Positions 1 to 64,000 of a stretch of DNA of 64,000 bases are shown here, in pieces. How positions within the stretch are numbered: the stretch's first letter is position 1; each line of letters begins with the position of its first letter. Position numbers and translations under genes: made by a program. Origin of the DNA: Myxococcales bacterium (GTDB lineage Bacteria; Myxococcota; B64-G9); contig JAAZNF010000051.1 in the NCBI GenBank assembly GCA_012798435.1, forward strand, positions 62,001 to 126,000, written 5' to 3'. The notes beneath the pieces are model-generated. The model was given only the letters and a program-made list of their open reading frames with translations. It was not told the origin of the DNA and did not search any database.

Positions 1-485
1 ATGATCACGCCCATGCCGGCGGGGACCTCCAGCTTGGACACGATCTCGCGGAAGCGCTGTCGATCGTCGTCGTCCAGGCGGCGGGACACTCCGCGCGTTT
101 CGGAGTGAGGCATGAGCACCAGGTACCGCCCAGCCAGGGACAGGAAGTTGGTCAGGCGCGCGCCCTTGGTCCCGATGGGCTCCTTGTCCACCTGGACCAG
201 CAGCGTCATTCCCCGGCGCAGCCGGCGACGCCGCTCGTTGGCGTCGAGGTTGGCTACCTCGGCAATCTCGTCCATGGGTAGGAAACCGTGGCGCTCACCG
301 CCGAACTCGACGAAGCAAGCGTCCAGCGATGGTTCCACGTTGGTGATTCGTCCCAGGTAGATGTTACCGCGGATACGCGCCTGCTCCTCGGACTCGTTGA
401 AGTATGACTGGAGACGACCGTCCTCGACGATGGCCAGTCGGACATTTTCCGGCAGGACGGCGTTGATGAGCATTTGTCGGGTCAT
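1..485 (-). CDS. rng: Ribonuclease E/G family endoribonuclease, N-terminal part (cut by window start)
   Basis: Translating the complement from the ATG at 485 gives MTRQMLINAVLPENVRLAIV and onward: the usual N-terminus of RNase G/E. The S1-like RNA-binding segment follows (RGNIYLGRITNVEPSLDACFVEFG), then the conserved GTKGARLTNFLSLAGRYLVL stretch. About 161 codons are present and the catalytic DNase-I-like part lies outside the window. In the known family these are cytoplasmic 5'-end-dependent endoribonucleases for rRNA and mRNA processing. Too little is present to separate RNase G from a short RNase E. The gene lies 30 bp downstream of the membrane-protein gene ending at 516 and is probably cotranscribed with it. 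Confidence 0.85.
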   Translation of the reverse strand, partial: MTRQMLINAVLPENVRLAIVEDGRLQSYFNESEEQARIRGNIYLGRITNVEPSLDACFVEFGGERHGFLPMDEIAEVANLDANERRRRLRRGMTLLVQVDKEPIGTKGARLTNFLSLAGRYLVLMPHSETRGVSRRLDDDDRQRFREIVSKLEVPAGMGVI

Positions 486-515
486 GGTATGGTCCCGGGT
501 TGGAATGGGTGAGGG

Positions 516-1640
516 TTATCCGACACGGCTCGGACTGTCAAGCGTGGGCCGACGGGTCCAGCCAGCGTTCCGAAGCACTCGATGGATCATGACGTAGGGG
601 TGGTTTGACAGATCCTTCTCTTCCATGTCGCGTAGGACCGACGAGACCGCCCAGGCGGAGGCCGATAGCGAGATGACGAAGCACACCAGCACCTTGACCA
701 GGATGGCCAGGTCCACCGAAAGGAGATCGAGAGAGGCGACAGCGAGCGGCAGGCGCACCAGCGGGTATACCACGAACGGCAGCGCCAGCGGGAGCCACAG
801 ACGGTAGCGCCGTTGCCGGCCGGCCGGCCGCGGGCCGGTGAGCACGAGCGGGCTCAAGAAGTCCACCCGCGCCTTGACTCGGGCCGCGCCCACCACGAAC
901 AGGCATATGAAAAACGAGGTGACGGCTAGGTGCAGCGCCAGATCGTGCGAAGCGACCGGCAGCCCCTGCTGATAGGACCGACCGAAGCGAGCGAAGGCCA
1001 GCCCGACGCCCAAGGCGGTATTGAACAGTGCGTACGGCAACACGTTGTGGAGCAGGATGTAGCGGCGCCGGGGGATTTCGAGGGGAGGGGATAGCTCCAT
1101 GGCCGGGACCAGACGCCGCAGCGATCGCCGCGCCGCCCAGGGCGCGAGCCAGGCGGTCCCCAGGGCCGGCAGGAAGGCCGCGGCGAACAGGAACTCCCGC
1201 CGGTCCGGGCCCCAGCCAACCATCCAGGAGCCGAGGCGAGTCAGGCCGTAGATCGCCCAGGAGAAGGCGGTGGCGGCGATGAGGGCCGGCACGAAGAAGC
1301 CGGCCCGCAGCGTCCGCGGCGGTTGCGCCTCGAGGTCGCGCCACTCGGACGCGTCCGGCTCCAGCCGGCCGAAGAAGAACCGGCGCCGCGCCTGGATGGT
1401 GGCCGCGCACACCACCACAAACACGGATACGAACCCGCTCCAGCCGGCCGCGGTGGCGGCCTCGTTGGGATCCAGTCGACCATCGCGGTTGAGCCAGTAG
1501 AAGCCCACGTTGCCGCTCCACCACAGGAAGAGGGACCAGAAGAAGAAATTCCATCCGGCCAGGCGCCGGACGTAGCTCTTGATGGTCTGCGGCGGCCGCG
1601 GGCGGAGCCAGCGGGGTTTGTCCGGTGAACTCGCCGTCAC
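516..1640 (-). CDS. Polytopic inner-membrane protein of unknown function
   Basis: About 374 residues with seven or eight hydrophobic segments (for example FFFWSLFLWWSG, FFVPALIAATAFSWAIYG, FFICLFVVGAARV and ILVKVLVCFVISLSASAWAV), so an integral membrane protein. I recognise no family motif. The reading frame stays open upstream to 1847, into the divergent MFS gene. I chose the GTG at 1640 because it leaves a spacer before the divergent ATG at 1717 and keeps the first membrane segment, but no clear ribosome-binding site supports it. RNase E/G follows 30 bp downstream. Confidence 0.6.
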   Translation of the reverse strand: MTASSPDKPRWLRPRPPQTIKSYVRRLAGWNFFFWSLFLWWSGNVGFYWLNRDGRLDPNEAATAAGWSGFVSVFVVVCAATIQARRRFFFGRLEPDASEWRDLEAQPPRTLRAGFFVPALIAATAFSWAIYGLTRLGSWMVGWGPDRREFLFAAAFLPALGTAWLAPWAARRSLRRLVPAMELSPPLEIPRRRYILLHNVLPYALFNTALGVGLAFARFGRSYQQGLPVASHDLALHLAVTSFFICLFVVGAARVKARVDFLSPLVLTGPRPAGRQRRYRLWLPLALPFVVYPLVRLPLAVASLDLLSVDLAILVKVLVCFVISLSASAWAVSSVLRDMEEKDLSNHPYVMIHRVLRNAGWTRRPTLDSPSRVG

Positions 1641-1716
1641 AGGCGTCCCATACCACGCCCAGGGTGGCAATTCCAGACCGAGTGATTTATTCTGCCGCGG
1701 TCCCGGGAGGCGGCTC

Positions 1717-2961
1717 ATGAACGAGCAAAACCAGTTCAGCATTCCCGCCGGCGGCTCGCTGAATGCGTCCGAGGCCGGAAACAAGCTGCGGCGGCGGGCC
1801 CTGGGATTCGTCGTGCTGCTCGGGATCGTCAGTCTGTTTGCGGACATGACCTACGAGGGGGCGCGCAGCATCACCGGCCCCTTCCTGTTGCTGCTACAGG
1901 CGAGCGGGGCGGTCGTCGGCTTCGTGGCGGGCCTCGGTGAGCTCGTCGGATATGGTCTGCGCCTCGCCTCCGGGTACCTCGCGGATCGAACCAGGCGCTA
2001 CTGGGGGATCGCCATCTTCGGGTATGCCCTGAACCTCCTGGCGGTGCCGGCACTCGCCCTGGCCGGCAGCTGGCAAGTGGCCGCGCTCTTGATGATCCTG
2101 GAACGAACCGGCAAGGCCATCCGCAACCCCTCGCGGGACGTCATGCTCTCGCATGCGACCGGGCGCATCGGGCGCGGATTTGGCTTTGGCCTCCACGAGG
2201 CCCTCGATCAGATCGGGGCCGTTCTGGGTCCGTTGCTGGCGGCCGGCGTGTTGTCGCTCGGTGGCAGCTACCCGCAGGCCTTCGCCTTGTTGGGAGTCGC
2301 GGCGGCCTTGGCCCTGCTCACCCTGGTCGCCGCGCGCATCACCTATCCGGATCCCAGCCAGCTCGAGGAGCGCGCGCCGCTGGAGGGCCAAGGCCTGGGC
2401 CGCGCCTTCTGGCTGTACCTCGCGGCCGCCGCCCTGGTCGCGGCCGGCTACGCCGATTTCCCGCTCATCGCCTTCCGCCTTCAAAAGGACGCCATCGCCC
2501 CGGCCGCCTGGGTCCCGGTCCTCTACGCCATCGCCATGGGGGTCGACGCGCTGGCGGCGCTGGCCTTTGGCAAGATGTTCGATCGCTTTGGCCTGCCGGT
2601 GCTGGCGGTGGTGGTGGTCGCCTCCGCCGCGTTCGCCCCGCTCGTTTTCCTCGGGGGCTTCTCGCTGGTGGTGGTCGGGATGGTTTGCTGGGGCATCGGC
2701 ATGGGCGCGCAGGAGTCGATCCTGCGGGCGGCCATCGCCGAGCTGGTGCCAGCGAACCGCCGCGGAAGCGCCTATGGCCTGTTCAACGCGGGATACGGCC
2801 TGGCCTGGTTCCTGGGCAGCGCCCTGATCGGCGTGCTGTTCGATGTGTCGGTGGGGGCCCTGATCGCTTTCTCCATGGGGACACAGCTTGCGGCGGTGCC
2901 CATCCTCTTGCTATCACGCCGCGGGATGAGAGTGAGTAAAATTGCGAAAAGCACAAGTTGA
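1717..2961 (+). CDS. Major facilitator superfamily transporter
   Basis: 414 residues with about 11-12 hydrophobic helices in two halves, separated by a charged loop near residue 215 (YPDPSQLEERAPLEG). The MFS loop 2-3 signature appears as SGYLADRTRRYWG. A second basic loop carries ERTGKAIRNPSRDVMLS, a pattern known from the MFS subgroup related to fosmidomycin-type efflux proteins. The substrate cannot be told. The ATG at 1717 follows CGGGAGGCGG at ribosome-binding distance; the open frame upstream to 1579 overlaps the divergent gene and is not hydrophobic. It is divergent from the membrane gene at 516-1640 and no partner gene lies beside it. Confidence 0.85.
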   Translation: MNEQNQFSIPAGGSLNASEAGNKLRRRALGFVVLLGIVSLFADMTYEGARSITGPFLLLLQASGAVVGFVAGLGELVGYGLRLASGYLADRTRRYWGIAIFGYALNLLAVPALALAGSWQVAALLMILERTGKAIRNPSRDVMLSHATGRIGRGFGFGLHEALDQIGAVLGPLLAAGVLSLGGSYPQAFALLGVAAALALLTLVAARITYPDPSQLEERAPLEGQGLGRAFWLYLAAAALVAAGYADFPLIAFRLQKDAIAPAAWVPVLYAIAMGVDALAALAFGKMFDRFGLPVLAVVVVASAAFAPLVFLGGFSLVVVGMVCWGIGMGAQESILRAAIAELVPANRRGSAYGLFNAGYGLAWFLGSALIGVLFDVSVGALIAFSMGTQLAAVPILLLSRRGMRVSKIAKSTS

Positions 2962-3054
2962 GCTTTCGGTTTTTTTGAGCCTCAAAGAGCCTAGTGCCAC
3001 CCGTGACAGGCCCGGCATTGTCGTCGGGTCGCGCCTGTGATTAGATACCGCGGC

Positions 3055-4821
3055 ATGAGCGAGCCGCAAGGCGCCCATCCCCCATCTCGCACCGCAACGC
3101 TCCTGTGGCGCCTGCTGGTGCGGCCGCTGCCGAAGGCGCTGGTGCGCGCGGGCGCGCGCTTGCTCTTTTCGAAATCCTTCCGCGCCTTCGAGCGCGCGGC
3201 CGCCGACCCCGGCGCGACCCAGCGCGAGCGGCTGTTCGATATCCTCCAGCGCAACCGCGACACGGCCTTCGGCCGCGCGCACGGGTTCTCCGACATCGCG
3301 TCGGTGAAGGACTTCCAGCGCCGCGTGCCCATCCGCGGCTACGACGAGCTGGAGCCATGGATCCAGCGGGCCGTCCGTGGCGAGGCCTACGTGCTCACCA
3401 CGGAGCCGGTGATCTTCTTCGGCCGCACCAGCGGCACCACCGGCGCGGCCAAGTACATCCCGGTCACCGCTTCCTATGTGGAGGAGTTCCGGCGTGGGCG
3501 GCGGGTGTGGGCGCGCCAAGTGGCCCAGGCCTTCCCGGGCCTGGTGCGCGGCAGCCTGCTCACGGTGCACTCGCCACGTATCGAGGGGCGTACCGACTCG
3601 GGCATCCCCTACGGCTCGATCACGGTGGCCATGGGTGACTCCGACGTGGCCGCCACTGGGCGGCGCAAGCTCTTTTCCGGCCTCGAGTCCATCCCGCGCG
3701 AGGTGTTCTTTGTCGAGGACTTCGAGGCCCGCTACTACCTGCTGCTGCGCCTGGCCGTGGGCGTCCCGGTGTCCTTGATGGCGGCGGTGAACCCCAGCAC
3801 CCTGCTGCTCCTGTGCCGAAAGCTCACCGAGCTGGCGCCGGCGCTCATTCCGGAGTGCCGCGATGGAACGCTACGAACGGATCTCGGTATTTCAAGCGAT
3901 CTGGTTCGATCGGTGCGCTCGTGCCTGCGGCCGCGCCCGGAGGTGGCGGAGCGGCTCGAACGCTCGCTTTCGACCCACGGGCGGGTGCGCCCCGTTGACG
4001 TGTGGCCCGAGCTGTGCGGCCTGCTGTGCTGGACCGGCGGGGCGGCGCCGTTCTTCCTGCGGCAGTTCCCGGACTGGTTCGAAGCGCTCCCCGTGATGGA
4101 CTACGGCTACGCCGCCACCGAGGGAAACTTCTCGGTGGTGATGGAGCCGGGAACCGGCGGCGGCGTGATCTCGCTGCTCGGGCACTTTCTGGAGTTCGTG
4201 CCGGAGTCCGAGCGGGAGAGCCGTGACCCGATCGCCTTGACGGCCCAAGAGCTGGAGCCGGGCAAGCGCTACTTCGTGCTGGTCACGGCCGGGAATGGCC
4301 TGTGCCGCTACGACATGAACGACGTGGTCGAGGTGAGCGGGCGTTACCGGAGCACCCCCGTCATCCGTTTCTGTCACAAGGGGCAGAACGTCACCTCCAT
4401 CACCGGCGAGAAGCTCAGCGAAAGCCAGATGATCGAGGCGGTGACGCGCGCCCAGGCCGACAGCGGCGTGTCCTTGCTCGGGTTCTCGGCCACCGTGCAC
4501 CTCGAGGGGGAGATGCCCCGCTACCTCATCGCGGTGGAGCCGAGCCGGCCGCAGCCGGACGCGGCACTACGCGCCTTGGCCCGGGCCTGTGACCGCCGGC
4601 TCATGGATGCCAACATCGAGTACCGCGCCAAACGCGAGAGCGCCCGGCTGGGTTTGCCGCTCCTCGCTCTAGTGCGTCCCGGGGCGTTCGACGAGCTGCG
4701 CCGCGAGCGGGTGGCCGCGGGAGCGCCCGACGCCCACGTGAAACTGCCGCACCTCACACCGGACCCGGCGTTGATACAGCGCCTGGGACTCGAGCGCGTT
4801 CTGGAAGGAGACGCCGGATGA
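3055..4821 (+). CDS. GH3-family acyl-adenylating enzyme
   Basis: 588 residues matching the bacterial GH3 (auxin-responsive promoter) family in length and layout. The adenylate motif FGRTSGTTGAAKYIPVT is at about residue 125 and a YGYAATEGNFSV segment sits where the second AMP-binding motif is expected. GH3 enzymes activate a carboxylate with ATP and transfer it to an amine or thiol; the bacterial substrates are unknown. A GTG at 3037 is in frame, but a possible -10 (TTAGAT, 3041-3046) paired with TTGTCG at 3018 would place transcription start after it, so I prefer the ATG at 3055. The stop overlaps the start of the next gene (ATGA), implying coupling to the HAD hydrolase. Confidence 0.85.
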   Translation: MSEPQGAHPPSRTATLLWRLLVRPLPKALVRAGARLLFSKSFRAFERAAADPGATQRERLFDILQRNRDTAFGRAHGFSDIASVKDFQRRVPIRGYDELEPWIQRAVRGEAYVLTTEPVIFFGRTSGTTGAAKYIPVTASYVEEFRRGRRVWARQVAQAFPGLVRGSLLTVHSPRIEGRTDSGIPYGSITVAMGDSDVAATGRRKLFSGLESIPREVFFVEDFEARYYLLLRLAVGVPVSLMAAVNPSTLLLLCRKLTELAPALIPECRDGTLRTDLGISSDLVRSVRSCLRPRPEVAERLERSLSTHGRVRPVDVWPELCGLLCWTGGAAPFFLRQFPDWFEALPVMDYGYAATEGNFSVVMEPGTGGGVISLLGHFLEFVPESERESRDPIALTAQELEPGKRYFVLVTAGNGLCRYDMNDVVEVSGRYRSTPVIRFCHKGQNVTSITGEKLSESQMIEAVTRAQADSGVSLLGFSATVHLEGEMPRYLIAVEPSRPQPDAALRALARACDRRLMDANIEYRAKRESARLGLPLLALVRPGAFDELRRERVAAGAPDAHVKLPHLTPDPALIQRLGLERVLEGDAG

Positions 4822-5519
4822 CGCTACCCTGCATCCGGGGAGTGACCCTGGACGTGGACGGGACCCTGTACGATTTTCGCACCATGATGCGCGCGGGATT
4901 TCCTGGCTTGCTATTCCTGCGGCGGGATTTTTTCGATCTGTTCCGGGTGAGAGACGGGATGCGAGGCCTCGGGCCGCTCTCGGATTTTCGGGCCGAGCAG
5001 GCCCGCCGCCTGTCTGAGTTGCGCGGAATTTCGCTGGGAGAGGCGCAGGCGCTGGTCGAGGACATGGTGGATCGTCGCTGGCCGCGGGTGTTCGCACGTG
5101 TGAAGCCCTTCAGGGGACTGCGTCACGTCCTGGAAGAGCTGGCCCGCGCCGGGTTGCGCCTCGGGCTTGTCTCCGAGTATCCCATCGAGCCCAAACTCTC
5201 ATTGCTCCGGCTTGCCGATCTCCCCTTCGCGGCCAAGGTGTGCTGCGAGGAGGTAGGCGCGCTCAAGCCACACCCGGCAGCCTTCCGGGCGGCGGCGGAG
5301 CGCATGGAACTGCCCACCGGAGAGATCCTGCATGTCGGCGACCGGGAGGACTCGGACGTGGCGGGCGCGCGCTGCGCCGGGATGAGAGCGGCCTTGCTGG
5401 GAAGCGGACGGCACATTCTCAGCACCCGGGCCGACTTCACCTTCTCGGATTGGGATTCGTTTTCACCGATCTTTCGGATGCACTTTCAGGCCACCGGCGT
5501 GGCAGGCCACGAGAGTTGA
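4818..5519 (+). CDS. HAD-superfamily hydrolase
   Basis: 233 residues. Motif I is LDVDGTLYD near residue 12, with both aspartates for the phospho-aspartyl intermediate and acid/base role. The motif II threonine/serine region is LGLVSEYP, the motif III lysine is in GALKPHPAAF, and motif IV is HVGDREDSDVAGA. The long helical insert after motif I is a type C1 cap. Likely a cytoplasmic phosphatase on a small phosphate ester; the substrate is unknown. The ATG overlaps the stop of the GH3 gene by 4 bp, so the two are probably translated together and may act in the same pathway. Confidence 0.85.
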   Translation: MTLPCIRGVTLDVDGTLYDFRTMMRAGFPGLLFLRRDFFDLFRVRDGMRGLGPLSDFRAEQARRLSELRGISLGEAQALVEDMVDRRWPRVFARVKPFRGLRHVLEELARAGLRLGLVSEYPIEPKLSLLRLADLPFAAKVCCEEVGALKPHPAAFRAAAERMELPTGEILHVGDREDSDVAGARCAGMRAALLGSGRHILSTRADFTFSDWDSFSPIFRMHFQATGVAGHES

Positions 5520-5568
5520 ATCAGGCGGCCTTCCTCTGATACAAGGACAAAAAACCCCGGGAGGACCA

Positions 5569-6534
5569 ATGAAGAAGCTGCTTCTGCCCATCATCCTCAT
5601 GGCCATCGCCGCCGGTCTGGCGTACACATTCACCTCATGGACCGTGGGCGGCGCGGCCAAGGCCCGATACGGCTTCGAATCCGACCTGCACGCGGCCCAG
5701 ATCAAGTTCCTACGCAACAACTCTTTGCTGCGGCCCATCACCGACAGCCAGGGTCGACCCGACGTGCAGAAGTACGTCAACGAGGTCAACACCCTGATGG
5801 CCTGGTACTTCCGCGAGGTGGTGGCCCCGCTGGAGAAAGAATATCCCGCCGCCGCCGACCCCGAGCGCATCATCAAGGAGGCGCGCCGGGCCGCCTCCGA
5901 GGAGGGCCCCAACAAGCGCAAGGCTCAAGGGAACCTGCCCATCCGCGAGGAGTGCTACAAGATGGTGCGGGCCATCTTCGACGAATTCCGCGGGGCGAAG
6001 TATAACGTGGTGGCCTCGGACTTCAAGGGCTCGATCCGCATGGACGTGCGTTCCGTGCGCAACGAGGGAGGCAAGCTGCGCTGGGAGGTGGTGTTGTGGG
6101 GCGGCATCGGGCCGGTGGTGTACAGCGGCTGGACCCAGAAGTACTTCAAATCGCCGACAGCCGAGGAACTCAAGGACTACGAGACGCGCATGAAAGAGTT
6201 CAAGAAGCGCGCCAAGCCCGGCGATGAGGAGCCGAAGCATCCGGCCAACATGCCCTTCGCCCAGAGCCAGGCGGGCTCGGGCCGGCCGGTGCTGCCGGAC
6301 TTCGACGGCTCGGACTACGTGGCCACCTTCCCGGCGGGCGCCATGGTCAACTATTTCTACGCGCCCACGGCGCCGCCGGACGCGGAGCGGCTGGAGATGG
6401 AGTTCCGCATCAAGAGCCGCGCGGTGTCGGGCGAGGACCAGGAGATGCTGTTCAACTTCAACCTGCCAGTCGAGGGCGCCTGGAAGGGGAGTTGGGACGG
6501 AGTGCAGAAGATCGAGGCCGCCCCGAATTACTGA
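5569..6534 (+). CDS. Membrane-anchored or exported protein of unknown function
   Basis: 321 residues. The N-terminus MKKLLLPIILMAIAAGLAYTF is one hydrophobic helix after two lysines, so the protein is exported or held in the inner membrane with the rest outside the cytoplasm. The mature part is hydrophilic and rich in Lys, Glu and Pro, with no cysteine pattern or catalytic motif I can name. The ATG follows GGGAGGACCA at good ribosome-binding distance. It is a single gene between the HAD hydrolase and the receiver-like gene. Confidence 0.7.
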   Translation: MKKLLLPIILMAIAAGLAYTFTSWTVGGAAKARYGFESDLHAAQIKFLRNNSLLRPITDSQGRPDVQKYVNEVNTLMAWYFREVVAPLEKEYPAAADPERIIKEARRAASEEGPNKRKAQGNLPIREECYKMVRAIFDEFRGAKYNVVASDFKGSIRMDVRSVRNEGGKLRWEVVLWGGIGPVVYSGWTQKYFKSPTAEELKDYETRMKEFKKRAKPGDEEPKHPANMPFAQSQAGSGRPVLPDFDGSDYVATFPAGAMVNYFYAPTAPPDAERLEMEFRIKSRAVSGEDQEMLFNFNLPVEGAWKGSWDGVQKIEAAPNY

Positions 6535-6614
6535 CCCGTGAGCGGATTCGTAATTCGCGATCGGCACGCTGCCCGGTGCGTTGATACAGCGGGGGCGCCT
6601 GACCGCGACAACCC

Positions 6615-6642
6615 TTGACATCCGTGGCAAAGGGCGTATCCT
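6615..6642 (+). promoter_or_regulatory. Sigma-70-type promoter for the receiver-like gene
   Basis: TTGACA at 6615-6620 matches the -35 consensus exactly. A 16-bp spacer leads to TATCCT at 6637-6642, and the ATG follows 9 bp later at 6651, so the transcript would be nearly leaderless. This is read from sequence only. Confidence 0.5.
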
Positions 6643-6650
6643 GCGCCGCC

Positions 6651-7040
6651 ATGCTCGAAGTCGAAGAGGCTGGGCCCGAGTTCCGCGTCATCCTGTCCAT
6701 CGCTGATCCGGAGTGCGGCCGCCTGCTGGCCATCCTGTTCGATGGCTTCGGCTACCGGGTGCTGGAGTGCCCCAACGCCGCCTCGCTGGAGCAGCGTTTG
6801 CTGGAATTCGGCGACATCCGGGCGGCGGTGGTCGATCTTGGCCTGCCCGGCGTCGAGGACATCTGCAGCAAGCTGCGCGAGCATGCCGCTACGCCCATCC
6901 TGGCCCTGTACGATGACGACCTTCCCGACGCCGAGGCGCTCAGCCAGAGGCTTCACTGCGACGCGCTAGAGCGGCTGCGAGCCGAGCCTGAGAGCTGGAT
7001 CACCGCGCTCCGCCGGCTGGTTCTTCGGGACGTGCACTGA
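6651..7040 (+). CDS. Degenerate response-regulator receiver-like protein
   Basis: 129 residues. The fold pattern fits a receiver domain: VILSIADPECGRLLAILFDGFGYRV (acidic pocket replaced by ADPE), the expected phospho-Asp position in AAVVDLGLPG, then TPILALYDDD. The usual paired acidic residues and the lysine near the end are poorly kept, so phosphorylation is doubtful. No output domain follows. The last 41 bp overlap, tail to tail, the end of the adenylate cyclase gene on the other strand. It could be a stand-alone single-domain signalling protein; the assignment rests on pattern only. Confidence 0.55.
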   Translation: MLEVEEAGPEFRVILSIADPECGRLLAILFDGFGYRVLECPNAASLEQRLLEFGDIRAAVVDLGLPGVEDICSKLREHAATPILALYDDDLPDAEALSQRLHCDALERLRAEPESWITALRRLVLRDVH

Positions 7041-8607
7041 AGCCGCGCTCCAGGATCCCCGTCAGATCGCGATCCGACATGTCTCGAAAGGCCTGGTACA
7101 GCACCACCGCCTTGCGGCCCCGGTCCTCGCCGCGGCGATCGACCTCGGGTTCGCGCAACAAGATTTCGAGGTGGGTTCTGAAGTACGCCTCGTCGAAGAC
7201 CCCGGCCACGATGGCCTGCATGCGACGGATCTCGGTCGGGCGCAGAGCGAGCACCCGGAACGGGGTGACCTTCTGGCTTTCGCTGAAGCCTTTGGGACAG
7301 ACCGGGGGCAGGGCCTGGGTCTCCACCAGTTCTTCCACGTCCATGGCGGTGAAGCGATCCACCACCACCTCTCCGGGGCCGGCTTCCGCCTGGAGACGCG
7401 CGGCCAGGTTTACCGCCGGCCCGCACACCGTGTAGTTGAGGTGACGCTCGCTGCCGATGTTTCCGGCGATGAGGCGCCCAGTGGCCACGGTGAAGCCGAA
7501 CTCCCGGGCCGGGAAGGCGGGGGCCAGTCCACGTTCGCGCGCGCGCTCCAGCGTGCGTGAGAGGGCTTTGACCGCGGTGCGCATTCCCACCGCCGCCATG
7601 GCGGCGCGGCGGGCATGGGACAGGTCGGCGGAGCGGCTCGATTCGAAGAACGCCATGACGGAGTCGCCGACGGTCTTGTCCACCACGCCATCGAAGCAGT
7701 GTACCAGCCGGAAGAAGAGGTCGAAGTAGGCATTGAGGATGGCCACCACCTCGGAGGGCGGGAACTGGTTGGACAGAGGCGTGAAGCCGCGCATGTCGCC
7801 GAATAGCACCGAGATGGGCTTCTGCACTCCACCGGGGCGAGCCAGGCTCTCGTCTTGCGCCAGCCGCTCAGCGATGCCCTTGTCCAGGTAACGGAAGAAG
7901 AGCCCGGTGCGGGCGGCCATCAGGTTGAAGGCCTGGGCCAGGTCGCCGATCTCGTCGCGGCTCTTGACCTGCAGGCGGAAGCTGAAGTCCCCGGCCGCCA
8001 CGCGCGCGGTACCCTCGGTGACTCTCTGCAGCGGCGAGAGCGTGCGGCGCAGTGCCAGCATCCCCAGCAGCAGCACGAACAGGGCCACCGCCGCGGTGGT
8101 GAGGAGCAGACGTAGGCCGAACTCGCGCATGGACCGGCTCAAGCCGAGCTGGTTCATGGCGATGGTGACCGTTCCCACCCGCACCCCGCCGAACATCGAG
8201 GGCTCCACGAAGACGATGTCGCTGTCCTCCGTCCGGGGCAGGCGCACCGTGCGAGTCTCAGGCAAGGCGGCTCGTTCGCCGGCGGAAAGACGCAGGCCGC
8301 GACGGCCGGGCTGGTTGTCCGCCAGGATGAGGCCGTCGGCATCCACTACCGACGCGCCGCTGAGGTCCGGGTCCTTCATGATGCTGTTCAGGGCGGCGCC
8401 GATCTTGGCCTCGTCGCGGGACAGGATGAGCGGCGCCGTCAGGGTGGCCAGGTGTCGGGCCACGCTCTCCCCGCGCTTGATGAGCTCCGCGCGCAGAGCC
8501 TGGGCCATGAGATCCTGGAGCAGCCAGGCCAACATCCCGGCGAGCAGCAGCACCGAGCCGGTGACCAGCGCGGAGTACTTTCCGGCGATGGAGAACCGAA
8601 GTTTCAT
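7000..8607 (-). CDS. Membrane adenylate/guanylate cyclase with extracytoplasmic sensor and HAMP domain
   Basis: 535 residues starting MKLRFSIAGKYSALVTGSV. Order: transmembrane helix (about 12-32), periplasmic sensor of about 130 residues, second helix (LLLTTAAVALFVLLLGMLAL), HAMP linker (LSPLQRVTEGTARVAAGDF), then a class III cyclase domain. The cyclase shows VLFGDMRGFTPLSNQF (first metal-binding Asp), VVDKTVGDSVMAFF (second metal Asp) and a C-terminal NYTVCGPAVNLAARLQ segment with the Asn and Arg used in catalysis. It should make cAMP or cGMP in response to a periplasmic signal. The frame runs on to 8715 but the hydrophobic start sets the ATG at 8607. Confidence 0.85.
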   Translation of the reverse strand: MKLRFSIAGKYSALVTGSVLLLAGMLAWLLQDLMAQALRAELIKRGESVARHLATLTAPLILSRDEAKIGAALNSIMKDPDLSGASVVDADGLILADNQPGRRGLRLSAGERAALPETRTVRLPRTEDSDIVFVEPSMFGGVRVGTVTIAMNQLGLSRSMREFGLRLLLTTAAVALFVLLLGMLALRRTLSPLQRVTEGTARVAAGDFSFRLQVKSRDEIGDLAQAFNLMAARTGLFFRYLDKGIAERLAQDESLARPGGVQKPISVLFGDMRGFTPLSNQFPPSEVVAILNAYFDLFFRLVHCFDGVVDKTVGDSVMAFFESSRSADLSHARRAAMAAVGMRTAVKALSRTLERARERGLAPAFPAREFGFTVATGRLIAGNIGSERHLNYTVCGPAVNLAARLQAEAGPGEVVVDRFTAMDVEELVETQALPPVCPKGFSESQKVTPFRVLALRPTEIRRMQAIVAGVFDEAYFRTHLEILLREPEVDRRGEDRGRKAVVLYQAFRDMSDRDLTGILERGFSARPEEPAGGAR

Positions 8608-8713
8608 ACGGGGGAGGTATGTATCACGCGTGGAACGCGGCGGCAACGGCCCGAAGGCTTTCTTGCCATGCAGCGCGCTCGATGATAGTTTGCCCGCACG
8701 AAAGGAACAAGGC

Positions 8714-9598
8714 ATGGCCGCCCGCGATCACATCGAACGGCTTTTCGCCCACAGTTTTCGCTTTCTCCCCACCAACCTGATCTCGCGAGGCTGGGGCCGC
8801 CTCAGCCACACCGCTTGGTCGAAGAACCTCATTCCGCACTTCGCCCGTGCCTTTCGCATCGACCTCGCCGAGGCGGAGCGGCCAGCGCACGAGTACCCCA
8901 GCCTGGGGGCCTTCTTCACCCGGCGGCTCAAGTCCGGCCTGCGGCCGCTGGATACCCACCCCGCCGCGGTGATCTCCCCGGTGGATGGGAAGGTGGCCCA
9001 GGCGGGCCAGTGCGAGCAGGATCGGCTGCTCCAGATCAAGGGCCGTCAGTATGATCTGTTCGGGTTGCTACGGGACGCCGAGGCCACCCGCCAGTTGGAG
9101 GGCGGGCCGTTCGCCACCCTGTACCTCAGCCCGCAGGACTATCACCGCATCCATGCCCCGCTCGATCTCACCATCCGCGCAGTGGGGTACATGCCCGGCG
9201 TTCTCTATCCGGTGAACGGCCCGGCCGTCCGGTGGGTGAACAACCTGTACTCCAACAACGAGCGGGTCATGGTGTACGCCGAGTCCGCCGCGGGGTTGTG
9301 CGTGCTCACCCTGGTTGGTGCCCACTGCGTGGGGAGCATCCGCCTGAGTTTCACCGACCTGGTGACCAACCGCGCCGGCGTCGGGCCGAAACGCCTGAAT
9401 TTCCCGGACGGTATCCGCGTCTCCAAAGGCGATGAACTTGGCGTCTTTGAAATGGGTTCGACCGTGATCCTGCTCTTTTCCCCTGGCGCCGTCGAATGGG
9501 AGCTTCCCGATCCGGGGCTCACCATCCGCATGGGCCAGAAGATCGGCAGCATTCTGAAACCGATCGCCCGTACGGGCGAGTCAGGAGGACCGTCATGA
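8714..9598 (+). CDS. psd: Phosphatidylserine decarboxylase proenzyme
   Basis: 294 residues, the usual length. The self-cleavage and catalytic elements are visible: Asp in SPVDGKV, His in YHRIHAPLD, and the cleavage motif as MGST in FEMGSTVILLFSPGAVEWE, where Ser becomes the pyruvoyl group. Known role: converts phosphatidylserine to phosphatidylethanolamine at the inner membrane. The open frame extends far upstream to 7907 but that part lies opposite the cyclase gene; the ATG at 8714 follows GAACAAGGC and gives the normal N-terminus. The next gene overlaps its stop (ATGA). Confidence 0.93.
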   Translation: MAARDHIERLFAHSFRFLPTNLISRGWGRLSHTAWSKNLIPHFARAFRIDLAEAERPAHEYPSLGAFFTRRLKSGLRPLDTHPAAVISPVDGKVAQAGQCEQDRLLQIKGRQYDLFGLLRDAEATRQLEGGPFATLYLSPQDYHRIHAPLDLTIRAVGYMPGVLYPVNGPAVRWVNNLYSNNERVMVYAESAAGLCVLTLVGAHCVGSIRLSFTDLVTNRAGVGPKRLNFPDGIRVSKGDELGVFEMGSTVILLFSPGAVEWELPDPGLTIRMGQKIGSILKPIARTGESGGPS

Positions 9599-10200
9599 AG
9601 ATCAAGAAATTTCCCGTGATGGGGTGTGTGCTCTCGCTGCTCGCGTTGTCGGCGCCCGTTCTGGCCCAGGATGGATATGGCTGGGAGACGACGCCATCGG
9701 CGCAGAGCGGCCCGACCGATCGCTTTTACCTGGGCTTCTCTCTGGCCGAGGGAGCCTACTTTTCTTACGACTACTGCGATGGCTGCGACAGCTACATCGC
9801 AGCGCCGCTCGAGTTCGAGGTGACGCTGGGCTTTCGGCTCAACCGCTTCCTGTACCTAGACCTGGCGGCCAACTGGGCCACCGACTACTACGACTACGCC
9901 GGCCACGACTACGTCTCTTACATGGCCGGCGTCCGGCCCGGTATCCGGCTGGTGTTCCCCTTGCTGTTCCACCGCTCGATCTATCTCCGGGCCGCCTTCC
10001 CGCTGTACTTCAACCTCGACGACGCGGACGCCGCCAAGCGGGTGCTGGTGGGGCTGCTGCTCGGCGTCGGCTACGAGATCGTGTGGGGCTCGGTGGGGCT
10101 GTTCGGAGAGGTGGACATCATGCCGTACTTCGTCGAGGTGTTCCCCGGCTACAACGTGATCCCCACCATCGGCCGGCTCGGCGTGTCCTTCCGCTTCTGA
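9595..10200 (+). CDS. Predicted outer-membrane beta-barrel protein
   Basis: 201 residues. Signal peptide MKIKKFPVMGCVLSLLALSA with probable cleavage after PVLAQ. The rest alternates aromatic and small residues in strands (FYLGFSLAEGAYFSYDY, FLYLDLAANWATDYYDY) and ends in GRLGVSFRF, a terminal Phe typical of outer-membrane barrels. A CDGCDSY turn may hold a disulfide or metal. GGAGGACC precedes the ATG, which overlaps the psd stop by 4 bp. The function is unknown. Confidence 0.7.
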   Translation: MKIKKFPVMGCVLSLLALSAPVLAQDGYGWETTPSAQSGPTDRFYLGFSLAEGAYFSYDYCDGCDSYIAAPLEFEVTLGFRLNRFLYLDLAANWATDYYDYAGHDYVSYMAGVRPGIRLVFPLLFHRSIYLRAAFPLYFNLDDADAAKRVLVGLLLGVGYEIVWGSVGLFGEVDIMPYFVEVFPGYNVIPTIGRLGVSFRF

Positions 10201-11760
10201 TCAGAACCTGCCCGTCACCATCACCCCGCCGAAAAAGGGCTCGATCTCGACGGCCAGCGCACCTTGGGTGTTGCTCGTGCCTGGCTTTTTCGTCGGCCGG
10301 AAGATCGTCGGATCCAGGATGAACCCGGTGATCAACACGGCGCCTCCCACGGCGTAGCCAGCGATGGCCACACCCCGCAGCGAGCGCGCGATGTCGCGGT
10401 CGTGTTCGATGGCCGCGACGGTGGTGTGTTTCTCGGCCTGCTGATCCCAGTACACCGCGCCCAGGTGGCAGCCGGCCCCGGCCAGCGCCAGCGCCGCTCC
10501 ACCCATGGCCCAGGTCCACCATTTGCGGTACCAGGGGCGTGCGGCCGAGACCCCAGTGAGTACGCGCGGTGCCGTCGCCGCCGCTGGTCCGGTAACATCG
10601 GTTGGCGGTGAACCCGCCTCCGCCAGCTTGGCCACCTTGAGCCGCCCCTGGGCTCGCCCGGTGGCGAGGAAACGAAGCAGGTCCGCGATGTCCTGTTCAA
10701 GCCGCTCGGGCTCCGACGGGTCGAGCCAGCCCTCGCGCTCGCGCCGGTAGCGACCCATGTCCACCAGCGCCCCGAAGACCTGCTCTCGGCCCTGGACGGG
10801 CTTATTGCCCAGGACAATGAGACGCTGGATGCCGAGCCTGGCCGAGAGCCATGGCCACCACTGGACCGGCAGGTCCTCCATGCCGGCCGGCAGGCGCACC
10901 AGCGGTACGCTGCCGTCGAGGTCCAAAGAACTTTCAAAGGCGAGTTGAAGGCTCACGCGGCACAGCTCAGGACCGACCTCCACCGGCCGGACCACCGTGC
11001 CGGCCTCAGGGTGGGAAACGACGAGCAGGTACGAACCATGCGGAAGCTCGCCGATCCAGGGTGTCTTGCCCAGCGGCGCGCCATCAGCAGACACGGCGGC
11101 GCCGGGCGGCTCGCTGTCCACTGCGATCTTGCCGCGGGGGATGTCGGGCAGCGCTTTCTTGACCTCCTCGAAGCGCTCGATGAAGCGTGGGGCGAAGTCC
11201 TGGGTCGAGAGCACCATTCCGGGCCGGGTCTTGAGCACCCGCAAGAAGGCCTCGCGCGAGCCGTCCTCATCCTTGAGCGCGGCCTTGGCTACGCCCAGCC
11301 ACAGGTATGCCTTCACGAACAGAACCCAACGCCGAGTCGAGTCTGGAAGCCGCAGCAGGCCCTCGAGCACCCGCTGGAAGGCGTTGACCGCTTTCGCGTA
11401 CTCAAACGAGTAGGTGAGGGTGTGGCCCTCGCTGAACAGCGAGTCGATCTGGTCCAGCTCGAGCCGCGGTTCGTTTGGCGTGTCGTGGCGGCCCAGCCGC
11501 TCGCGCAGCTCTCGGCTCGAGAGCCAGCGGAGGTCGTCGAGAACGCGCAATTGCCGCTCGGCTGATTGGAGCAGCTCGCGCAGACCGTGGGCGTCTTGGC
11601 CGGGGCGGAGGATTCCGATGAGTGCCGTAGCCTTGCCGGTATCGTCTCGATCTCTATCCTGAGCCCGGGCGGAAGGCTGGGACAGGGCAAAGACCAGAAG
11701 CGTAAACCCGGCCCAAACAACGGGAGAATCGCCCCTAATGGTAGACATGTGAAGTCTCAT
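10201..11760 (-). CDS. Exported PEGA-domain protein with C-terminal membrane helices
   Basis: About 519 residues from the ATG at 11760; an internal ATG at 11748 is also possible. A signal peptide ends near SQPSARAQ. The middle has helical, TPR-like sequence. A PEGA repeat follows (GKIAVDSEPPGAAVSADGAPLGKTPW), then a low-complexity linker and two hydrophobic helices near the C-terminus (WTWAMGGAALALAGAGCHLG and GVAIAGYAVGGAVLITGFIL). PEGA domains are surface or periplasmic beta modules of unclear role. It is the last gene of a minus-strand unit with 13341-14435 and 11765-13324, only 4 bp downstream of the latter, so probably part of one envelope assembly. Confidence 0.75.
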   Translation of the reverse strand: MRLHMSTIRGDSPVVWAGFTLLVFALSQPSARAQDRDRDDTGKATALIGILRPGQDAHGLRELLQSAERQLRVLDDLRWLSSRELRERLGRHDTPNEPRLELDQIDSLFSEGHTLTYSFEYAKAVNAFQRVLEGLLRLPDSTRRWVLFVKAYLWLGVAKAALKDEDGSREAFLRVLKTRPGMVLSTQDFAPRFIERFEEVKKALPDIPRGKIAVDSEPPGAAVSADGAPLGKTPWIGELPHGSYLLVVSHPEAGTVVRPVEVGPELCRVSLQLAFESSLDLDGSVPLVRLPAGMEDLPVQWWPWLSARLGIQRLIVLGNKPVQGREQVFGALVDMGRYRREREGWLDPSEPERLEQDIADLLRFLATGRAQGRLKVAKLAEAGSPPTDVTGPAAATAPRVLTGVSAARPWYRKWWTWAMGGAALALAGAGCHLGAVYWDQQAEKHTTVAAIEHDRDIARSLRGVAIAGYAVGGAVLITGFILDPTIFRPTKKPGTSNTQGALAVEIEPFFGGVMVTGRF

Positions 11761-11764
11761 GGCC

Positions 11765-13324
11765 TCAACCCTGGCAGGGGGTGTCCTTGCTGTTCTGACC
11801 GCAAGGCTTCGGGCAACAGCCGATGTCTGGGTTCTCCTCGGGGCCGCCGCTGCCGCCCGCGTTCCCATCGCAGCAATACCTTCCCACCGGGCAGACGCTG
11901 GAATGGTAGTCCGGGCAAACGCAGCGGTTCTGCGGCCCGCAGGCGGTGGCGCCGGAGGGCTTGGGGCAGTCGCCGTCGCTCTGGCAGGCGCAGGCCCCGC
12001 TCTGGCAGTCCCCGGCCGCGCACGCCGCGCCACACACGCCGCAGTTCTGGGCGTTGGCGGCGCTCGCGGTGCACACGTTGGCGCAGCAGATGTCGGCCCC
12101 GTCGCAACCCAGACTGGTTCCACTGGCCGTGTCCTTGCGGCAGCCGCAGGTATGGTCGTAAGGATGGGCGTTGTCCAGCGTGAGGCACAGATGGCCGGCG
12201 CTGGCGGCGGCGCAGTCCGTGTCGCAGGCGCCGCAGTGGGCGTCCTGGTTGAGCCAGGTATCGCACCCGTCGCTACGGTCACCGTTGCAGTCCCCGAAGT
12301 CCGGCTGACAGGAGGTGTAGTCGCAAACGAAGCCGGTTCCGGTGTCGCGGCACTGCCGCTGCGACGCCGAGACGTGAGAGAGTTGGGTATTGCAGTCCAG
12401 GGCGCACTCGCCGCAGTTGCTCAGCGTGACGGCCAACTCACAACCGTCGTCGCGTCGCCCGTTGCAGTCGAGAAAGCCATGATCGCAATCCCCGCCGTAG
12501 TCGCAGCTCGCCGCGTTGCAGAAGATCTCGGCCGTCTGGACGTGGGCCACCCGCAGGGCGCAGTCGTTGCCGCAGCCGCCGCAGTTCTTCGTGTCGCTAC
12601 TGATCTCGCGGCATTCTCCGCTGCAGCAGTTGCGCCCGTCGGAACAGGGAGAGCCACCGCCGCAGGCGCACAGGCCCGCGATGCAGCCGTCGGAGAGCAC
12701 CGTGTCGCAAGCTGCGCAGGCCGGCCCGCAGTGGCGCCGGTCCGAAGATAAATCGGCGCCCGGCATGCACTCGCCCATGACGCCGTTCTGGCAGGTGCGC
12801 GAACCCTGGTGGCAGGCGCCGTCGCCTCCGGGGACATAGCACAGCTCCACGTCGCCGTCGCGACACGGGGTGAACGACAGGGTGAAGGCGCGGCTGGCCT
12901 TCTCGCCGCCGTCGAAGCCGTCGTCGGCGACCTCGACGGTGATGGCGGCGCCGGAAACCGGCTGAGACACGGTGCCGGTGATCCGACCGCTCTCGCTGAT
13001 AGTCAGGGCGGCCAGCGATGGATCACGATCCTTGATGGAGAAGCGGTAGGGCGGCAGGCCGCCGGCCGCCTCCACCTGCTGGTTGTAGCCAAAACCCACC
13101 CGGCCATCCGGCAACGTCTCGGTGGTGATGCGCAGTTCCTCGGCCGAGAGGCAGCGTTGGTCCTTGGTGCAGCGCTGGCCAGTGGGGCAGGGGTGCGCCT
13201 GGTCGCACAGCGTCGGGCCGCCGTCGCCATCGTCCGTGCCGGCATCACCGCCACCACCTCCGCCGCCGCAGGCGGCGAACCCCATCGCCAGGACAGGAAG
13301 AAGCGCAAAGGAGAAATGTCTCAT
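11765..13324 (-). CDS. Cysteine-rich lipoprotein with MopE-like repeats
   Basis: 519 residues. The lipoprotein signal MRHFSFALLPVLAMGFAAC is followed by a Gly run and an Asp/Gly-rich stalk. Residues about 60-150 include a probable Ig-like/cadherin-type segment (LPPYRFSIKDRDPSLAALTI, then SGRITGTVSQPVSG), as in putative-Ig proteins. The rest holds many NCGxCGxxC units (for example DTKNCGGCGNDCA, AQNCGVCGAACA) like those of MopE and related surface proteins, known for metal binding in a few members. Likely displayed on the cell surface. It lies between two PEGA-domain genes on the same strand. Confidence 0.8.
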   Translation of the reverse strand: MRHFSFALLPVLAMGFAACGGGGGGGDAGTDDGDGGPTLCDQAHPCPTGQRCTKDQRCLSAEELRITTETLPDGRVGFGYNQQVEAAGGLPPYRFSIKDRDPSLAALTISESGRITGTVSQPVSGAAITVEVADDGFDGGEKASRAFTLSFTPCRDGDVELCYVPGGDGACHQGSRTCQNGVMGECMPGADLSSDRRHCGPACAACDTVLSDGCIAGLCACGGGSPCSDGRNCCSGECREISSDTKNCGGCGNDCALRVAHVQTAEIFCNAASCDYGGDCDHGFLDCNGRRDDGCELAVTLSNCGECALDCNTQLSHVSASQRQCRDTGTGFVCDYTSCQPDFGDCNGDRSDGCDTWLNQDAHCGACDTDCAAASAGHLCLTLDNAHPYDHTCGCRKDTASGTSLGCDGADICCANVCTASAANAQNCGVCGAACAAGDCQSGACACQSDGDCPKPSGATACGPQNRCVCPDYHSSVCPVGRYCCDGNAGGSGGPEENPDIGCCPKPCGQNSKDTPCQG

Positions 13325-13340
13325 CGCCTTGTCCCGCGTT

Positions 13341-14435
13341 TCAGAAGCGCAGCGTGGCCAGGAAACCGAATCCGTCCGGGAGCCGCTGGAACGCCACGTC
13401 GATCTTCTGCCTCTCGGCGGGCTTCTCCTCGTCCGGGCGGGTGGCCAGATCGAGGACCAGCAGCACCCCGGCCGCCACCAGCCCGGCGGCGCCGAGCCCG
13501 TAGCCGATGTAGGCGGTCAGGTACTCACGGTCGGCCTTGTCCTGGTAGGGACGCCAGTACTTCTCGGCGTAGCCGTTCTTCTTGTAGAGGTCTGCGGAGT
13601 CCTGCTGCTTGTTGGCGTCGAGGTGCATGGCTACTCCGAGCACCAGGCCCGCCACGCCGACCCCGGTGGCGGTCCAGAACCCCCAGTTGCGCCAGAACGG
13701 TGTCTGGCGCGCCGACACCAAAGTGGGTAGCTCTGGCAGCAGCGCCACCACCGTCCGGGCAGCGTTCACCGGGATGTCCACCTCGCGCGAGAAGGTCTGG
13801 TGGCCCTCTTTTCGCACTTCCAGCGTGCGGATCCCCGCGGGCAGGCCGGACAGGGGGCCGATGAGCGGCGTCACCCCGACCTTGCGCCCGTCCACCAGCA
13901 CCTCGGCGCCCGGCACCTGGCAGGTGAGGTCGATGCCGCCGACGAACTTCTCCGGCTCGAACATGGCCAGGTCGAGCCCGGTGAGCTGCTCCGGCGTGGG
14001 GAGGCCGGCCAACGCGATGCGCGCGGAAAAGGCCACGGTCTTCTTCTGCCGGTCCACCAGCAGGAGCTCCAGCCGGGAGCGGCCCTGGACGATGGCCAGG
14101 TTGCCGGTGATGACCCACGGCACGCCCGCCGCCTCGCCCAGGCCCGCCAGGCACCCGGCTCCGGTGCCGCAGCGCAGGAACTTCTCGTTGCCCTCTACCA
14201 TGAGCAGCGAGTCCATCACCACGACGTCCATGAGGAGCTTGCCACGCTTCTCGACGAAGAAGGTGCGCAGCGAGCGCTCGACCGTCTGGGCCTGCTCCGG
14301 GGTGGCCCCCTCGATGGGGGTGAGGTGCCAGAAGATGTAGCGCGCCGAGGTGGCCGGCACCTCCTGCGCCGCGGTCGGGGTGGTCAGAAGGAACTCGAGG
14401 GCAAAGGCCCAAAGCACAACCCGTTGGATCGTCAT
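13341..14435 (-). CDS. Exported PEGA-domain protein
   Basis: 364 residues. The signal peptide is MTIQRVVLWAFALEFLLTTPTAAQ. A domain of about 150 residues with alternating strands (VVVMDSLLMVEG, PWVITGNLAIVQGRSRLELLLVD) resembles the fold of periplasmic proteins that precede PEGA repeats. The PEGA segment is LTCQVPGAEVLVDGRKVGVTP, and two hydrophobic helices follow near residues 255-320. It is the first gene of a three-gene minus-strand unit. The spacing and matching architecture with 10201-11760 suggest the two PEGA proteins are paralogous partners. Confidence 0.75.
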   Translation of the reverse strand: MTIQRVVLWAFALEFLLTTPTAAQEVPATSARYIFWHLTPIEGATPEQAQTVERSLRTFFVEKRGKLLMDVVVMDSLLMVEGNEKFLRCGTGAGCLAGLGEAAGVPWVITGNLAIVQGRSRLELLLVDRQKKTVAFSARIALAGLPTPEQLTGLDLAMFEPEKFVGGIDLTCQVPGAEVLVDGRKVGVTPLIGPLSGLPAGIRTLEVRKEGHQTFSREVDIPVNAARTVVALLPELPTLVSARQTPFWRNWGFWTATGVGVAGLVLGVAMHLDANKQQDSADLYKKNGYAEKYWRPYQDKADREYLTAYIGYGLGAAGLVAAGVLLVLDLATRPDEEKPAERQKIDVAFQRLPDGFGFLATLRF

Positions 14436-14751
14436 CGTGGATTTCCTCCCCCGTGGCTTCTAGCCCAGCACAGAGAGCATGTCAACAACCCGGCCGAACG
14501 CCGCATCTATCTGCATGGATGGAGGAAAAATCCGCTGAATCCAGCAATAGAGCTTTACTAAAAACCAAATAAAAAAATCGCTAGTATTGGAGGGAATAGG
14601 GCGAAGGTGGGAGGCCAAACCCGAGTTTTTCACCCACAGGGAGCAACACTCGGTTTCTTCCTTCGTTTTTTGCATTCAGCAGGTCTTGTTTCAGGCTTCT
14701 CCATGGTAGCAGGTGTTTTTTATGGGTCTTCTCCCGGAAGGGATTTTGCGG
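14436..14751. other. 316-bp AT-richer spacer without a convincing gene
   Basis: Base composition falls well below that of the flanking genes, with runs such as AAAAACCAAATAAAAAAATC. An inverted repeat (CCGAGT at 14621-14626 with ACTCGG at 14648-14653) is followed by a T-rich stretch, possibly a weak terminator. The promoter of the PEGA unit should lie at its left end, but no -35/-10 pair is convincing. Short open frames here look random. Confidence 0.5.
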
Positions 14752-15072
14752 TCAGTCTTCTACCGGTTCCGGGGCGCATAAAAAGCAGCACTTGCGGAAC
14801 ACGTCGGGGAGCTCCCGGCGGCAGGCGTGCGCCGCGCCCGCCTCAGGGCGGCACTCGGACTGGCAGCGGTGCATGGTGGAGGTGAAGCACGGCCGCATCG
14901 GGCCGGACTGGATGCGGTTCCAGCAGCTCACATAACAGCTCCTCGCCTTGGCGGCGATGGCCTGGCAGTCGTAGGCCAGGGCAGGATTCAGGGACAGCAA
15001 GAGCACCGTGCCGAATACGACGGCCACGAGGGCGCACGCCCCGAGGATGAGGAACAAGCGTCTCGGCTTCAT
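14752..15072 (-). CDS. Small cysteine-rich exported protein
   Basis: 106 residues. MKPRRLFLILGACALVAVVF forms a signal peptide or anchor with probable cleavage after NPALA. The mature 75 residues hold ten cysteines, in patterns such as CYVSCW, CQSEC and a C-terminal KCCFLCAPEP, which fits a disulfide-stabilised periplasmic or secreted protein. The ATG at 15072 is set by AAGGAGGCCGCC just upstream; an in-frame start at 15138 lacks this. I recognise no family. It stands alone, divergent from rtcB. Confidence 0.65.
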   Translation of the reverse strand: MKPRRLFLILGACALVAVVFGTVLLLSLNPALAYDCQAIAAKARSCYVSCWNRIQSGPMRPCFTSTMHRCQSECRPEAGAAHACRRELPDVFRKCCFLCAPEPVED

Positions 15073-15203
15073 GGCGGCCTCCTTGTCAATTCCAGGATGG
15101 CCCATCATTTCCGCGACGGAGTCGGTCAAGTGTCGCATGATCGGTCAGGTGACGGAGAAGACGACGATTTGCCCCGGCGCGTTCTCTCTGCCATGATCGC
15201 GTC

Positions 15204-16667
15204 GTGCGCGCCGTCCGCCCCATCCGTAAGGACCCTTTCCGTCTGGTGATCCCGCGCTCCGGCGCCATGCGGGTCGAGGCCGAGGTGTACCTGGGCGAGG
15301 GGGTGCCGGTGGAAGCGGAGTCGCTCTCTCAACTCGCCGACGCCGCCTCGCTGCCGGGCGTGGCGCAGGTTCTCGCCACGCCCGACATCCACGTGGGCTT
15401 CGGTGTACCCATCGGGGCGGTGGTGGCGGCCGAGGACTTCGTGTCGCCGGCGGCGGTGGGCTACGACATCAACTGCGGCATGCGCTTGCTCACCACCCCG
15501 CTCGCCGCGCGCGAGGTGGATGTGCGGCCGCTCGCCGAGGCCATGCGCCGCGCCGTGCCGTTGGGAGAAGGAAAGACCAACCTGGTGCTCTCCGAGCGGG
15601 CGCTGCGGCGCACCTTGGCCGAGGGCGTCACCGGCCTGCTCGAGGTGTGGCGCGCCGACCGAGGAGCGGTGGAGAACGCAGGCGCCATCCTGGACGACGA
15701 TCTCGAGTGGGAACAACTCGCGCTTTCCCGCATCGAGCGCCAGGGCAGCCTGCCGGGGGACCCGGACGCCCTGCCGCCGCGAGCGCTCTCGCGCGGCGCA
15801 CCCCAGCTCGGCACCCTGGGGGGCGGCAACCACTTCATCGAGTTCCAGCGCGTGGATCGGGTGTACGCGCCGGCCGTGGCCGAGCGGCTGGGGATATGCC
15901 AGGGCCAGCTGGTGGTCATGATCCACTCGGGCTCGCGGGGCCTGGGTCACGAGGTGGGCGGGCACTTCATGCAGGCGGCGCGCCGCTACGACCAGGACAA
16001 GAACATCCCCGTGCCCTCGCCGCAGCTCGCCATCCTGCCGCTGGAGGGCGGGCTCGCCAAGAGCTACCTCGGCGCCATGAACGCCGCCGCCAACTACGCC
16101 TTCGCCAACCGCTCGGCCATGGCCATGCTGGCGCGCGCGGTGCTGCGCCGCCGTTTTCCGGGCATCGAGCTTCGCACCGTGTACGACGTGGCCCACAACC
16201 TGGCCGCCATCGAGGAGCACCGCGGGCGGCGCCTGGTGATCCACCGCAAGGGTGCGACCCGGGCCTTCCCCGCCGAGCGCATGCAGGGCACGCCATTTTC
16301 CGAGCTGGGCCAGCCGGTGCTCATCCCCGGCTCCATGGGCACCGCCTCTTACCTGCTGCGCGGCGTCCCCGAGGGCGCGGCGGCGCTCTTTTCCACCAAC
16401 CACGGGGCGGGCCGCGTGATGTCGCGAACCGCGGCCGCGGGCAAGGGGAGGGGAAAGCGCCGGCGGGGCGGCGGGGGGCTCATCTCGGACGAGGCCTTTC
16501 GCGAGAGCATGGCCGGGGTGTGCCTGCTGTGCGAGGACGCGCGCTCCATCAAGGAGGAGGCCCCGGCGGCCTACAAGGACATCGACCGGGTGATCGAGAC
16601 GGTGTGCGGCGCCCGCCTGGCCGAGATGGTGGCGCGCTTCGTGCCCCTGGCGGTGCTGAAAGGTTGA
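15204..16667 (+). CDS. rtcB: RtcB-family RNA ligase
   Basis: 487 residues. The metal-binding and guanylylation landmarks are present: ATPDIHVGFGVPIG, VGYDINCGMRLL (metal Asp and Cys), GGGNHFIEF, MIHSGSRGLGHEVG, and HNLAAIEEH near the C-terminus. RtcB joins RNA 2',3'-cyclic phosphate or 3'-phosphate to 5'-OH ends using GTP and Mn2+, in tRNA splicing or RNA repair. I kept the GTG at 15204 because the segment before the later ATG (15267) matches the conserved N-terminal strand. No archease or rtcA gene lies beside it. A weak promoter for the next gene may start inside its end. Confidence 0.9.
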   Translation: MRAVRPIRKDPFRLVIPRSGAMRVEAEVYLGEGVPVEAESLSQLADAASLPGVAQVLATPDIHVGFGVPIGAVVAAEDFVSPAAVGYDINCGMRLLTTPLAAREVDVRPLAEAMRRAVPLGEGKTNLVLSERALRRTLAEGVTGLLEVWRADRGAVENAGAILDDDLEWEQLALSRIERQGSLPGDPDALPPRALSRGAPQLGTLGGGNHFIEFQRVDRVYAPAVAERLGICQGQLVVMIHSGSRGLGHEVGGHFMQAARRYDQDKNIPVPSPQLAILPLEGGLAKSYLGAMNAAANYAFANRSAMAMLARAVLRRRFPGIELRTVYDVAHNLAAIEEHRGRRLVIHRKGATRAFPAERMQGTPFSELGQPVLIPGSMGTASYLLRGVPEGAAALFSTNHGAGRVMSRTAAAGKGRGKRRRGGGGLISDEAFRESMAGVCLLCEDARSIKEEAPAAYKDIDRVIETVCGARLAEMVARFVPLAVLKG

Positions 16668-16733
16668 CCCTCGCGCCGCCGGTCTGGTACTTTCTAGCGC
16701 CGGGACGACCAAAACCGATCCACGGAGGAAATC

Positions 16734-18128
16734 ATGGCCGAAGCGGCTCACACCGTCACCACCAAGCAGCTGCGCGAGGAGATCCGCGGGGTGCTCAGCG
16801 CCCTGTACGCCGCCGCCAAGGCGGGCAACCGCACGCGCCTTTCCGAGGCGGGCTCGCTCATCAAGATCCCGCTGTCTCTGGACTTCGTGGACTATTTCAA
16901 GTTCTTACGCCGCTACAACTACGTGGCCATTGACCGCACCGACCAGTCGCTGGAGCTCACCAACGAGGGCAAGTCCATCGTGGATCAGGGCCCGGACGAC
17001 GAGTTCAACAAGGACATGTCGCAACACTTCGCGCGCTTCATCAACGACGAGCAGGAGGAGCAGCTCATCGATCTGTCCGAGGACACCGGCGAGCAGAAGC
17101 TCCCCATCGAGGGGAGCGGCGAGGAGGCCCCGTTCCCGCCGGTGGCGCCGGCCAGCGGTGGCACCGCCCGCTCCGGTTGGGTCGAGCAGAAAGAGGCCAA
17201 GCCCGAGGCCAAGCCCGAGGCCCGCGCCGACTCGCGCCCCGAGGTCAAGGCCGCCGCCGATCCGCGCAAGGAAGGCGTGCCCTATCCCATGGGTGGCAAG
17301 ACCGAGCCCAAGTACGTGCGCTACGAGGCCATCGGCAGCGGCGGCATCGGCACGGTATACCGCGCCCGCCACAGCTCGCTGGCGCTGGATCTGGCCATCA
17401 AGGAGATCAAGGACCTGTTCAGCTACTTCAACTTCTTGCAGCGCTCGGAGGTGGTCAAGCACTTCCGCGAGGTGGTGGGCCAGATGGCACTGCTCAACCA
17501 CCCGCTGATCGTGCGGGTGCTGGACCAAAACGCCGACGTGGCGCACCCCTTCTTCGTCATGGAGATGCTCCCCGGCGGCAACCTACGCCAGCTCATCGCC
17601 AAGGGGCCCATTCCGGTGGAGCGAGCGCTGATCTGCTTTCTACAGATCTGCTACGCTCTGCAAGCCGCCCACCAGGCCTCGGTGATCCACGGCAACCTGA
17701 AGCCCGAGAACATCCTCTTTGACGCCCAGGGCAACGTGCGGGTGGCGGACTTCGGCATGACCCGCCTCCTCCAGACCGACTCCGACCGGCCGGTGCCCCA
17801 GGTGGTGACCGGCACGCTCGGCTACCTCTCGCCCGAGCAGATGCGGCCGGGCGGGCAGCCCTCTCTGCTGTCCGACATCTACTCGCTGGGGATCATGTTC
17901 TACGAGATGCTGACCGGGAACCTCCCCGGGCGGCGCTCGCCACTGCCCTCCGAGGTGAACAAAGAACTCACCAAGGACCTCGACACCCTGTTCGACAAGA
18001 TGACTCGCGACCGCCCTGAAGAGCGTTACCCCGACGTGGGCGCGGTGCTCACCGACTTCTACAACTTCCACAAGGACGGGCGCTACCTCAAGTCCGGGCG
18101 CATCATCCTGCTGGCCGCCGCGCCCTGA
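16734..18128 (+). CDS. Ser/Thr protein kinase-fold protein, probable pseudokinase, with N-terminal helical domain
   Basis: 464 residues. Residues 1-90 form a small helical, winged-helix-like domain (LREEIRGVLSALYAAAKAGN); a charged Glu/Lys/Pro linker runs to about 185. The kinase fold follows: glycine loop IGSGGIGTVYRA (near 199), lysine in LAIKEIK, then HGNLKPENILF (near 318) and DFG in VADFGMTRLL (near 338). The catalytic HRD aspartate is replaced by Asn, so phosphotransfer is doubtful although ATP binding residues remain. SPEQMRPGGQPSLLSDIYSLG matches the activation segment end and helix F. GGAGGAAATC precedes the ATG. A possible promoter (TTGACC 16664, TACTTT 16688) overlaps the end of rtcB. 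Confidence 0.8.
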   Translation: MAEAAHTVTTKQLREEIRGVLSALYAAAKAGNRTRLSEAGSLIKIPLSLDFVDYFKFLRRYNYVAIDRTDQSLELTNEGKSIVDQGPDDEFNKDMSQHFARFINDEQEEQLIDLSEDTGEQKLPIEGSGEEAPFPPVAPASGGTARSGWVEQKEAKPEAKPEARADSRPEVKAAADPRKEGVPYPMGGKTEPKYVRYEAIGSGGIGTVYRARHSSLALDLAIKEIKDLFSYFNFLQRSEVVKHFREVVGQMALLNHPLIVRVLDQNADVAHPFFVMEMLPGGNLRQLIAKGPIPVERALICFLQICYALQAAHQASVIHGNLKPENILFDAQGNVRVADFGMTRLLQTDSDRPVPQVVTGTLGYLSPEQMRPGGQPSLLSDIYSLGIMFYEMLTGNLPGRRSPLPSEVNKELTKDLDTLFDKMTRDRPEERYPDVGAVLTDFYNFHKDGRYLKSGRIILLAAAP

Positions 18129-18166
18129 GGCGCCCTAAGTCCCTTCGACTCGCCGGGAGGTGTTGT

Positions 18167-18649
18167 ATGCCGAACGAACCGCCGGAAAGCTCCTCCTGGG
18201 GATTCGAGCGCATCGTCCCCGACGGCATCAAGCGGGCCGTGCTGGCCGGGGTGGGCACGTTGTTCATGTCGGAGGAGGGGATCCGCTCGGTGTTGGGTGA
18301 CCTCAAGCTTCCCAAGGAGGTGGCCCAGTTCATCCTCAACCAGGCGGCCAAGACCAAGGACGAGCTGTTCCGGGCGCTGGCGCACGAGGTGCGCGAGTTT
18401 CTCGAGTCGGCCCGGCTCTCCGAGGAGCTGAAACGCCTGCTCTCGGAAACCGCGGTGGAGATCCGCACCACGGTGCGCTTCGTCCCGTCCGGCGAAAGCT
18501 TCAAACCCCGCACGCGCACGCGGGTGAAGGTGCATTCGCACAAGGGCTCGCGCAAAAGCGAGGCCGAGGATGGCGGTGACACGGCGGAGGAGACACCAAC
18601 GGACTCGCCCGCGGATCGCTTCCAGGGGACGGACGGCAAGGGTGCCTGA
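18167..18649 (+). CDS. Conserved-looking hydrophilic protein of unknown function
   Basis: 160 residues, no signal peptide. The central part is helical (LPKEVAQFILNQAAKTKDELFRALAHEVREFLESARL) and the C-terminus is basic then acidic. A polymer-associated role is conceivable because short helices of this kind (TKDELFRALAHEVREFL) resemble phasin-like or membrane-surface proteins, but I see no diagnostic motif. CGGGAGGTGTTGT precedes the ATG. It follows the kinase-fold gene by 38 bp and is probably cotranscribed with it. Confidence 0.65.
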   Translation: MPNEPPESSSWGFERIVPDGIKRAVLAGVGTLFMSEEGIRSVLGDLKLPKEVAQFILNQAAKTKDELFRALAHEVREFLESARLSEELKRLLSETAVEIRTTVRFVPSGESFKPRTRTRVKVHSHKGSRKSEAEDGGDTAEETPTDSPADRFQGTDGKGA

Positions 18650-18788
18650 GGCTTCCCTGACCCGCGGACCCGATATGAAGAACCTGAGTCCATGGCTGAA
18701 TCACGTGCGGACGGTTGCCGCCGGTCAGGCTCCCGACGGGAGTTTGTTGGAGTGCGAACCGGAAAGAGAATCAGCCAAGCCCACTCAT

Positions 18789-20963
18789 GTGCACCGGGGA
18801 TTCGGACGGCTTCGGTCGAGGATGGTAGCGATGTTTCTCATCGCCGCCGCGGGCGGGTGCTCCTCGGGTTACAGCCAGGGCAAATGCGATGTGGGGTTCC
18901 TGGAAGTCGACGGGGAGTGCAAGCTCGCGGTGGGCCAGCCGTGCCAGAAGGACAGCGACTGTCTGGGCAAGGCCTGCCTGAAACCATCGGACCTTGCGCC
19001 CTTCTGCTCCATCTCCTGTCGCGACCACGACGGCTGCCCCAGCGGATTCTATTGCGCCAAGGAGTACGGCCGCCACTGCTTCCCCGGAAAGCGCCCGTTG
19101 CCGTGCGTCGACGACAGCGTCTGTGACGCGTGCCAGCGTTGCACGGAGGGCGAATGCCAGGCGCTGCCGGGGTGTCGCGTATGCGGGACGGACGCCGACT
19201 GCCTGGCCTGCCAGCGCTGCGGCGCGGGCGAATGCTCGCCTGTCGCGGGCTGCGTCACCTGCGCTGCCGACACGGACTGCGCGCCGTGCCAGACGTGCGC
19301 CTCTCCCGGGGAATGCCGCCGCACGGTCGGCTGCACTCTGTGTGTTTCCTCCGATGATTGTCCGGGCTGCTTCGAGTGCCGCGCCGGTGCCTGCGCCGCC
19401 ATCGAGGGTTGCGGCAGCGATCCGTGCTTCAACGACTCCTTCTGCCCGCCGCGCACCCGCTGCCTGCAGGACACGACGTTGGGGCACTCCGCCTGCCTGC
19501 CCATCGGGCTCGCCTTCGGCGAAGACTGTTCTCGGGGCGGGGACGCGGTGTGCCGTGAGGGCGTGTGCGCCGCTCGTCCCGATGGCAGCTTGCGCTGCAG
19601 CCGTCTGTGCACGGATTCCGCCGTTTGTCCGGTGGGGTTCGAGTGCGGCTTCGATGCCGCCTGCCGGCAGCTTTGCGCCATCCCGCAGACGCCGCCACCG
19701 GGCGGGGCCTGCCGGCGCGACGCGGACTGCCCGGCCGGCCGGGTGTGTTCGCCGCTACTCGACGCTCAGAGAAACCTCGAGTTGCGTTGCCAGGAGCCCC
19801 TCGCTTGTGCCACGGCCAGTGGCCAACCCTGTCCGCAGGATGCGCGCTGTCAGAGCCGCGTGTGCACCGCCGAGGGTTTCTGCTCGCCCGTCTGCCGGGA
19901 GGACTTCGATTGCCCGGTAGGTTTTCTGTGCGACGAGATCGAGGTGACGGCGCTGGGCGAGGCACACCTGCTCCATGCCTGCGCCTCCCGTGGCAGCGTA
20001 CGGGGAGACGTCGGCGACATCTGCCCCGGCGGCGACGCCGACTGCAAGAGTGGACTGTGCCTGCGCTTCCCCGCCGGCGGGCCGCACGCCTTCTGCAGCG
20101 TGCCGTGCCGGATCGGCGGTGCAGATTGCCCCGATCGTTTCCTGTGCCAGCCGGCCGGTGATCCTCCCCTCGACGTGTGCCAGCCCGACGTGCTCAGCGG
20201 CGCCTGCGCCGCGAGCGCCGATTGCCCCCCGGGCCAGGTGTGCACGCTCTCCGGGACGCTGGCAGGTCCCGAGTGCCGGGAACCGTTTCCCGGCGGCGCC
20301 GATCCCGGGGAACCCTGTGGCGCGACAGCCCCTTGTGCGAACTTCTTGTGCCTCAGCGGCGGCCTGTGTGGTGCCGTGTGCGGCGGCGTCGCGGATTGCC
20401 CGCCGGGGTTCATCTGTGACTTCGTGCCGACGTACCTCCAGAGCGGCCAGAGCGTCTTTTCGACGCTGTGCGTGCCCGACCCCGGCAGCATGCGCGCCTG
20501 CGATTATGACGGCGCCTGCCCGGCGAACGAAGCGTGCACGCTCGAGCTCAACCCGTGGGGCACGGGTCTGGAGGGCCGCTGCGCGGTGCGCTGGCCCTCG
20601 GGCGCGCTCGGCACCCCCTGCGGCGCCGCCTTCGAGTGCGAGAACCGCTTCTGCCCCGCGCACGGCACCTGCGCCCGCCTGTGCCGCACGGACGCCGATT
20701 GCCCGGCGCCTTTCGAGTGTGTGCCGCTACAAGTGAGCCCTTGGCCGGGGGCGAGTTTTTCCATCCTGGGGTGCCGCGATCTGGGGCAGGGCGATCTCGG
20801 TGACCCCTGTCCCCACGGCGCCCCGGACTGCGTGAGCGGCATCTGCTTTCATCCCGGCGGCTTCGAGCCGTACTGCACCGTGGTGTGCGAGAGCGACGCG
20901 GATTGCCCGGTGGCAGGGATGTTCTGCGGCGGCGGCACGCCGCGCTACTGCGAGAAGGGGTAG
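18789..20963 (+). CDS. Large cysteine-rich lipoprotein
   Basis: About 724 residues from the GTG at 18789, giving an N-terminus MHRGFGRLRSRMVAMFLIAA followed by the lipobox AAGGC; in-frame ATGs at 18675 and 18822 are alternatives and the start is uncertain. The mature protein is built from cysteine-rich units with CxxDxDC-like spacing (CQKDSDCLGKAC, CRTDADCPAPFEC, CESDADCPVAG), a pattern common in surface proteins of Myxococcota. Disulfides are expected, so it should sit outside the cytoplasm. The function is unknown. The next gene starts 4 bp after its stop. Confidence 0.75.
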   Translation: MHRGFGRLRSRMVAMFLIAAAGGCSSGYSQGKCDVGFLEVDGECKLAVGQPCQKDSDCLGKACLKPSDLAPFCSISCRDHDGCPSGFYCAKEYGRHCFPGKRPLPCVDDSVCDACQRCTEGECQALPGCRVCGTDADCLACQRCGAGECSPVAGCVTCAADTDCAPCQTCASPGECRRTVGCTLCVSSDDCPGCFECRAGACAAIEGCGSDPCFNDSFCPPRTRCLQDTTLGHSACLPIGLAFGEDCSRGGDAVCREGVCAARPDGSLRCSRLCTDSAVCPVGFECGFDAACRQLCAIPQTPPPGGACRRDADCPAGRVCSPLLDAQRNLELRCQEPLACATASGQPCPQDARCQSRVCTAEGFCSPVCREDFDCPVGFLCDEIEVTALGEAHLLHACASRGSVRGDVGDICPGGDADCKSGLCLRFPAGGPHAFCSVPCRIGGADCPDRFLCQPAGDPPLDVCQPDVLSGACAASADCPPGQVCTLSGTLAGPECREPFPGGADPGEPCGATAPCANFLCLSGGLCGAVCGGVADCPPGFICDFVPTYLQSGQSVFSTLCVPDPGSMRACDYDGACPANEACTLELNPWGTGLEGRCAVRWPSGALGTPCGAAFECENRFCPAHGTCARLCRTDADCPAPFECVPLQVSPWPGASFSILGCRDLGQGDLGDPCPHGAPDCVSGICFHPGGFEPYCTVVCESDADCPVAGMFCGGGTPRYCEKG

Positions 20964-20966
20964 CTC

Positions 20967-21386
20967 ATGGCCGCCGAGACGCCGTCGACGCAGGACTCGC
21001 TGGGCCGGGGCCGGGCTCCCTGGCGCCGCGTCGCGGGCGTATTGTGCCTGGGAGTAGGGGTGGGGCTGGCGCTGCTGACGTACCTGCGGGGCCGCCCGGT
21101 CGAGGTCACCCTGGAGTATGAGTTTTCCGGCGAGCGGCTGCGGGGCGCGCCGGAGCTTGTGGTGGCCATCCGTTCCGAGAGTGATGGCGCATTCGTCAGC
21201 GAAAGCGTCTTTCGCTGCCCGGCCGATGGGGCGTGCCCGGCGTCGCTGCGTCATCCGCTGCGCCTGCCCCGCGGCGCCTACCGCGTCTCGGCCAGCGCGC
21301 GCTCGCCGGAAGGCGACCTGTACTGGGAGCGGGTGGTGCGTGTCGAGGGGGAGGGGACGCTGCACGTTTCCTTCGACAAACGGTGA
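20967..21386 (+). CDS. Single-pass membrane protein of unknown function
   Basis: 139 residues. A cytoplasmic tail of about 22 residues ends in basic RAPWRRV, one hydrophobic helix follows (VLCLGVGVGLALLTYL), then an external beta-rich domain of about 95 residues with two cysteines (CPADGACP). AAGGGGTAGCTC precedes the ATG. It sits directly after the cysteine-rich lipoprotein, so both may belong to one envelope complex. Confidence 0.65.
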   Translation: MAAETPSTQDSLGRGRAPWRRVAGVLCLGVGVGLALLTYLRGRPVEVTLEYEFSGERLRGAPELVVAIRSESDGAFVSESVFRCPADGACPASLRHPLRLPRGAYRVSASARSPEGDLYWERVVRVEGEGTLHVSFDKR

Positions 21387-21395
21387 GGTCTTGCC

Positions 21396-22445
21396 ATGCC
21401 CGGCAGAACCTTCGAACCCGATGAAGACCGGCTGGCCCGCGACCTTTTGGCCAGACTCGACGAGCGCGAGGAGCCGGATGCGCACGCCTCGGCGCTCCTG
21501 ATTCGCGAGGTCATGGAGAACCTCATCACCCTGCGCAAGGTGGTCACCGACTACCCGTCCCTGCTCAAACCGTACCGGGTGGCGGGTCAGTTCCGCGACG
21601 TGCATTCACTGGTCGAGGCCATCTGTGAGAGCAACCCCTACACCATCGAGGCCCACATGCCGACCCGGGCGGTGGTGGGCCGCGCCTACCTGGTGGCGAA
21701 GATCAACCTGTTCCGCACCCTGCTGCGCATCTCGCGGCACTTCTTCCCGGAGCCGGCCTCGGGCCCTTCTCTGGAGCCGGAGTTGACCCGTCTGCTTCGG
21801 GTGCTCATCACCACGCTGATCGCCGAGGACATCCTGGTCGCCATCGCCGCGGACGTGCGCGCCGAACCAGAGCTGCGCCGCAAGGCGGTGTACCTGCTGG
21901 TGGACCTGTGGGAACACCGCCAGGCGCGCACGGTGCAGGACTTCTTCCCGCTGCTGGACTCGGTGTGGGAGGCCAAGACGCGTGTCACCATCTCCTACGG
22001 CACCCTGTCCGGCACCTCGGAGATCCTGGGCCTGATGCGCGAGGGGTGCGATCCCGAGGTGATCGACTACTTCACCCGCGAGCACATCTCCGAGGACGAG
22101 CGCCAGGCGCTGCTCGAGCTGGTGTTCAACGCCACCTACGAGGAGCTGCAGACCATGCGCCGCTGGATGAGCCGTCACCGCAAGGACGTGCTGGCGCCCA
22201 AGGACGTGGCCCGCATCTTCAACGTCCCGGAGGAGCGGCTGCACCAGACCATCAGCAACACCCAGGACATGTTCTTCACCTTCCGCGAGCGGCAGGTGAA
22301 CGCCTACCACCGCAGCCTGCACGATCTGCCCGGCCCCAAGAAGACCGCCGAGGAGTACCTGATGATCTACTACCTGCGCCAGGCGGACATCGCGCCGCCG
22401 CAGGAGAACATCTCCTGTCCTCCGCCGGAACCCGCATCCGGGTAA
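21396..22445 (+). CDS. Soluble helical protein of unknown function
   Basis: 349 residues, no signal peptide or membrane helix, almost entirely helical and charged (for example LLIREVMENLITLRKVVTDY and HISEDERQALLELVFNATYE). I recognise no family. GAGGTCTTGCC precedes the ATG, 10 bp after the stop of the membrane protein gene, so it closes the plus-strand run that starts at 16734. Its end is followed by two palindromic elements, the second of which could act as terminator. Confidence 0.65.
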   Translation: MPGRTFEPDEDRLARDLLARLDEREEPDAHASALLIREVMENLITLRKVVTDYPSLLKPYRVAGQFRDVHSLVEAICESNPYTIEAHMPTRAVVGRAYLVAKINLFRTLLRISRHFFPEPASGPSLEPELTRLLRVLITTLIAEDILVAIAADVRAEPELRRKAVYLLVDLWEHRQARTVQDFFPLLDSVWEAKTRVTISYGTLSGTSEILGLMREGCDPEVIDYFTREHISEDERQALLELVFNATYEELQTMRRWMSRHRKDVLAPKDVARIFNVPEERLHQTISNTQDMFFTFRERQVNAYHRSLHDLPGPKKTAEEYLMIYYLRQADIAPPQENISCPPPEPASG

Positions 22446-22459
22446 AACTCTCTTGCCTC

Positions 22460-22550
22460 AGCTCGGCTTGTGCCGTCAAAGGCCTCCGCGGCCAAGCCCG
22501 CTCCGGTCCCTTCGGGACTCGCTCCGCTCGCCCTTGACCGCAGCCGAGCT
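22460..22550. repeat. Large imperfect palindrome in an intergenic spacer
   Basis: The outer arms AGCTCGGCT (22460-22468) and AGCCGAGCT (22542-22550) are perfect complements. Inside them, CGTCAAAGGC pairs with GCCCTTGACCG over most positions, and the centre has its own hairpin, GTCCC at 22506 with GGGAC at 22514. The whole can fold into one long stem. It looks like a REP-type element or a structured RNA end; no protein-coding sense is apparent. Confidence 0.5.
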
Positions 22551-22570
22551 TCGACAGAATTCGCTGATAT

Positions 22571-22594
22571 GAGGAGCGTGCAGGCATGCTCCTC
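22571..22594. repeat. Short hairpin repeat, copy 1 (possible terminator)
   Basis: GAGGAGC at 22571-22577 pairs with GCTCCTC at 22588-22594, with further pairing inside, and TTTA follows. The 24-bp unit is matched at 22 of 24 positions by the reverse complement of 29117-29140, in another spacer. It may end transcription of the run ending at 22445, but the repetition points to a dispersed element. Confidence 0.5.
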
Positions 22595-22685
22595 TTTATC
22601 CAGAAGGATTTTATGATTCTCAATCGGCTGGCCGTGCTTGCCGTTATCGAATTGCTTCCCGCCGACCGGCGGGAGGTCAGCGGCT

Positions 22686-23081
22686 TCAACCCGCGCGGCC
22701 GCAGCGGGCGGCCAGGTCGGGCAAGAAGAAGCGGGACACGAAGTTCTGGTCGAGATGCTCCCGGGCCATCTTCGGCTCCACCTGCATGAGCTGGGAGAGC
22801 CAGTACTGCGCCACGGGTTCGCGGGTGTGATCTTTCGCCAGTTCGCGGATGAGCGGCGGGCACAGCTCGCGCTGGTAGGCGTTCCACATGGTCTTGATGG
22901 CCAGGTCGAAGGCCGCGGGCCGGGCCGCGGGGCGCCGGCTGCGGATGCGGGCGAGGAGCGGCGCGACATCGCCGGTCCTCTGGTAGCGAGCTACCTCTTT
23001 CGATATAGAGGGCAGCAAAACGGCCCACCCCAGCGCGACGAACGCGGCTACGCCGACACCAATCCACAGGATCTCGTTCAT
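22686..23081 (-). CDS. Small membrane-anchored protein of unknown function
   Basis: 131 residues starting MNEILWIGVGVAAFVALGWAV: an N-terminal membrane anchor with a cytoplasmic or periplasmic helical tail containing a CPPLIREL segment. No known domain. The ATG overlaps the flavodiiron stop (ATGA), so translation is coupled to that gene and a link to its redox role is possible. The frame extends upstream to 23177 but only inside the flavodiiron gene. Confidence 0.65.
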   Translation of the reverse strand: MNEILWIGVGVAAFVALGWAVLLPSISKEVARYQRTGDVAPLLARIRSRRPAARPAAFDLAIKTMWNAYQRELCPPLIRELAKDHTREPVAQYWLSQLMQVEPKMAREHLDQNFVSRFFLPDLAARCGRAG

Positions 23082-24292
23082 GGGGCGACCTTGGCCTCGA
23101 CGCCGGCCCGGATGCTGGCGGCCACCTTGCGCCCCTGCGCCTCGCAGGCGGCCAGGTCCTCCGCGCGGGGCTGCCACTTGGCGCGCACGCCTTCGGCCAC
23201 GAGCGGGATCTTGCAGGCCGTAAGGTGCTCTTCAAGTTGCTTTACCGCCTCGCCGCTCCAGCCGTAGCTCCCGAAGGCGGCGCCGATCTTGTTCTTGAAC
23301 TTGAGCCCCCGCAGGTCGTGCAGCAGCGGCGCCAGGGTGGGCAGGTAAGAGCCGTTCACGGTCGGCGAGCCGAACACCAGCGCGCGTGCCTGGAAGATCT
23401 CGGTGATGAGGTCGTTGCGGTCGGTGGTCGCGGCGTGGAACAGCTTGTGCGCCACGCCCTCGGCGGCGAGGCCGGCCGCCACCGCTTCCGCCATGCGGCG
23501 CGTGGCGTTCCACATGGTGTCGTAGATCACCAGCGCCACCGGCCGGGGCTTCTGCTGCGCCCACTCCCGGTACTTCTCCACGATCTGGAGCGGCCGCTCC
23601 TTCCAGATCACGCCGTGGCTGGGACCGATCATGTCCACCGGGAGCTTCAGCGCCAGCACCTCGTCGATCTTCTTGAGCACGAAGTCCGAGAACGGGGTGA
23701 GGATGTTGGCGTAGTACTTGAGGGCCTCCTCGTACAGCTCCTCGGTGTCCACCCGTTCGTTGGTGCGAAAGGCCGTGGCGTAGTGCTGGCCGAAGGCGTC
23801 GTTGGAGAGGAGCAGGTTCTTGCCCGCTACGTAGGTGAACATGCTGTCGGGCCAGTGGAGCATGGGGGCCTCCACGAACACGAGCTCGATGCCGTTTCCC
23901 AGGGCGATGCGATCGCCGGTCTTCACCGGCTGGAAGTTCCACTTCTGGTGATAGTGCCCGGGGATGCTCTCGGCGCCGCGCTTGGAAACCACCACCGTGG
24001 CCTTGGGACATAGGCGCATGAGCTCGGGCAGGCTGCCGGAGTGGTCGGGCTCGGCGTGGTTGGCAATGACGTAGTCGATGGCGGCCGGGTCGATCACGGA
24101 GCGGACGTTATCGATGAATTCGCTGGCGAACGGCCCCCAGGCGGTGTCCACCAGGGCGGTCTTTTCGCCGCGGATGAGGTAGGAGTTGTAGGTCGAGCCG
24201 CGGTGGGTGGAGAGCTCGTGCCCGTGGAAGAGGCGCAGCCCCCAGTCCACCACTCCGGTCCAGTAAACGTCCTTCATGAGTTCCACAGCCAT
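23078..24292 (-). CDS. Flavodiiron protein (A-type flavoprotein, O2/NO reductase)
   Basis: 404 residues. A metallo-beta-lactamase domain carries the diiron ligands: NHAEPDHSGS (His, Glu, Asp, His), a later HWPDSMFTY, and GPSHG. From about residue 250 a flavodoxin domain follows (ALVIYDTMWNATRRMAEAVA), where the FMN phosphate loop is TMWNAT. Known members reduce O2 to water or NO to N2O with electrons from rubredoxin, in the cytoplasm of anaerobes and microaerobes. GGAGGAATC precedes the ATG at 24292. No rubredoxin gene is adjacent; a small anchored protein is coupled downstream. Confidence 0.92.
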   Translation of the reverse strand: MAVELMKDVYWTGVVDWGLRLFHGHELSTHRGSTYNSYLIRGEKTALVDTAWGPFASEFIDNVRSVIDPAAIDYVIANHAEPDHSGSLPELMRLCPKATVVVSKRGAESIPGHYHQKWNFQPVKTGDRIALGNGIELVFVEAPMLHWPDSMFTYVAGKNLLLSNDAFGQHYATAFRTNERVDTEELYEEALKYYANILTPFSDFVLKKIDEVLALKLPVDMIGPSHGVIWKERPLQIVEKYREWAQQKPRPVALVIYDTMWNATRRMAEAVAAGLAAEGVAHKLFHAATTDRNDLITEIFQARALVFGSPTVNGSYLPTLAPLLHDLRGLKFKNKIGAAFGSYGWSGEAVKQLEEHLTACKIPLVAEGVRAKWQPRAEDLAACEAQGRKVAASIRAGVEAKVAP

Positions 24293-24354
24293 GATTCCTC
24301 CCGCGAGAAGTTCCCTCGGGCAGCGTCTTGCAATGGCTGGCCCGGATTCCCCAC

Positions 24355-24382
24355 ACAATACATCCGAAATGGTCCCTGTCAA
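24355..24382 (-). promoter_or_regulatory. Sigma-70-type promoter for the flavodiiron gene
   Basis: Reading the minus strand, TTGACA (24382-24377) is followed after 16 bp by TATTGT (24360-24355). The ATG lies about 60 bp downstream with a good ribosome-binding site. It sits between the end of the phosphate transporter gene and the flavodiiron gene. Confidence 0.55.
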
Positions 24383-24398
24383 CCGCTCCGGAAACAGC

Positions 24399-25394
24399 TC
24401 ACCCTTCGAGGAATCGTCCCAGGAGCCAGTACGAAATAGCGGCGATGATCCCGGAGGCGGGGATGGTGAAGATCCAGGCCCACACGATGCGGCCGGCCAG
24501 GGCCCAGCGCACCGAGCGCCAGCCCTTGTCCAGGCCCACTCCCACGATGGCCCCGGTAATGGTGTGGGTGGTGGACACCGGGATGCCGAGCTCCGAGACG
24601 GCCAGGATGGTCACGCCGCCGCCGGTCTCGGCGGCGAAACCGTTGATCGGCTCGAGCTTGGTGAGCTTCATGCCCATGGTGCGCACGATGCGGAAGCCGC
24701 CGAAGAGCGTCCCGGCGGCGATCATGGCGTGGCACAGGAAGATGATCCACACCGGCATGTGATCGTGGACCGAGAGCTGGCCGCCGGCCACCAGCAGGGC
24801 AAACAAGATCCCCATGGTCTTCTGGGCGTCGTTGGTGCCGTGCGAGAAGGAGTAGATGGCCGCGGACAGGAGTTGGAGCTTCCGGTAGATCTGGTTCACC
24901 TTGCGCGGGGATGCCTTCCGCGAGAGCCGGTAGGTGATCTTCTGGATGCCCATGGCCAATAACACGCCGATGACGGGGGAGAGCACGATGAACAGTATGA
25001 CCTTGGTCAGGCCAACACCGATGAGAAGTCCCGTGCCACCATATACTAGGGCCGCCCCGGCATAGCCGCCGATCAGCGCATGGGATGACGAGGAGGGAAG
25101 TCCCAACCACCAGGTGATGAGGTTCCAGGAGATGGCGCCGATGAGCCCGCACAGGATCACCGCCACGGTGATGGACTCGGTGTGCACCACCCCTTTGCCG
25201 ACGGTCATGGCCACGTCGGTGCCGAAGGTGAATGCGGCGACGAAGTTGAAGAACGCGGCCCAGGCCACCGCCAGCCGAGGAGAGAGCACGCGGGTAGAGA
25301 CCACGGTAGCGATGGAGTTGGCCGCGTCGTGGAAGCCGTTCACGAAGTCAAAGGCCAGCGCGGCCAGGAAGGTCACCACGATGAGGGCGGTCAT
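24399..25394 (-). CDS. pit: PiT-family inorganic phosphate transporter
   Basis: 331 residues with about ten hydrophobic helices. The two PiT signature repeats are present: FDFVNGFHDAANSIATVVSTRVL near the N-terminus and a second copy, SFSHGTNDAQKTMGILFA, in the second half, each with the conserved Asn-Asp/Ala pair for phosphate and cation binding. Low-affinity phosphate uptake coupled to H+ or Na+ at the inner membrane is the known role. It follows the DUF47 gene by 28 bp on the same strand, a widespread pair in which the DUF47 (PhoU-like) protein controls the transporter. Confidence 0.92.
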   Translation of the reverse strand: MTALIVVTFLAALAFDFVNGFHDAANSIATVVSTRVLSPRLAVAWAAFFNFVAAFTFGTDVAMTVGKGVVHTESITVAVILCGLIGAISWNLITWWLGLPSSSSHALIGGYAGAALVYGGTGLLIGVGLTKVILFIVLSPVIGVLLAMGIQKITYRLSRKASPRKVNQIYRKLQLLSAAIYSFSHGTNDAQKTMGILFALLVAGGQLSVHDHMPVWIIFLCHAMIAAGTLFGGFRIVRTMGMKLTKLEPINGFAAETGGGVTILAVSELGIPVSTTHTITGAIVGVGLDKGWRSVRWALAGRIVWAWIFTIPASGIIAAISYWLLGRFLEG

Positions 25395-25422
25395 GGCTTC
25401 TCCGTGCAATGGGCGATACGCC

Positions 25423-26061
25423 TCAGGAATGCTCCATGGTGATGCCCTCGATCACGTTGGCCACGTCCTCGCACTCGTCGATTCCCCGCTCCACGATCTC
25501 GAAGATCTCCTTGAGCTTGATCACCTCGAGCGGCTTGTCGGCGAAGTCGTCGAACAGCGCGGCCACCCCGGCATGCACGATCTCGTCCCCCTCGTTCTCC
25601 AGCCGGTGGATCTCCTTGAAGATCTCGCGGAGCTCCGCCTCGTGCTTGCGGCCGTGCTGGAGCTTCTCGACCGCCACTACCACCTGGGCCACCGCCTTTT
25701 CCAGAACCCGCGCGAGTTCCACCAGTCGGGTGGGCACGCAGACGAGCTTGAAGCGCACCATGCGGCTGGCGGCGGTTTCGGCGCAGTCCATCACGTTGTC
25801 CATCTTGCTCACCAGCTCCATGATCTCGTCACGATCCAACGGGGTGATGAAGGTGCGGTGGATGAGGTCGATGGTCATGTGGGTGACGCTGTCGCACTCG
25901 TGTTCGAGCTCCTTGATGCAGCGCACGCGCGCCTCGGCTTCCTTCGGCCACTCGGCGGAAACCTCGACCAGCTTTTTGACGCCGGCAAGAGAGGTCTGGG
26001 CGTGCCGGTTGAAAAGCTCGAAGAATCCGTATTCCTTCGGACGGAGCTTGGACCAGATCAT
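25423..26061 (-). CDS. DUF47 PhoU-like regulator of phosphate transport
   Basis: 212 residues of PhoU-like all-helical sequence with repeated acidic metal-binding patches (ECDSVTHMTIDLIH, RLENEGDEIVHAG, ECEDVANVIEG). Family members regulate PiT transporters. The ATG at 26061 is chosen because CTGGAGGGTTCGAG precedes it and the protein then starts MIWSKLRPKEYGFFELF, the normal family start; an earlier ATG coincides with a TATAAT (26144-26149, minus strand) that is likely the -10. Confidence 0.88.
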   Translation of the reverse strand: MIWSKLRPKEYGFFELFNRHAQTSLAGVKKLVEVSAEWPKEAEARVRCIKELEHECDSVTHMTIDLIHRTFITPLDRDEIMELVSKMDNVMDCAETAASRMVRFKLVCVPTRLVELARVLEKAVAQVVVAVEKLQHGRKHEAELREIFKEIHRLENEGDEIVHAGVAALFDDFADKPLEVIKLKEIFEIVERGIDECEDVANVIEGITMEHS

Positions 26062-26223
26062 CTCGAACCCTCCAGGCTTTCTGGCGGCTTTCTTGTAGTC
26101 TTCGTCCGCCGCGAAGTCAATCCATTTGTGCCGATATTTTGTCATTATAATACAATGTGTTACGCGCCATGCGGCGGTGCGATGTGGAGACGCGTGGGAA
26201 GTCGGTCGCGACTGCTTCGACAC

Positions 26224-26253
26224 TTGCACATTGGATCGGGGCGACACTATAAT
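26224..26253 (+). promoter_or_regulatory. Sigma-70-type promoter for the lipoprotein gene
   Basis: TTGCAC at 26224-26229, an 18-bp spacer and a perfect TATAAT at 26248-26253, 29 bp before the ATG at 26282. It is divergent from the DUF47/PiT unit. Confidence 0.6.
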
Positions 26254-26281
26254 CCGGCCGGACCTTGGTGGAGGGCGTATC

Positions 26282-27364
26282 ATGCACAGGCTTCCTACGG
26301 TGCTGATGGCGAGCGCGGTCCTTCTCGGCCTGCTGGGATGTACCAAGAGCAAGTTCGACAAGTTCCCGGACGCTGCGCCGGCCGAGCGCCAGCTTGCCGA
26401 GAAGCTCTGGGCGGACTACGCGCAGGCGATCCTCGACCCCGTCTTCGGCAAGGACCCGCTCGTCGCTGCCCGGTTCTTCTCGCGACAGGTGCTGCTGCAA
26501 GTGGATGAGGCGGAGTTCGTGAAACGCTTGCAGAATTTCGCCAAGCGGCGCGCCGCGCTGGAGGGCATCCAGGTCAAGGGCCTGAAGAGTACCCCGGATG
26601 GCTTGCTGCTGGTCCTCGACTCCAAGGCCGGTGAGGCGGGGCTGCCGGTGGTCAAGGAGGGCGAGGCCATGCGCTTTTCCGAGATCACCGCCTCCACCGG
26701 CGACTGGAATTCGCCCGCCAAGGCCTTGCCCGCCAGCGCCGCGGAGCCCTCGCTGCTCTCGGTCAAGGTGCTGCTCCGCGACGAGACAGCCGACGTGGGC
26801 GAACGGTTGCGGGCGGCGGTGGCGCTGGCCCAGAGCCGCGAGCGCGGGGTGATCGTGGCCTCGCAGAAGACGGTGCAAAACCCCGTTGTGCGCCTGGGGC
26901 TCGGTCTGGCGCGGGTGAAACTGGACGGCTTCGACGAGTCCTTTCTCAAGAACTTCCCCACCGACGCCGAGGGCCTGCGGGCGCTGCAGCGGGCGGATGG
27001 CGCCATCTTCGAGGAGATGATCACCAAGGTATCCAACATGGGCGCCATGGTGGAGGATCCCCCGGCCAACGAGGTCATGTTTCGTGTCGCCGCCGGCGCG
27101 CCGCCGGAGATGCGCGGGCGGATGGGACGTGCGCTCTACGACATGGCGGAGCTGGGCCCGCACCGCTTCGCCAACGCCTTCAAGAACCTGGTGAAGGACC
27201 CGAAGACCGATCCGGCGCTGGCCGTGTACGCGGAGGAGTTCCGCCAGCGCAAGCAGGCGCCGAAACTGGAGGCCTTTCTCCGCAAGTTCACCTCGTCCGA
27301 GGGCGGCCCGGAAGAGCAAAAGCTGTGCCGATCCATCCTCGGCTGGCTACAGAAGATCCGCTGA
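26282..27364 (+). CDS. Lipoprotein of unknown function
   Basis: 360 residues. MHRLPTVLMASAVLLGLLGC is a clear lipoprotein signal with lipobox LLGC. The mature part is soluble and alpha/beta, with a stretch of helices in the second half (LRAAVALAQSRERGVIV, MGRALYDMAELGPHRFANAF) that resembles HEAT-like packing. No catalytic motif is seen. It is followed after 30 bp by hsp20 and a J-domain gene, so it may share the transcript and a stress-related control, but no heat-shock promoter is evident. Confidence 0.75.
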   Translation: MHRLPTVLMASAVLLGLLGCTKSKFDKFPDAAPAERQLAEKLWADYAQAILDPVFGKDPLVAARFFSRQVLLQVDEAEFVKRLQNFAKRRAALEGIQVKGLKSTPDGLLLVLDSKAGEAGLPVVKEGEAMRFSEITASTGDWNSPAKALPASAAEPSLLSVKVLLRDETADVGERLRAAVALAQSRERGVIVASQKTVQNPVVRLGLGLARVKLDGFDESFLKNFPTDAEGLRALQRADGAIFEEMITKVSNMGAMVEDPPANEVMFRVAAGAPPEMRGRMGRALYDMAELGPHRFANAFKNLVKDPKTDPALAVYAEEFRQRKQAPKLEAFLRKFTSSEGGPEEQKLCRSILGWLQKIR

Positions 27365-27394
27365 AGCGGCCGCCGGGCCGCGGGAGAACCGCTC

Positions 27395-27847
27395 ATGCCC
27401 CGTGAAAAATGGGATCCGTTCCAGGATTTGCTGAACATCCGTAACCGGTTCATGGAGCTGGTGGATCGCTCCTTCCGGGAAGAATTGCTTGTCGAAGGAG
27501 TGGGTCACGAGAGCTGGGCGCCGGTGGCGGACTTCTACGCCACGGAGGAGGGGCTGGTGCTCGAGCTGGAGATCCCGGGTATGAACCGCGAGGACATCGA
27601 GATCAACTTCCAGGGCAAGCAGCTCATCATCCGCGGCTACCGCACGCTGACCTTCGCCGCCGGCCAGGCGACGGTCCATCGCATGGAGCGGCGCCACGGG
27701 CCGTTCCGCCGCGTGCTGGAGATCCCCATGGCGGTGGACGCCAATCGCATCCAGGCCCGCTACACCGACGGCGTGCTGATCGTGAACCTGCCGTACCCGG
27801 GCAACACGCAGGAAAAGAAGATCCCGGTGGCGTCGGCCGAGGCATGA
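27395..27847 (+). CDS. Small heat shock protein (Hsp20 / alpha-crystallin family)
   Basis: 150 residues with the alpha-crystallin domain from about residue 45: [20 protein letters not shown], then [17 protein letters not shown], ending in the A-x-x-x-nG-V-L pattern [15 protein letters not shown] and a C-terminal KKIPV anchor of the IxV type. It acts as an ATP-independent holdase in the cytoplasm. A co-chaperone gene (J-domain) follows after 4 bp, so the two form a chaperone pair. Confidence 0.92.
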
Positions 27848-27851
27848 GGCC

Positions 27852-28814
27852 GTGGCGGACTATTATCAAATCCTGGGCATTGGCTCGAACGCTTCCGAGA
27901 AGGAAGTGAAGAGCGCCTACCGGAAGCTGGCCAAGAAGTACCACCCGGACGTCAATCCCGGCGACAAGGCGGCGGAGGAGCGCTTCAAGCAGATCTCCGA
28001 GGCCTACGAGGTGCTCTCCGACAAGAAACTCCGCGAGCAGTACGATCGGGTGGGACATGCTGCCTGGAAGGCCGGTTGGAAGAATGCGCCCCCGCCCGGC
28101 GCCGGGAATTTCTCGGGAGACGGGATCTTCGGCGGCAAGGACGGCCAGACGCGGAGCTACTACGGCTTCCCGGGCTTCGGCGGCAGCGTCCGCTTCGACG
28201 GCGTGGAGGACCTGGGCGGATCCTTCGAGGACCTCCTGGGGGGGCTCTTCGGCCAACGCTTCAGGGGCCGCCGGGGTTCGACATCGCGGGGGCCTGCGCG
28301 GGGGGAGGATCGCATCTCGCAGATGAACATCGGCATGCGAGAGGCGGTCCAGGGTTCCCAACGCGTGATCACCCTCACCGACGATGACGGCGAACAGCAG
28401 ACATTGGCGGTCAGCATCCCCGCCGGCGTGCGCGAGGGTCAGAAGATCCGCCTGAGCGGGAAGGGCGCGCCGGGGCGGCGGGGAGGCCCCCCGGGCGACC
28501 TGCTGATCGAGATCGGCTATGAGCCGGATGCGCGCTTCACTCGCGAAGGAGACGACCTCACCATCGAGGTCGAGGTGCCGTTCTCCGTGGCCGCCCTGGG
28601 CGGCGAGGCCACCGTGGAGACACTGGAAGGAACGGTCGAGCTGCGCATCCCCCCGGGGACGCAGGGCGGGCAGCGCCTCCGGCTCCGCGGCAAGGGACTG
28701 CCCGCCGGCGGCGGCTCGCGGGGCGACCTCTACGCCCGCGTGCGCATCCGGGTGCCCAAAAGACTCGACGCCGAGGGAAAGAAGCTCGTCGAGAAACTTC
28801 GACGCTACGAGTAA
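27852..28814 (+). CDS. cbpA: J-domain co-chaperone, CbpA/type II DnaJ
   Basis: 320 residues from a GTG start: [19 protein letters not shown]. The J domain has the HPD motif ([11 protein letters not shown]), then a Gly/Phe-rich region (about 65-130), and two beta C-terminal substrate domains ([34 protein letters not shown]). The Cys-rich zinc finger of DnaJ is absent, which fits CbpA or DnaJ type II. It would stimulate DnaK. It is directly downstream of the Hsp20 gene. No dnaK is in the window. Confidence 0.9.
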
Positions 28815-29215
28815 ACTCCGCATCACAAGAAGTGATTTCAGCGAGGGGCATGTCCCTCACGTCCCCGAGTTGAATACCGGAAAAACCTGCTGCCAAGAAG
28901 ACCCAGAGAAAAAATCGATAAGACCTCTCTGGCAAGGTAAAAACCCAGAAAGGGCATTGAAGTATTGAGCATGGCGCACCAGGCGTGGCATCTGAGTGAT
29001 CTCCAAGCCGGCTCGGCAAAGAGCAGTCGGGAGGATTCGCCGGAAAGAATACGCGTTTACCGGAGAAAACCTTCTGAAAAGGAAAACCCGGAACACTGGA
29101 TGCCTTCTCCTGCGAAGACGAGCATGTCTGCACGCTCCTCGCTTTTGCTTGGCAGCGGGTTTTCTCTTGTTGTCGTCGGAGACCGAGAGCGCGGGAGAAG
29201 GGCGACCGATCCCCT
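28815..29215. other. 401-bp spacer without a convincing gene
   Basis: It separates the J-domain gene and the convergent acyl-CoA dehydrogenase gene. A small hairpin (ATCAC at 28822, GTGAT at 28832) lies just after the J-domain stop. Several A-rich, C-poor runs of the kind GGAAAAACC and GAAAACC recur. The only structured element is the hairpin repeat at 29117-29140. Short frames overlapping it appear to be chance. Confidence 0.5.
29117..29140. repeat. Short hairpin repeat, copy 2
   Basis: Reverse complement of the 22571-22594 unit with two differences in 24 positions. The flank to the left also shares CCTTCT spaced alike. The arms GCGA (29112) and TCGC (29139) add a wider stem, and TTTTG follows. 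The two copies lie in opposite orientation 6.5 kb apart. Confidence 0.5.
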
Positions 29216-31054
29216 TTAGAACTCGATCTCCAGCGGGCTCTTGTTGCCGGACATGATGGACTCGGCCACGGCGCCGACGTGCGGCATGTAGTTGTCGATG
29301 AAAAACTTCATGCTGTGGATCTTGCCGTCGTAGAAGCGCGCCTCGGGGTTCGCGGCGATGATCTGCTTTTGTTTCTCCGGCGTGTCCGCGCCCTTGAGGA
29401 GTTCGGTGAGCTTTTTGTGCGCCAGGACGGCCATGTCCGAGAGGAAGTATCCCAGGGTCACGGTGCCGAAGAGGTCGAGGAAGGGGCTCGCCCACAACAC
29501 CGGGTAGTACACGTCGCCCTGCATGCCGGCCTGTTGCAGGTGCATGACCACCTGGGTGAGCTGGTCGCGGGCCTTCTCCAGCTTCTGGATGTGGGCCCCT
29601 AGCATAGGATGCTCACGGTGCTCGTTGATGAAGTCGTTCACCCGCATGAGGAAGGTCATGAACAACAGGCCGCCCTTGGCGGAGATCTTGCGGCCGAGGA
29701 GGTCGAGGGCCTGGATGCCGTTGGTCCCTTCGTAGATGGAGGCGATCTTGGCGTCGCGGCAGTACTGCTCCACCGGGTATTCCTGGCAATAGCCGTACCC
29801 GCCGAACACCTGGATGCCGAGCGCGGTCATCTCGAAGCCGCGGTCCGACAGGTACGCCTTGACGACCGGGGTGAGCAGCTCGAGCATGCTCTTGTAGCGG
29901 TTGCGCTCGTCCTCGTCATCCGAGGCCTCGCTGACGTCGGCGGCGAAGGCGGCGAAGTACAGCAGGGCCCGCATGCCCTCGGTGAAGGCCTTCATGGTGA
30001 GTAGCATGCGCCGCACGTCCGGGTGACGGATGATGGGCACGCGCGGGGCGTTGACGTCCTTCATGGCGGCGATGTCCACGCCCTGGATACGCTCACGAGC
30101 GTACTGCACTGCCTCCAGGTAGGATGCCGAGGCGGTGCTCACGCCCTGAAGGCCCACCCCGATGCGGGCCTCGTTCATCATCAGGAACATGTACTTGATG
30201 CCCTCGTTCTCCTCGCCGATGAGCCAGCCACGGCACGGCCCGTCGCCGCCGAAAACCATGGTGCAGGTGGGGGAGCCGTGGATGCCCATCTTGTGCTCGA
30301 TGTTGCCGCAGACGACATTGTTGGGTTGGCCGGCGTTCCCGTTCGCGTCGGGCAGGAACTTCGGGACCAGGAACAGGCTCACGCCCTTGATGCCGGCGGG
30401 GGCGCCCTCGATGCGGGCCAGGACCAGGTGCACGATGTTCTCGGTCATGTCGTGGTCGCCGGCCGAGATGAAGATCTTCTCGCCCTCGATGAGGAAGTGA
30501 TCGCCCTCGCGCCTGGCCTTGCTCTTCAGATCGCCGACGGCCGAGCCGGCGCCAGACTCGGTGAGACACATGGTGCCGCTCCATACGCCGGAGATGAGTT
30601 TGTCGAGGTAGGTCTTTCGCATCTCGTCAGTGCCATAGGTCTCGATGACGTGTGCCGCGGCGCGGGACAAACCAGGGGTCATCAAGAAGGCCACGCTGGC
30701 GGCGGCGTGGATCTCTCCCAGCGCGGTGGAGATCACCATGGGCAGGCCCTGCCCGCCGTGCTCCTGCGAGGCGGTCACACCGACCCAGCCGCCCTCGCAG
30801 AACTCCTTGTAGGCCTGCTTGTGCTGAGGCGGAACGGTGACCTTGCCCTTGTCGAAGAATACGCCCTGACGGTCGATGACGGTGTTGAGCGGGGCGAGCT
30901 TCTCGGTGGCGAACTTGATGGTCTCATCCAGCACCATGTCGAAGAGTTCCCGGTTGAACTCGCCGTACTTGGGAAACTTGGTGAGCCTCTCGGCCTCGAG
31001 GTATTCGTACAGGCAGAACTGGATGTCACGCTTGTCCACGGCAAATGGGCTCAT
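29216..31054 (-). CDS. Acyl-CoA dehydrogenase
   Basis: 612 residues, the long form typical of AcdA/FadE-like enzymes of bacteria that use fatty or aromatic acids. CLTESGAGSAVGDLKSKA and the FAD-contacting segments are clear. YEGTNGIQALDLLGRKI carries the catalytic glutamate, and the C-terminal extra domain of about 150 residues is also present. Known reaction: alpha,beta-desaturation of acyl-CoA with ETF as acceptor; chain-length preference cannot be seen. GAGGAGGAGCCG precedes the ATG. No ETF or other beta-oxidation gene is adjacent. Confidence 0.92.
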   Translation of the reverse strand: MSPFAVDKRDIQFCLYEYLEAERLTKFPKYGEFNRELFDMVLDETIKFATEKLAPLNTVIDRQGVFFDKGKVTVPPQHKQAYKEFCEGGWVGVTASQEHGGQGLPMVISTALGEIHAAASVAFLMTPGLSRAAAHVIETYGTDEMRKTYLDKLISGVWSGTMCLTESGAGSAVGDLKSKARREGDHFLIEGEKIFISAGDHDMTENIVHLVLARIEGAPAGIKGVSLFLVPKFLPDANGNAGQPNNVVCGNIEHKMGIHGSPTCTMVFGGDGPCRGWLIGEENEGIKYMFLMMNEARIGVGLQGVSTASASYLEAVQYARERIQGVDIAAMKDVNAPRVPIIRHPDVRRMLLTMKAFTEGMRALLYFAAFAADVSEASDDEDERNRYKSMLELLTPVVKAYLSDRGFEMTALGIQVFGGYGYCQEYPVEQYCRDAKIASIYEGTNGIQALDLLGRKISAKGGLLFMTFLMRVNDFINEHREHPMLGAHIQKLEKARDQLTQVVMHLQQAGMQGDVYYPVLWASPFLDLFGTVTLGYFLSDMAVLAHKKLTELLKGADTPEKQKQIIAANPEARFYDGKIHSMKFFIDNYMPHVGAVAESIMSGNKSPLEIEF

Positions 31055-31095
31055 CGGCTCCTCCTCGATAGGGGGGTAAGTAAATAACGCAGTGA

Positions 31096-31124
31096 GTCTA
31101 AGAAGACTTTGACTCCGATGTCAA
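31096..31124 (-). promoter_or_regulatory. Promoter for the acyl-CoA dehydrogenase gene
   Basis: On the minus strand TTGACA (31124-31119) is followed after 17 bp by TTAGAC (31101-31096), 42 bp before the ATG at 31054. The -35 is perfect and the -10 is poor. Confidence 0.4.
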
Positions 31125-31298
31125 CAACTTTCTCTTCCAGGAGTCATTGCAGGCCTAAATTCAGCACACGGCGCAAAGCAGCCGGCGCCTGTCACCAGCG
31201 CAGCCCACAGAACCCGGGGCCTGTCCCCATGTTTTATTCAACATATACAAAGTGTTATCTTCGCGTGCGTGGGGGCCAGGAATGGAACAGATGTTTAG

Positions 31299-32285
31299 CT
31301 ATTTCTTTTCAAGCGTGGTCTTCTCTGGTGGCCTTCGCGTGGAACCGATGGCTCCCGCACGAATGAGTCGAAAGAGGTGCGGCCAGCCGAAGATCAGAGG
31401 GTGCCTGCGCTGGCGCGGCGTGACCTCGAGCTTGATGCCCTTGGTGCGCTCGATCTTGGCCAGGATGATGTCGATCCACTCATCGACCGTGATGAGGAAC
31501 TTCGGCCAGCGCAGGATGCCGCGAATGCGACTCTTTTTCAGAAACCAGGCCAGCCGGAACCTGCGGAAGAAGCGGGAAAAGCGTCCTCCCGCCGGCTCGT
31601 ACCTCTCTTCGGAAACCTTGCGGACCCAACGACCTTGTGCGGCGTGTTCTTCGAGCAAGGCCGGAATCACCGCGTCGTAGTAGGTCTTCTCGGCGGCGTA
31701 CAGCTTGGGCACCTTGGAGGCCGCCTCGACCCGTGTCTCGCCGGCGTAGGACAGGTTCAGCGTGGCCAGGATGAACTGCTCCCGGTCGAAGGGCTCGCTC
31801 ATCCCGCGCAGCGCCCAGGGTACACAACTGGCAACCGAAGAAGCGCAGCAGTCGAGCAGACGCCGTCGGCAGGATTCGTCACGAGCGTAAACCAGTGACA
31901 CGCGCTTGCAGAACCGGCCCAGGATGTAGATGTCCTTGGCGCGCCTGGAGGTTTCGCGCTGGAAGCGGCGTTCCGACACCAGGTTGTACTTGCAGTTGCG
32001 CCGCTCGTCCAGGCGCAGGTGGTAGATGTGCGGCGGCAGGAAGTGGGCCCACAGCCAGTGGCTGAACTTGCGAAACACCTTGCGGTAGCCGTCGGTGATG
32101 ACGAAGAAGTCCGGGAAGCTGGTCTGCGACTTGGTCACGTCGGAGAGCATCGAACCGTACATGAAGATGCCGACGACTCTGTCTCCGTAGGTCTGCAGGA
32201 TGCGCTCGATGTACGGTGTGACGTCGATCGGGGGAGGGGTGAGCATGCGCTCGGCCACGATGTCGCGAATGGTCTGTGCATCCAT
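31299..32285 (-). CDS. Putative nucleotidyltransferase-fold protein
   Basis: 328 residues, soluble. Near residue 40 VVGIFMYGSMLSDVTKSQTS followed by PDFFVITDG resembles the GS motif and acidic pair of a nucleotidyltransferase fold, here spaced as GS-x14-D, with the second acidic residue at TDG. This also recalls Tam41-like CDP-diacylglycerol synthases, but the spacing is not diagnostic. The later part is basic and helical (RFSRFFRRFRLAWFLKKS), a possible membrane-contact surface. No partner gene lies beside it. The call is tentative. Confidence 0.55.
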   Translation of the reverse strand: MDAQTIRDIVAERMLTPPPIDVTPYIERILQTYGDRVVGIFMYGSMLSDVTKSQTSFPDFFVITDGYRKVFRKFSHWLWAHFLPPHIYHLRLDERRNCKYNLVSERRFQRETSRRAKDIYILGRFCKRVSLVYARDESCRRRLLDCCASSVASCVPWALRGMSEPFDREQFILATLNLSYAGETRVEAASKVPKLYAAEKTYYDAVIPALLEEHAAQGRWVRKVSEERYEPAGGRFSRFFRRFRLAWFLKKSRIRGILRWPKFLITVDEWIDIILAKIERTKGIKLEVTPRQRRHPLIFGWPHLFRLIRAGAIGSTRRPPEKTTLEKK

Positions 32286-32341
32286 GGGCCTGCCTGTGTA
32301 CCAGCCACGTTCGCACCTGTCAACGCCGGTGAGGCAGTGGC

Positions 32342-32370
32342 TTGACAGCGGGGGACGGGTCTGTTAGAAG
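32342..32370 (+). promoter_or_regulatory. Promoter for tRNA-Pro
   Basis: TTGACA at 32342-32347 with TAGAAG at 32365-32370 (17-bp spacer), ending 18 bp before the mature tRNA. The -35 is perfect, the -10 partial. Confidence 0.45.
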
Positions 32371-32388
32371 CCTGCCGTTCGGTTGCGC

Positions 32389-32462
<74 letters not shown>

Positions 32463-32466
32463 TCGA

Positions 32467-32496
32467 GAGGAGCCCTCGGGCTCCTCTTTCTTTTTT
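32467..32496 (+). terminator. Rho-independent terminator after tRNA-Pro
   Basis: GAGGAGCCC at 32467-32475 pairs perfectly with GGGCTCCTC at 32478-32486, followed by TTTCTTTTTT. It ends the tRNA transcript 5 bp after the mature 3' end. Confidence 0.85.
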
Positions 32497-32504
32497 GGGG
32501 CTCC

Positions 32505-32534
32505 TTGACCCGCATCGCCCGGTAACGCTAGCAT
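32505..32534 (+). promoter_or_regulatory. Promoter for the large lipoprotein gene
   Basis: TTGACC at 32505-32510 and TAGCAT at 32529-32534 with an 18-bp spacer, directly after the tRNA terminator and 51 bp before the ATG. Confidence 0.4.
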
Positions 32535-32585
32535 TCACAAGATCCGGCACGCAGGGCATTCGGGATTTGCCCTGAGGAGGCGGCA

Positions 32586-35500
32586 ATGTTCGTAAGCCGT
32601 TTGCGGTGGACCTGTCTTGCAGCCCTGGTGGTCGCGGCTTGTTCGGATTCCACCACGGGACCGGATTCGTCCGTGATCACCTGCGATCGGGACGAGGCAT
32701 GTCCTTATGGCCAGTACTGTGACGAGGGCGTGTGCAAAGACGTGGTGAACAAGTGCGGAGACGGTGGCAGTTGCCCCGACGGTTTCACCTGCCGGCACGG
32801 CGCTTGCGTCCCGGTCGAGAGCGACGGCGACGCCGGGACGGACGCAGACGGGGAAGGGGATGGGGGAGACAGCGGGGCCGATCTGGGGCCCCAGCCCGAC
32901 GTCTTCGTGCAATCACCCGCCGGTTCCGGTGAGCCGCCAGTGTACCAGCTCAACTTCGGCAACGTGCTCGTCGGGCAGACGGTCTCGGGAGAGATCATCC
33001 TGGGGAACCGCGGTACGGCCGACCTGCGCATTCTCCAGTTGAACTTCGAGATGGGTCCGGGCGCCGCGGACTTCTCCCTGCCGCCGGAGATCGTGAGTTC
33101 TTTGCCCATCGTGGTGACGCCGGGCGCGCAGGCCACCATCGGGGTCAATTACCGCGCCTCGGACGGGCTCACCGACAACGCCATCCTGGACATCATCTCC
33201 AACGACCCCGACGAGCCCCTGTTGAAGATCCATCTCCTGAGCGAGTTCAAAGGAGAGCCGGGAGCGACGGTGTCGCCCCTTGCGCTCCAGTTCGGGGACG
33301 TGCCGGTGGGTGAGGCCAGCCAGCCCCTGTCCTTCCTGATCTCGAACCAGGGCTCCGGCAACGCGGTGCTGACCCTCCAGGACGTCCGCATGGAGATCCC
33401 CGCCAACCCCGACTTCTCCGTTGCGGTGCAAGACGCGAACGGCGATCCGGTGACCTTCCCCGCGCTGGTCAATCGCGGCGATGCTCTCACCGCCCGGGTG
33501 GTCTTCCATCCAACGATCAAGCAGGCGCTCTCGGACAACGTGGTAGTGATCTCCGACGATCCCGATCCCGCGGACCAGCAACTTAAAGTCGCGGTGAGCG
33601 GGAACGGGGTCACCGGCGATCTCTCCGTCCAGCCCAGCCCGGCCGACCTGGGCCGGGTCCGGGTCGGTCGGCACGGCGAGCTTACCCTCGTCATCTCGAA
33701 TGCCGGCGGTGCCGATTTCTCGCTCACGGGACTTGCCCTCGTCGGCCTGAGCCAGGACTGGAGCCTTTCCAGCGCCGATCTGGATATCGCCAATCTCGGG
33801 ACCAACCCGCACCTGCTCCAGCCGACCCAATCGGTCACGATTCTGCTCGGGTTCGATCCACGCGACGCCGGCTTACAGGAGGGCCACCTGGAGATCAGCA
33901 ACACCTCGCCCGAGCCGCTGCGGCAGGTGATGGTTCGTGCGACCGGGTACATCCCGCCGCGCGTGCGCACCATCCCCGACCCGGCGTCACTCGTCTTCGG
34001 TAACGTCCAATTCGACATGCTCACCGGACAACGCGAGACCAAGGAGCTGGAGCTCGCCATCGAGAATATAGGCGGCGAACCGTTGCACCTGACCCAGATC
34101 CAGCGCTCCTCGTCGACCAGCAGCGAGTACACTTTCCGGCCCGCCTCGGTGCCCCCGGTCGACGTGGGGGAGCAGACGTCGCTGCGGATCGCCTTCGCTC
34201 CCCAGAATGACGGCCCCAAGCTGGGCGCCCTGCTGGTGGACACCGACGATCCGGACCTCTCTCTGGAGGGGGTCGTCGGTAGGTTCCAGATCGACATGTC
34301 CGCCACCGGGATCGACCCCACCATCTTCGTCTCCCCGGCCTCGCAGATCGTCTTCGGCAACGCCTACCTCGGTCGTCTGGTGTCAGCGGACGTCACCATC
34401 CGGAACGCCGGCCTCGGGCCGCTCGTCCTCAACGAGATCCTGCTCACCCCGGGGAGCGCCTCGGAGTTCTCGCTGGACAACCTTCCGGCGCTGCCCATGG
34501 TGATCGCCAACCCCATGGTGGAGGTGAAATTCCAGGCCCGCTTCCGGCCTCTCAACCTGGCCGGTTTCAGCGGCGCCCTGGCCATCCGCTCCTCGGACCT
34601 GGGCAACCCGGAGGTGGTGCTGAACCTCTCCGGCACCGGGGTCGGCTGCCCTGCGGGCCGCATCGACTGCAACGGCGATCCCCAGGACGAATGCGAGACG
34701 CCCTGCGTTCCGACCGGGGTCGAGGTGTGTGACCTGCGAGACAACGATTGCGACTGCGATACTGACGAGGACTTCGACCTCAACACGGACATCAACAATT
34801 GCGGTGTGTGCGGGCGAGTGTGCAGTTTCCCGCACGCCCAGGCCGCCTGCCAGAACCGGGTCTGTGTCCTCTTGACCTGCCTGGAAGGCTGGTCCGACTG
34901 CGACAATGATCAGGTCACCGGCTGCGAGACGCACACCAGCGTGGACGTCAACAACTGTGGCCAGTGCGACCAGGTGTGCCAGTTCGCCCACGCCAGCGCC
35001 TCCTGTCTGGCCGGGCAGTGCGTGATGGGTAGCTGCGAGAACGGGTACGCCAACTGCAACTCGGGCACGACCGACGGCTGCGAGACAAGCATCTGGAACA
35101 ACGTGGACAACTGCGGCAGCTGCGGCTTGCGCTGTCAGTTCCAGAACGCGGTGGCGCGCTGTCTGGGCACCACCTGCGACCTGGACTACTGCCTGCCGGG
35201 CTTCGCCAACTGCAACTTCCAGGACGGTGACGGCTGCGAGGTCAACCTGCTCACCGATCCCAACAACTGCCAGACTTGCAACCACGTCTGCCCCTCGTCG
35301 GGAGGCACGCCGGTCTGCAACAGCGGGATCTGCGGCATCTCCTCGTGCAACCCCGGCTGGGCCGACTGCGATCACGACGGGGTGTCCTGCGAGACGCAGA
35401 CGTCGGCAGACGTCAACAATTGCGGCGCCTGCGGCAACATGTGCTCGCTGGACCACGCCACGGCTCGCTGTGTGAACTCCACCTGCGAGGTGGACACCTG

Positions 35501-36200
35501 CGCTAACGGCTGGGGCAACTGCGACTCCCAGCATCCGAACGGCTGCGAGCGAAACCTCACCAACGACCCGGCCTACTGCGGCTTCTGCGACAACCAGTGC
35601 AGCTTCGCCCACGCCACGCCCCTGTGCCAGGCCTCCACCTGCACGCTTGGGCCGTGCGACCCCGGGTACTACAACGCGGACGGGAACCCGACAAATGGCT
35701 GCGAGTGCCACGCCGACACAGTGTCCGACGTGTGCGACGATGCGCTGATCACCGACCTCGGCATCCTGACCTCGGGCCAGACGCGCCAGGCGAGCGGGAA
35801 CCTCATCCCCATCCTGGACGAGGACTGGTACACCTTCACCGCCCCCGACAACCATACGGCGGATGGGACCAGCGGTACGGATTTCTATCACGTTCGAATC
35901 ACCTTCGATCCCGGCAGCGGCAATCCCGACGGGGAGTTCGCCTTCGAGATCTACCGTAGCCCCAACCCCGGTGCCGGCTGCGCCGCCAAGGGCTCGCCGG
36001 TGTGTTCAATGCCGGATACGACCTACGACTACTACGCGCTGACTCCGCCGCAAACGCAATGCCGCACCTCAGGCGCCACGACCTCGCCCGGCCCGCCGCT
36101 GTGCCGCGACGACTCCTCGAGGTACTGGATCCGGGTATACCGAGTGGCCACCCAGGTCACCTGTTCGAGCTACATCCTCAACATTTCCTTCACGCAGTAG
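32586..36200 (+). CDS. Large surface lipoprotein with immunoglobulin-like (ASH-type) and MopE-like repeats
   Basis: 1204 residues. The lipoprotein signal MFVSRLRWTCLAALVVAAC is followed by a cysteine-rich segment (CDRDEACPYGQYCDEGVC) and a Gly/Asp stalk. About residues 110-690 hold six or so beta repeats of the choice-of-anchor D/ASH kind, each with a YQLNFGNVLVGQ- or LQFGDVPVGEAS-like start. Residues about 690-1050 are MopE-type units (CDLRDNDCDCDTDEDFDL, then repeated NNCGxCGxxC). The C-terminus has a pre-peptidase-like beta domain (DEDWYTFTAPDNHTADG). GAGGAGGCGGCA precedes the ATG. Known relatives are surface or secreted and may bind metal; here the role is unknown. Confidence 0.85.
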   Translation: MFVSRLRWTCLAALVVAACSDSTTGPDSSVITCDRDEACPYGQYCDEGVCKDVVNKCGDGGSCPDGFTCRHGACVPVESDGDAGTDADGEGDGGDSGADLGPQPDVFVQSPAGSGEPPVYQLNFGNVLVGQTVSGEIILGNRGTADLRILQLNFEMGPGAADFSLPPEIVSSLPIVVTPGAQATIGVNYRASDGLTDNAILDIISNDPDEPLLKIHLLSEFKGEPGATVSPLALQFGDVPVGEASQPLSFLISNQGSGNAVLTLQDVRMEIPANPDFSVAVQDANGDPVTFPALVNRGDALTARVVFHPTIKQALSDNVVVISDDPDPADQQLKVAVSGNGVTGDLSVQPSPADLGRVRVGRHGELTLVISNAGGADFSLTGLALVGLSQDWSLSSADLDIANLGTNPHLLQPTQSVTILLGFDPRDAGLQEGHLEISNTSPEPLRQVMVRATGYIPPRVRTIPDPASLVFGNVQFDMLTGQRETKELELAIENIGGEPLHLTQIQRSSSTSSEYTFRPASVPPVDVGEQTSLRIAFAPQNDGPKLGALLVDTDDPDLSLEGVVGRFQIDMSATGIDPTIFVSPASQIVFGNAYLGRLVSADVTIRNAGLGPLVLNEILLTPGSASEFSLDNLPALPMVIANPMVEVKFQARFRPLNLAGFSGALAIRSSDLGNPEVVLNLSGTGVGCPAGRIDCNGDPQDECETPCVPTGVEVCDLRDNDCDCDTDEDFDLNTDINNCGVCGRVCSFPHAQAACQNRVCVLLTCLEGWSDCDNDQVTGCETHTSVDVNNCGQCDQVCQFAHASASCLAGQCVMGSCENGYANCNSGTTDGCETSIWNNVDNCGSCGLRCQFQNAVARCLGTTCDLDYCLPGFANCNFQDGDGCEVNLLTDPNNCQTCNHVCPSSGGTPVCNSGICGISSCNPGWADCDHDGVSCETQTSADVNNCGACGNMCSLDHATARCVNSTCEVDTCANGWGNCDSQHPNGCERNLTNDPAYCGFCDNQCSFAHATPLCQASTCTLGPCDPGYYNADGNPTNGCECHADTVSDVCDDALITDLGILTSGQTRQASGNLIPILDEDWYTFTAPDNHTADGTSGTDFYHVRITFDPGSGNPDGEFAFEIYRSPNPGAGCAAKGSPVCSMPDTTYDYYALTPPQTQCRTSGATTSPGPPLCRDDSSRYWIRVYRVATQVTCSSYILNISFTQ

Positions 36201-36245
36201 GCTCCTCTGCCGGGCTCTGCACGAATCACCAGACGGCGGCCTCCC

Positions 36246-36274
36246 TTGACATCGCATCGACGGGCCCGTAAAGA
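36246..36274 (+). promoter_or_regulatory. Candidate promoter for the hxsD-hxsB unit
   Basis: TTGACA at 36246-36251 and TAAAGA at 36269-36274 with a 17-bp spacer, 22 bp before the ATG of the first HxsD-like gene. The -35 is perfect, the -10 weak. The spacer after the lipoprotein stop has no other signal. Confidence 0.4.
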
Positions 36275-36296
36275 GGTCCACAGACGGGAGGTGCGC

Positions 36297-36806
36297 ATGA
36301 GCCGTGCACGTTCTGGGAAGTCTGGCCAACCCTCCGGCCGCTTCGAGGTGCTGGTGGATGAGAAACTGTACCCGCGAGAGGTGAGTTTGGCCGCGGCGTA
36401 CCGCTTCCTCGACCGTTTCTACGTCCGAGCGGAGCGAGTGCCGCCGGAGCGGTTGCGGTTCACATTCAAACCTCGGCCCTCGGCCACGGAGATGGCCCCG
36501 GACGGTATCGAAGATTCATTTCATGACGAGCTTCTGCAGCAGCTCATGCGCCATCAGGTGGCAGAGGCCACAGCCGGAATACGCGAGGTCCTGGTTCGCA
36601 CCGCGCTCCAGGCCGCCGAGGGAAACCCTACGGCATTGGATGGAAACGCCGGGGGCTCGGATACCGCCGGCTACCTAGACGATCCCCTCGGGATCGCGGT
36701 TCCCTGGGAGGAGAAATATGGCACCGCGCAAGCGGAGTGCGGCTGCGAAGACAGTGTCCCCGAGCCGACAAAGAAGAAGCGCAGACAAGGCGAGCGGAAA
36801 AAGTAG
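36297..36806 (+). CDS. hxsD: HxsD-like protein (His-Xaa-Ser system), long form
   Basis: 169 residues. Residues 12-100 match the HxsD pattern: VLVDEKLYPREVSLAAAYRF, then a beta turn and SFHDELLQQLMRHQVAEATA, with GIREVLV after it. HxsD is known only as a conserved partner of the HxsB/HxsC radical SAM enzymes in the His-Xaa-Ser system; its action is not established. The C-terminal 60 residues (Gly/Ala/Asp then Lys/Arg) are not part of the family core. GGGAGG precedes the ATG at 36297; upstream in-frame codons lie in the promoter. The second HxsD-like gene begins inside its end. Confidence 0.75.
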   Translation: MSRARSGKSGQPSGRFEVLVDEKLYPREVSLAAAYRFLDRFYVRAERVPPERLRFTFKPRPSATEMAPDGIEDSFHDELLQQLMRHQVAEATAGIREVLVRTALQAAEGNPTALDGNAGGSDTAGYLDDPLGIAVPWEEKYGTAQAECGCEDSVPEPTKKKRRQGERKK

Positions 36807-37017
36807 CCGCCATGAGCTGATCCTGGACGCGGTGGTGTACCCGCGCGTTGCGGTGGAAAAGGCCGCCCGAGAATACCGTGCCCTGGCAAAGATCCGCGTC
36901 GAGAGCACCCCCGAGCATCACAGCATCCGGTTTTCCAGGATCGTGGCGGAGGATCCAGCAGAGCTTCTGGACGATTTTGCCAACTTCGTGCTGATTGTCA
37001 CAGTGAGCGAATCATGA
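36718..37017 (+). CDS. HxsD-like protein, short form
   Basis: 99 residues: a basic N-terminus of about 30 residues, then ELILDAVVYPRVAVEKAARE, a short strand SIRFSRIV, and a C-terminal LLDDFANFVLIVTVSES. This matches the first half of the HxsD fold and a typical EF-NYVL-like end, so I take it as a shorter paralogue. GGAGGAGAAAT gives a strong ribosome-binding site. The gene overlaps the first hxsD by 89 bp in another frame and its stop overlaps the hxsB start (ATGA). The two may form a heterodimer. Confidence 0.65.
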   Translation: MAPRKRSAAAKTVSPSRQRRSADKASGKSSRHELILDAVVYPRVAVEKAAREYRALAKIRVESTPEHHSIRFSRIVAEDPAELLDDFANFVLIVTVSES

Positions 37018-38600
37018 AGAAAACCGCTCAGAACCTGATCGATGCATCGAAGCTGCTCCCGATGCGGTTTCGGCGACTCGGAAAAAGGGTCCTGGTCACC
37101 GGGGAGGCCGGTGGCTTCGCTCTGTTGGGGGCTGGAGACTTCCGGCGCTTTCTGGAGGGAAAACTGCGCGCGGGCCCGGCCTATCGAGAGATGGTTCGCG
37201 CGGGGCTTATCAAAGATCCCAAGGTCGAGCGTGCCCTGGTCGAGCGCCTGCGCCGGCGGTGCGAGCATGTCACGCTGGGTCCATCGCTGCACATCGTCAT
37301 CTTGACTCTGCGGTGCAACCAGGCCTGCGTCTACTGCCACGCCAGCCGTAAATCGCCCACCGCGCGGGGCTTCGACATGAGCCGGGCCACGGCCGCGCGG
37401 GTGCTGGACGTCATCTTCCAGAGCCCCTCGCCCAGCCTCACCATCGAGTTCCAGGGAGGCGAACCCAGCCTCAACTTCGATGTGCTGCGCTTCATGGTGG
37501 AGGAGGCCTATCGCAGAAACGAGACGGCCCGGCGCGAGCTCTACTTCAGCCTGGTGAGCAACCTGAGCCCGTTACGCCAGGCCGAGGTCGATTTCTTGAT
37601 CGACAACGGCGTGATGGTGTGCACCTCCATCGACGGCCCGGCGCCGCTCCACGATCGCAACCGCCACCTGGCAAAACGCAGCGCCTACCAGGAAACCCGC
37701 CGGGTCATGGCGCTCTTTGAAGAAGGTTACCTCCGTCGCGGCCTGGACCCGTCGCTGGCCTTCGTCAACGCGCTGGCAACAATATCGCGGGCGGCGCTGT
37801 CGCAACCCGAGGCCCTGGTGGACGAGTACGTGGCCCTGGGACAGAAGGCCGTTCACCTGCGGCCCCTCAATCCGTTCGGGATGGGATACCACGTGTGGCA
37901 ACGCGAAGGGTACAGCGCGCAAGAGTTCCTGGACTTCTACCGCCGCGCGCTGGACCACATGATCGCGCTCAACCGGCGGGGCGTGGAGATCATGGAGAAG
38001 ACCGCCTCGCTCATGCTCACCCGCATCCTCACCGACCAGAACCCCAACTACATGGACCTGCGCTCGCCCTGCGGCGCGGCCCTCGGCCAGCTGGCCTACA
38101 ACCACGATGGCCGGGTGTACACCTGCGACGAGGGTCGCATGGTCGGGGCCATGGGCGACGACATCTTCTGCATCGGCGACGTGCGCAAGGACGACTACGC
38201 CGCCATCATCCGCAACCCCGGCGTCCGCGCCATGTGCGTGGCGTCCTGCCTCGAGGGGCTGCCCGGCTGCTCGGATTGCGCCTACGCTCCTTACTGCGGC
38301 GTGTGTCCGGTCTACAACTACATCATGGAGCGAGATCTGGTGGCGCGGGCTCCGTTGAACGATCGCTGCCGCATTCAGATGGGCATCTTCGACATGCTCT
38401 TCGAGCGCATGCGGGACCCCGCCGTCTTGAAGTTCTTTCGCAAGTGGACCGAGAGCCGAGACCGCTCCAGCGTCTACCGCCGGCTGTCCCAGCGAGGCCA
38501 GGTTTCGAAGAACTCTCGTGCCTCTTCATCGAAGACCCCCAGGGCTACCCCACGGCAGTCCCCCCGCAAGCGTAGGAATGCCTCCAGCGCGCGCAGATAG
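37014..38600 (+). CDS. hxsB: HxsB-like radical SAM/SPASM maturase
   Basis: 528 residues. The N-terminal 90 residues have the HxsB-type start FRRLGKRVLVTGEAGGFALL. The radical SAM motif is CNQACVYC (Cys101, Cys105, Cys108), followed by the GGEP motif in EFQGGEPSLNF. The C-terminal SPASM-type cysteines include SPCGAALGQLAYNHDG, VASCLEGLPGCSDCAYAPYC and GVCPVYN, enough for two auxiliary Fe-S clusters. HxsB enzymes modify His-Xaa-Ser repeat peptides in a way not yet known. The last ~40 residues (Ser/Arg/Lys-rich) lie opposite the end of the minus-strand gene 38474-39454 and look unselected. Confidence 0.8.
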   Translation: MKKTAQNLIDASKLLPMRFRRLGKRVLVTGEAGGFALLGAGDFRRFLEGKLRAGPAYREMVRAGLIKDPKVERALVERLRRRCEHVTLGPSLHIVILTLRCNQACVYCHASRKSPTARGFDMSRATAARVLDVIFQSPSPSLTIEFQGGEPSLNFDVLRFMVEEAYRRNETARRELYFSLVSNLSPLRQAEVDFLIDNGVMVCTSIDGPAPLHDRNRHLAKRSAYQETRRVMALFEEGYLRRGLDPSLAFVNALATISRAALSQPEALVDEYVALGQKAVHLRPLNPFGMGYHVWQREGYSAQEFLDFYRRALDHMIALNRRGVEIMEKTASLMLTRILTDQNPNYMDLRSPCGAALGQLAYNHDGRVYTCDEGRMVGAMGDDIFCIGDVRKDDYAAIIRNPGVRAMCVASCLEGLPGCSDCAYAPYCGVCPVYNYIMERDLVARAPLNDRCRIQMGIFDMLFERMRDPAVLKFFRKWTESRDRSSVYRRLSQRGQVSKNSRASSSKTPRATPRQSPRKRRNASSARR

Positions 38601-39454
38601 AGTGAGTCGATGGGGGTCCGCTCGGCGTATTCCGTGAAGGACAAGCGTCTTGCGAGCAGGCGCCGGGTCAAGATAGGGGCGCGACACTCGCTCGAAAGGC
38701 GTTGGTCTGGGCCGGAAGCGCTGCACGCCTCCAAATCGTCGCGCTCGAACGCCGCGCAGTTCGATTCGAATCGTTCGAGCGGGAGAAAAAGTTCGAGTTC
38801 GCAAGGCAGCGCGGCTTCACCCAGGACCGTGCGACACGATGTCTCGGCCAGTCGCGCCAGGTCGCCGAGCAGCGAACGGGCCGCGGGGGAACAGAGCCGA
38901 GCATATCCTCCCACGTCGATCACCGGGGTCTGGCACCGTCCGGCGAGTTCGGGGTCCCAGGCCGCGATGGCGGCGCAGTCTGCGGGTTCCGGCCGTTGCA
39001 GGACGGCGCATACGTTCGCCGCGACAATCGCCGGGATGATCAGGTGTCGTGTCTGCGGTCGAAAAGCGACATTCAGTAACGCCTGCCGGGCTTGAGCCGC
39101 GCGGTCGAGCCAGGGCGCCAACCGGGCAGGGGAAAGCCGATCAGGGTCGCCCGGCACTCCTTTCTCGATTTCGCCGCGCAGCGAAAGATAGACGCTCCAG
39201 AGCTCAGTCTTTTGCGCGTGTCGTACCAGCGCCGGCACGACCTGGGAGCGGACGGCCCCCTCCAGCTCGCGTAGCCCATATTGCAGATACCACATCCAGT
39301 TTTCGATGCGTACCAGAATGAGCTCACGGTCGCCGGCGCAGTACCGCGCCTCAAGCCTCGACGCCGGTAGCAGGAGAAGTCCCGCCAGGCACAGGGCGAG
39401 CGCGTGCGATCCGGGTGGGCGGTGCTGGGCGGTCGGGTTCGAGCATGCACACAT
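38474..39454 (-). CDS. Exported cysteine-containing protein of unknown function
   Basis: 326 residues. A signal peptide runs through about residue 37 (HALALCLAGLLLLPASRLEA). The mature part is helical with nine or ten cysteines spread in pairs (for example CAVLQRPEPADC, CELELFLPLERFESNC), which fits disulfides outside the cytoplasm. No known domain. It lies antisense within the cluster: its last 127 bp overlap hxsB, and its start is 116 bp from that of the nitrogenase-like ATPase gene, divergent. The composition is protein-like throughout, so I keep it as real, but a role in the system is only suggested by position. Confidence 0.55.
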   Translation of the reverse strand: MCACSNPTAQHRPPGSHALALCLAGLLLLPASRLEARYCAGDRELILVRIENWMWYLQYGLRELEGAVRSQVVPALVRHAQKTELWSVYLSLRGEIEKGVPGDPDRLSPARLAPWLDRAAQARQALLNVAFRPQTRHLIIPAIVAANVCAVLQRPEPADCAAIAAWDPELAGRCQTPVIDVGGYARLCSPAARSLLGDLARLAETSCRTVLGEAALPCELELFLPLERFESNCAAFERDDLEACSASGPDQRLSSECRAPILTRRLLARRLSFTEYAERTPIDSLYLRALEAFLRLRGDCRGVALGVFDEEAREFFETWPRWDSRR

Positions 39455-39510
39455 GAGCCCTGATAGGCTAGGTCAGAGATCGGGATCCATGCAAGCCGCT
39501 GGAACCCAAC

Positions 39511-39539
39511 GTGGAATCCACACGGGCCTGTGCTACAAT
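39511..39539 (+). promoter_or_regulatory. Extended -10 promoter with operator-like palindrome for the nitrogenase-like genes
   Basis: TGCTACAAT (39531-39539) is an extended -10, ending 30 bp before the TTG start at 39570. No -35 exists at the expected place; instead a perfect palindrome GTGGA-A-TCCAC covers 39511-39521, where a repressor or activator could sit. A good ribosome-binding site (GGAGGA, 39555-39560) follows. Confidence 0.5.
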
Positions 39540-39569
39540 CCGGGCGCGAACGACGGAGGACATCGCATC

Positions 39570-40385
39570 TTGGAAACCATCGCTTTCTATGGCAAGGGCG
39601 GCATCGGAAAATCCACCGTGGCCGCGGGCGTCAGCCTGGCGTTGGCGCGCGCGGGCCGCCGCGTGTTGCATGTGGGTTGCGATCCCAAGCACGACTCCAC
39701 CGCGGTCATCGCCCGCGGGGGACCGACACTCACCGTGCTGGAGCAGCTCTTCCGACGCCCGGTGGAGGCGCTGCGGCGCGAGGACATCGTCATGCCGGGC
39801 GTCTTGGGCATCGACTGCGTGGAAGCCGGCGGTCCCGAGTCCGGCGTGGGCTGCGGCGGACGAGCGGTTTCCCGTATGTTCGAGATCTTCGAGCAGCTCG
39901 ATATCCTGGATCCCAACCGATACGACGTGGCCATCTTCGACGTGCTCGGCGACGTGGTGTGCGGAGGATTCGCCGCACCGCTTCGCGCCGGGATCGCCCC
40001 CAAGGTGGTGATCGTGGCCTCCGAGGAGATGATGGCGGGCTACGCGGCCAACAATATCGCGGGAGCGGTCAAGAACTACCTGCCGAACGGCGTCTGCCTC
40101 GCCGGGATGGTGGTCAACCTTCGGGACAACCACGCGGATCGTGCGCCCATCCGACGGTTGGCCAAGCGTCTCGGAACACGTATTCTGGCCGAGATCCCGC
40201 GCAGCGCCGTCATCCAGAAGGCCGAGTTGGAACGCCGCTCGGTGGTCGAGATGGCGCCGCGCTCCGAAGCGGCCCGCGTCATCGCCAAGTTGGCCGAGAC
40301 CATACTGCGCATCAACAAACGAAAGTGTCGGCCGCCGCGCCCGCTGGATCTCGAGGGCGTGCGCGCGGTGATGCGGGGAACGTGA
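39570..40385 (+). CDS. NifH/BchL-like ATP-dependent electron-transfer Fe protein
   Basis: 271 residues from a TTG start preceded by GGAGGACATCGCATC; the frame is open to 39306 but only the TTG gives the normal family start (ETIAFYGKGGIGKST, residues 2-16, the P-loop). The two cysteines that hold the bridging [4Fe-4S] cluster of the dimer are present: Cys95 in GVGCGGRAV and Cys131 in LGDVVCGGFAA. The arginine of known ADP-ribosylation follows Cys95. Such proteins hydrolyse ATP and pass electrons to a component-1 partner, encoded next. It resembles BchL, CfbC and other nitrogenase-like reductases as much as NifH. It starts a three-gene unit with 1- to 4-bp junctions. Confidence 0.88.
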   Translation: METIAFYGKGGIGKSTVAAGVSLALARAGRRVLHVGCDPKHDSTAVIARGGPTLTVLEQLFRRPVEALRREDIVMPGVLGIDCVEAGGPESGVGCGGRAVSRMFEIFEQLDILDPNRYDVAIFDVLGDVVCGGFAAPLRAGIAPKVVIVASEEMMAGYAANNIAGAVKNYLPNGVCLAGMVVNLRDNHADRAPIRRLAKRLGTRILAEIPRSAVIQKAELERRSVVEMAPRSEAARVIAKLAETILRINKRKCRPPRPLDLEGVRAVMRGT

Positions 40386-40389
40386 TGTG

Positions 40390-42495
40390 ATGCCGAACCC
40401 GACCTTCGGTCCGTTCAATCCGTTTTGCGGCAACGATGTCTTGCGAGAGGCGCTGCGCCGCCTGAACCTCGGCTGGGCTCGACATGCGCCGCTCGCGGGC
40501 CTTCGTTGCGTCCGGCTGATGCCGCGGATCGACGGCACGATGTACTTCGATCTCGAATGGAACTGCGGAAGCCTGCGCTGCGATTGGATTGGGGAGCAGC
40601 GGCGCAAGGAGCAAGTCCTACCGCAGCTTGCATTCAGTGGTCCTCGGGAGAAGAGCCCACCAGGCCTGTCGCGGCTCCGCCAGGACCTGGCTCGCGCAAT
40701 CCGCGGCTGGTGCCAGGATGAGGCGTTTCGCTTGCTTCACTTCTACAATCGCTCGCTCGAAGAGCTGGTGTTCGACGGCGAGCGCGTCGACGTCTTCTTG
40801 GCCGGGCGGTTCGTGCCCGAGCGCACGGCCTGGTTCGATTGGCGTTTTTCCGACTGCCGGCAGGAGCGGGAGGCCGAGTTTGAAATCGTCTTCACGGGCC
40901 AGCCAGGCCCGCTGCGTTTCAGGGTCGCCGCCGCAGGCGATCGGCCATCGCCAGGCGCCGAGGTGGTGTTCGCCGGGCCGCTGTTTTCGTTGGCCCTAGT
41001 GGAGGACTGCCGGTCAGTGGCGGATCGTGCCCAGGTGCGGCACCAAGTGGAGCGCTTCGTTGGCTTTTTGCTGAACCGCGCCGTGCACGGAAAGATGCGG
41101 CCGAGGACGCCGCCCGCTGCGGCGATGTCGGGCGAGCCCATCTCCACCAGCCGATTCGGCAATCCGCGGCAATGGCGCCAGTTCTTCTCGGATTTCGAGA
41201 TCCAGCGAGCGGGGATCTGCGGCATGCGTTTCACCGATCCCATTGCCTGGATCACGCACGGCGAAGGCGAGTGCACTCACGTGGAACCGACGGCCTTCCC
41301 TCGTCCCGTCTTCTACACCAACCTGCCCTGGATCGCCGAGCCCACGCCGCACGAGCCCGGCTCGGTCAGCTTCTTCACCAACCTGGCCGAGCGAGAAGCC
41401 GTGCATGGTGGCCTGACCCGATTCGAACGTGCACTGCAAGAGGCGCTCGCGGCCCCGCGGGTGCGCTTCGTCTGCGTCAACAACACCTGCATGCCCAAGA
41501 TCACCGGAGATGACGTGACCTCGGTGATCCGTCGCCACCGCAAGCACGGCGCCGTGCCCATCCTCTCCATGAACACGGACCTGAGCTCACCCGAGGCGAC
41601 TTTTTCGAATCTCTTGAACCAGGCGAAACAGGCCGCCCCTCAAGCGAGGAAGGCAAGGGCGGGGGATGCCGGCACCGGGATCAACCTGGTCGGTTTTCCA
41701 CCGACGGGATGTCGCCCGGAGATCGAGGACGCGCTCCGGCAGCTCGGGATCCGCGTCAACACCTGGCTCTTGCCCGAGGTGGGCCTGCGTGGGCTGGCGG
41801 AATATCGGCGCGGCGATTTCAGCGTGGTCTATCCCACCCAGTCCTGGATCGATGCCGCCCGCAGCATCCTGGCGCCACTGGGCCCGCCATGCGAGGTTCT
41901 GCCGGCGCCGTTCGGGCGAGAGGGCAGTCTTCGCTGGTTCGAGCGGGTGACCGCGCTGGCCCAGGTGAAGAAAGACGTACGCAAGGTTCTGGACCGGCCC
42001 GAGGAACGCCGCGAGTTTGCGGCGCTCTTTCGAGAGGCGCGAGAATTCGCTCTGGGAGTGGTGGTACCCCAGGATGAGATCTTCCGGTTGACCGATCCTT
42101 CTCGTTGCTACGGTGTACCGATGCTGCCGATGCTCGATGAAATGGGGTTTGGCCTCGAGATCCTGGTTTACGGTCCTCAGGAGGCATCGGGCCATGTGAA
42201 AGAAGCGCTGAATGCCGCTTGGGGGACCTTTAAAAATCTCAAGGTGGCCAGTTTCAATGATCCCGTGACGCTCCACGCGCGACTGCGGCAGAGTCGATGC
42301 GCCGCGGTGTACTCGGAAGTCTTCTTCGATCGTCGCCTGACCTCGGCCGGGAAGAGTCAGTTTCACCTGGGCATGATCGAGCCGGGCCTATCCGGCGCGC
42401 TCCGGACGATGCGCCGCCTCCTCGCGCTGTGCCGCTGGCCGTTCTACCGGCGTTACGCCCGTTACCTGGGCAAAACACAGGTCGCCAATCCATGA
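40390..42495 (+). CDS. Nitrogenase-like component-1 alpha-type subunit with long N-terminal extension
   Basis: 701 residues; a GTG two codons earlier is possible. Residues from about 270 on match nitrogenase component 1: GICGMRFTDP, GECTHVEPT and CVNNTCMPKITGDDV, with Cys277, Cys295 and Cys367 placed like cluster ligands of NifD/NifK, BchN/BchB and relatives. NLVGFPPTGCRPEIEDAL and later Rossmann-like segments fit the other domains. The first ~270 residues are not in known families and carry several further cysteines. It would pair with the next gene's product and receive electrons from the Fe protein. No nifB, nifE or nifN is in the window, so a plain Fe-S active site is more likely than an FeMo-type cofactor. 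Confidence 0.82.
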   Translation: MPNPTFGPFNPFCGNDVLREALRRLNLGWARHAPLAGLRCVRLMPRIDGTMYFDLEWNCGSLRCDWIGEQRRKEQVLPQLAFSGPREKSPPGLSRLRQDLARAIRGWCQDEAFRLLHFYNRSLEELVFDGERVDVFLAGRFVPERTAWFDWRFSDCRQEREAEFEIVFTGQPGPLRFRVAAAGDRPSPGAEVVFAGPLFSLALVEDCRSVADRAQVRHQVERFVGFLLNRAVHGKMRPRTPPAAAMSGEPISTSRFGNPRQWRQFFSDFEIQRAGICGMRFTDPIAWITHGEGECTHVEPTAFPRPVFYTNLPWIAEPTPHEPGSVSFFTNLAEREAVHGGLTRFERALQEALAAPRVRFVCVNNTCMPKITGDDVTSVIRRHRKHGAVPILSMNTDLSSPEATFSNLLNQAKQAAPQARKARAGDAGTGINLVGFPPTGCRPEIEDALRQLGIRVNTWLLPEVGLRGLAEYRRGDFSVVYPTQSWIDAARSILAPLGPPCEVLPAPFGREGSLRWFERVTALAQVKKDVRKVLDRPEERREFAALFREAREFALGVVVPQDEIFRLTDPSRCYGVPMLPMLDEMGFGLEILVYGPQEASGHVKEALNAAWGTFKNLKVASFNDPVTLHARLRQSRCAAVYSEVFFDRRLTSAGKSQFHLGMIEPGLSGALRTMRRLLALCRWPFYRRYARYLGKTQVANP

Positions 42496-43832
42496 GCTCC
42501 GACCTCGAAACCCGTTGCCGATATCCGTATCTCACCGGCGTGTATCTGGCGTTGAACGCCATTCCGGACGCTTACCTCGTGGTGGACGGCCCCAACTGCG
42601 TGTTCTTTCGCAGCGCCCAGATTCAGGGAAATCACGACTGGTGGTCCGATCTTGTGCGAAGTGATGGCCTCCACCGGGTGGCGGACACCGACTGCACCAC
42701 CGAGCGGGCGGCCATCGGGGACTCACGCCTGTTGCTGGAGCGGTTGCAGGAGGTGGCCCGGCTGCCCGATGCGAAGGTGATCTTGCTCAGCGCCATGGCC
42801 ATGGTGTCACTCACCGGAAAACAGTACGATCGCATCTTGTCTCAGCTCAATCCTCGCCCGAAGGTGCCGGTGTTGTTCGTTCCTCCCGGCTCCTTGAGCG
42901 GAGACTGGCTCGCGGGCTACGCCGCGGTCATGGATACGTTGGCGCGGGGTCTTTCCCTGAAGAGAATGCGCCGCGATCCGCGGCAGGTTGCTATCGTTGG
43001 GTATTTCTGGGATCGCAACGAGGCCGACCATCGAGGCAACCTGGCGGAGCTTCGGCGCCTGCTGGCCGGGCTCGATTTGCGTTTGACCTCTTGCTGGCTG
43101 TCGGGCACCGGCGTCCGTGGTTTGCAGGACATCGCCAAGGCGCAGACGATCTTGAGCTTTCCGTATGCCAGAGCCGCCGCTCGTATTCTCGCCCGGCGCA
43201 CCGGCGCCACACTGGTGGAATGCGATCTCCCGGTGGGTCTCGAGGCAACCTGTGCCTGGTTACGAGAGGTGAGCCGCGCCACACGAAGGCAAGACCGGGC
43301 AGAGGCGATGATCGAAAAAGAACTATCAGACGTCGTCCCGCGGCTCCAATGGCTGCTCCCGTTCGCCCTTCAGGGACGGCGCGCGCTGTTGCTGGGTGAC
43401 GCGCATCTGATGAGCGCCCTGACGAAGGCTCTTCTCGAGGTGGGAGTGGACACGGCGCTCAGGGTGTTTTGGAACGATCCTCGACCCGGAACACCGACGG
43501 CAGACGCACGAACCGTCGTGGGACCGAGCCACCGCGAGCTCGCCCAGCAGCTCGGTCGAATCATGGAAAACGAAGGTGTGGATCTGGCCCTGTCCAATAG
43601 CGACGGCTTGTTGTTCCTGTTGCGACAACAAACACCTCCGGCCGTCGTGGAGATTGGGTATCCTTCGTACCACACCCATTTCTTCCACGATGCTCCGTTC
43701 ATGGGTTTTCGCGGGATGCTGGGGCTGATCCAGCGCCTTTCCAACAGCCTGGCTCAAAAGGCGCTCCATGATGGCGCTCGCCGTCAAAACGGGGGCTTGC
43801 TGCCCCCCAGAAAGAAATTGCCGCTACCTTGA
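42492..43832 (+). CDS. Nitrogenase-like component-1 second subunit
   Basis: 446 residues. The N-terminus CRYPYLTGVYLALNAIPDAY is the usual start of a component-1 fold; Cys9, Cys36 (DGPNCVFFRS) and Cys68 (DTDCTTERAAIGD) take the places of the cluster ligands. Later segments VAIVGYFWDRNEADHRGNLA, SCWLSGTG and VVEIGYPSYHTHFFHDAP are the Rossmann-like cofactor domains; the last is close to the NifK/BchB end motif. The start overlaps the previous stop (ATGA), so the pair should be made in equal amounts. It is closer in length and layout to BchN/NflD-type proteins than to NifK. The substrate is unknown. Confidence 0.82.
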   Translation: MSSDLETRCRYPYLTGVYLALNAIPDAYLVVDGPNCVFFRSAQIQGNHDWWSDLVRSDGLHRVADTDCTTERAAIGDSRLLLERLQEVARLPDAKVILLSAMAMVSLTGKQYDRILSQLNPRPKVPVLFVPPGSLSGDWLAGYAAVMDTLARGLSLKRMRRDPRQVAIVGYFWDRNEADHRGNLAELRRLLAGLDLRLTSCWLSGTGVRGLQDIAKAQTILSFPYARAAARILARRTGATLVECDLPVGLEATCAWLREVSRATRRQDRAEAMIEKELSDVVPRLQWLLPFALQGRRALLLGDAHLMSALTKALLEVGVDTALRVFWNDPRPGTPTADARTVVGPSHRELAQQLGRIMENEGVDLALSNSDGLLFLLRQQTPPAVVEIGYPSYHTHFFHDAPFMGFRGMLGLIQRLSNSLAQKALHDGARRQNGGLLPPRKKLPLP

Positions 43833-43858
43833 CAATTGACAACGGTTTTCTCTAGTAT
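43829..43858 (+). promoter_or_regulatory. Promoter for the His-Xaa-Ser repeat peptide gene
   Basis: TTGACA at 43829-43834 and TAGTAT at 43853-43858 with an 18-bp spacer, overlapping the stop of the previous gene. A second TTGACA begins at 43836. The peptide can therefore be made apart from the enzymes, as precursor genes often are. Confidence 0.5.
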
Positions 43859-43901
43859 CTCATAGAACAGGGTGTAAGGCATTCCGCTGGAGGAGTAACC
43901 C

Positions 43902-44285
43902 ATGGCGAGAAAAAAGCTTCCGAAGCCAGAGAAGCGCTTGGATGCCTATCTTACTCCAGGTGAGAAGAAGTTGACCCGGCGTGACCTGGTCGCGAAGTCT
44001 GGAACCGCCCTGGTCCTGGCGGCAGGTGCTTCTGCCCTCATGAAAGCCAAGGGTGCCCAAGCCAACATTCTTCCTGCTGACGGCCAACTCCCCAAGGGCA
44101 GAGGGAAAAGGGGCCTTTCGACCAAGGAACTTTCTCACTGTTCGCACGGGTCCCACGGTTCGCACGGCTCCCACGGCTCGCACGGCTCCCACGGCTCGCA
44201 CGGCTCCCACGGCTCGCACGGCTCCCACGGCTCGCACGGGTCCCACGGCTCGCACGGGTCCCACGGCTCGCACGGGTCCTGGTAG
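43902..44285 (+). CDS. hxsA: His-Xaa-Ser repeat precursor peptide with twin-arginine-like leader
   Basis: 127 residues. An N-terminal basic part leads to LTRRDLVAKSGTALVLAAGA, where Arg26-Arg27 and a mild hydrophobic stretch resemble a Tat signal; a cleavage site is likely after GAQA (residue 54). A Lys/Gly-rich spacer and LSHC (Cys80) follow. The C-terminus is fifteen Ser-His-Gly units and ends Ser-Trp. This is the His-Xaa-Ser layout of HxsA, the presumed substrate of HxsB. Tat export would fit a folded, metal-loaded peptide. CTGGAGGAGTAACCC precedes the ATG. The next gene, on the other strand, ends 11 bp after it. Confidence 0.8.
   Translation: MARKKLPKPEKRLDAYLTPGEKKLTRRDLVAKSGTALVLAAGASALMKAKGAQANILPADGQLPKGRGKRGLSTKELSHCSHGSHGSHGSHGSHGSHGSHGSHGSHGSHGSHGSHGSHGSHGSHGSW
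44142..44276 (+). repeat. Fifteen tandem 9-bp units encoding Ser-His-Gly
   Basis: Each unit reads TCN-CAC-GGN; the Ser codon alternates TCG and TCC, so the DNA period is 18 bp. CAC is used for every His. The near-identity shows recent expansion by slippage, so copy number probably varies between strains. Confidence 0.9.
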
Positions 44286-44296
44286 CCGCCAGCGTC

Positions 44297-46102
44297 TTAT
44301 CGTTTTTCAAGCCGCAATAGCCAAAGAGTGCTGGACGTGTCTGCGGGGGAGTAGAACCGGCCAAGGCGCATCCCGGGCAGGTTTTCGGCGAGGCTTAAGA
44401 TCTCCTCGGGCATCAGGGTCCTGTAGTGTTCGAAGGCAAGCCGGCGGCTTGCCTTCAACCGCTTCAGGTCGTCAGGAAGCCGTTCCAGGCCGAACACGAC
44501 GTCGTCCGCGAGCAATAGAGTCCCACGAGGAGCGGTAAGTTGCGCGAGCCTCTCCAGTGACTTTCGCAACGAAGGCAGATGGGCCAGGCTGCGCAGCGCC
44601 AGCACTGCGTCGAATCGCTGCCGTGAAAGACGAGAAAGCCCGAGGGAACCCTTGACCACCTGAGCCCATGAGCGGTCCCGGCGTGGGAGCCGGCCCGGTC
44701 TGGGATCGATTCCAAGAAAACGCAAACGGCCCTGGCGCCCAAGCGGTTCGAGTGCATGGAGGTACGGCATCGATCCGCAACCGACATCGAGCACGTTGCC
44801 CGAAAGGCGGCCGAGTTCTGTGCCAAGGATGCCTTCTGCTTGCGAGAAAGAGGGCCGCTCCTCTGGTTGGTACAATCCTGGGCATTGTTGCCGGTAACAG
44901 GGACAGCGGCGACATTCATTGTGCGGCACGAGTTTTTGGAGATCTTTGGAAAAGTCTTGCGGGACCAGACGTCCCTTGGCCAGCCGGTAGATCTGCTCCC
45001 AGTCACCGATGGCAGCACTCAACGTCTCGTCGGAGAAATCGAAGGACTCCACCTGGCAACGGAAGACGCGGCCCTTCTTGTAAGATAAAAGAAGACCGCG
45101 CACCGGGTCCGGTGGTGGGCGATATCCGGCGCGGATTGCGCATCGACTTGGCACCAGGGGCTCGGAGGAATGGCCTCGGATCAGGTTGAATGAATTCGGG
45201 CCTGCACGTTTGATCGGACGAAGTTCGTGAGGGCCTCGGCGCTCGAGATACCCGCGGAAAACCCCCCGACACTTGCGGCGCAGACTACATTCCAGGCACA
45301 CGGGCGCGTGGGTGCGGTGACGATCATCGATCGGATGCCAACCCTCCTCGAAGGCCTCTGACATGAGGAAGAAACCGTCTTCACGCAGCGCTGCTTCGTC
45401 CTGCTCGAAACCCGGCATCAGGCACAAGGGAAAGCCATCCCAGGCCAACCGCCAGCTCTCCGGCTTGCTGCGGGTCGCCTCCAAAACGCGCCGCACCGCT
45501 GATGCCGCCTCGGAGATCCTCGGAACAACCGCCGAGAACTCGTCGAGAGCGTTGCCTTCGGGCTCGACAAAAGAGAACTTCAATCTGAAGCGGTCAGGGG
45601 AGGGGAGAATAGCGATGATGTTGTCCAGACGGGGCATCACATGAGCAGTCACAACGACGTTGACTGTGAGCTTTGGGACAGAAAGGTCCGCAAGGCCATG
45701 AATCGCCGTTAGGGTCTGGACGAACGAGCGGGTTTGTGTCACGGCATCGTGTGTGGCCGCATCCGGCCCGCATAGAGAAAGCTGAACGTAATCCAGTGGA
45801 AGACGTACGAGCCTCTCCATGAAATCCGGGTAAGCCAACATCCTGCCGTTGGTGACAAGGCCCATGCTCATCTTGTTCTTTTCAATCGATGTCGCGAGGC
45901 GGAAGAAATCATCACGGATGGTAGGCTCGCCACCGGAGAGCACCAGGGTCTCGGCTCCGAGCCGCCTGGCGAGCCCGATCTTTCTCTTCAGCTCCCGTGT
46001 CGAAGCATCGTGGCCGCGGTGAGGAGCGCTATGGCAGAACAAGCAGTTGTTGTTGCAGCGGTATCCGACTTTGAGGATGGCTTTTCGAAGCTGTCGGTTC
46101 AA
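44297..46102 (-). CDS. Radical SAM protein fused to a class I SAM methyltransferase
   Basis: 601 residues from a TTG start (the frame has no nearby ATG). The radical SAM motif is CNNNCLFC (Cys16, Cys20, Cys23), and GGEP is in LVLSGGEPTI. A first cysteine group (PVCLECSLRRKCRG) closes the barrel; a second, CRRCPCYRQQCPG, lies near residue 410. Then a Rossmann methyltransferase with VLDVGCGSMPYLHALEP and GIDPRPG follows to the end. Fusion suggests one peptide is modified at two sites or in two steps. It is convergent to the precursor gene, leaving 11 bp between the stops. Confidence 0.8.
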   Translation of the reverse strand: MNRQLRKAILKVGYRCNNNCLFCHSAPHRGHDASTRELKRKIGLARRLGAETLVLSGGEPTIRDDFFRLATSIEKNKMSMGLVTNGRMLAYPDFMERLVRLPLDYVQLSLCGPDAATHDAVTQTRSFVQTLTAIHGLADLSVPKLTVNVVVTAHVMPRLDNIIAILPSPDRFRLKFSFVEPEGNALDEFSAVVPRISEAASAVRRVLEATRSKPESWRLAWDGFPLCLMPGFEQDEAALREDGFFLMSEAFEEGWHPIDDRHRTHAPVCLECSLRRKCRGVFRGYLERRGPHELRPIKRAGPNSFNLIRGHSSEPLVPSRCAIRAGYRPPPDPVRGLLLSYKKGRVFRCQVESFDFSDETLSAAIGDWEQIYRLAKGRLVPQDFSKDLQKLVPHNECRRCPCYRQQCPGLYQPEERPSFSQAEGILGTELGRLSGNVLDVGCGSMPYLHALEPLGRQGRLRFLGIDPRPGRLPRRDRSWAQVVKGSLGLSRLSRQRFDAVLALRSLAHLPSLRKSLERLAQLTAPRGTLLLADDVVFGLERLPDDLKRLKASRRLAFEHYRTLMPEEILSLAENLPGMRLGRFYSPADTSSTLWLLRLEKR

Positions 46103-46216
46103 CTTCGCCCTCGCCCGACCAAGGCCGGGAACGACATCTTATGATAGACCCACTTGCAAAGGTAGTCCATCTCAACGAATCGTGATAAAAGGCAACTCAG
46201 GTGACTGAGGGCTCGG

Positions 46217-47155
46217 ATGAGCAGCGGCCAGAAATCCAGCAAAAAACCCCTTTCGGTCCCCGCTAGAATCGATCTGAAGATCGGTTTTGCCTGCAATAAC
46301 CGCTGCCGATTCTGTGTCCAGGGAGACAAGCGAGAGCGGTTTGGAAGACGCAGCGAGAACGAACTGCGAAAGATTCTCGAACAGAGCCGCGAGCGTTACG
46401 ACGGTGTGGTATTCACGGGTGGAGAGCCGACGCTGCACCCGGCGCTCGTCCGTTTGATCTCCGAGGCGCGACGGCTCAAGTATCGCTCGATCCAGATCCA
46501 GTCGAACGGCCGGATGTTCGCATATCGAGACCTGTGCATGCGGCTCGTAGAAGCTGGCGCCAACGAGTTCTCCCCGGCACTGCATGGTCACCGCGCCGAG
46601 TTGCACGACTTCCTGACGACGGTTGAGGGATCCTTCGAACAGACCGTGGCGGGTATTAGAAATCTCAAGCACCTCGGACAGTTCATAGTCACTAACAGTG
46701 TGATCACGCGGTCGAACTTCAGGCACCTTCCCCAACTGGCCGAACTACTTGTTGATCTTGGCGTCGATCAGTATCAGCTCGCTTTTGTCCACCCCGTAGG
46801 AACAGCGCTTTCCAACTTCTCTTCGATCGTCCCTCGATTCGAGATGATCGAGCCGTACGTCAAAGCCGCCCTGGATGTCGGGATATCATCTGACAAGACC
46901 GTGATGACGGAGGCAATTCCTCATTGTTTCATGGATGGTTACGAGGATTACATCGGAGAACGCATCATGCCTTCGACAAGGATTTTCGATGCAGAGGGAG
47001 TCATCGACGAGTACAGAAGATATCGTTTGGTCGAAGGCAAGGCCAAGGGACCGCCATGCGAAAAGTGCAAGAGAGACGATATCTGTGAAGGACCATGGAG
47101 GGAATATCCCGAAAGATATGGTTGGGAAGAATTTAGGTATTTCAAAAAGAAATAA
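46217..47155 (+). CDS. Radical SAM protein
   Basis: 312 residues. CNNRCRFC (Cys26, Cys30, Cys33) and FTGGEPTLHP are the radical SAM signatures; the C-terminal CEKCKRDDICEGPWREYPER forms a short auxiliary cysteine group and a conserved-looking end. It resembles other small peptide-modifying radical SAM enzymes. It does not match HxsC, whose TDRCNQLCLMC-type core and GLE motif are absent. The ATG is 114 bp from the divergent gene's TTG. GC content falls in the last third. Confidence 0.8.
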   Translation: MSSGQKSSKKPLSVPARIDLKIGFACNNRCRFCVQGDKRERFGRRSENELRKILEQSRERYDGVVFTGGEPTLHPALVRLISEARRLKYRSIQIQSNGRMFAYRDLCMRLVEAGANEFSPALHGHRAELHDFLTTVEGSFEQTVAGIRNLKHLGQFIVTNSVITRSNFRHLPQLAELLVDLGVDQYQLAFVHPVGTALSNFSSIVPRFEMIEPYVKAALDVGISSDKTVMTEAIPHCFMDGYEDYIGERIMPSTRIFDAEGVIDEYRRYRLVEGKAKGPPCEKCKRDDICEGPWREYPERYGWEEFRYFKKK

Positions 47156-47167
47156 ACATAATCATGC

Positions 47168-47180
47168 TTATGTAAACTAA
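47168..47180. repeat. 13-bp direct repeat, left copy
   Basis: TTATGTAAACTAA, ending with the first base of the radical SAM start codon at 47180; the identical sequence recurs at 48163-48175 after the gene. The two bracket a low-GC segment of about 1 kb. Confidence 0.6.
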
Positions 47181-48115
47181 TGGCCAACCTCGGATACATT
47201 CAAGTTACCAGAATCTGTAACCAGAAGTGTCTGTTCTGTTCTAATCCAGAAAACCAGCAGACATTATCTTCAGAAAAGGCTGTAGAACAGGCGAGAACTC
47301 TTCTGAAATCCGGGTACGATGGGGTGATCTTGACCGGAGGAGAACCAACTCTTCACCCCCGATTGAGAGAGATCATTAGAAGCTGTGTAAAACTGGGAAT
47401 AGCCGTTCGAATGATTACCAACGGACAGAGAACGGCGAACAGGCGATATCTCAAAGGCTTGATGGAAGCAGGTCTTGAACATCTCCATGTCTCTATTCAT
47501 TCGATGAAGGAGTCTGTTCAGGCTCATCTTACAGGAAACAGAGAGTCGCTAAAAAACATCAGGAAGACTCTTCGAATCGCTGGCAATCTCGGTCTTTCAT
47601 GTGATGTCAACACTGTGATCTGCGCCCAGAACGCCGCCCACCTCGACAAAAACGTAATCCAAATAGTGAGAGATTTCCCTCATGTTCGGCATTTCGTCTT
47701 CAACATGATTGACCCCAAAATGAACAGAGTGGAAGAGAACCCCCATACGGTTGCACGTCTTGCAGACGTCGAGTTGCCGCTATTCAGGGCGTTAAGATTT
47801 TTGAGTTCCGTTGGACGAACGTTTCGAGTCGAGCGCCTGCCACTCTGCTACATGACCGATTTCGCTTTCGCATCGACCGAGACTCGAAAGATTGTAAAAA
47901 AAGAGGAACGCACGGTTCATTTTCTCGATGAAAAAGGTTCGATCCGCCAGACAGATTTCTTTCACGAGAAGGGATTTGTGTGCAAGCGATGCTTTCTCGA
48001 TCATATCTGTGCTGGTCTTTACGATCTCGGCGGTAAATATCGAGAAGAAGAGCTCTACCCGGTCTTTGTTTCCCCGGAAGAAATCATCGAGATGATTCGA
48101 AGGCGCCGAGAATAA
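47180..48115 (+). CDS. Radical SAM protein in AT-rich DNA
   Basis: 311 residues. CNQKCLFC (Cys13, Cys17, Cys20) and LTGGEPTLHPR mark a radical SAM enzyme; an ICAGLYDLGGKYREEELYPV end and CKRCFLDHIC form the C-terminal cysteine group. The gene is much lower in GC than all neighbours and uses AGA/AAA/ATT codons freely, so it looks recently acquired from another genome. No good ribosome-binding site precedes the ATG, which overlaps the direct repeat. Its position suggests it belongs to the peptide cluster, but that is inference. Confidence 0.75.
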   Translation: MANLGYIQVTRICNQKCLFCSNPENQQTLSSEKAVEQARTLLKSGYDGVILTGGEPTLHPRLREIIRSCVKLGIAVRMITNGQRTANRRYLKGLMEAGLEHLHVSIHSMKESVQAHLTGNRESLKNIRKTLRIAGNLGLSCDVNTVICAQNAAHLDKNVIQIVRDFPHVRHFVFNMIDPKMNRVEENPHTVARLADVELPLFRALRFLSSVGRTFRVERLPLCYMTDFAFASTETRKIVKKEERTVHFLDEKGSIRQTDFFHEKGFVCKRCFLDHICAGLYDLGGKYREEELYPVFVSPEEIIEMIRRRRE

Positions 48116-48162
48116 TCGTTGAAGAATAATATCGATTTAGCTTTCGGGTCCTATAAGATATA

Positions 48163-48175
48163 TTATGTAAACTAA
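48163..48175. repeat. 13-bp direct repeat, right copy
   Basis: Second TTATGTAAACTAA, 48 bp after the radical SAM stop. See 47168-47180. Confidence 0.6.
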
Positions 48176-48234
48176 CGGTACACATCACACGGGGAGCACT
48201 TCAGGAATTCCGAACACGCTCCTCTTCCCTTGCC

Positions 48235-48648
48235 CTACTCAAGTAGTTTTTGGATCGTCGGCTGGTCGGCCGGCGGAAAATCGAAGCCCGAGAGCTCTGC
48301 GAGTTCGACCCAGCGAAAGTCCTGGACAGCGATCCGGCGAGGCGATTCTGAGGCCGGAATCTCACACCGGTAGACATGGAAATCCACGTCGAAGTCCGGA
48401 TAGCGATGGACCAAGCCCATGAACTCTTTGCCAACGGTCACTGCGACGCCAAGTTCTTCCTGGATCTCACGACGCAACGCCTGCGCGTCTGACTCGCCAG
48501 GTTCGACCTTGCCGCCGGGAAACTCCCACTTGAGCGGCATGAAAGCCTGGGGTCTGCGCTGGGTGATCAACACCTTGCCTCCAGACTCGATGAGTGCCGC
48601 TACGACTCGTACACACCTTCTGCATCCAGGCGTACCCGTATCCATCAT
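48235..48648 (-). CDS. mutT: MutT-type Nudix hydrolase (8-oxo-dGTP diphosphatase)
   Basis: 137 residues. The Nudix box is complete: GGKVEPGESDAQALRREIQE followed by ELGV. The strand before it (QAFMPLKWEFPGGK) and the C-terminal FRWVELAELSGFDFPPADQP match MutT proteins, which clear 8-oxo-dGTP from the nucleotide pool. The ATG at 48648 overlaps the stop of the preceding PQQ-repeat gene (ATGA), so I use it rather than the start at 48666. It ends the minus-strand unit starting near 50736. Confidence 0.9.
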   Translation of the reverse strand: MMDTGTPGCRRCVRVVAALIESGGKVLITQRRPQAFMPLKWEFPGGKVEPGESDAQALRREIQEELGVAVTVGKEFMGLVHRYPDFDVDFHVYRCEIPASESPRRIAVQDFRWVELAELSGFDFPPADQPTIQKLLE

Positions 48649-49919
48649 GGAACGATATCCAGACAATAGAGAGTTTCGCCGTTTGAAACCCAGAAGATAC
48701 GATTTCCCTCCACGGTCGGAGGCGATGTGGCGCCCTTCCCCGGGTTGAAAACCTGGGCCACTCTACCGCTACTCCGCTCCAGAACGATCAAAGAATACAC
48801 CGAGGAAGACACCAGCAGCCAGCGACCGGCGACCACCGGACGGCTCAGATCGCCCTTTTCGGACTTGAAAACCCACAGGACATGCGGTTTCCCAGAAGAT
48901 ACGTCGAGTGCCACGACCCTGGATTCTCCGTCGGAGACGTAGAGCGTGGATCCGCTGACCGCAGGGCTGGAAGCACCGACCAGCGGGAATCGCCAACGCT
49001 CGTCTAGCGTCGCGGGATCTAGTCCGAACACCCCCGTCGAAAAGGAAGCGACGATCAGGGTTCCATTGTGTATCAATGGTTCGGTATCGACGTCGGTGAA
49101 GCGATCCCCGCTTTGCGAGAGGTTTTTTATCGTGATCGCGTTGCCGTCGGCGAAGGAAAGCAATGCCACGGAACCATCGGCGAACCCGATGTAGATGCGA
49201 TCTTTTTCCACCAGTGGATTACCGGTGCCGGCAACCTTGAACCGTCCCACCGGCAGGTCCCTCTTGTAGGCCCACTTCCAATCCCCGCTTGCGATATCCA
49301 GTGCGATGAGGTTGTCGTTCCCCATCATGAAGAATACCCGGTCCGATGCAAATACCGGCCTGCCCACGAATGCTCCTTGAACCTTGTGTTGCCAGATCGT
49401 CTTGCCGTCGGTCTGGCGAAAGGCGCCGATCAGACCATCGCTGTTTCCGGCAGCGACAAGGTCGTTGGAGATTGCCGGCGTGGAATCGAAAGCCCCTCCT
49501 GAGACCTTCATCCAGATGGTACGGCCGTCCTCGGCGTCGAGACAGCGCAGGGTCCCGTCAAGACCGCCTACGAAAACCCTGCGCCCGTCGCGGCTCATGG
49601 CGGGAGCACCCATCCGGCGTGTCTCGATAGGAAAGTCCGAGTCGATGACTCCACTCTTGCCGAGGCCCGCGCGAGAATCGGATTCTGATGACTCCCGGAC
49701 AACGTTGGAGCGGCCCTCGAACAATGGCACTCGCCAACGCACCGAGACGACCCCGAGGTTCGAGGTCTGCTGCATGCCAGCGGCTTCGCGAAGCCAGGTA
49801 CCTCCCATCCGTGTGGAACTGTCAATGCCGGAGGTACAGGCTGCCACATGGCTCAGCATTCCCAGCGACGACAGCACGAGCCAGTAAATCGCGGGGATCG
49901 AATGGGCGGCAATCGGCAT
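48645..49919 (-). CDS. bamB: PQQ-repeat beta-propeller lipoprotein, BamB-like
   Basis: 424 residues. MPIAAHSIPAIYWLVLSSLG leads to a lipobox ending in HVAAC. The rest is a propeller of about seven blades with PQQ-type repeats (VFVGGLDGTLRCLDAEDGRT, LYVSDGESRVVALDVSSGKP). It follows a YfgM-like gene, and der lies near; in many Proteobacteria yfgM-bamB-der are neighbours. BamB is a periplasmic-face lipoprotein of the outer-membrane protein assembly machine. The frame starts with TTG at 49946, but the ATG at 49919 fits the signal peptide better. Confidence 0.75.
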   Translation of the reverse strand: MPIAAHSIPAIYWLVLSSLGMLSHVAACTSGIDSSTRMGGTWLREAAGMQQTSNLGVVSVRWRVPLFEGRSNVVRESSESDSRAGLGKSGVIDSDFPIETRRMGAPAMSRDGRRVFVGGLDGTLRCLDAEDGRTIWMKVSGGAFDSTPAISNDLVAAGNSDGLIGAFRQTDGKTIWQHKVQGAFVGRPVFASDRVFFMMGNDNLIALDIASGDWKWAYKRDLPVGRFKVAGTGNPLVEKDRIYIGFADGSVALLSFADGNAITIKNLSQSGDRFTDVDTEPLIHNGTLIVASFSTGVFGLDPATLDERWRFPLVGASSPAVSGSTLYVSDGESRVVALDVSSGKPHVLWVFKSEKGDLSRPVVAGRWLLVSSSVYSLIVLERSSGRVAQVFNPGKGATSPPTVEGNRIFWVSNGETLYCLDIVP

Positions 49920-49953
49920 CAGCGGCTTCTTTCCAGTGAACCCCAAAAAAACA

Positions 49954-50736
49954 CTACTCTACCTTGGGCGGCACCTGCGGTTGGGGTGTGGTGTTCTTCG
50001 GAGATACCTTGGGGAGCAGGTTGAGGCGAGCGTTGATATCCTGTGCGAACATGCTTTTGGGGTGCTTTTCTAGAATTTCCGAGAACATCCGTGATGCCTC
50101 GTCGACGTCGCCAGAGCGCTGCGCCAACCGGGCCACGTGGTAAAGTCCCCGGTCCCGCGCATATTCGAACGGCGGCTGGGTGAGGCGGTTGTACTGCTCC
50201 TTGGCTTCCTTGAGCTGATTCTGTTCCTCGAAAATGGCTCCCAGGCCTTCCACGGCGAATGCGGAAAGCTCCCCTTCCGGTCCCGCCTCGGCCAAGTACT
50301 GTTGAAACAGGTCCTTTGCCTTGTCGTACTCGCCCAACATCCGATGGCATTCCCCGGCGTAGTACTGCGCCAGGAGCGCGGCGCCCGTTCCCGAGAAGTT
50401 CCCCATGACCTTCTCGAACTCGGCGAGCGCGGCCCGGTATTTGTCCTGCTCGGATGAAAAGGTCCCATCTGCCTGGGTGGTCTCTTCCGCGTTGGCGCGC
50501 TCGATGACCCGGGCGTTGAAGACCTGGCGAGCCGACATGAAGGCTTTCGAAGCCGCCATGTCCCGGCTCTGCCGGTACCAGCGCAGGCCCATGAAGCTGA
50601 ATACCACGAGCAGCAGAGCCACCGTTCCCACGATCAGCGGGACTTTCTGGTCTTTGAGCCACTGCAAGGCACGCTGGCTGAAAGATACAAACTCGTCTGG
50701 CTCCTTGAGATCCTTGCGCGAGGTTTTTTCTGTCAA
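49954..50736 (-). CDS. YfgM-like membrane-anchored TPR protein
   Basis: 260 residues. A short cytoplasmic tail, one membrane helix (VPLIVGTVALLLVVFSFMGL) and a periplasmic TPR domain (AEFEKVMGNFSGTGAALLAQ, YDKAKDLFQQYLAEAGP), ending in Pro-rich PQPQVPPKVE. Family members help envelope-protein traffic together with BamB. The start decides on the ribosome-binding site: GGAGGATC lies between TTG codons at 50751 and 50736, so the second, MTEKTSRKDLKEPDEF, is preferred. It leads the unit with bamB and mutT. Confidence 0.72.
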   Translation of the reverse strand: MTEKTSRKDLKEPDEFVSFSQRALQWLKDQKVPLIVGTVALLLVVFSFMGLRWYRQSRDMAASKAFMSARQVFNARVIERANAEETTQADGTFSSEQDKYRAALAEFEKVMGNFSGTGAALLAQYYAGECHRMLGEYDKAKDLFQQYLAEAGPEGELSAFAVEGLGAIFEEQNQLKEAKEQYNRLTQPPFEYARDRGLYHVARLAQRSGDVDEASRMFSEILEKHPKSMFAQDINARLNLLPKVSPKNTTPQPQVPPKVE

Positions 50737-50885
50737 GGGAAGATCCTCCAATGTCGTCGAACGCGGGCGACGAAACTAGCTCAGCCATTCTGTCTCTGTC
50801 AACGAAAAACCCTCCCAGGCCCTTCCTGTAACGAGCTGGACTGCGATTTGATTCCAGGTCTGTGCTGCTGGTAGCATGCGTACCC

Positions 50886-51410
50886 ATGAAACACGGGGTC
50901 CCGGTAGCGGTCATGCTTTTTGGGTATTTGCTGCCGGCAACGACCGTCCGCGCGGAACCATTCGATCTCTCCTTGGGCGCGGCATTCGCCTATGGAACAA
51001 CCCTCGACCAGAACGAGAAAGATGGCCTCGGAGCCTCGGCCTACGGGGCTCTGGGACTTTCGGACACCATGTCTCTTTCCCTGGCAGGGGCCTTCTACGA
51101 GCACTCCCTTGGTTCTGGCGAGAGTTACCGCCTGTTCAATGTTGGCGCGGGCATTCTCTACAACCTGGACGTGCTGGCGATCGTACCCTTCGCCGCCCTG
51201 CGCGTCGGGTACCTGGCGCGCCTGGGCGATGGCGATGGCCTCCTCGACGGAGGCCTGTCTCTTTCGGTTTCCGTCGGGTTCGATTACCTGGTGACAGAGT
51301 ATCTGACTGCGGGCCTATGCGCCGAGTACCTGGGCCTACTGACCAGTTTCGATTCCTTCCCCGCCCATGCCGGTTTTTCCCTGAGGCTCGGAATCAGGCT
51401 GCCCCATTGA
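50886..51410 (+). CDS. Exported beta-barrel-like outer-membrane protein
   Basis: 174 residues. A signal peptide is cut near TTVRA. The mature part alternates short hydrophobic strands and glycine turns (LSLGAAFAYGTTLDQ, AGILYNLDVLAIVPFAALRV) and ends in FSLRLGIRLPH, which fits a small barrel. The function is unknown. The ATG at 50886 is used rather than 50862 because of the signal peptide. Its end overlaps the convergent YihY gene by 17 bp. Confidence 0.65.
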   Translation: MKHGVPVAVMLFGYLLPATTVRAEPFDLSLGAAFAYGTTLDQNEKDGLGASAYGALGLSDTMSLSLAGAFYEHSLGSGESYRLFNVGAGILYNLDVLAIVPFAALRVGYLARLGDGDGLLDGGLSLSVSVGFDYLVTEYLTAGLCAEYLGLLTSFDSFPAHAGFSLRLGIRLPH

Positions 51411-52404
51411 TTCCTGTCGTCGGCCGGTCGGGCCCCGGGCCTGGCGGCGACGATCCGCCCTCGGAGCCGCCGCCCTGTGCAACCGCCCGACGGTGATGGA
51501 GCACCTCGATGAATTGGGAGCACAGGAGAAGCACGCAGGCCGCGTAGAAGATCCACACCACGACCACGGCCAGGGCCGCTAGCGAACCGTACAGGAAGCT
51601 GAACTGCGCGATGTGCCGGGTATAGTAACCGAAGGCCTTTGCCGCGATTATCCAAAGGATCGCGAATAACCCGGCGCCGGCCAGCAGGTGCCGCAAACGG
51701 ACCTTTTCTCGATTGAAGGCTTTTTGCAGCACGAAGAACACGATCGCCGCCGATAACAAGGTGACCCCATGACGCAGCAGGCTGTGCGTTCGCAAGAAGT
51801 TCGCGAGCTCGCGGCCGGTCGAGGTGTCGTGGGCCGAGATCAAGGAGCCGCTGAAGGAACCCAGGAGGTGTAGCCCCAGGAAGAGGAACACCACCACTAG
51901 AGCGAACACCGCAAAGAGCGCGTGGGTGACAAACACGGGGCGCGGACGAGTCCCGAAGATACGCGCGAACGACACCTCCATCGTACGAAACACCAGGCCG
52001 GCCGTGATGAAAAGCATCAGCAGGCCCGTCACGCCGAGGAACTGTCTGTGTACAGCCATGTTTCGAAGCTGGTCCAGCACATCCGCGCCCATGAACGGCA
52101 CCACCGCCTGGATGTACGTCTCCAGGTGAGAGAACAGAGATTGAGGATCTCCGTACTGCTCGCCCACGCCCTTCAGGATGAATCCGGCGATGGAGAAGAG
52201 CAGCAACAAGAAGGGGATGAGGCTGAGCACGGCATAGAACGCGATGGCCGCGGCCATGATCAGGCCGTCGGCGCGAAAGAACCCGCCAACCGTGTGGCCG
52301 ATGGTCGAGAGGGTGGGATACACCAGGGGCAGGCGGTAGAACCGGCTCACGAGCGCGCGCCAGCGGGACCAGAGACGCGCGCCGGTGGCGAGAAGACCCT
52401 TCAT
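51394..52404 (-). CDS. YihY/BrkB-family inner-membrane protein
   Basis: 336 residues with six hydrophobic helices and the family's conserved IMAAAIAFYAVLSLIPFLLL near residue 50 and AAKAFGYYTRHIAQFSFLYG farther on. Formerly annotated as ribonuclease BN by mistake; the function is not settled. The ATG overlaps the der stop by 4 bp, so it is the last gene of the mtaB-rnc-era-der unit. The C-terminal 30 residues are Gly/Pro-rich. Confidence 0.88.
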   Translation of the reverse strand: MKGLLATGARLWSRWRALVSRFYRLPLVYPTLSTIGHTVGGFFRADGLIMAAAIAFYAVLSLIPFLLLLFSIAGFILKGVGEQYGDPQSLFSHLETYIQAVVPFMGADVLDQLRNMAVHRQFLGVTGLLMLFITAGLVFRTMEVSFARIFGTRPRPVFVTHALFAVFALVVVFLFLGLHLLGSFSGSLISAHDTSTGRELANFLRTHSLLRHGVTLLSAAIVFFVLQKAFNREKVRLRHLLAGAGLFAILWIIAAKAFGYYTRHIAQFSFLYGSLAALAVVVVWIFYAACVLLLCSQFIEVLHHRRAVAQGGGSEGGSSPPGPGPDRPTTGINGAA

Positions 52405-53753
52405 CTCTTCCGGCCCTTCTTGCGCACGGGCCGGCGCGGGCCATCATCCGACTTGTGCGAGCGGAAGATAAAGCGTATCGGCGTGCCGGGGTAGGGATAT
52501 CGTTCTCTCAGGCTGCGGGCCAGGTAGCGCCGGTAACTATCCGTGACCAGAACGGGGTTGTTCACGCTGCATACGAAAGTCGGTGGGCGCACATTCGTCT
52601 GGGCCAGGTAGTAGAGCCGTGCCCGCCGGCCCTTGATGGACGGTGGAGAAACATTCTCCGTGGCCACTTCCAAAAAACGGTTGATCTCGCCGGTGGTGAT
52701 CCGCTTGCCGCACCAGGAATATACCTCTGCCACGGCCGGGAGGAGCGCCGAGACTCCCACTCCGGTCCGGGCGGATACCGTGAAGCGGGGGACGAACCGT
52801 GCGAATCGCAGCGCATGATCGAGGGTGTCCAGGTACGCCTTCTTGCGGGTGCTGGACCACAGGTCGCATTTGTTGACGGCGATGATCAGTCCCCTGCCCC
52901 GCTCCAGTGTAAGATGCGCGAGTCGCTGATCCTGTTCCGAGAAATCCTCCGACCCGTCCGCGACCAGAATCGCTACGTCCGTGCGTTCGAGGGTCCGCAG
53001 CGCCGCCATGACGCTGAGGACCTCGAGCCGTTTGTGGACTCGACTGCGGCGGCGGACGCCGGGGGTGTCGATCAAGACATAGCGAGAGCCCTGATGTTCA
53101 AAATGCAGGTCCACCGCGTCGCGGGTGGTGCCAGGTTCGGCGCTGACGAGCTGACGTTCGGCCCCCAGCAAGCGGTTGGCCAGAGAACTCTTCCCGGCGT
53201 TGGGACGCCCCAACAGACACACACGAAGCCCTGCTGGCCCGTCCGAGTCGGAAACCGTTCCGGGTTCCGGCAAGAGGGCCCCCAAGCGCTCCAGCAAACC
53301 ATCGATCCCCTGGTTGTGAAGGGCCGAGACGGACACCCCCTCGAACCCCAAGGCGTCGAATTCCCAGTCCGGGAAAGACATGCCCGGATCGGCCTGGTTG
53401 ATGACGAGCAGCACGGGTCTCCCTCGCCGACGCGCCAGCGTCGCCACCTCCCGATCGAGCGGATGCAGCCCATCCCGGGCGCTGACCACCAGCAGGAGCA
53501 CGTCTGCCTCGGCGATGGCGGCTTCGATGCTCCGTAGCACACCGGAGCCGATCTCGTCCTTGGCACCGGGGGAGAACCCACCGGTATCGACCAGCATGGC
53601 GCCCCGGCCCTCCACATCTACGTCAGCGTACAGGCAATCCCGGGTCACGCCGGGCTCGTCATCGACGATCGCAAGACGGCGTCCGGTCAGACGATTGAAC
53701 AGCGTTGACTTGCCCACGTTGGGCCGACCGACGATCGCAAGTACCGGTTTCAT
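52401..53753 (-). CDS. der: Ribosome-assembly GTPase Der (EngA)
   Basis: 450 residues with two tandem G domains. The first: GRPNVGKST (10-18), DTGG, NQAD. The second: GRPNAGKSS, DTPGVRRRS, NKCDLW. A C-terminal KH-like domain follows (SGSVEVATENVSPPS-type position, RPPTFVCSVNNPVLVTDSYR). Der acts in 50S subunit assembly. It overlaps the era stop by 4 bp at its start and the yihY start at its end. Confidence 0.95.
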   Translation of the reverse strand: MKPVLAIVGRPNVGKSTLFNRLTGRRLAIVDDEPGVTRDCLYADVDVEGRGAMLVDTGGFSPGAKDEIGSGVLRSIEAAIAEADVLLLVVSARDGLHPLDREVATLARRRGRPVLLVINQADPGMSFPDWEFDALGFEGVSVSALHNQGIDGLLERLGALLPEPGTVSDSDGPAGLRVCLLGRPNAGKSSLANRLLGAERQLVSAEPGTTRDAVDLHFEHQGSRYVLIDTPGVRRRSRVHKRLEVLSVMAALRTLERTDVAILVADGSEDFSEQDQRLAHLTLERGRGLIIAVNKCDLWSSTRKKAYLDTLDHALRFARFVPRFTVSARTGVGVSALLPAVAEVYSWCGKRITTGEINRFLEVATENVSPPSIKGRRARLYYLAQTNVRPPTFVCSVNNPVLVTDSYRRYLARSLRERYPYPGTPIRFIFRSHKSDDGPRRPVRKKGRKR

Positions 53754-54673
53754 TTCGAGTATCCAACGCTGCGCAGGCCGCGAGTGGTGCGGGACCAGTT
53801 TCTCGCCACCTTGACACGCAGTTCGAGGAAGACCCGCTGGCCCAGGACACGCTGGATGTCTTTGCGAGCGGCGGTGCCAATGCTTCGCAGCATGTCGCCT
53901 CCGCGCCCAATCACGATGCCCTTCTGGCTGTCTTTTTCAACGAAGATCAGTGCCGCGAGGCGGATCAGATTTCGCTCGGGTATCTCTTCGAATCTCTCCA
54001 TTTCCACCGCCGTGCTGTAGGGGATCTCCTCCTCGGCATGCAGGATGACCTGGCGCCGGATGAGTTCTGCCGCGAGAGCACGCTGAGTCTGGTCCGTGTA
54101 CATCTCCTCCGGAAAGAACCGCGGTCCCGTCGGCAGGTGCCGGATCAGTGCCTCCTCGAGCCGTTGGGTTCCCTCGCCGGTCAACGCCGACAGCGGCAGC
54201 AGTTCTGCGAAGGTACCCATGTCGTGGTACCTGGCCATGAGCGGTAGGAGTTGTTCGCGGTGCTTCAAACGGTCGATCTTGTTGATAGCCAAGAGGATCG
54301 GTTTTTGAGAGCCCTGAACCGCACGCCACAGGATGTCATCTTCTGGGTCCGGCTTCCCTCCCCCTCTCCCCAGCACCTCCACCAGGCACAAGACGACGTC
54401 CGCTTCTTCGATGGCGGCCCGGATCTCCTTGAGCATGTACTGGTTGACAGCTCGGGGCCGGTCGTGAATTCCGGGCGTGTCCACCAGGATGAGTTGGGCT
54501 CCCGGTCGATTGACGATACCGCGCACCCGCGTGCGCGTGGTCTGCGGTCGAGGGGCAACGATGGAAACCGTCTCGCCGACAAGCCGGTTGACCAGAGTGG
54601 ATTTTCCAACGTTAGGACGGCCGGCAATGCAGACGAACCCTGACCGGAATCCTTCTTGGGCGACGACGCTCAC
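53750..54673 (-). CDS. era: GTPase Era
   Basis: 307 residues from GTG at 54673, which overlaps the rnc stop (GTGA) with AAAGGAG upstream; the longer frame to 54883 lies inside rnc. Motifs: GRPNVGKSTLVNRLVGE, switch II DTPGIHDRP, NKIDRL, and the C-terminal KH domain with IVIGRGGDMLRSIGTAARKD. Era binds 16S rRNA and acts in 30S maturation, with RNase III encoded upstream in the usual arrangement. Confidence 0.95.
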   Translation of the reverse strand: MSVVAQEGFRSGFVCIAGRPNVGKSTLVNRLVGETVSIVAPRPQTTRTRVRGIVNRPGAQLILVDTPGIHDRPRAVNQYMLKEIRAAIEEADVVLCLVEVLGRGGGKPDPEDDILWRAVQGSQKPILLAINKIDRLKHREQLLPLMARYHDMGTFAELLPLSALTGEGTQRLEEALIRHLPTGPRFFPEEMYTDQTQRALAAELIRRQVILHAEEEIPYSTAVEMERFEEIPERNLIRLAALIFVEKDSQKGIVIGRGGDMLRSIGTAARKDIQRVLGQRVFLELRVKVARNWSRTTRGLRSVGYSK

Positions 54674-55395
54674 GTCTTCTCCTTTTGCCGATTGGCGTGA
54701 TTCAGCGCGTGTCGCGCCGCGTCCTGTTCGGCCTCCTTGCGGTTGCCGCCTTCTCCACGGGCCACCTCCTGGCCACAGACCAGGGCCACAACGACGAAGT
54801 GCCGCTGGTGTTCGGGCCCGCTCTCCTCGACAACTCGGTACTGAGGCGGCGGCAGACCGCTGCGTTGCAGGCTTTCCTGCCACCGGCTCTTGGGATCGAA
54901 ACCCTGCAAGTCGAGAAGCAGAGTACGCAGTCGGTCTCCCAGGGTGCGCTCGACGACCTTCAACGCGGACCGCAACCCGCCCTCGAGAAACACCGCCCCG
55001 AGCAGCGCTTCGAAGGCATCCGACAGCAACGAGTCTTTATCGCGGCCGCCGGTTTGATCTTCCCCGCGTCCCAATCTCAAGTGCGCGCCGAGTCCCAGTG
55101 CGCGGGCTGCCATCGCCAGTGAGGCCTGGTTGACCACCGCAGAACGTACGCGGGAGCACCGCCCCTCGTCGCCGGTGGGGTCGTGGACAAACAAGGCCTG
55201 ACTCACCGCCAGACCGAGCACCGCGTCACCTACGAATTCCAGAAGCTCGTTGTGGAGGTTGCCAGGGGACTCGTTGGCGAACGAGCGATGAGTGAGCGCC
55301 CGCTTCAGAAGCTCTGGATCCTTGAAGCGATACCCCAGGTGTCGGCAGAGGGAGCCGAGATCGTCCTTTCGCTTCCGGGTCGTGGCCACGCTCAT
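54670..55395 (-). CDS. rnc: Ribonuclease III
   Basis: 241 residues. The catalytic signature is NELLEFVGDAVLGL with the second acidic set at SDAFEALLGAVFLEGG; a double-stranded RNA-binding domain closes it (DPKSRWQESLQRSGLPPPQY to NRKEAEQDAARHALNHA). It processes rRNA precursors and double-stranded RNA. GGAGGC precedes the ATG, which overlaps the mtaB stop by 4 bp. Confidence 0.95.
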   Translation of the reverse strand: MSVATTRKRKDDLGSLCRHLGYRFKDPELLKRALTHRSFANESPGNLHNELLEFVGDAVLGLAVSQALFVHDPTGDEGRCSRVRSAVVNQASLAMAARALGLGAHLRLGRGEDQTGGRDKDSLLSDAFEALLGAVFLEGGLRSALKVVERTLGDRLRTLLLDLQGFDPKSRWQESLQRSGLPPPQYRVVEESGPEHQRHFVVVALVCGQEVARGEGGNRKEAEQDAARHALNHANRQKEKT

Positions 55396-56690
55396 GCCTC
55401 CTGGAGCCCATCACATACCAGCCATCCGTCTCGTACCGCGCGTCCCATGACTCGAACGATGCGGGCCATGCCATCGGGCGACGCCTGTTCCACGCGGATC
55501 TTGCGGTAGCTCTCGCTCCTCCCAGTATATCCGCCCGAGGTCGAGTGTTCCAGGATCACCTCGTGTCGCCACCCAATGCCTTTTCCCAAGAAATCCAGCC
55601 ACTTGTGCCGCCCGATCTCTCGAAGCCTTGCCGAACGAGCGCGAATTTCCGTTGCAGGAACCGAGCCGGATAGTTCTGCCGCGACCGTTCCCGGTCTCTT
55701 CGAGTAGGTAAAGACATGCAGGTAAGAAAACGGCAGTGCCACGAGCCAGCGTTCCGTCTCGCGCGCCTCAGAATCGCTCTCTGCCGGAAATCCGGTGAGC
55801 ACGTCGGTCCCGATCGCGACGTCCTTGAAACTCGCCGCCAGGCGTTCAATCAGTCTGGCGGTCGAATCCGGGCTGTGCGGACGACCCATTCGCAACAGAA
55901 CGTCGGCACAACCGCTCTGAACCGGAACATGGAAATGAGGGCAAATCCTCTTGGAAGAACGAAGAAAGTCTATCAGCTCATCGTTCCACTCGCCGGGCTC
56001 GATGGAACTGAGGCGGATCCGGCCATTCCATTGAAGACGATCAGCCCACCGGTCCACTTGGCGTAGCAACCAGATCAGGGAAAGGCCCTCGCCAAGACCG
56101 TACCGTCCGAGGTGGATCCCGACAAGAACGACCTCCAAGAACCCTGCCTCGACCAGCTTTGAAAAACGGGTCTCGATCTCGGTCACGGGCAACGAGCGCT
56201 CCCGGCCTCGAACCAGCGGTACGACGCAGTAGGTGCAACTCGAGTTGCATCCGTCCTGAACCTTGAGGAATGCCCGTCTTCTTCCGAGGGTGAGTTGGCC
56301 GCAGCTTTCCATCCCATTCATCAGACGCGCAGCCCCATCGTCCACGCCCGCGGTTGTTGCCAGAGCCTGTGCAACACTCTCTGGCCTGTCGGAGCCTACG
56401 ACGAATTTCACGTTGGGATACTTGGCAAGCTGCGCCCCGGCTGTTTTCACACCGCAGCCGGCGACTACCACCGGCAGGCAAGGATGGTGCTTCGCCAGGG
56501 AACCCAGTATCTTGCGGACATCGCGGTCGGCCTTGTGTGTCACGGTGCAGGTGTTCAGCAGAACGACGTCAGCGCACTCGGGACTCTCCTCCAACTGAGC
56601 GAGGTTACCCAGCCATGAGAGTATCTCTGCCGTATCCGCCAAGTTGACCTTGCAACCGAGGCTCCGGACATGTATTCGAAATCCTGGCAC
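55392..56690 (-). CDS. mtaB: tRNA methylthiotransferase MtaB (MiaB-like)
   Basis: 432 residues from GTG. An N-terminal UPF0004 domain carries three cluster cysteines (SLGCKVN, NTCTVT, AGCGV); the radical SAM motif is CNSSCTYC in DGCNSSCTYCVVPLVRG; a TRAM-like end follows. The layout fits MtaB, which converts t6A to ms2t6A at position 37 of tRNAs. It leads the rnc-era-der-yihY unit. Not MiaB: LGCKVN with NTC-TVT spacing and the shorter length fit the MtaB group. Confidence 0.9.
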   Translation of the reverse strand: MPGFRIHVRSLGCKVNLADTAEILSWLGNLAQLEESPECADVVLLNTCTVTHKADRDVRKILGSLAKHHPCLPVVVAGCGVKTAGAQLAKYPNVKFVVGSDRPESVAQALATTAGVDDGAARLMNGMESCGQLTLGRRRAFLKVQDGCNSSCTYCVVPLVRGRERSLPVTEIETRFSKLVEAGFLEVVLVGIHLGRYGLGEGLSLIWLLRQVDRWADRLQWNGRIRLSSIEPGEWNDELIDFLRSSKRICPHFHVPVQSGCADVLLRMGRPHSPDSTARLIERLAASFKDVAIGTDVLTGFPAESDSEARETERWLVALPFSYLHVFTYSKRPGTVAAELSGSVPATEIRARSARLREIGRHKWLDFLGKGIGWRHEVILEHSTSGGYTGRSESYRKIRVEQASPDGMARIVRVMGRAVRDGWLVCDGLQEA

Positions 56691-56728
56691 CGGACCAATG
56701 TAACCGAATCGGAAAAAGGTTCAATACC

Positions 56729-56757
56729 TTGACACAGAGCAAGGTGGAAAATAGGCT
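56729..56757 (+). promoter_or_regulatory. Promoter for the MshEN-domain gene
   Basis: TTGACA at 56729-56734 and TAGGCT at 56752-56757 with a 17-bp spacer, ending 9 bp before the ATG at 56767; no ribosome-binding site is seen, so the message may be nearly leaderless. Confidence 0.4.
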
Positions 56758-56766
56758 GTCTTTCGC

Positions 56767-58071
56767 ATGCTTCCGGATCTCCAAACGGTTCTGCTAAAAG
56801 CCGGCATCGTGGATGCGGCGGGAATTGAGCGGGCCGTCGCCGACCGCGAGGCGCGGGGGGGCAACCTGGTGGAGGCCCTGGTCCGTCTTTCGCTCTGCGA
56901 CGAGTCGGACCTGGCGCGTCTGCTCGCCAGAGAATTCGCACTGCCGCTCGCGGAGAGCATACAGTTCGACAACCTGCCGGTGTTCGTGACTCGTCTGGTG
57001 CCTGCCGGGTTGGCCAGGACTCACCGCACCGTTCCGCTGCTCCTGGATCGCGGCGTGCTCCACGTGGCCATGTCGGATCCGACCGAACGCAGGGTGTTGC
57101 AGGACATCGCCATGATAACCGGGCACATTGCCTCGCCCGTCGTCGCCCCGGTGAGCCTGCTGACCTCGGCCCTGACCCGGTACTATTCCGCCCCACCGGC
57201 TCAGGACGTTCCCGCCTCAGAGGGCACATCCTCCAGGTCGCGCTCGGTGTTCTCGTTTCCGCCGCCAAGCACCAGAGACCTGGACTTGCATCCGCCAGCG
57301 ACAGCCAAGGGAGATCTGACAGAGTTGTTCTCTTCCCAGGCTGGCGCTGAATCCATCGTGACCCTCGAACGCCCCAAGAAGAGCCGGCCTCAAACCACAG
57401 GTGGGATTGCGGAAGCCGTTCTCCAGAGAATGGTCGACTACGCCAAGGCTCCACCTCAACCTGCTCCGACCTTCCCGGCGCCTCAGCCGCCCAGCGATTC
57501 GATTCCTTCTTTGCCTTCACCACCCACCGAACCGTCCATCGAAAAAACGACGGCTGTCATGACGCCGATTCAGGATACCGAGCAGGCGCTCGCCTTGATC
57601 CGCGAGGCGACCTCCCGTGACGAGGTGGCGCGCCTGATCGTTCGATACGCGGCCCACCTGCTGCCACGGGTGGTTCTCCTTGCTGTAAAAAACGAGATGC
57701 TGGTGGGTTGGCTGGGCGGCGGGGCGGAATTTGTCGACATTCAGGTCAAGGGCATCATGGTCCCGTTGGGTTCCCCATCGGTATTCAAGACCGTGCGCGA
57801 CACCGGCACGGACTATTTCGGCACCATGCCGAGGACCATGGTCAACGACACCTTCCTGGCGGCTCTTGGACAGAGCCGACCGGAACAAGTCATCCTCATT
57901 CCCATCAGCATCCGCCACCGGCCGATCGCGATTCTTTATGGTGACTGCGGCAGGCGCAGGGGATTTTCTACGGATCTGAGCACGCTGCACCTTTTCTCAA
58001 TCGACGCTGGTGCAGCATTCGAACGAATTCTGCTGAACCGCAAGCTCAACCGGACAATAATTCGCGAGTAA
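56767..58071 (+). CDS. MshEN (GspE N-terminal) domain protein with a C-terminal GAF-like domain
   Basis: 434 residues. Residues 1-140 are a MshEN/GspE-II domain (LLKAGIVDAAGIERAVADRE, LAREFALPLAESIQFDNLPV, RTHRTVPLLLDRGVLHVAMS), known to bind nucleotides such as c-di-GMP in related ATPases. A Pro/Ser-rich linker runs to about 265, then an alpha/beta domain of about 160 residues fits a GAF-like fold (EVARLIVRYAAHLLPRVVLL, PISIRHRPIAILYGD). There are no Walker motifs, so it is not a secretion ATPase; it may be a signalling adaptor. Confidence 0.7.
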   Translation: MLPDLQTVLLKAGIVDAAGIERAVADREARGGNLVEALVRLSLCDESDLARLLAREFALPLAESIQFDNLPVFVTRLVPAGLARTHRTVPLLLDRGVLHVAMSDPTERRVLQDIAMITGHIASPVVAPVSLLTSALTRYYSAPPAQDVPASEGTSSRSRSVFSFPPPSTRDLDLHPPATAKGDLTELFSSQAGAESIVTLERPKKSRPQTTGGIAEAVLQRMVDYAKAPPQPAPTFPAPQPPSDSIPSLPSPPTEPSIEKTTAVMTPIQDTEQALALIREATSRDEVARLIVRYAAHLLPRVVLLAVKNEMLVGWLGGGAEFVDIQVKGIMVPLGSPSVFKTVRDTGTDYFGTMPRTMVNDTFLAALGQSRPEQVILIPISIRHRPIAILYGDCGRRRGFSTDLSTLHLFSIDAGAAFERILLNRKLNRTIIRE

Positions 58072-58334
58072 GTTTTCTTTACGAAGGGAAAGCGGCTCAA
58101 GGCACGCGCTTTTTTCCCACAATTTGTCAACATATCAAAAAAAATTGGGGCATTAGCCATCAAGCAATAATAGAAACATTAAAGAAATGCATGTTCTGGA
58201 GAAAAATATAAAGTCATTTATAATCAATATGTTATGTCTTCAAGACGCGACTGATCCTATAGAATATTTTTTCCTAATAAAATCATAATCATCCCTTGGC
58301 CACATCTTGCCGCCCTGTGGAAAACTATAGATGT
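58072..58334. other. AT-rich spacer between convergent genes
   Basis: 263 bp, clearly lower in GC than the neighbours, with tracts such as AAAAAAATTGGGG and ATAGAATATTTTTTCC. AAGCG at 58089 and CGCTTTTTT at 58106 could form a weak terminator for the plus-strand gene. I see no RNA gene or frame. Confidence 0.45.
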
Positions 58335-59648
58335 TCAGAGGTCATACAAACGCACGAGCTCTTCCAGTCTTTGTCTCGAGTTGTCTTTTGGGGAATCGGT
58401 CACGTGTTCAAGGAGAGCCGTCAGAATCCTGCCTACCCGCGGCCCGGGCTCGATCTGTAGCAGACGCATGACATCGGACCCGTTGATCGCGAGGTCGGTA
58501 ACCTTCAATGCCGCGTCCTGCCGGAGGACCCTGCGGATCCTGGCCTTCAGGCGGCGGAGGTTCGAAAGGCCTTGCCGGACGAGTCTCCCACGCCCGAGCA
58601 CGTCGGCCTCTTGCATTCTGAAGGCGTCCTCGAGGTTTTCCCGCCCGATGCGTCTCACCAGCCTGCGGATGGCCCCGTCGCTCCACGCCGGCTCGTAGTG
58701 GATCATATGGTTTTCGATCAGCGCACGAACCCTGCGCCGCTCGTCGTTCGAGAAGCGCAGGCGAGCGAGAACATCGTCGGCCTCCTGTGCGGAGACCTTC
58801 TCGTGGTTGTAGAAGGTGCGCATCCCTGGCGGACCGGCTGCGGTCATTACCTTGCCGATGTCGTGGAGAAGGACTGCCAGGCGAAATACCGGGTCTCCCC
58901 GGGAATGTCTTAGACAGGCGAGCGCATGCCGGTACACGTCATGACGGTGAAAACGGTTTTGAGCGAAGCCAAACCCCGGCAGCAGCTCCGGCAGGATCTC
59001 GCCAAGGAGCCCGGAAGAGCGAAGCATCTCTATCCCCCGCTCTGGCCTGGGGCCGGCGAGCATTTTCAGGAGCTCTTCTCTCACGCGTTCAGGCGCGACC
59101 TTGCGAAAGACCGGCAAGCATTTCCGGATCGCGCTGAAGGTCTTTTTTTCTATGGAAAACCCGAGAATGCTAGCGAAACGGACCGCTCGCAAAGGACGAA
59201 GGCCGTCCTCGGAGAACCGCGCCATCGGGTTTCCCACGGCTCGAACCACTCTCCTCTGGAGGTCGCGTTGCCCTCCAAAGGGATCGAGGAGCGTTTTTCG
59301 TTCGATGTCGTATGCGATGGCGTTGATGGTGAAATCGCGGCGTTTCAGATCCTCTTCGAGCGACTCCAGGAATACCACCCGGTCCGGGTGCCTGCCGTCG
59401 GAATACGCACCTTCTCCCCGGAAGGTGGTCACTTCGACCGACATGCCCCGGTTCAGCACGGTGACGGTCCCGTGGGCGATACCCGTAGGAATGACCTTCT
59501 CGAACTCACCGCACACCTCCTCCGGCCGAGCCAGCGTGGCCACGTCCCAGTCGACAGGTTTTCGGCCCAGAAGAAGGTCGCGTATGACTCCCCCCACCAC
59601 GTAGGAAGGTCTATCCAGGCGTGTCAGTCGAACGACGATTTCTCGCAC
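58335..59648 (-). CDS. cca: CCA-adding enzyme / poly(A) polymerase family tRNA nucleotidyltransferase
   Basis: 437 residues. The GG motif and acidic pair are VVGGVIRDLLLGRKPVDWDV, followed by RRDFTINAIAYD and GLRPLRAVRFASILGF of the neck and body. A HD domain is present (HRHDVYRHALACLRHSR; LLHDIGK). It adds or repairs tRNA CCA ends, which fits tRNA genes here lacking CCA. The GTG at 59648 is conservative: AAAGGAG lies upstream of an in-frame CTG at 59687, from which the protein would carry the usual IPRAVREIV helix. Confidence 0.88.
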   Translation of the reverse strand: MREIVVRLTRLDRPSYVVGGVIRDLLLGRKPVDWDVATLARPEEVCGEFEKVIPTGIAHGTVTVLNRGMSVEVTTFRGEGAYSDGRHPDRVVFLESLEEDLKRRDFTINAIAYDIERKTLLDPFGGQRDLQRRVVRAVGNPMARFSEDGLRPLRAVRFASILGFSIEKKTFSAIRKCLPVFRKVAPERVREELLKMLAGPRPERGIEMLRSSGLLGEILPELLPGFGFAQNRFHRHDVYRHALACLRHSRGDPVFRLAVLLHDIGKVMTAAGPPGMRTFYNHEKVSAQEADDVLARLRFSNDERRRVRALIENHMIHYEPAWSDGAIRRLVRRIGRENLEDAFRMQEADVLGRGRLVRQGLSNLRRLKARIRRVLRQDAALKVTDLAINGSDVMRLLQIEPGPRVGRILTALLEHVTDSPKDNSRQRLEELVRLYDL

Positions 59649-59683
59649 CGCCCGGGGGATTCTCAGGTGCTTCTCGTTGCGCC

Positions 59684-60019
59684 TCAGTGGATAATCTCCT
59701 TTTTATTCATGGACATGCGATACTGCTCCAAGAAATCGAAGTACATCACCACGAGGGTATCCTGGACCTCACCCTCCAGGGTTCTGACAAAATCGCGCGC
59801 CGAATCCAGGTTCTTGCAGCGAAGCATACCCGCCACCGCCAACTTGAGCTTTTCCGAGAATTCCTCGGTCAGGGTGACCCTGGTTTTCACCCGTTCAAAT
59901 GCCGCTCTGATCATCTGATTCGAAAATAGTGGATGCACTCCAGATAGACCTGCATCCAATATTTTCTTGAGATTTTCGTAGCGTTGGATACTTGCCAGCA
60001 GGAAGGGCTTCGAGTGCAT
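59684..60019 (-). CDS. Small helical protein of unknown function
   Basis: 111 residues, mostly helical (IQRYENLKKILDAGL, FSEKLKLAVAGMLRC). It ends MNKKEIIH just where the cca reading frame begins; the stop lies between the ribosome-binding site of cca and its possible CTG start, so cca translation is coupled to it. No known domain. Its start is 20 bp from the tRNA-Arg 3' end. Confidence 0.6.
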   Translation of the reverse strand: MHSKPFLLASIQRYENLKKILDAGLSGVHPLFSNQMIRAAFERVKTRVTLTEEFSEKLKLAVAGMLRCKNLDSARDFVRTLEGEVQDTLVVMYFDFLEQYRMSMNKKEIIH

Positions 60020-60039
60020 GATTCTCTCAAGAAAAAAAA

Positions 60040-60113
60040 CGCCCCCGACCTGATTCGAACAGGTGACCTTCCGCTTAGGAGGCGGATGCTCTATCCGTCT
60101 GAGCTACGGGGGC
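60040..60113 (-). tRNA. tRNA-Arg (anticodon CCU)
   Basis: 74 nt on the minus strand: acceptor GCCCCCG/CGGGGGC, D arm GCTC/GAGC, anticodon stem TCCGC/GCGGA around CTCCTAA (anticodon CCU, reading AGG), T arm ACCTG/CAGGT with TTCGAAT, discriminator G. No encoded CCA. An unbroken run of eight T follows at once (60039-60032) and can end the transcript. Confidence 0.95.
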
Positions 60114-60214
60114 AGATCCTCCTTACCGGCGCAAAAACCGGCGCGGCCTATGTAATGCACGGGCTTTGCCAATGTCAAGGTGACGATAACGACTCTCCAG
60201 GGGTGGGCCGAGGC

Positions 60215-60733
60215 TCAGGAGTAGAGCAGGAGGCTTTCCGTCGGAATCGACGCCAGTTGTTTCCGGCCGGAAAGGAATCCAAGCTCGACCACGAACAGAC
60301 AGCCGGCGACGATCCCCTGCTGCCCGCGCACCAGCTTGGCGCAGGCCGCCGCGGTGCCACCCGTGGCCAGGAGATCGTCTACGATGAGCACGCGCTGTCC
60401 CGGCGCGACCGCGTCCTTGTGAATCTCCAGGGTATTCTCACCGTACTCGAGCGAGTACGAGACCCTGTCGGTGTGGTATGGCAACTTGCCAGGTTTACGC
60501 GCCGGGATGAAGCCGCAGCCCAGGCGCATGGCCAGGGCGCCGCCGAAGATGAATCCGCGGCTCTCGATGCCCAGGATGGCCTCTGCTTTCATCTTCTTGG
60601 CACGGTCGTGTAGAAGGTCGATGGTCCTTCGAAATGCCTCACCGTTTCCGAGGAGCGGCGTGATGTCCTTGAAGATGATGCCAGGTTTCGGAAAATCCGG
60701 GATGTCGCGGATGAATCTATCGAGTTCCTTCAT
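60215..60733 (-). CDS. apt: Adenine phosphoribosyltransferase
   Basis: 172 residues. The PRPP-binding motif is VLIVDDLLATGGTA; FPKPGIIFKDITPLL and IESRGFIFGGALA are characteristic of Apt. It salvages adenine with PRPP to AMP in the cytoplasm. CAAGGAGGCGCC precedes the ATG. It follows the M23 peptidase gene by 25 bp on the same strand. Confidence 0.95.
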   Translation of the reverse strand: MKELDRFIRDIPDFPKPGIIFKDITPLLGNGEAFRRTIDLLHDRAKKMKAEAILGIESRGFIFGGALAMRLGCGFIPARKPGKLPYHTDRVSYSLEYGENTLEIHKDAVAPGQRVLIVDDLLATGGTAAACAKLVRGQQGIVAGCLFVVELGFLSGRKQLASIPTESLLLYS

Positions 60734-60758
60734 GGCGCCTCCTTGTAAAAATCCGGCT

Positions 60759-61484
60759 TCAGTCTTTTTTGGGTAGAAAAAACAAAGGGTTTCGTGGGGT
60801 GCGTCCCTCTCGAATCTCGAAGTGCACGTGCGGCCCGGTGGCGCGGCCGGTCTGCCCCACCTCGGCTATTTTCTGTCCCTGTCGCACTGTTTCCGACTCG
60901 CGGACCACGAGTTCACGGTTGTGGGCGTAGATGGTGATCATGTTCTTTTCGTGCTGGAGGATGATGAGCTTGCCGTAACCGCCTTCGGAACCCGCGAAGA
61001 GCACCGTGCCGGCAGCCGCCGCGAGGACTGGAGTTCCTTCGGGGGCGGCGATGTCGATACCGTCATGGCGCTTTCCCCAACGGATTCCAAACCGCGAGGT
61101 GACCACGCCATCCACGGGCCAGATGAACTCGCCAGGGAAGCGCTGGATAAAAACCTCGTCCCTCGTCTCCTGCGCGTGGGCCTCGGAATGGGTCGGCGAG
61201 CGCGGGGCGGCGGCGTCCGGGATGAACACCCGGTCGCCGACACGGATGGAGGAAGGGTCCTCGATGCCGTTGATCTCCGCCACTTCCTGAAGATCCGCGC
61301 CGTACCCGCGGCAGATGGAGATGAGGGTTTCTCCTTGGCGCACCTCGTGGTAGATGCCTTCGACCTCCGCGTCTGGAACGGGGCCCAGCAGCCGGTATAC
61401 CGGTGAAGAGCACCCGGTGGCGATGCAGGCCACCGTAAAGAGCAACGGGATGCTCACAGAGCATCTGCCCCAGGGCGCGCTCAT
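60759..61484 (-). CDS. nlpD: NlpD-like lipoprotein with LysM and M23 (LytM) domains
   Basis: 241 residues: lipoprotein signal ending in CIATGC, a LysM domain (HEVRQGETLISICRGYGADL), then an M23 domain with RHDGIDIAAPEG and GPHVHFEIREG, so the zinc ligands appear complete (His/Asp, HxH). This differs from E. coli NlpD, where some are lost, and suggests an active endopeptidase acting on peptidoglycan. The ATG at 61484 overlaps the surE stop by 4 bp; surE-nlpD is a common pair. Confidence 0.85.
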   Translation of the reverse strand: MSAPWGRCSVSIPLLFTVACIATGCSSPVYRLLGPVPDAEVEGIYHEVRQGETLISICRGYGADLQEVAEINGIEDPSSIRVGDRVFIPDAAAPRSPTHSEAHAQETRDEVFIQRFPGEFIWPVDGVVTSRFGIRWGKRHDGIDIAAPEGTPVLAAAAGTVLFAGSEGGYGKLIILQHEKNMITIYAHNRELVVRESETVRQGQKIAEVGQTGRATGPHVHFEIREGRTPRNPLFFLPKKD

Positions 61485-62236
61485 TCGAATTCCAGGCCGG
61501 TCCCGGTGGGTTCGGGACGCGAGAAGGAGCCGCGATACGTCCGGTCGAGAGCGACCAGCGTCGCCGAGATACAACCGTCCGAAAGTGCGCCCCGGTCGCT
61601 GTCTGGAGGTGGGTTCTCCTGATGCGGGCGCTGGCCGATCCAGAAGTAGTCCCGCCCGCGGGGATCGGTCCGGGCCTCGACCGTCCCGGTGCCTAGGAAA
61701 TCCCCCTGGCGGGTGAAACGCAGCCTTGTCGTGATCTTTCCGGGGAAATTCAGGTTGAGAGCGACGCGGGGCGGCAGGGGTCGGTCGCGAAGCTGGCGAA
61801 CCAGGGAGACGGTCGCCCGTGCCGCCCAGGCGAGCGCCTCGTCCTTTGAGCCGTAGGCAATCGACACCGCCACCGGGCATGCCGCGCCCTGCAACGCGCC
61901 CTCCAGCGCTCCCGCCACGGTGCCCGAATAGTCAAGGTCCTCTCCGATGTTGAACCCGTCGTTGATGCCGGAGACCACCACGTCCGGAATCCGCGGCAGC
62001 AGGCGCCGGCAGGCGAGCAGCACACAGTCGGTGGGCGTGCCATCCACGGACAGGCGCCGGTTGGCGTTTTCAACGATTCGCAGGGGGCGGTGGAGGTTGA
62101 CCGCCCTGCCGCACGCGCTCATCCCGGTGGCCGGGGCCACGATCCAGACCTCTCCCTCGTTCGCAAAGGCAGTCTCCAGCGCACACAGGCCCGGAGCCCC
62201 GAACCCGTCGTCGTTGGTGAGCAGGATGAGCGCCAT
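61481..62236 (-). CDS. surE: 5'/3'-nucleotidase SurE
   Basis: 251 residues. The metal site motifs are LLTNDDGFGAPGL, the Ser/Asn at VVSGINDGFNIGEDLDYSGT, and PTDCVLLA. SurE removes phosphate from nucleoside monophosphates and short polyphosphate in the cytoplasm. The ATG at 62236 gives the normal family start; the longer frame to 62509 is inside the spacer and opposite another gene's end. It heads the surE-nlpD-apt unit. Confidence 0.93.
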   Translation of the reverse strand: MALILLTNDDGFGAPGLCALETAFANEGEVWIVAPATGMSACGRAVNLHRPLRIVENANRRLSVDGTPTDCVLLACRRLLPRIPDVVVSGINDGFNIGEDLDYSGTVAGALEGALQGAACPVAVSIAYGSKDEALAWAARATVSLVRQLRDRPLPPRVALNLNFPGKITTRLRFTRQGDFLGTGTVEARTDPRGRDYFWIGQRPHQENPPPDSDRGALSDGCISATLVALDRTYRGSFSRPEPTGTGLEFE

Positions 62237-62268
62237 GGGCGGCAAGGTAGCGGTTGGTCCAAGCCTTG

Positions 62269-63876
62269 TCAAATAGGCATTTCCAGCGGCCGGCAAACCG
62301 AAAATCCGAAGTGTCTGACCAAGTTTATCGGAAATCCGGGACATTCGCCGTACAGACAGCAGGTTCTGCATCGCAACGAGCGAACTCGATAGCCTTCTCG
62401 GATGAACCAATCCGTGAGCTGATCGAGGTCGAACGTCTTGTCTCCGGTAAGGCACTGTGCGCCAATCATGTTGAAGACGCGACCGAAGCTCTTCTTCGGT
62501 TGGACGCACAATGGAATATTATCGAGGTAGATCGGCCCCGAGGCTCGCACCGGCAATGCATACAGCGGATTGAATGCGAGTCTCGCAGTCTCGGATGCGG
62601 TCGCACAGCTCTCGAAAGAAAAGCATGTTCCGGCGGGAGCCGCGAGGCGTGCTCCCTTCATGTTTCCTGAGTTCAGGATAATCTCCAGGTTCGTTGCACG
62701 AATGCCGATTATTTTTCGGACACATGCGATTTTGGAGGTCGCCAGCACGATTTCTCGACCCGCAGCGCGAGCGGCCCCGAGCAGGGCGCGAGACGGCGGG
62801 GTGTCAAGGAGCAGCACCAACCTGTCGACCCGTCTGCCGCGAGCCCCATACGCCAGGCAGAACCGTGCCGCCGCATCCTGATCCCGCGCCAGCAAGCGGA
62901 CGTTCCTCACCCAGCGCGGCAAGGCATCGGTGGTCGACGCAGGATCACAGACGAGATGAGTCCAGGAGGCACGGCGGTGGCTGTTTCGGATGTTCTCCAG
63001 CCAGCCGCAAAAAGGCTCCAGGAAACACTGCCGGCACCGGGCCGGTTGCCGGCACCGTAGCCGCTGTCCGTGGTTGAGCCAGGCCTCGAGCTCTGCCCGC
63101 CGGCCGTTGACTTCGTCGTGGATCTTGTGCGGGTCCTGAATGAGTTCCTCCGCACCTTCCAGCAACCAGGGCGGGAGACGGTTGGTCCAGACGGTGAGTC
63201 TTTTCCGGCGCGCGTAGCGGATGGCTCGCCGTATCCATTGGAGCCCGAATGCAGGTTCGAAAAAAAGCAGGTTGCGATTCTCCCATGCTCGGCCAAATGG
63301 CACCAGCCACAACAGGTCGAATTCACGGACTCCAAACCCAACGAAAAATGACAGGATATCAACAAGATGCCGAATGTTCCTGGAGTTCAGCACCACGTCG
63401 ACGTTGACGACACACCCCTCCTCCATGAGGTTTTTCATTCCGCGCAGGCTCTGCTCGAAACCTCCGTCCACTCGGACCAATTCGTCGTGAAGGGCCGAGT
63501 TGTGACCGTGCATGGAGAAAGTGGCCTCGTCGAGACCCGCAGCGCGCACGCGCGTGGCGAACCCGGGGTAGGAAAACCGGCGACCGTTGGTCACGACCTG
63601 GATCCATGAAAAGCCCACGTCCCGGCCCAACTGCACAAAGTCGACGAAGCGCGGGTGGAGCGTCGGCTCGCCGCCCGAGAGAATCAAACGCCTGGCGCCG
63701 TTCTTCCGGCCCTGGCGGATCTCGCTCGCAACCTCAGAGAACGAGCGGACGGTCCCGTCCTGGACCTCGGAGTCGTGACAGAACGCGCAGCGGTTGTTGC
63801 AGCAGCGGGTCAGACGGACCCAGCAGCGTTGCTCCAGGCTGGCGCTCTCGCGCTCTATGTGTTCTGTCCGCCTCAC
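62269..63876 (-). CDS. Radical SAM protein with second C-terminal cysteine cluster
   Basis: 535 residues from GTG at 63876. CCNNRCAFC (Cys26, Cys30, Cys33) and LILSGGEPTLHPRF are the radical SAM motifs; a first auxiliary group is CRQPARCRQCFLEPFCGW. After a middle segment with a Rossmann-like pattern (RRVDRLVLLLDTPPSRALLG), a second group CRTCCLYGECPG lies near the end. The protein resembles the radical SAM-methyltransferase at 44297-46102 in its first and second groups but has no methyltransferase. It is divergent from the gene beginning at 63992. Confidence 0.8.
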   Translation of the reverse strand: MRRTEHIERESASLEQRCWVRLTRCCNNRCAFCHDSEVQDGTVRSFSEVASEIRQGRKNGARRLILSGGEPTLHPRFVDFVQLGRDVGFSWIQVVTNGRRFSYPGFATRVRAAGLDEATFSMHGHNSALHDELVRVDGGFEQSLRGMKNLMEEGCVVNVDVVLNSRNIRHLVDILSFFVGFGVREFDLLWLVPFGRAWENRNLLFFEPAFGLQWIRRAIRYARRKRLTVWTNRLPPWLLEGAEELIQDPHKIHDEVNGRRAELEAWLNHGQRLRCRQPARCRQCFLEPFCGWLENIRNSHRRASWTHLVCDPASTTDALPRWVRNVRLLARDQDAAARFCLAYGARGRRVDRLVLLLDTPPSRALLGAARAAGREIVLATSKIACVRKIIGIRATNLEIILNSGNMKGARLAAPAGTCFSFESCATASETARLAFNPLYALPVRASGPIYLDNIPLCVQPKKSFGRVFNMIGAQCLTGDKTFDLDQLTDWFIREGYRVRSLRCRTCCLYGECPGFPINLVRHFGFSVCRPLEMPI

Positions 63877-63991
63877 TAGCCGATCCCGCGAAAAACTATC
63901 AGATGAGATGCATGGACGCCATGATCTTTTTTATGCCGCTTGTTCGAAACTGGCGTATGGGTTACTCTCCGTCCTACCCAAGGAGAAAACC

Positions 63992-64000
63992 ATGAAGAAA
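63992..64000 (+). CDS. Start of a gene cut by the window end
   Basis: ATGAAGAAA at the last bases is preceded by AAGGAGAAAACC, a strong ribosome-binding site. Only Met-Lys-Lys is visible, which would suit a signal or leader peptide. Its divergence from a radical SAM gene makes a precursor peptide possible, but nothing can be shown from this window. Confidence 0.5.

Follow-up and report, generated by a model that had tools for sequence, protein, structure and literature searches.

Members of the nitrogenase superfamily are, to our knowledge, known only for the reduction of small molecules, namely N2, chlorophyll precursors, F430 and organosulfur compounds. One set of paralogs, termed group VI, was reportedly found by Meheust et al. 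in 2020 (ISME J, doi 10.1038/s41396-020-0716-1) in Elusimicrobia and Myxococcales together with a suite of radical SAM neighbours, and is said to have been predicted there to reduce a tetrapyrrole. PMC9391474 and PMC11257099 refer to this group as 'putative tetrapyrrole cofactor biosynthesis'. DPOR (BchLNB) and COR (BchXYZ) pair an Fe protein with a D/K heterodimer, possess an interface cluster of the three-Cys type and show no sign of a nitrogenase-type cofactor, whilst the Mar (MarHDK; PDB 9d9u, 9fmg) and Isr enzymes act on small organosulfur compounds; in the case of IsrHDK, too, the nitrogenase-like enzyme has a radical SAM partner (PMC11423573). His-Xaa-Ser (Hxs) systems, as delineated by curated models, comprise only a peptide, HxsD and radical SAM proteins. 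To these the locus described herein adds a NifH-like Fe protein (H) and two component-1-like subunits (D and K), and its HxsC-like protein is fused to a methyltransferase.

The window, which is the whole 64,000 nt stretch of Myxococcales DNA that was analysed, was assigned to families using NCBIfam curated models with their own cut-offs, and Pfam profile searches. On the forward strand, HxsD (36297–36806, 169 aa) falls just under its cut-off (TIGR03976, 48.2 bits against 50) and is overlapped by a 99 aa HxsD-like protein (36718–37017; NF038315, 45.6 bits, cut-off 41), followed by the 528 aa radical SAM/SPASM maturase HxsB (37014–38600; TIGR03978, 477.5 bits, cut-off 370). Further along the same strand are H (39570–40385, 271 aa; Fer4_NifH, 272 bits), D (40390–42495, 701 aa; Oxidored_nitro, 82 bits) and K (42492–43832, 446 aa; Oxidored_nitro, 160 bits), and 70 bp past the end of K begins the HxsA4 precursor peptide (43902–44285, 127 aa; NF038313, 93.5 bits, cut-off 55). 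These scores bear out the gene identities proposed in an earlier note made from the letters alone, and its count of fifteen Ser-His-Gly units in the peptide is exact, as HxsA4 consists of a Tat-like leader region, one SHC and exactly 15 SHG units, and a terminal SW. Both the HxsA4 and HxsB models are passed. The locus shares HxsA4, HxsB and an HxsD-like protein with Hxs systems of the HxsA4 type, and probably also HxsD and an adjoining HxsC4-like radical SAM partner.

The arrangement of these genes was read in the earlier note as a sign of joint action. The D and K reading frames share a 4 bp overlap, and H-D-K is placed between the maturase gene hxsB and the peptide gene hxsA4. A single operon for the whole set is, however, ruled out, as a minus-strand ORF with a signal-peptide-like start (about 38474–39454; weak coding score of 24) intervenes between hxsB and H, and a separate promoter-like site (TTGACA-18-TAGTAT, plus strand, 43829–43858; a consensus match only) precedes hxsA4. 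Pfam and NCBIfam profile searches matched no family to this orphan ORF. H itself has a GGAGGA ribosome-binding site (plus strand, 39555–39560) 9 bp ahead of a TTG start at 39570, and the numbering of its cluster cysteines as C95 and C131 in the earlier note fits that start.

Beyond hxsA4, past the end of the coordinates first considered, lie a 601 aa fusion of an HxsC/HxsC4-like radical SAM protein to a C-terminal methyltransferase domain (minus strand, 44297–46102; NF038332, 98 bits, and TIGR03977, 85 bits, both below cut-offs; Pfam methyltransferase), an HxsC4-like radical SAM protein (plus strand, 46217–47155; NF038332, 172 bits, below the cut-off of 500) and a second small radical SAM protein (plus strand, 47180–48115; Radical_SAM, 91 bits). 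The HxsC4 and HxsC models are the best matches of these putative HxsC partners, at scores under the cut-offs. Ahead of hxsD a secreted protein is encoded (plus strand, 32586–36200) that has Ig domains of the HYDIN/ASH type according to Pfam, as well as a Cys-rich stretch; its relatives directly adjoin hxsD-hxsB in two sister genomes (L175 of G005 and L177 of G004).

The general features of a nitrogenase-like reductase are present in the three proteins, both the P-loop and two cluster cysteines of an Fe protein and a component-1 fold with interface cysteines. H carries the P-loop GKGGIGKS and Cys95 and Cys131, which are kept in 14/14 homologues. In alignments of homologues, C295 and C367 of D are invariant, as are C36, D26 and D49 of K, with H48 of K found in 29/30. 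AF2 models (pLDDT 93 for K) compared using Foldseek give component-1 folds for both D and K; the top fold match of D is NifEN, and the best target-normalised TM-score of K among the matches listed, 0.82, is to DPOR subunit B. D additionally possesses an N-terminal domain of approximately residues 1–240. Kinship of this domain to HxsD or to the HxsB N-terminus, as a peptide-recognition domain, was considered and rejected for want of a profile match (probability <2%), and D showed no recognisable peptide-binding domain.

None of the three proteins passes a curated NCBIfam model for Nif, Bch or Cfb. Against the Nif models, scores reach 267 of 394 bits (nifH), 47.5 of 427 (nifK) and 16.5 of 654 (nifD), and nifB has no match in the genome; because of these two results nitrogen fixation is rejected. 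Only one other component-1 pair besides D-K is encoded in this genome. The Cfb models are likewise not reached (NF033200, 258 of 402; TIGR03282, 15 of 268). As for BchLNB and BchXYZ, likeness to them in subunit make-up is set against an H far below the BchL and BchX cut-offs (200 of 345 and 165 of 331), separate D and K clades and a lack of tetrapyrrole genes amongst the annotated neighbours of K. In trees, the D and K clades are separate from Nif, Bch (whose branches are long) and group IV references, with four Treponema group-IV-type subunits outside the D clade (99) and the K clade (95). Neither the Nif, Bch and group IV references of the trees nor the curated Nif, Bch and Cfb models put the proteins into a group whose substrate is established and unrelated; group IV was represented in the trees by the Treponema group-IV-type sequences, and Cfb and Mar were judged by curated models and PDB matches. 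By sequence, the PDB entries that D matches best are Mar chains.

With regard to distribution, a link of the H-D-K family with the Hxs system is well supported. Amongst Myxococcota, HxsB exceeds its cut-off in 12/13 K-positive genomes versus 31/195 overall (Fisher p 3.7e-10), or, counted by GTDB family, in 5/5 versus 7/31 (p 1.2e-4). The Elusimicrobiota sample behaves similarly, with HxsB in 8/10 K-positive genomes versus 21/150 (p 1.5e-6), rising to 9/10 (p 5.5e-8) if G294, in which HxsB is split over two frames, is counted. HxsA4 follows K in like manner. HxsB is also present in every one of 15 additional K-positive genomes; it exceeds the cut-off in 14 and is divided between two contig ends in the remaining one. 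K occurs without HxsB or HxsA4 in G280, and without HxsB in G001, which is 70% complete. Where D-K stands alone, an H gene is present at another place in the genome, G002 being the one exception amongst the K-positive genomes tested, and H is absent from 4/4 HxsA4-positive, K-negative genomes examined. Genomes with HxsB and HxsA4 but no K are common (approximately 13 in the Elusimicrobiota sample, and G052 and G068 in Myxococcota), and the reductase is therefore not essential to the Hxs system. Several genomes carry many copies of K, with about eight in G322, for which there is no obvious need in a single peptide step.

At the level of contigs, K and HxsB/HxsA4 lie about 1.4–26 kb apart on one contig in 13 genomes (combined p about 1.5e-9 when each of 8 unlinked genomes is given p = 1), so that homologues are not always found away from hxs genes. 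In the sister genome G005 the genes run secreted protein-HxsD-HxsB-HxsA4-HxsC, and D-K-H is found about 25 kb away. The joint action of the two systems suggested earlier is in this way favoured by near-universal co-occurrence within genomes of two phyla and by contig linkage, yet the local picture is weaker than was implied: HxsB is within 10 kb at only 6/48 K loci examined. Strict local linkage was for this reason dropped as the main argument, and genome-level association used instead.

From these observations it is proposed that H-D-K is an ATP-driven nitrogenase-superfamily reductase serving as an accessory tailoring enzyme in the maturation of HxsA4 and its Ser-His-Gly repeat, a reading to which an even chance of being correct is given. 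H would hydrolyse ATP and deliver low-potential electrons to a D/K heterodimer, within which they would pass through an Fe–S cluster at the interface that two cysteines of D and one of K would hold. D and K appear to lack the conserved ligands for a nitrogenase-type catalytic cofactor, and the substrate may hence be reduced directly, as in dark protochlorophyllide reductase. The most likely substrate would be an unsaturated or cross-linked intermediate that HxsB and HxsC4, together with the radical SAM enzymes alongside them, install on the peptide; that H-D-K itself acts on such an HxsA4 intermediate by low-potential reduction is a proposition evenly balanced between right and wrong. If true, a member of the superfamily tied to peptide maturation would represent a new role for nitrogenase-type chemistry, and what the uncharacterised HxsA4 system makes could be approached directly by mass spectrometry.

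The neighbours of K bear on a second, tentative possibility, in which the Hxs link is real and the peptide is never touched by the reductase: H-D-K and its radical SAM partners would make a small-molecule cofactor, a reduced tetrapyrrole or other, which the His-rich HxsA4 would afterwards bind or have attached to it. Characterised nitrogenase-like reductases all act on small molecules, B12-binding radical SAM proteins are found near some K loci (e.g. L010, 5557–6933), the dense His array of HxsA4 is suited to a metal or macrocycle, and the numerous K and radical SAM copies in one genome suggest a long pathway. Nevertheless, K is most often neighboured by Hxs proteins and by radical SAM proteins of the peptide-maturase type, and no tetrapyrrole biosynthesis gene is present among the annotated conserved neighbours, the annotation covering part of the neighbour clusters.

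It is unlikely that H-D-K reduces a tetrapyrrole or other cofactor independently of Hxs, with the co-occurrence reflecting a shared anaerobic, radical-SAM-rich life style. The contig linkage and the placement of H-D-K between hxsB and hxsA4 in the window argue against this, as does the two-phylum association, which survives matching for genome size (p 0.001 in Elusimicrobiota genomes of at least 2.0 Mb); the same lack of tetrapyrrole genes also applies. In its favour are the annotation under which group VI is cited, the fold match of K to DPOR subunit B and the frequency of HxsB-positive genomes without K. Very unlikely is a role in which H-D-K has no substrate of its own and is devoted to supplying the radical SAM enzymes with electrons or to maturing them, or in which it loads a metal centre onto the peptide. 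Such a role would suit the requirement of radical SAM maturases for low-potential electrons, the occurrence at 34/48 K loci of a radical SAM gene of Hxs type no more than 10 kb away and the existence of component-1 relatives that scaffold metal clusters (NifEN, the top fold match of D). Against it, K-negative Hxs genomes carry the same radical SAM suites (L188–L192), H alone would be enough as an electron donor and NifB is missing.

Should HxsA4 tailoring by H-D-K hold, the 'group VI' nitrogenase paralogs would gain a function, and for an entire orphan group the literature guess that it reduces a tetrapyrrole would give way to a testable proposal. The H-D-K family probably corresponds to these paralogs, judging by its taxa and radical SAM context: the phyla and the radical SAM-rich neighbourhood are reportedly the same, and the difference lies in the prediction of tetrapyrrole reduction made there. 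A literature search found no paper tying group VI to Hxs (HxsA4/HxsB), and nothing joining nitrogenase-like enzymes with His-Xaa-Ser systems or RiPPs. The probable prior description of the family as group VI had gone unmentioned in the earlier note. Elusimicrobia genomes matched in searches using K include GWA2_69_24 and RIFCSPLOWO2_12_FULL_59_9.

The locus lies on contig C102 of a Myxococcota-type genome of 5.05 Mb and opens with a large, Cys-rich secreted protein of 1204 aa with HYDIN/ASH-type domains (32586–36200, plus strand), which may be part of the Hxs system. Also on the plus strand, family searches identify HxsD (36297–36806), an HxsD-like protein (36718–37017) and the radical SAM protein HxsB (37014–38600). 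The NifH-like Fe protein, H, follows on the same strand (39570–40385; TTG start with GGAGGA ahead), and family searches place after it the component-1-like subunits D (40390–42495) and K (42492–43832), which overlap by 4 bp, and, 70 bp beyond K and on the strand of both, the HxsA4 precursor peptide (43902–44285). A fusion of an HxsC4-like radical SAM protein with a methyltransferase (44297–46102, minus strand) and two further radical SAM proteins (46217–47155 and 47180–48115, plus strand) complete the family assignments. HxsB is separated from H by an orphan ORF of 326 aa (38474–39454, minus strand) with a signal-peptide-like start and a weak coding score, the 3′ end of which overlaps hxsB by ~125 bp; it has no family match, and no homologue among related loci. 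Because this opposite-strand ORF intervenes, at least two units are indicated, HxsD–HxsB and H–D–K–HxsA4. Just upstream of the HxsA4 gene, TTGACA-18-TAGTAT is promoter-like by consensus match only.

The sister genome G005 has the order secreted protein, HxsD, HxsB, HxsA4 and, on the minus strand, HxsC4/methyltransferase, with D, K, H and two radical SAM genes ~25 kb from the Hxs genes on the same contig. The window keeps the flanking genes of G005, but with HxsB on one side of H–D–K and HxsA4 on the other. In this lineage the two modules are together. Relatives of the secreted protein directly adjoin hxsD–hxsB in G005 (locus L175) and in another genome, G004 (L177).

With regard to distribution, the earlier note's proposal that the two systems act together is borne out only in part within 10 kb of K, where an Hxs-type radical SAM gene is found at 34/48 loci and HxsB at only 6/48. 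The association is carried by genome-level counts, drawn mostly from draft MAGs and compared by Fisher tests in which phylogeny is not fully corrected, although family-level and second-phylum tests help. HxsB occurs in 12/13 K-positive Myxococcota genomes vs 31/195 (p 3.7e-10; 1.2e-4 with each GTDB family counted once). In the independent phylum Elusimicrobiota, HxsB exceeds the curated TIGR03978 cut-off in 8/10 K-positive genomes, plus one with a split frame, vs 21/150 (p 1.5e-6, or 5.5e-8 with the split frame counted; 0.001 for genomes ≥2 Mb, a size match using genomes with listed sizes). All 15 further K-positive genomes carry HxsB, which in G202 is seen as a pair of partial hits at the ends of contigs, and HxsA4 is found in most of the 15. 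K shares a contig with HxsB/HxsA4 in 13 genomes, about 1.4–26 kb apart (combined p 1.5e-9 under a simple random-placement model with eight unlinked genomes entered as 1). Among the K-positive genomes tested, only G002 lacks H; H is also missing from four genomes that carry HxsA4 but not K. As HxsA4 systems without H–D–K are common, the reductase is accessory. A single degenerate peptide pattern for K, run across 84,980 species genomes, picked out 26 loci, in records of Myxococcota type and of Elusimicrobia and Bdellovibrio/Oligoflexales. Because K homologues were sought in part with a single DNA pattern and a single BLAST query, distant members may have been missed. In Elusimicrobiota, one genome alone can hold some five to eight D/K sets amid dozens of radical SAM genes (L171–L173 on contig C16 of G322, and L135/L152 of G294).

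None of H, D or K passes the curated Nif, Bch or Cfb models. In a tree whose references are NifDKE, BchNB, BchYZ plus four group-IV-type subunits from Treponema, D and K each form a clade (SH-aLRT 99 and 95) with no reference inside either. In the tree of H the separation is similar, but basal support is weak (58). Among solved structures, the closest in sequence to D are Mar chains, and the closest to K are Mar or NifK chains. The window's genome (contig C121) and others also contain another D/K pair, which is more divergent and is the deepest branch within both clades. Examples at L010 507–3139 (C121) and L050 9028–11620 lack an adjacent H, the former having B12-binding and tandem radical SAM genes nearby; D of this pair has three N-terminal Cys instead of two.

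The P-loop of nitrogenase Fe proteins is present in H, as are both cluster cysteines, which do not vary among 14 homologues; the cysteines are residues 95 and 131, as originally numbered, and remain so with the TTG start at 39570. Across 28–30 homologues the sole invariant cysteines are C295 and C367 of D and C36 of K, whilst D26 and D49 of K are invariant and H48 nearly so. In profile alignment, C367 of D matches the P-cluster-type Cys of NifE/Mar. No conserved Cys/His pair of FeMo-type cofactor ligands was seen in the D/K alignments, C681 of D (23/28 rows) being left without an assigned role. An interface Fe–S cluster as in DPOR, without a nitrogenase-type cofactor, would fit these residues. 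AlphaFold2 models of K (pLDDT 93) and D (81) match component-1 folds. Profile comparison gave no assignment for the extra N-terminal domain of D, which is seemingly duplicated at L046 10383–12749 and L048 6676–8934.

From gene identities, conservation, folds, co-occurrence and linkage, we infer that H, D and K would form one cluster-carrying complex, with electrons driven by ATP, acting in HxsA4 maturation. The least certain element is direct action on the peptide as substrate; a less likely alternative is that the H–D–K set makes a cofactor which the peptide carries. Meheust et al. (2020) reportedly described 'group VI' nitrogenase paralogues, found in Elusimicrobia alongside numerous radical SAM proteins and at comparable loci in Myxococcales, and are said to have predicted tetrapyrrole reduction. 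Citing papers repeat this prediction (PMC9391474, PMC11257099). In the subset of conserved neighbour clusters annotated here no tetrapyrrole genes were present, many other clusters being apparent antisense frames or housekeeping genes. As taxa and context match, the H–D–K family is very likely group VI. Our literature search found no paper joining nitrogenase-like enzymes with His-Xaa-Ser; the enzyme group is therefore probably already known, and its tie to the peptide system appears new.

The HxsA4 peptide of the window comprises 15 SHG units and one SHC. Peptides of the compared genomes share the Ser-His-Gly repeat pattern, and nearly all have a C-terminal Trp, or a Tyr in the case of some Elusimicrobia. 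The DNA of the window's array (44142–44279) has an 18-bp period in which two codon versions of the 9-bp SHG unit alternate, and its sequence suggests a recent 18-bp duplication.
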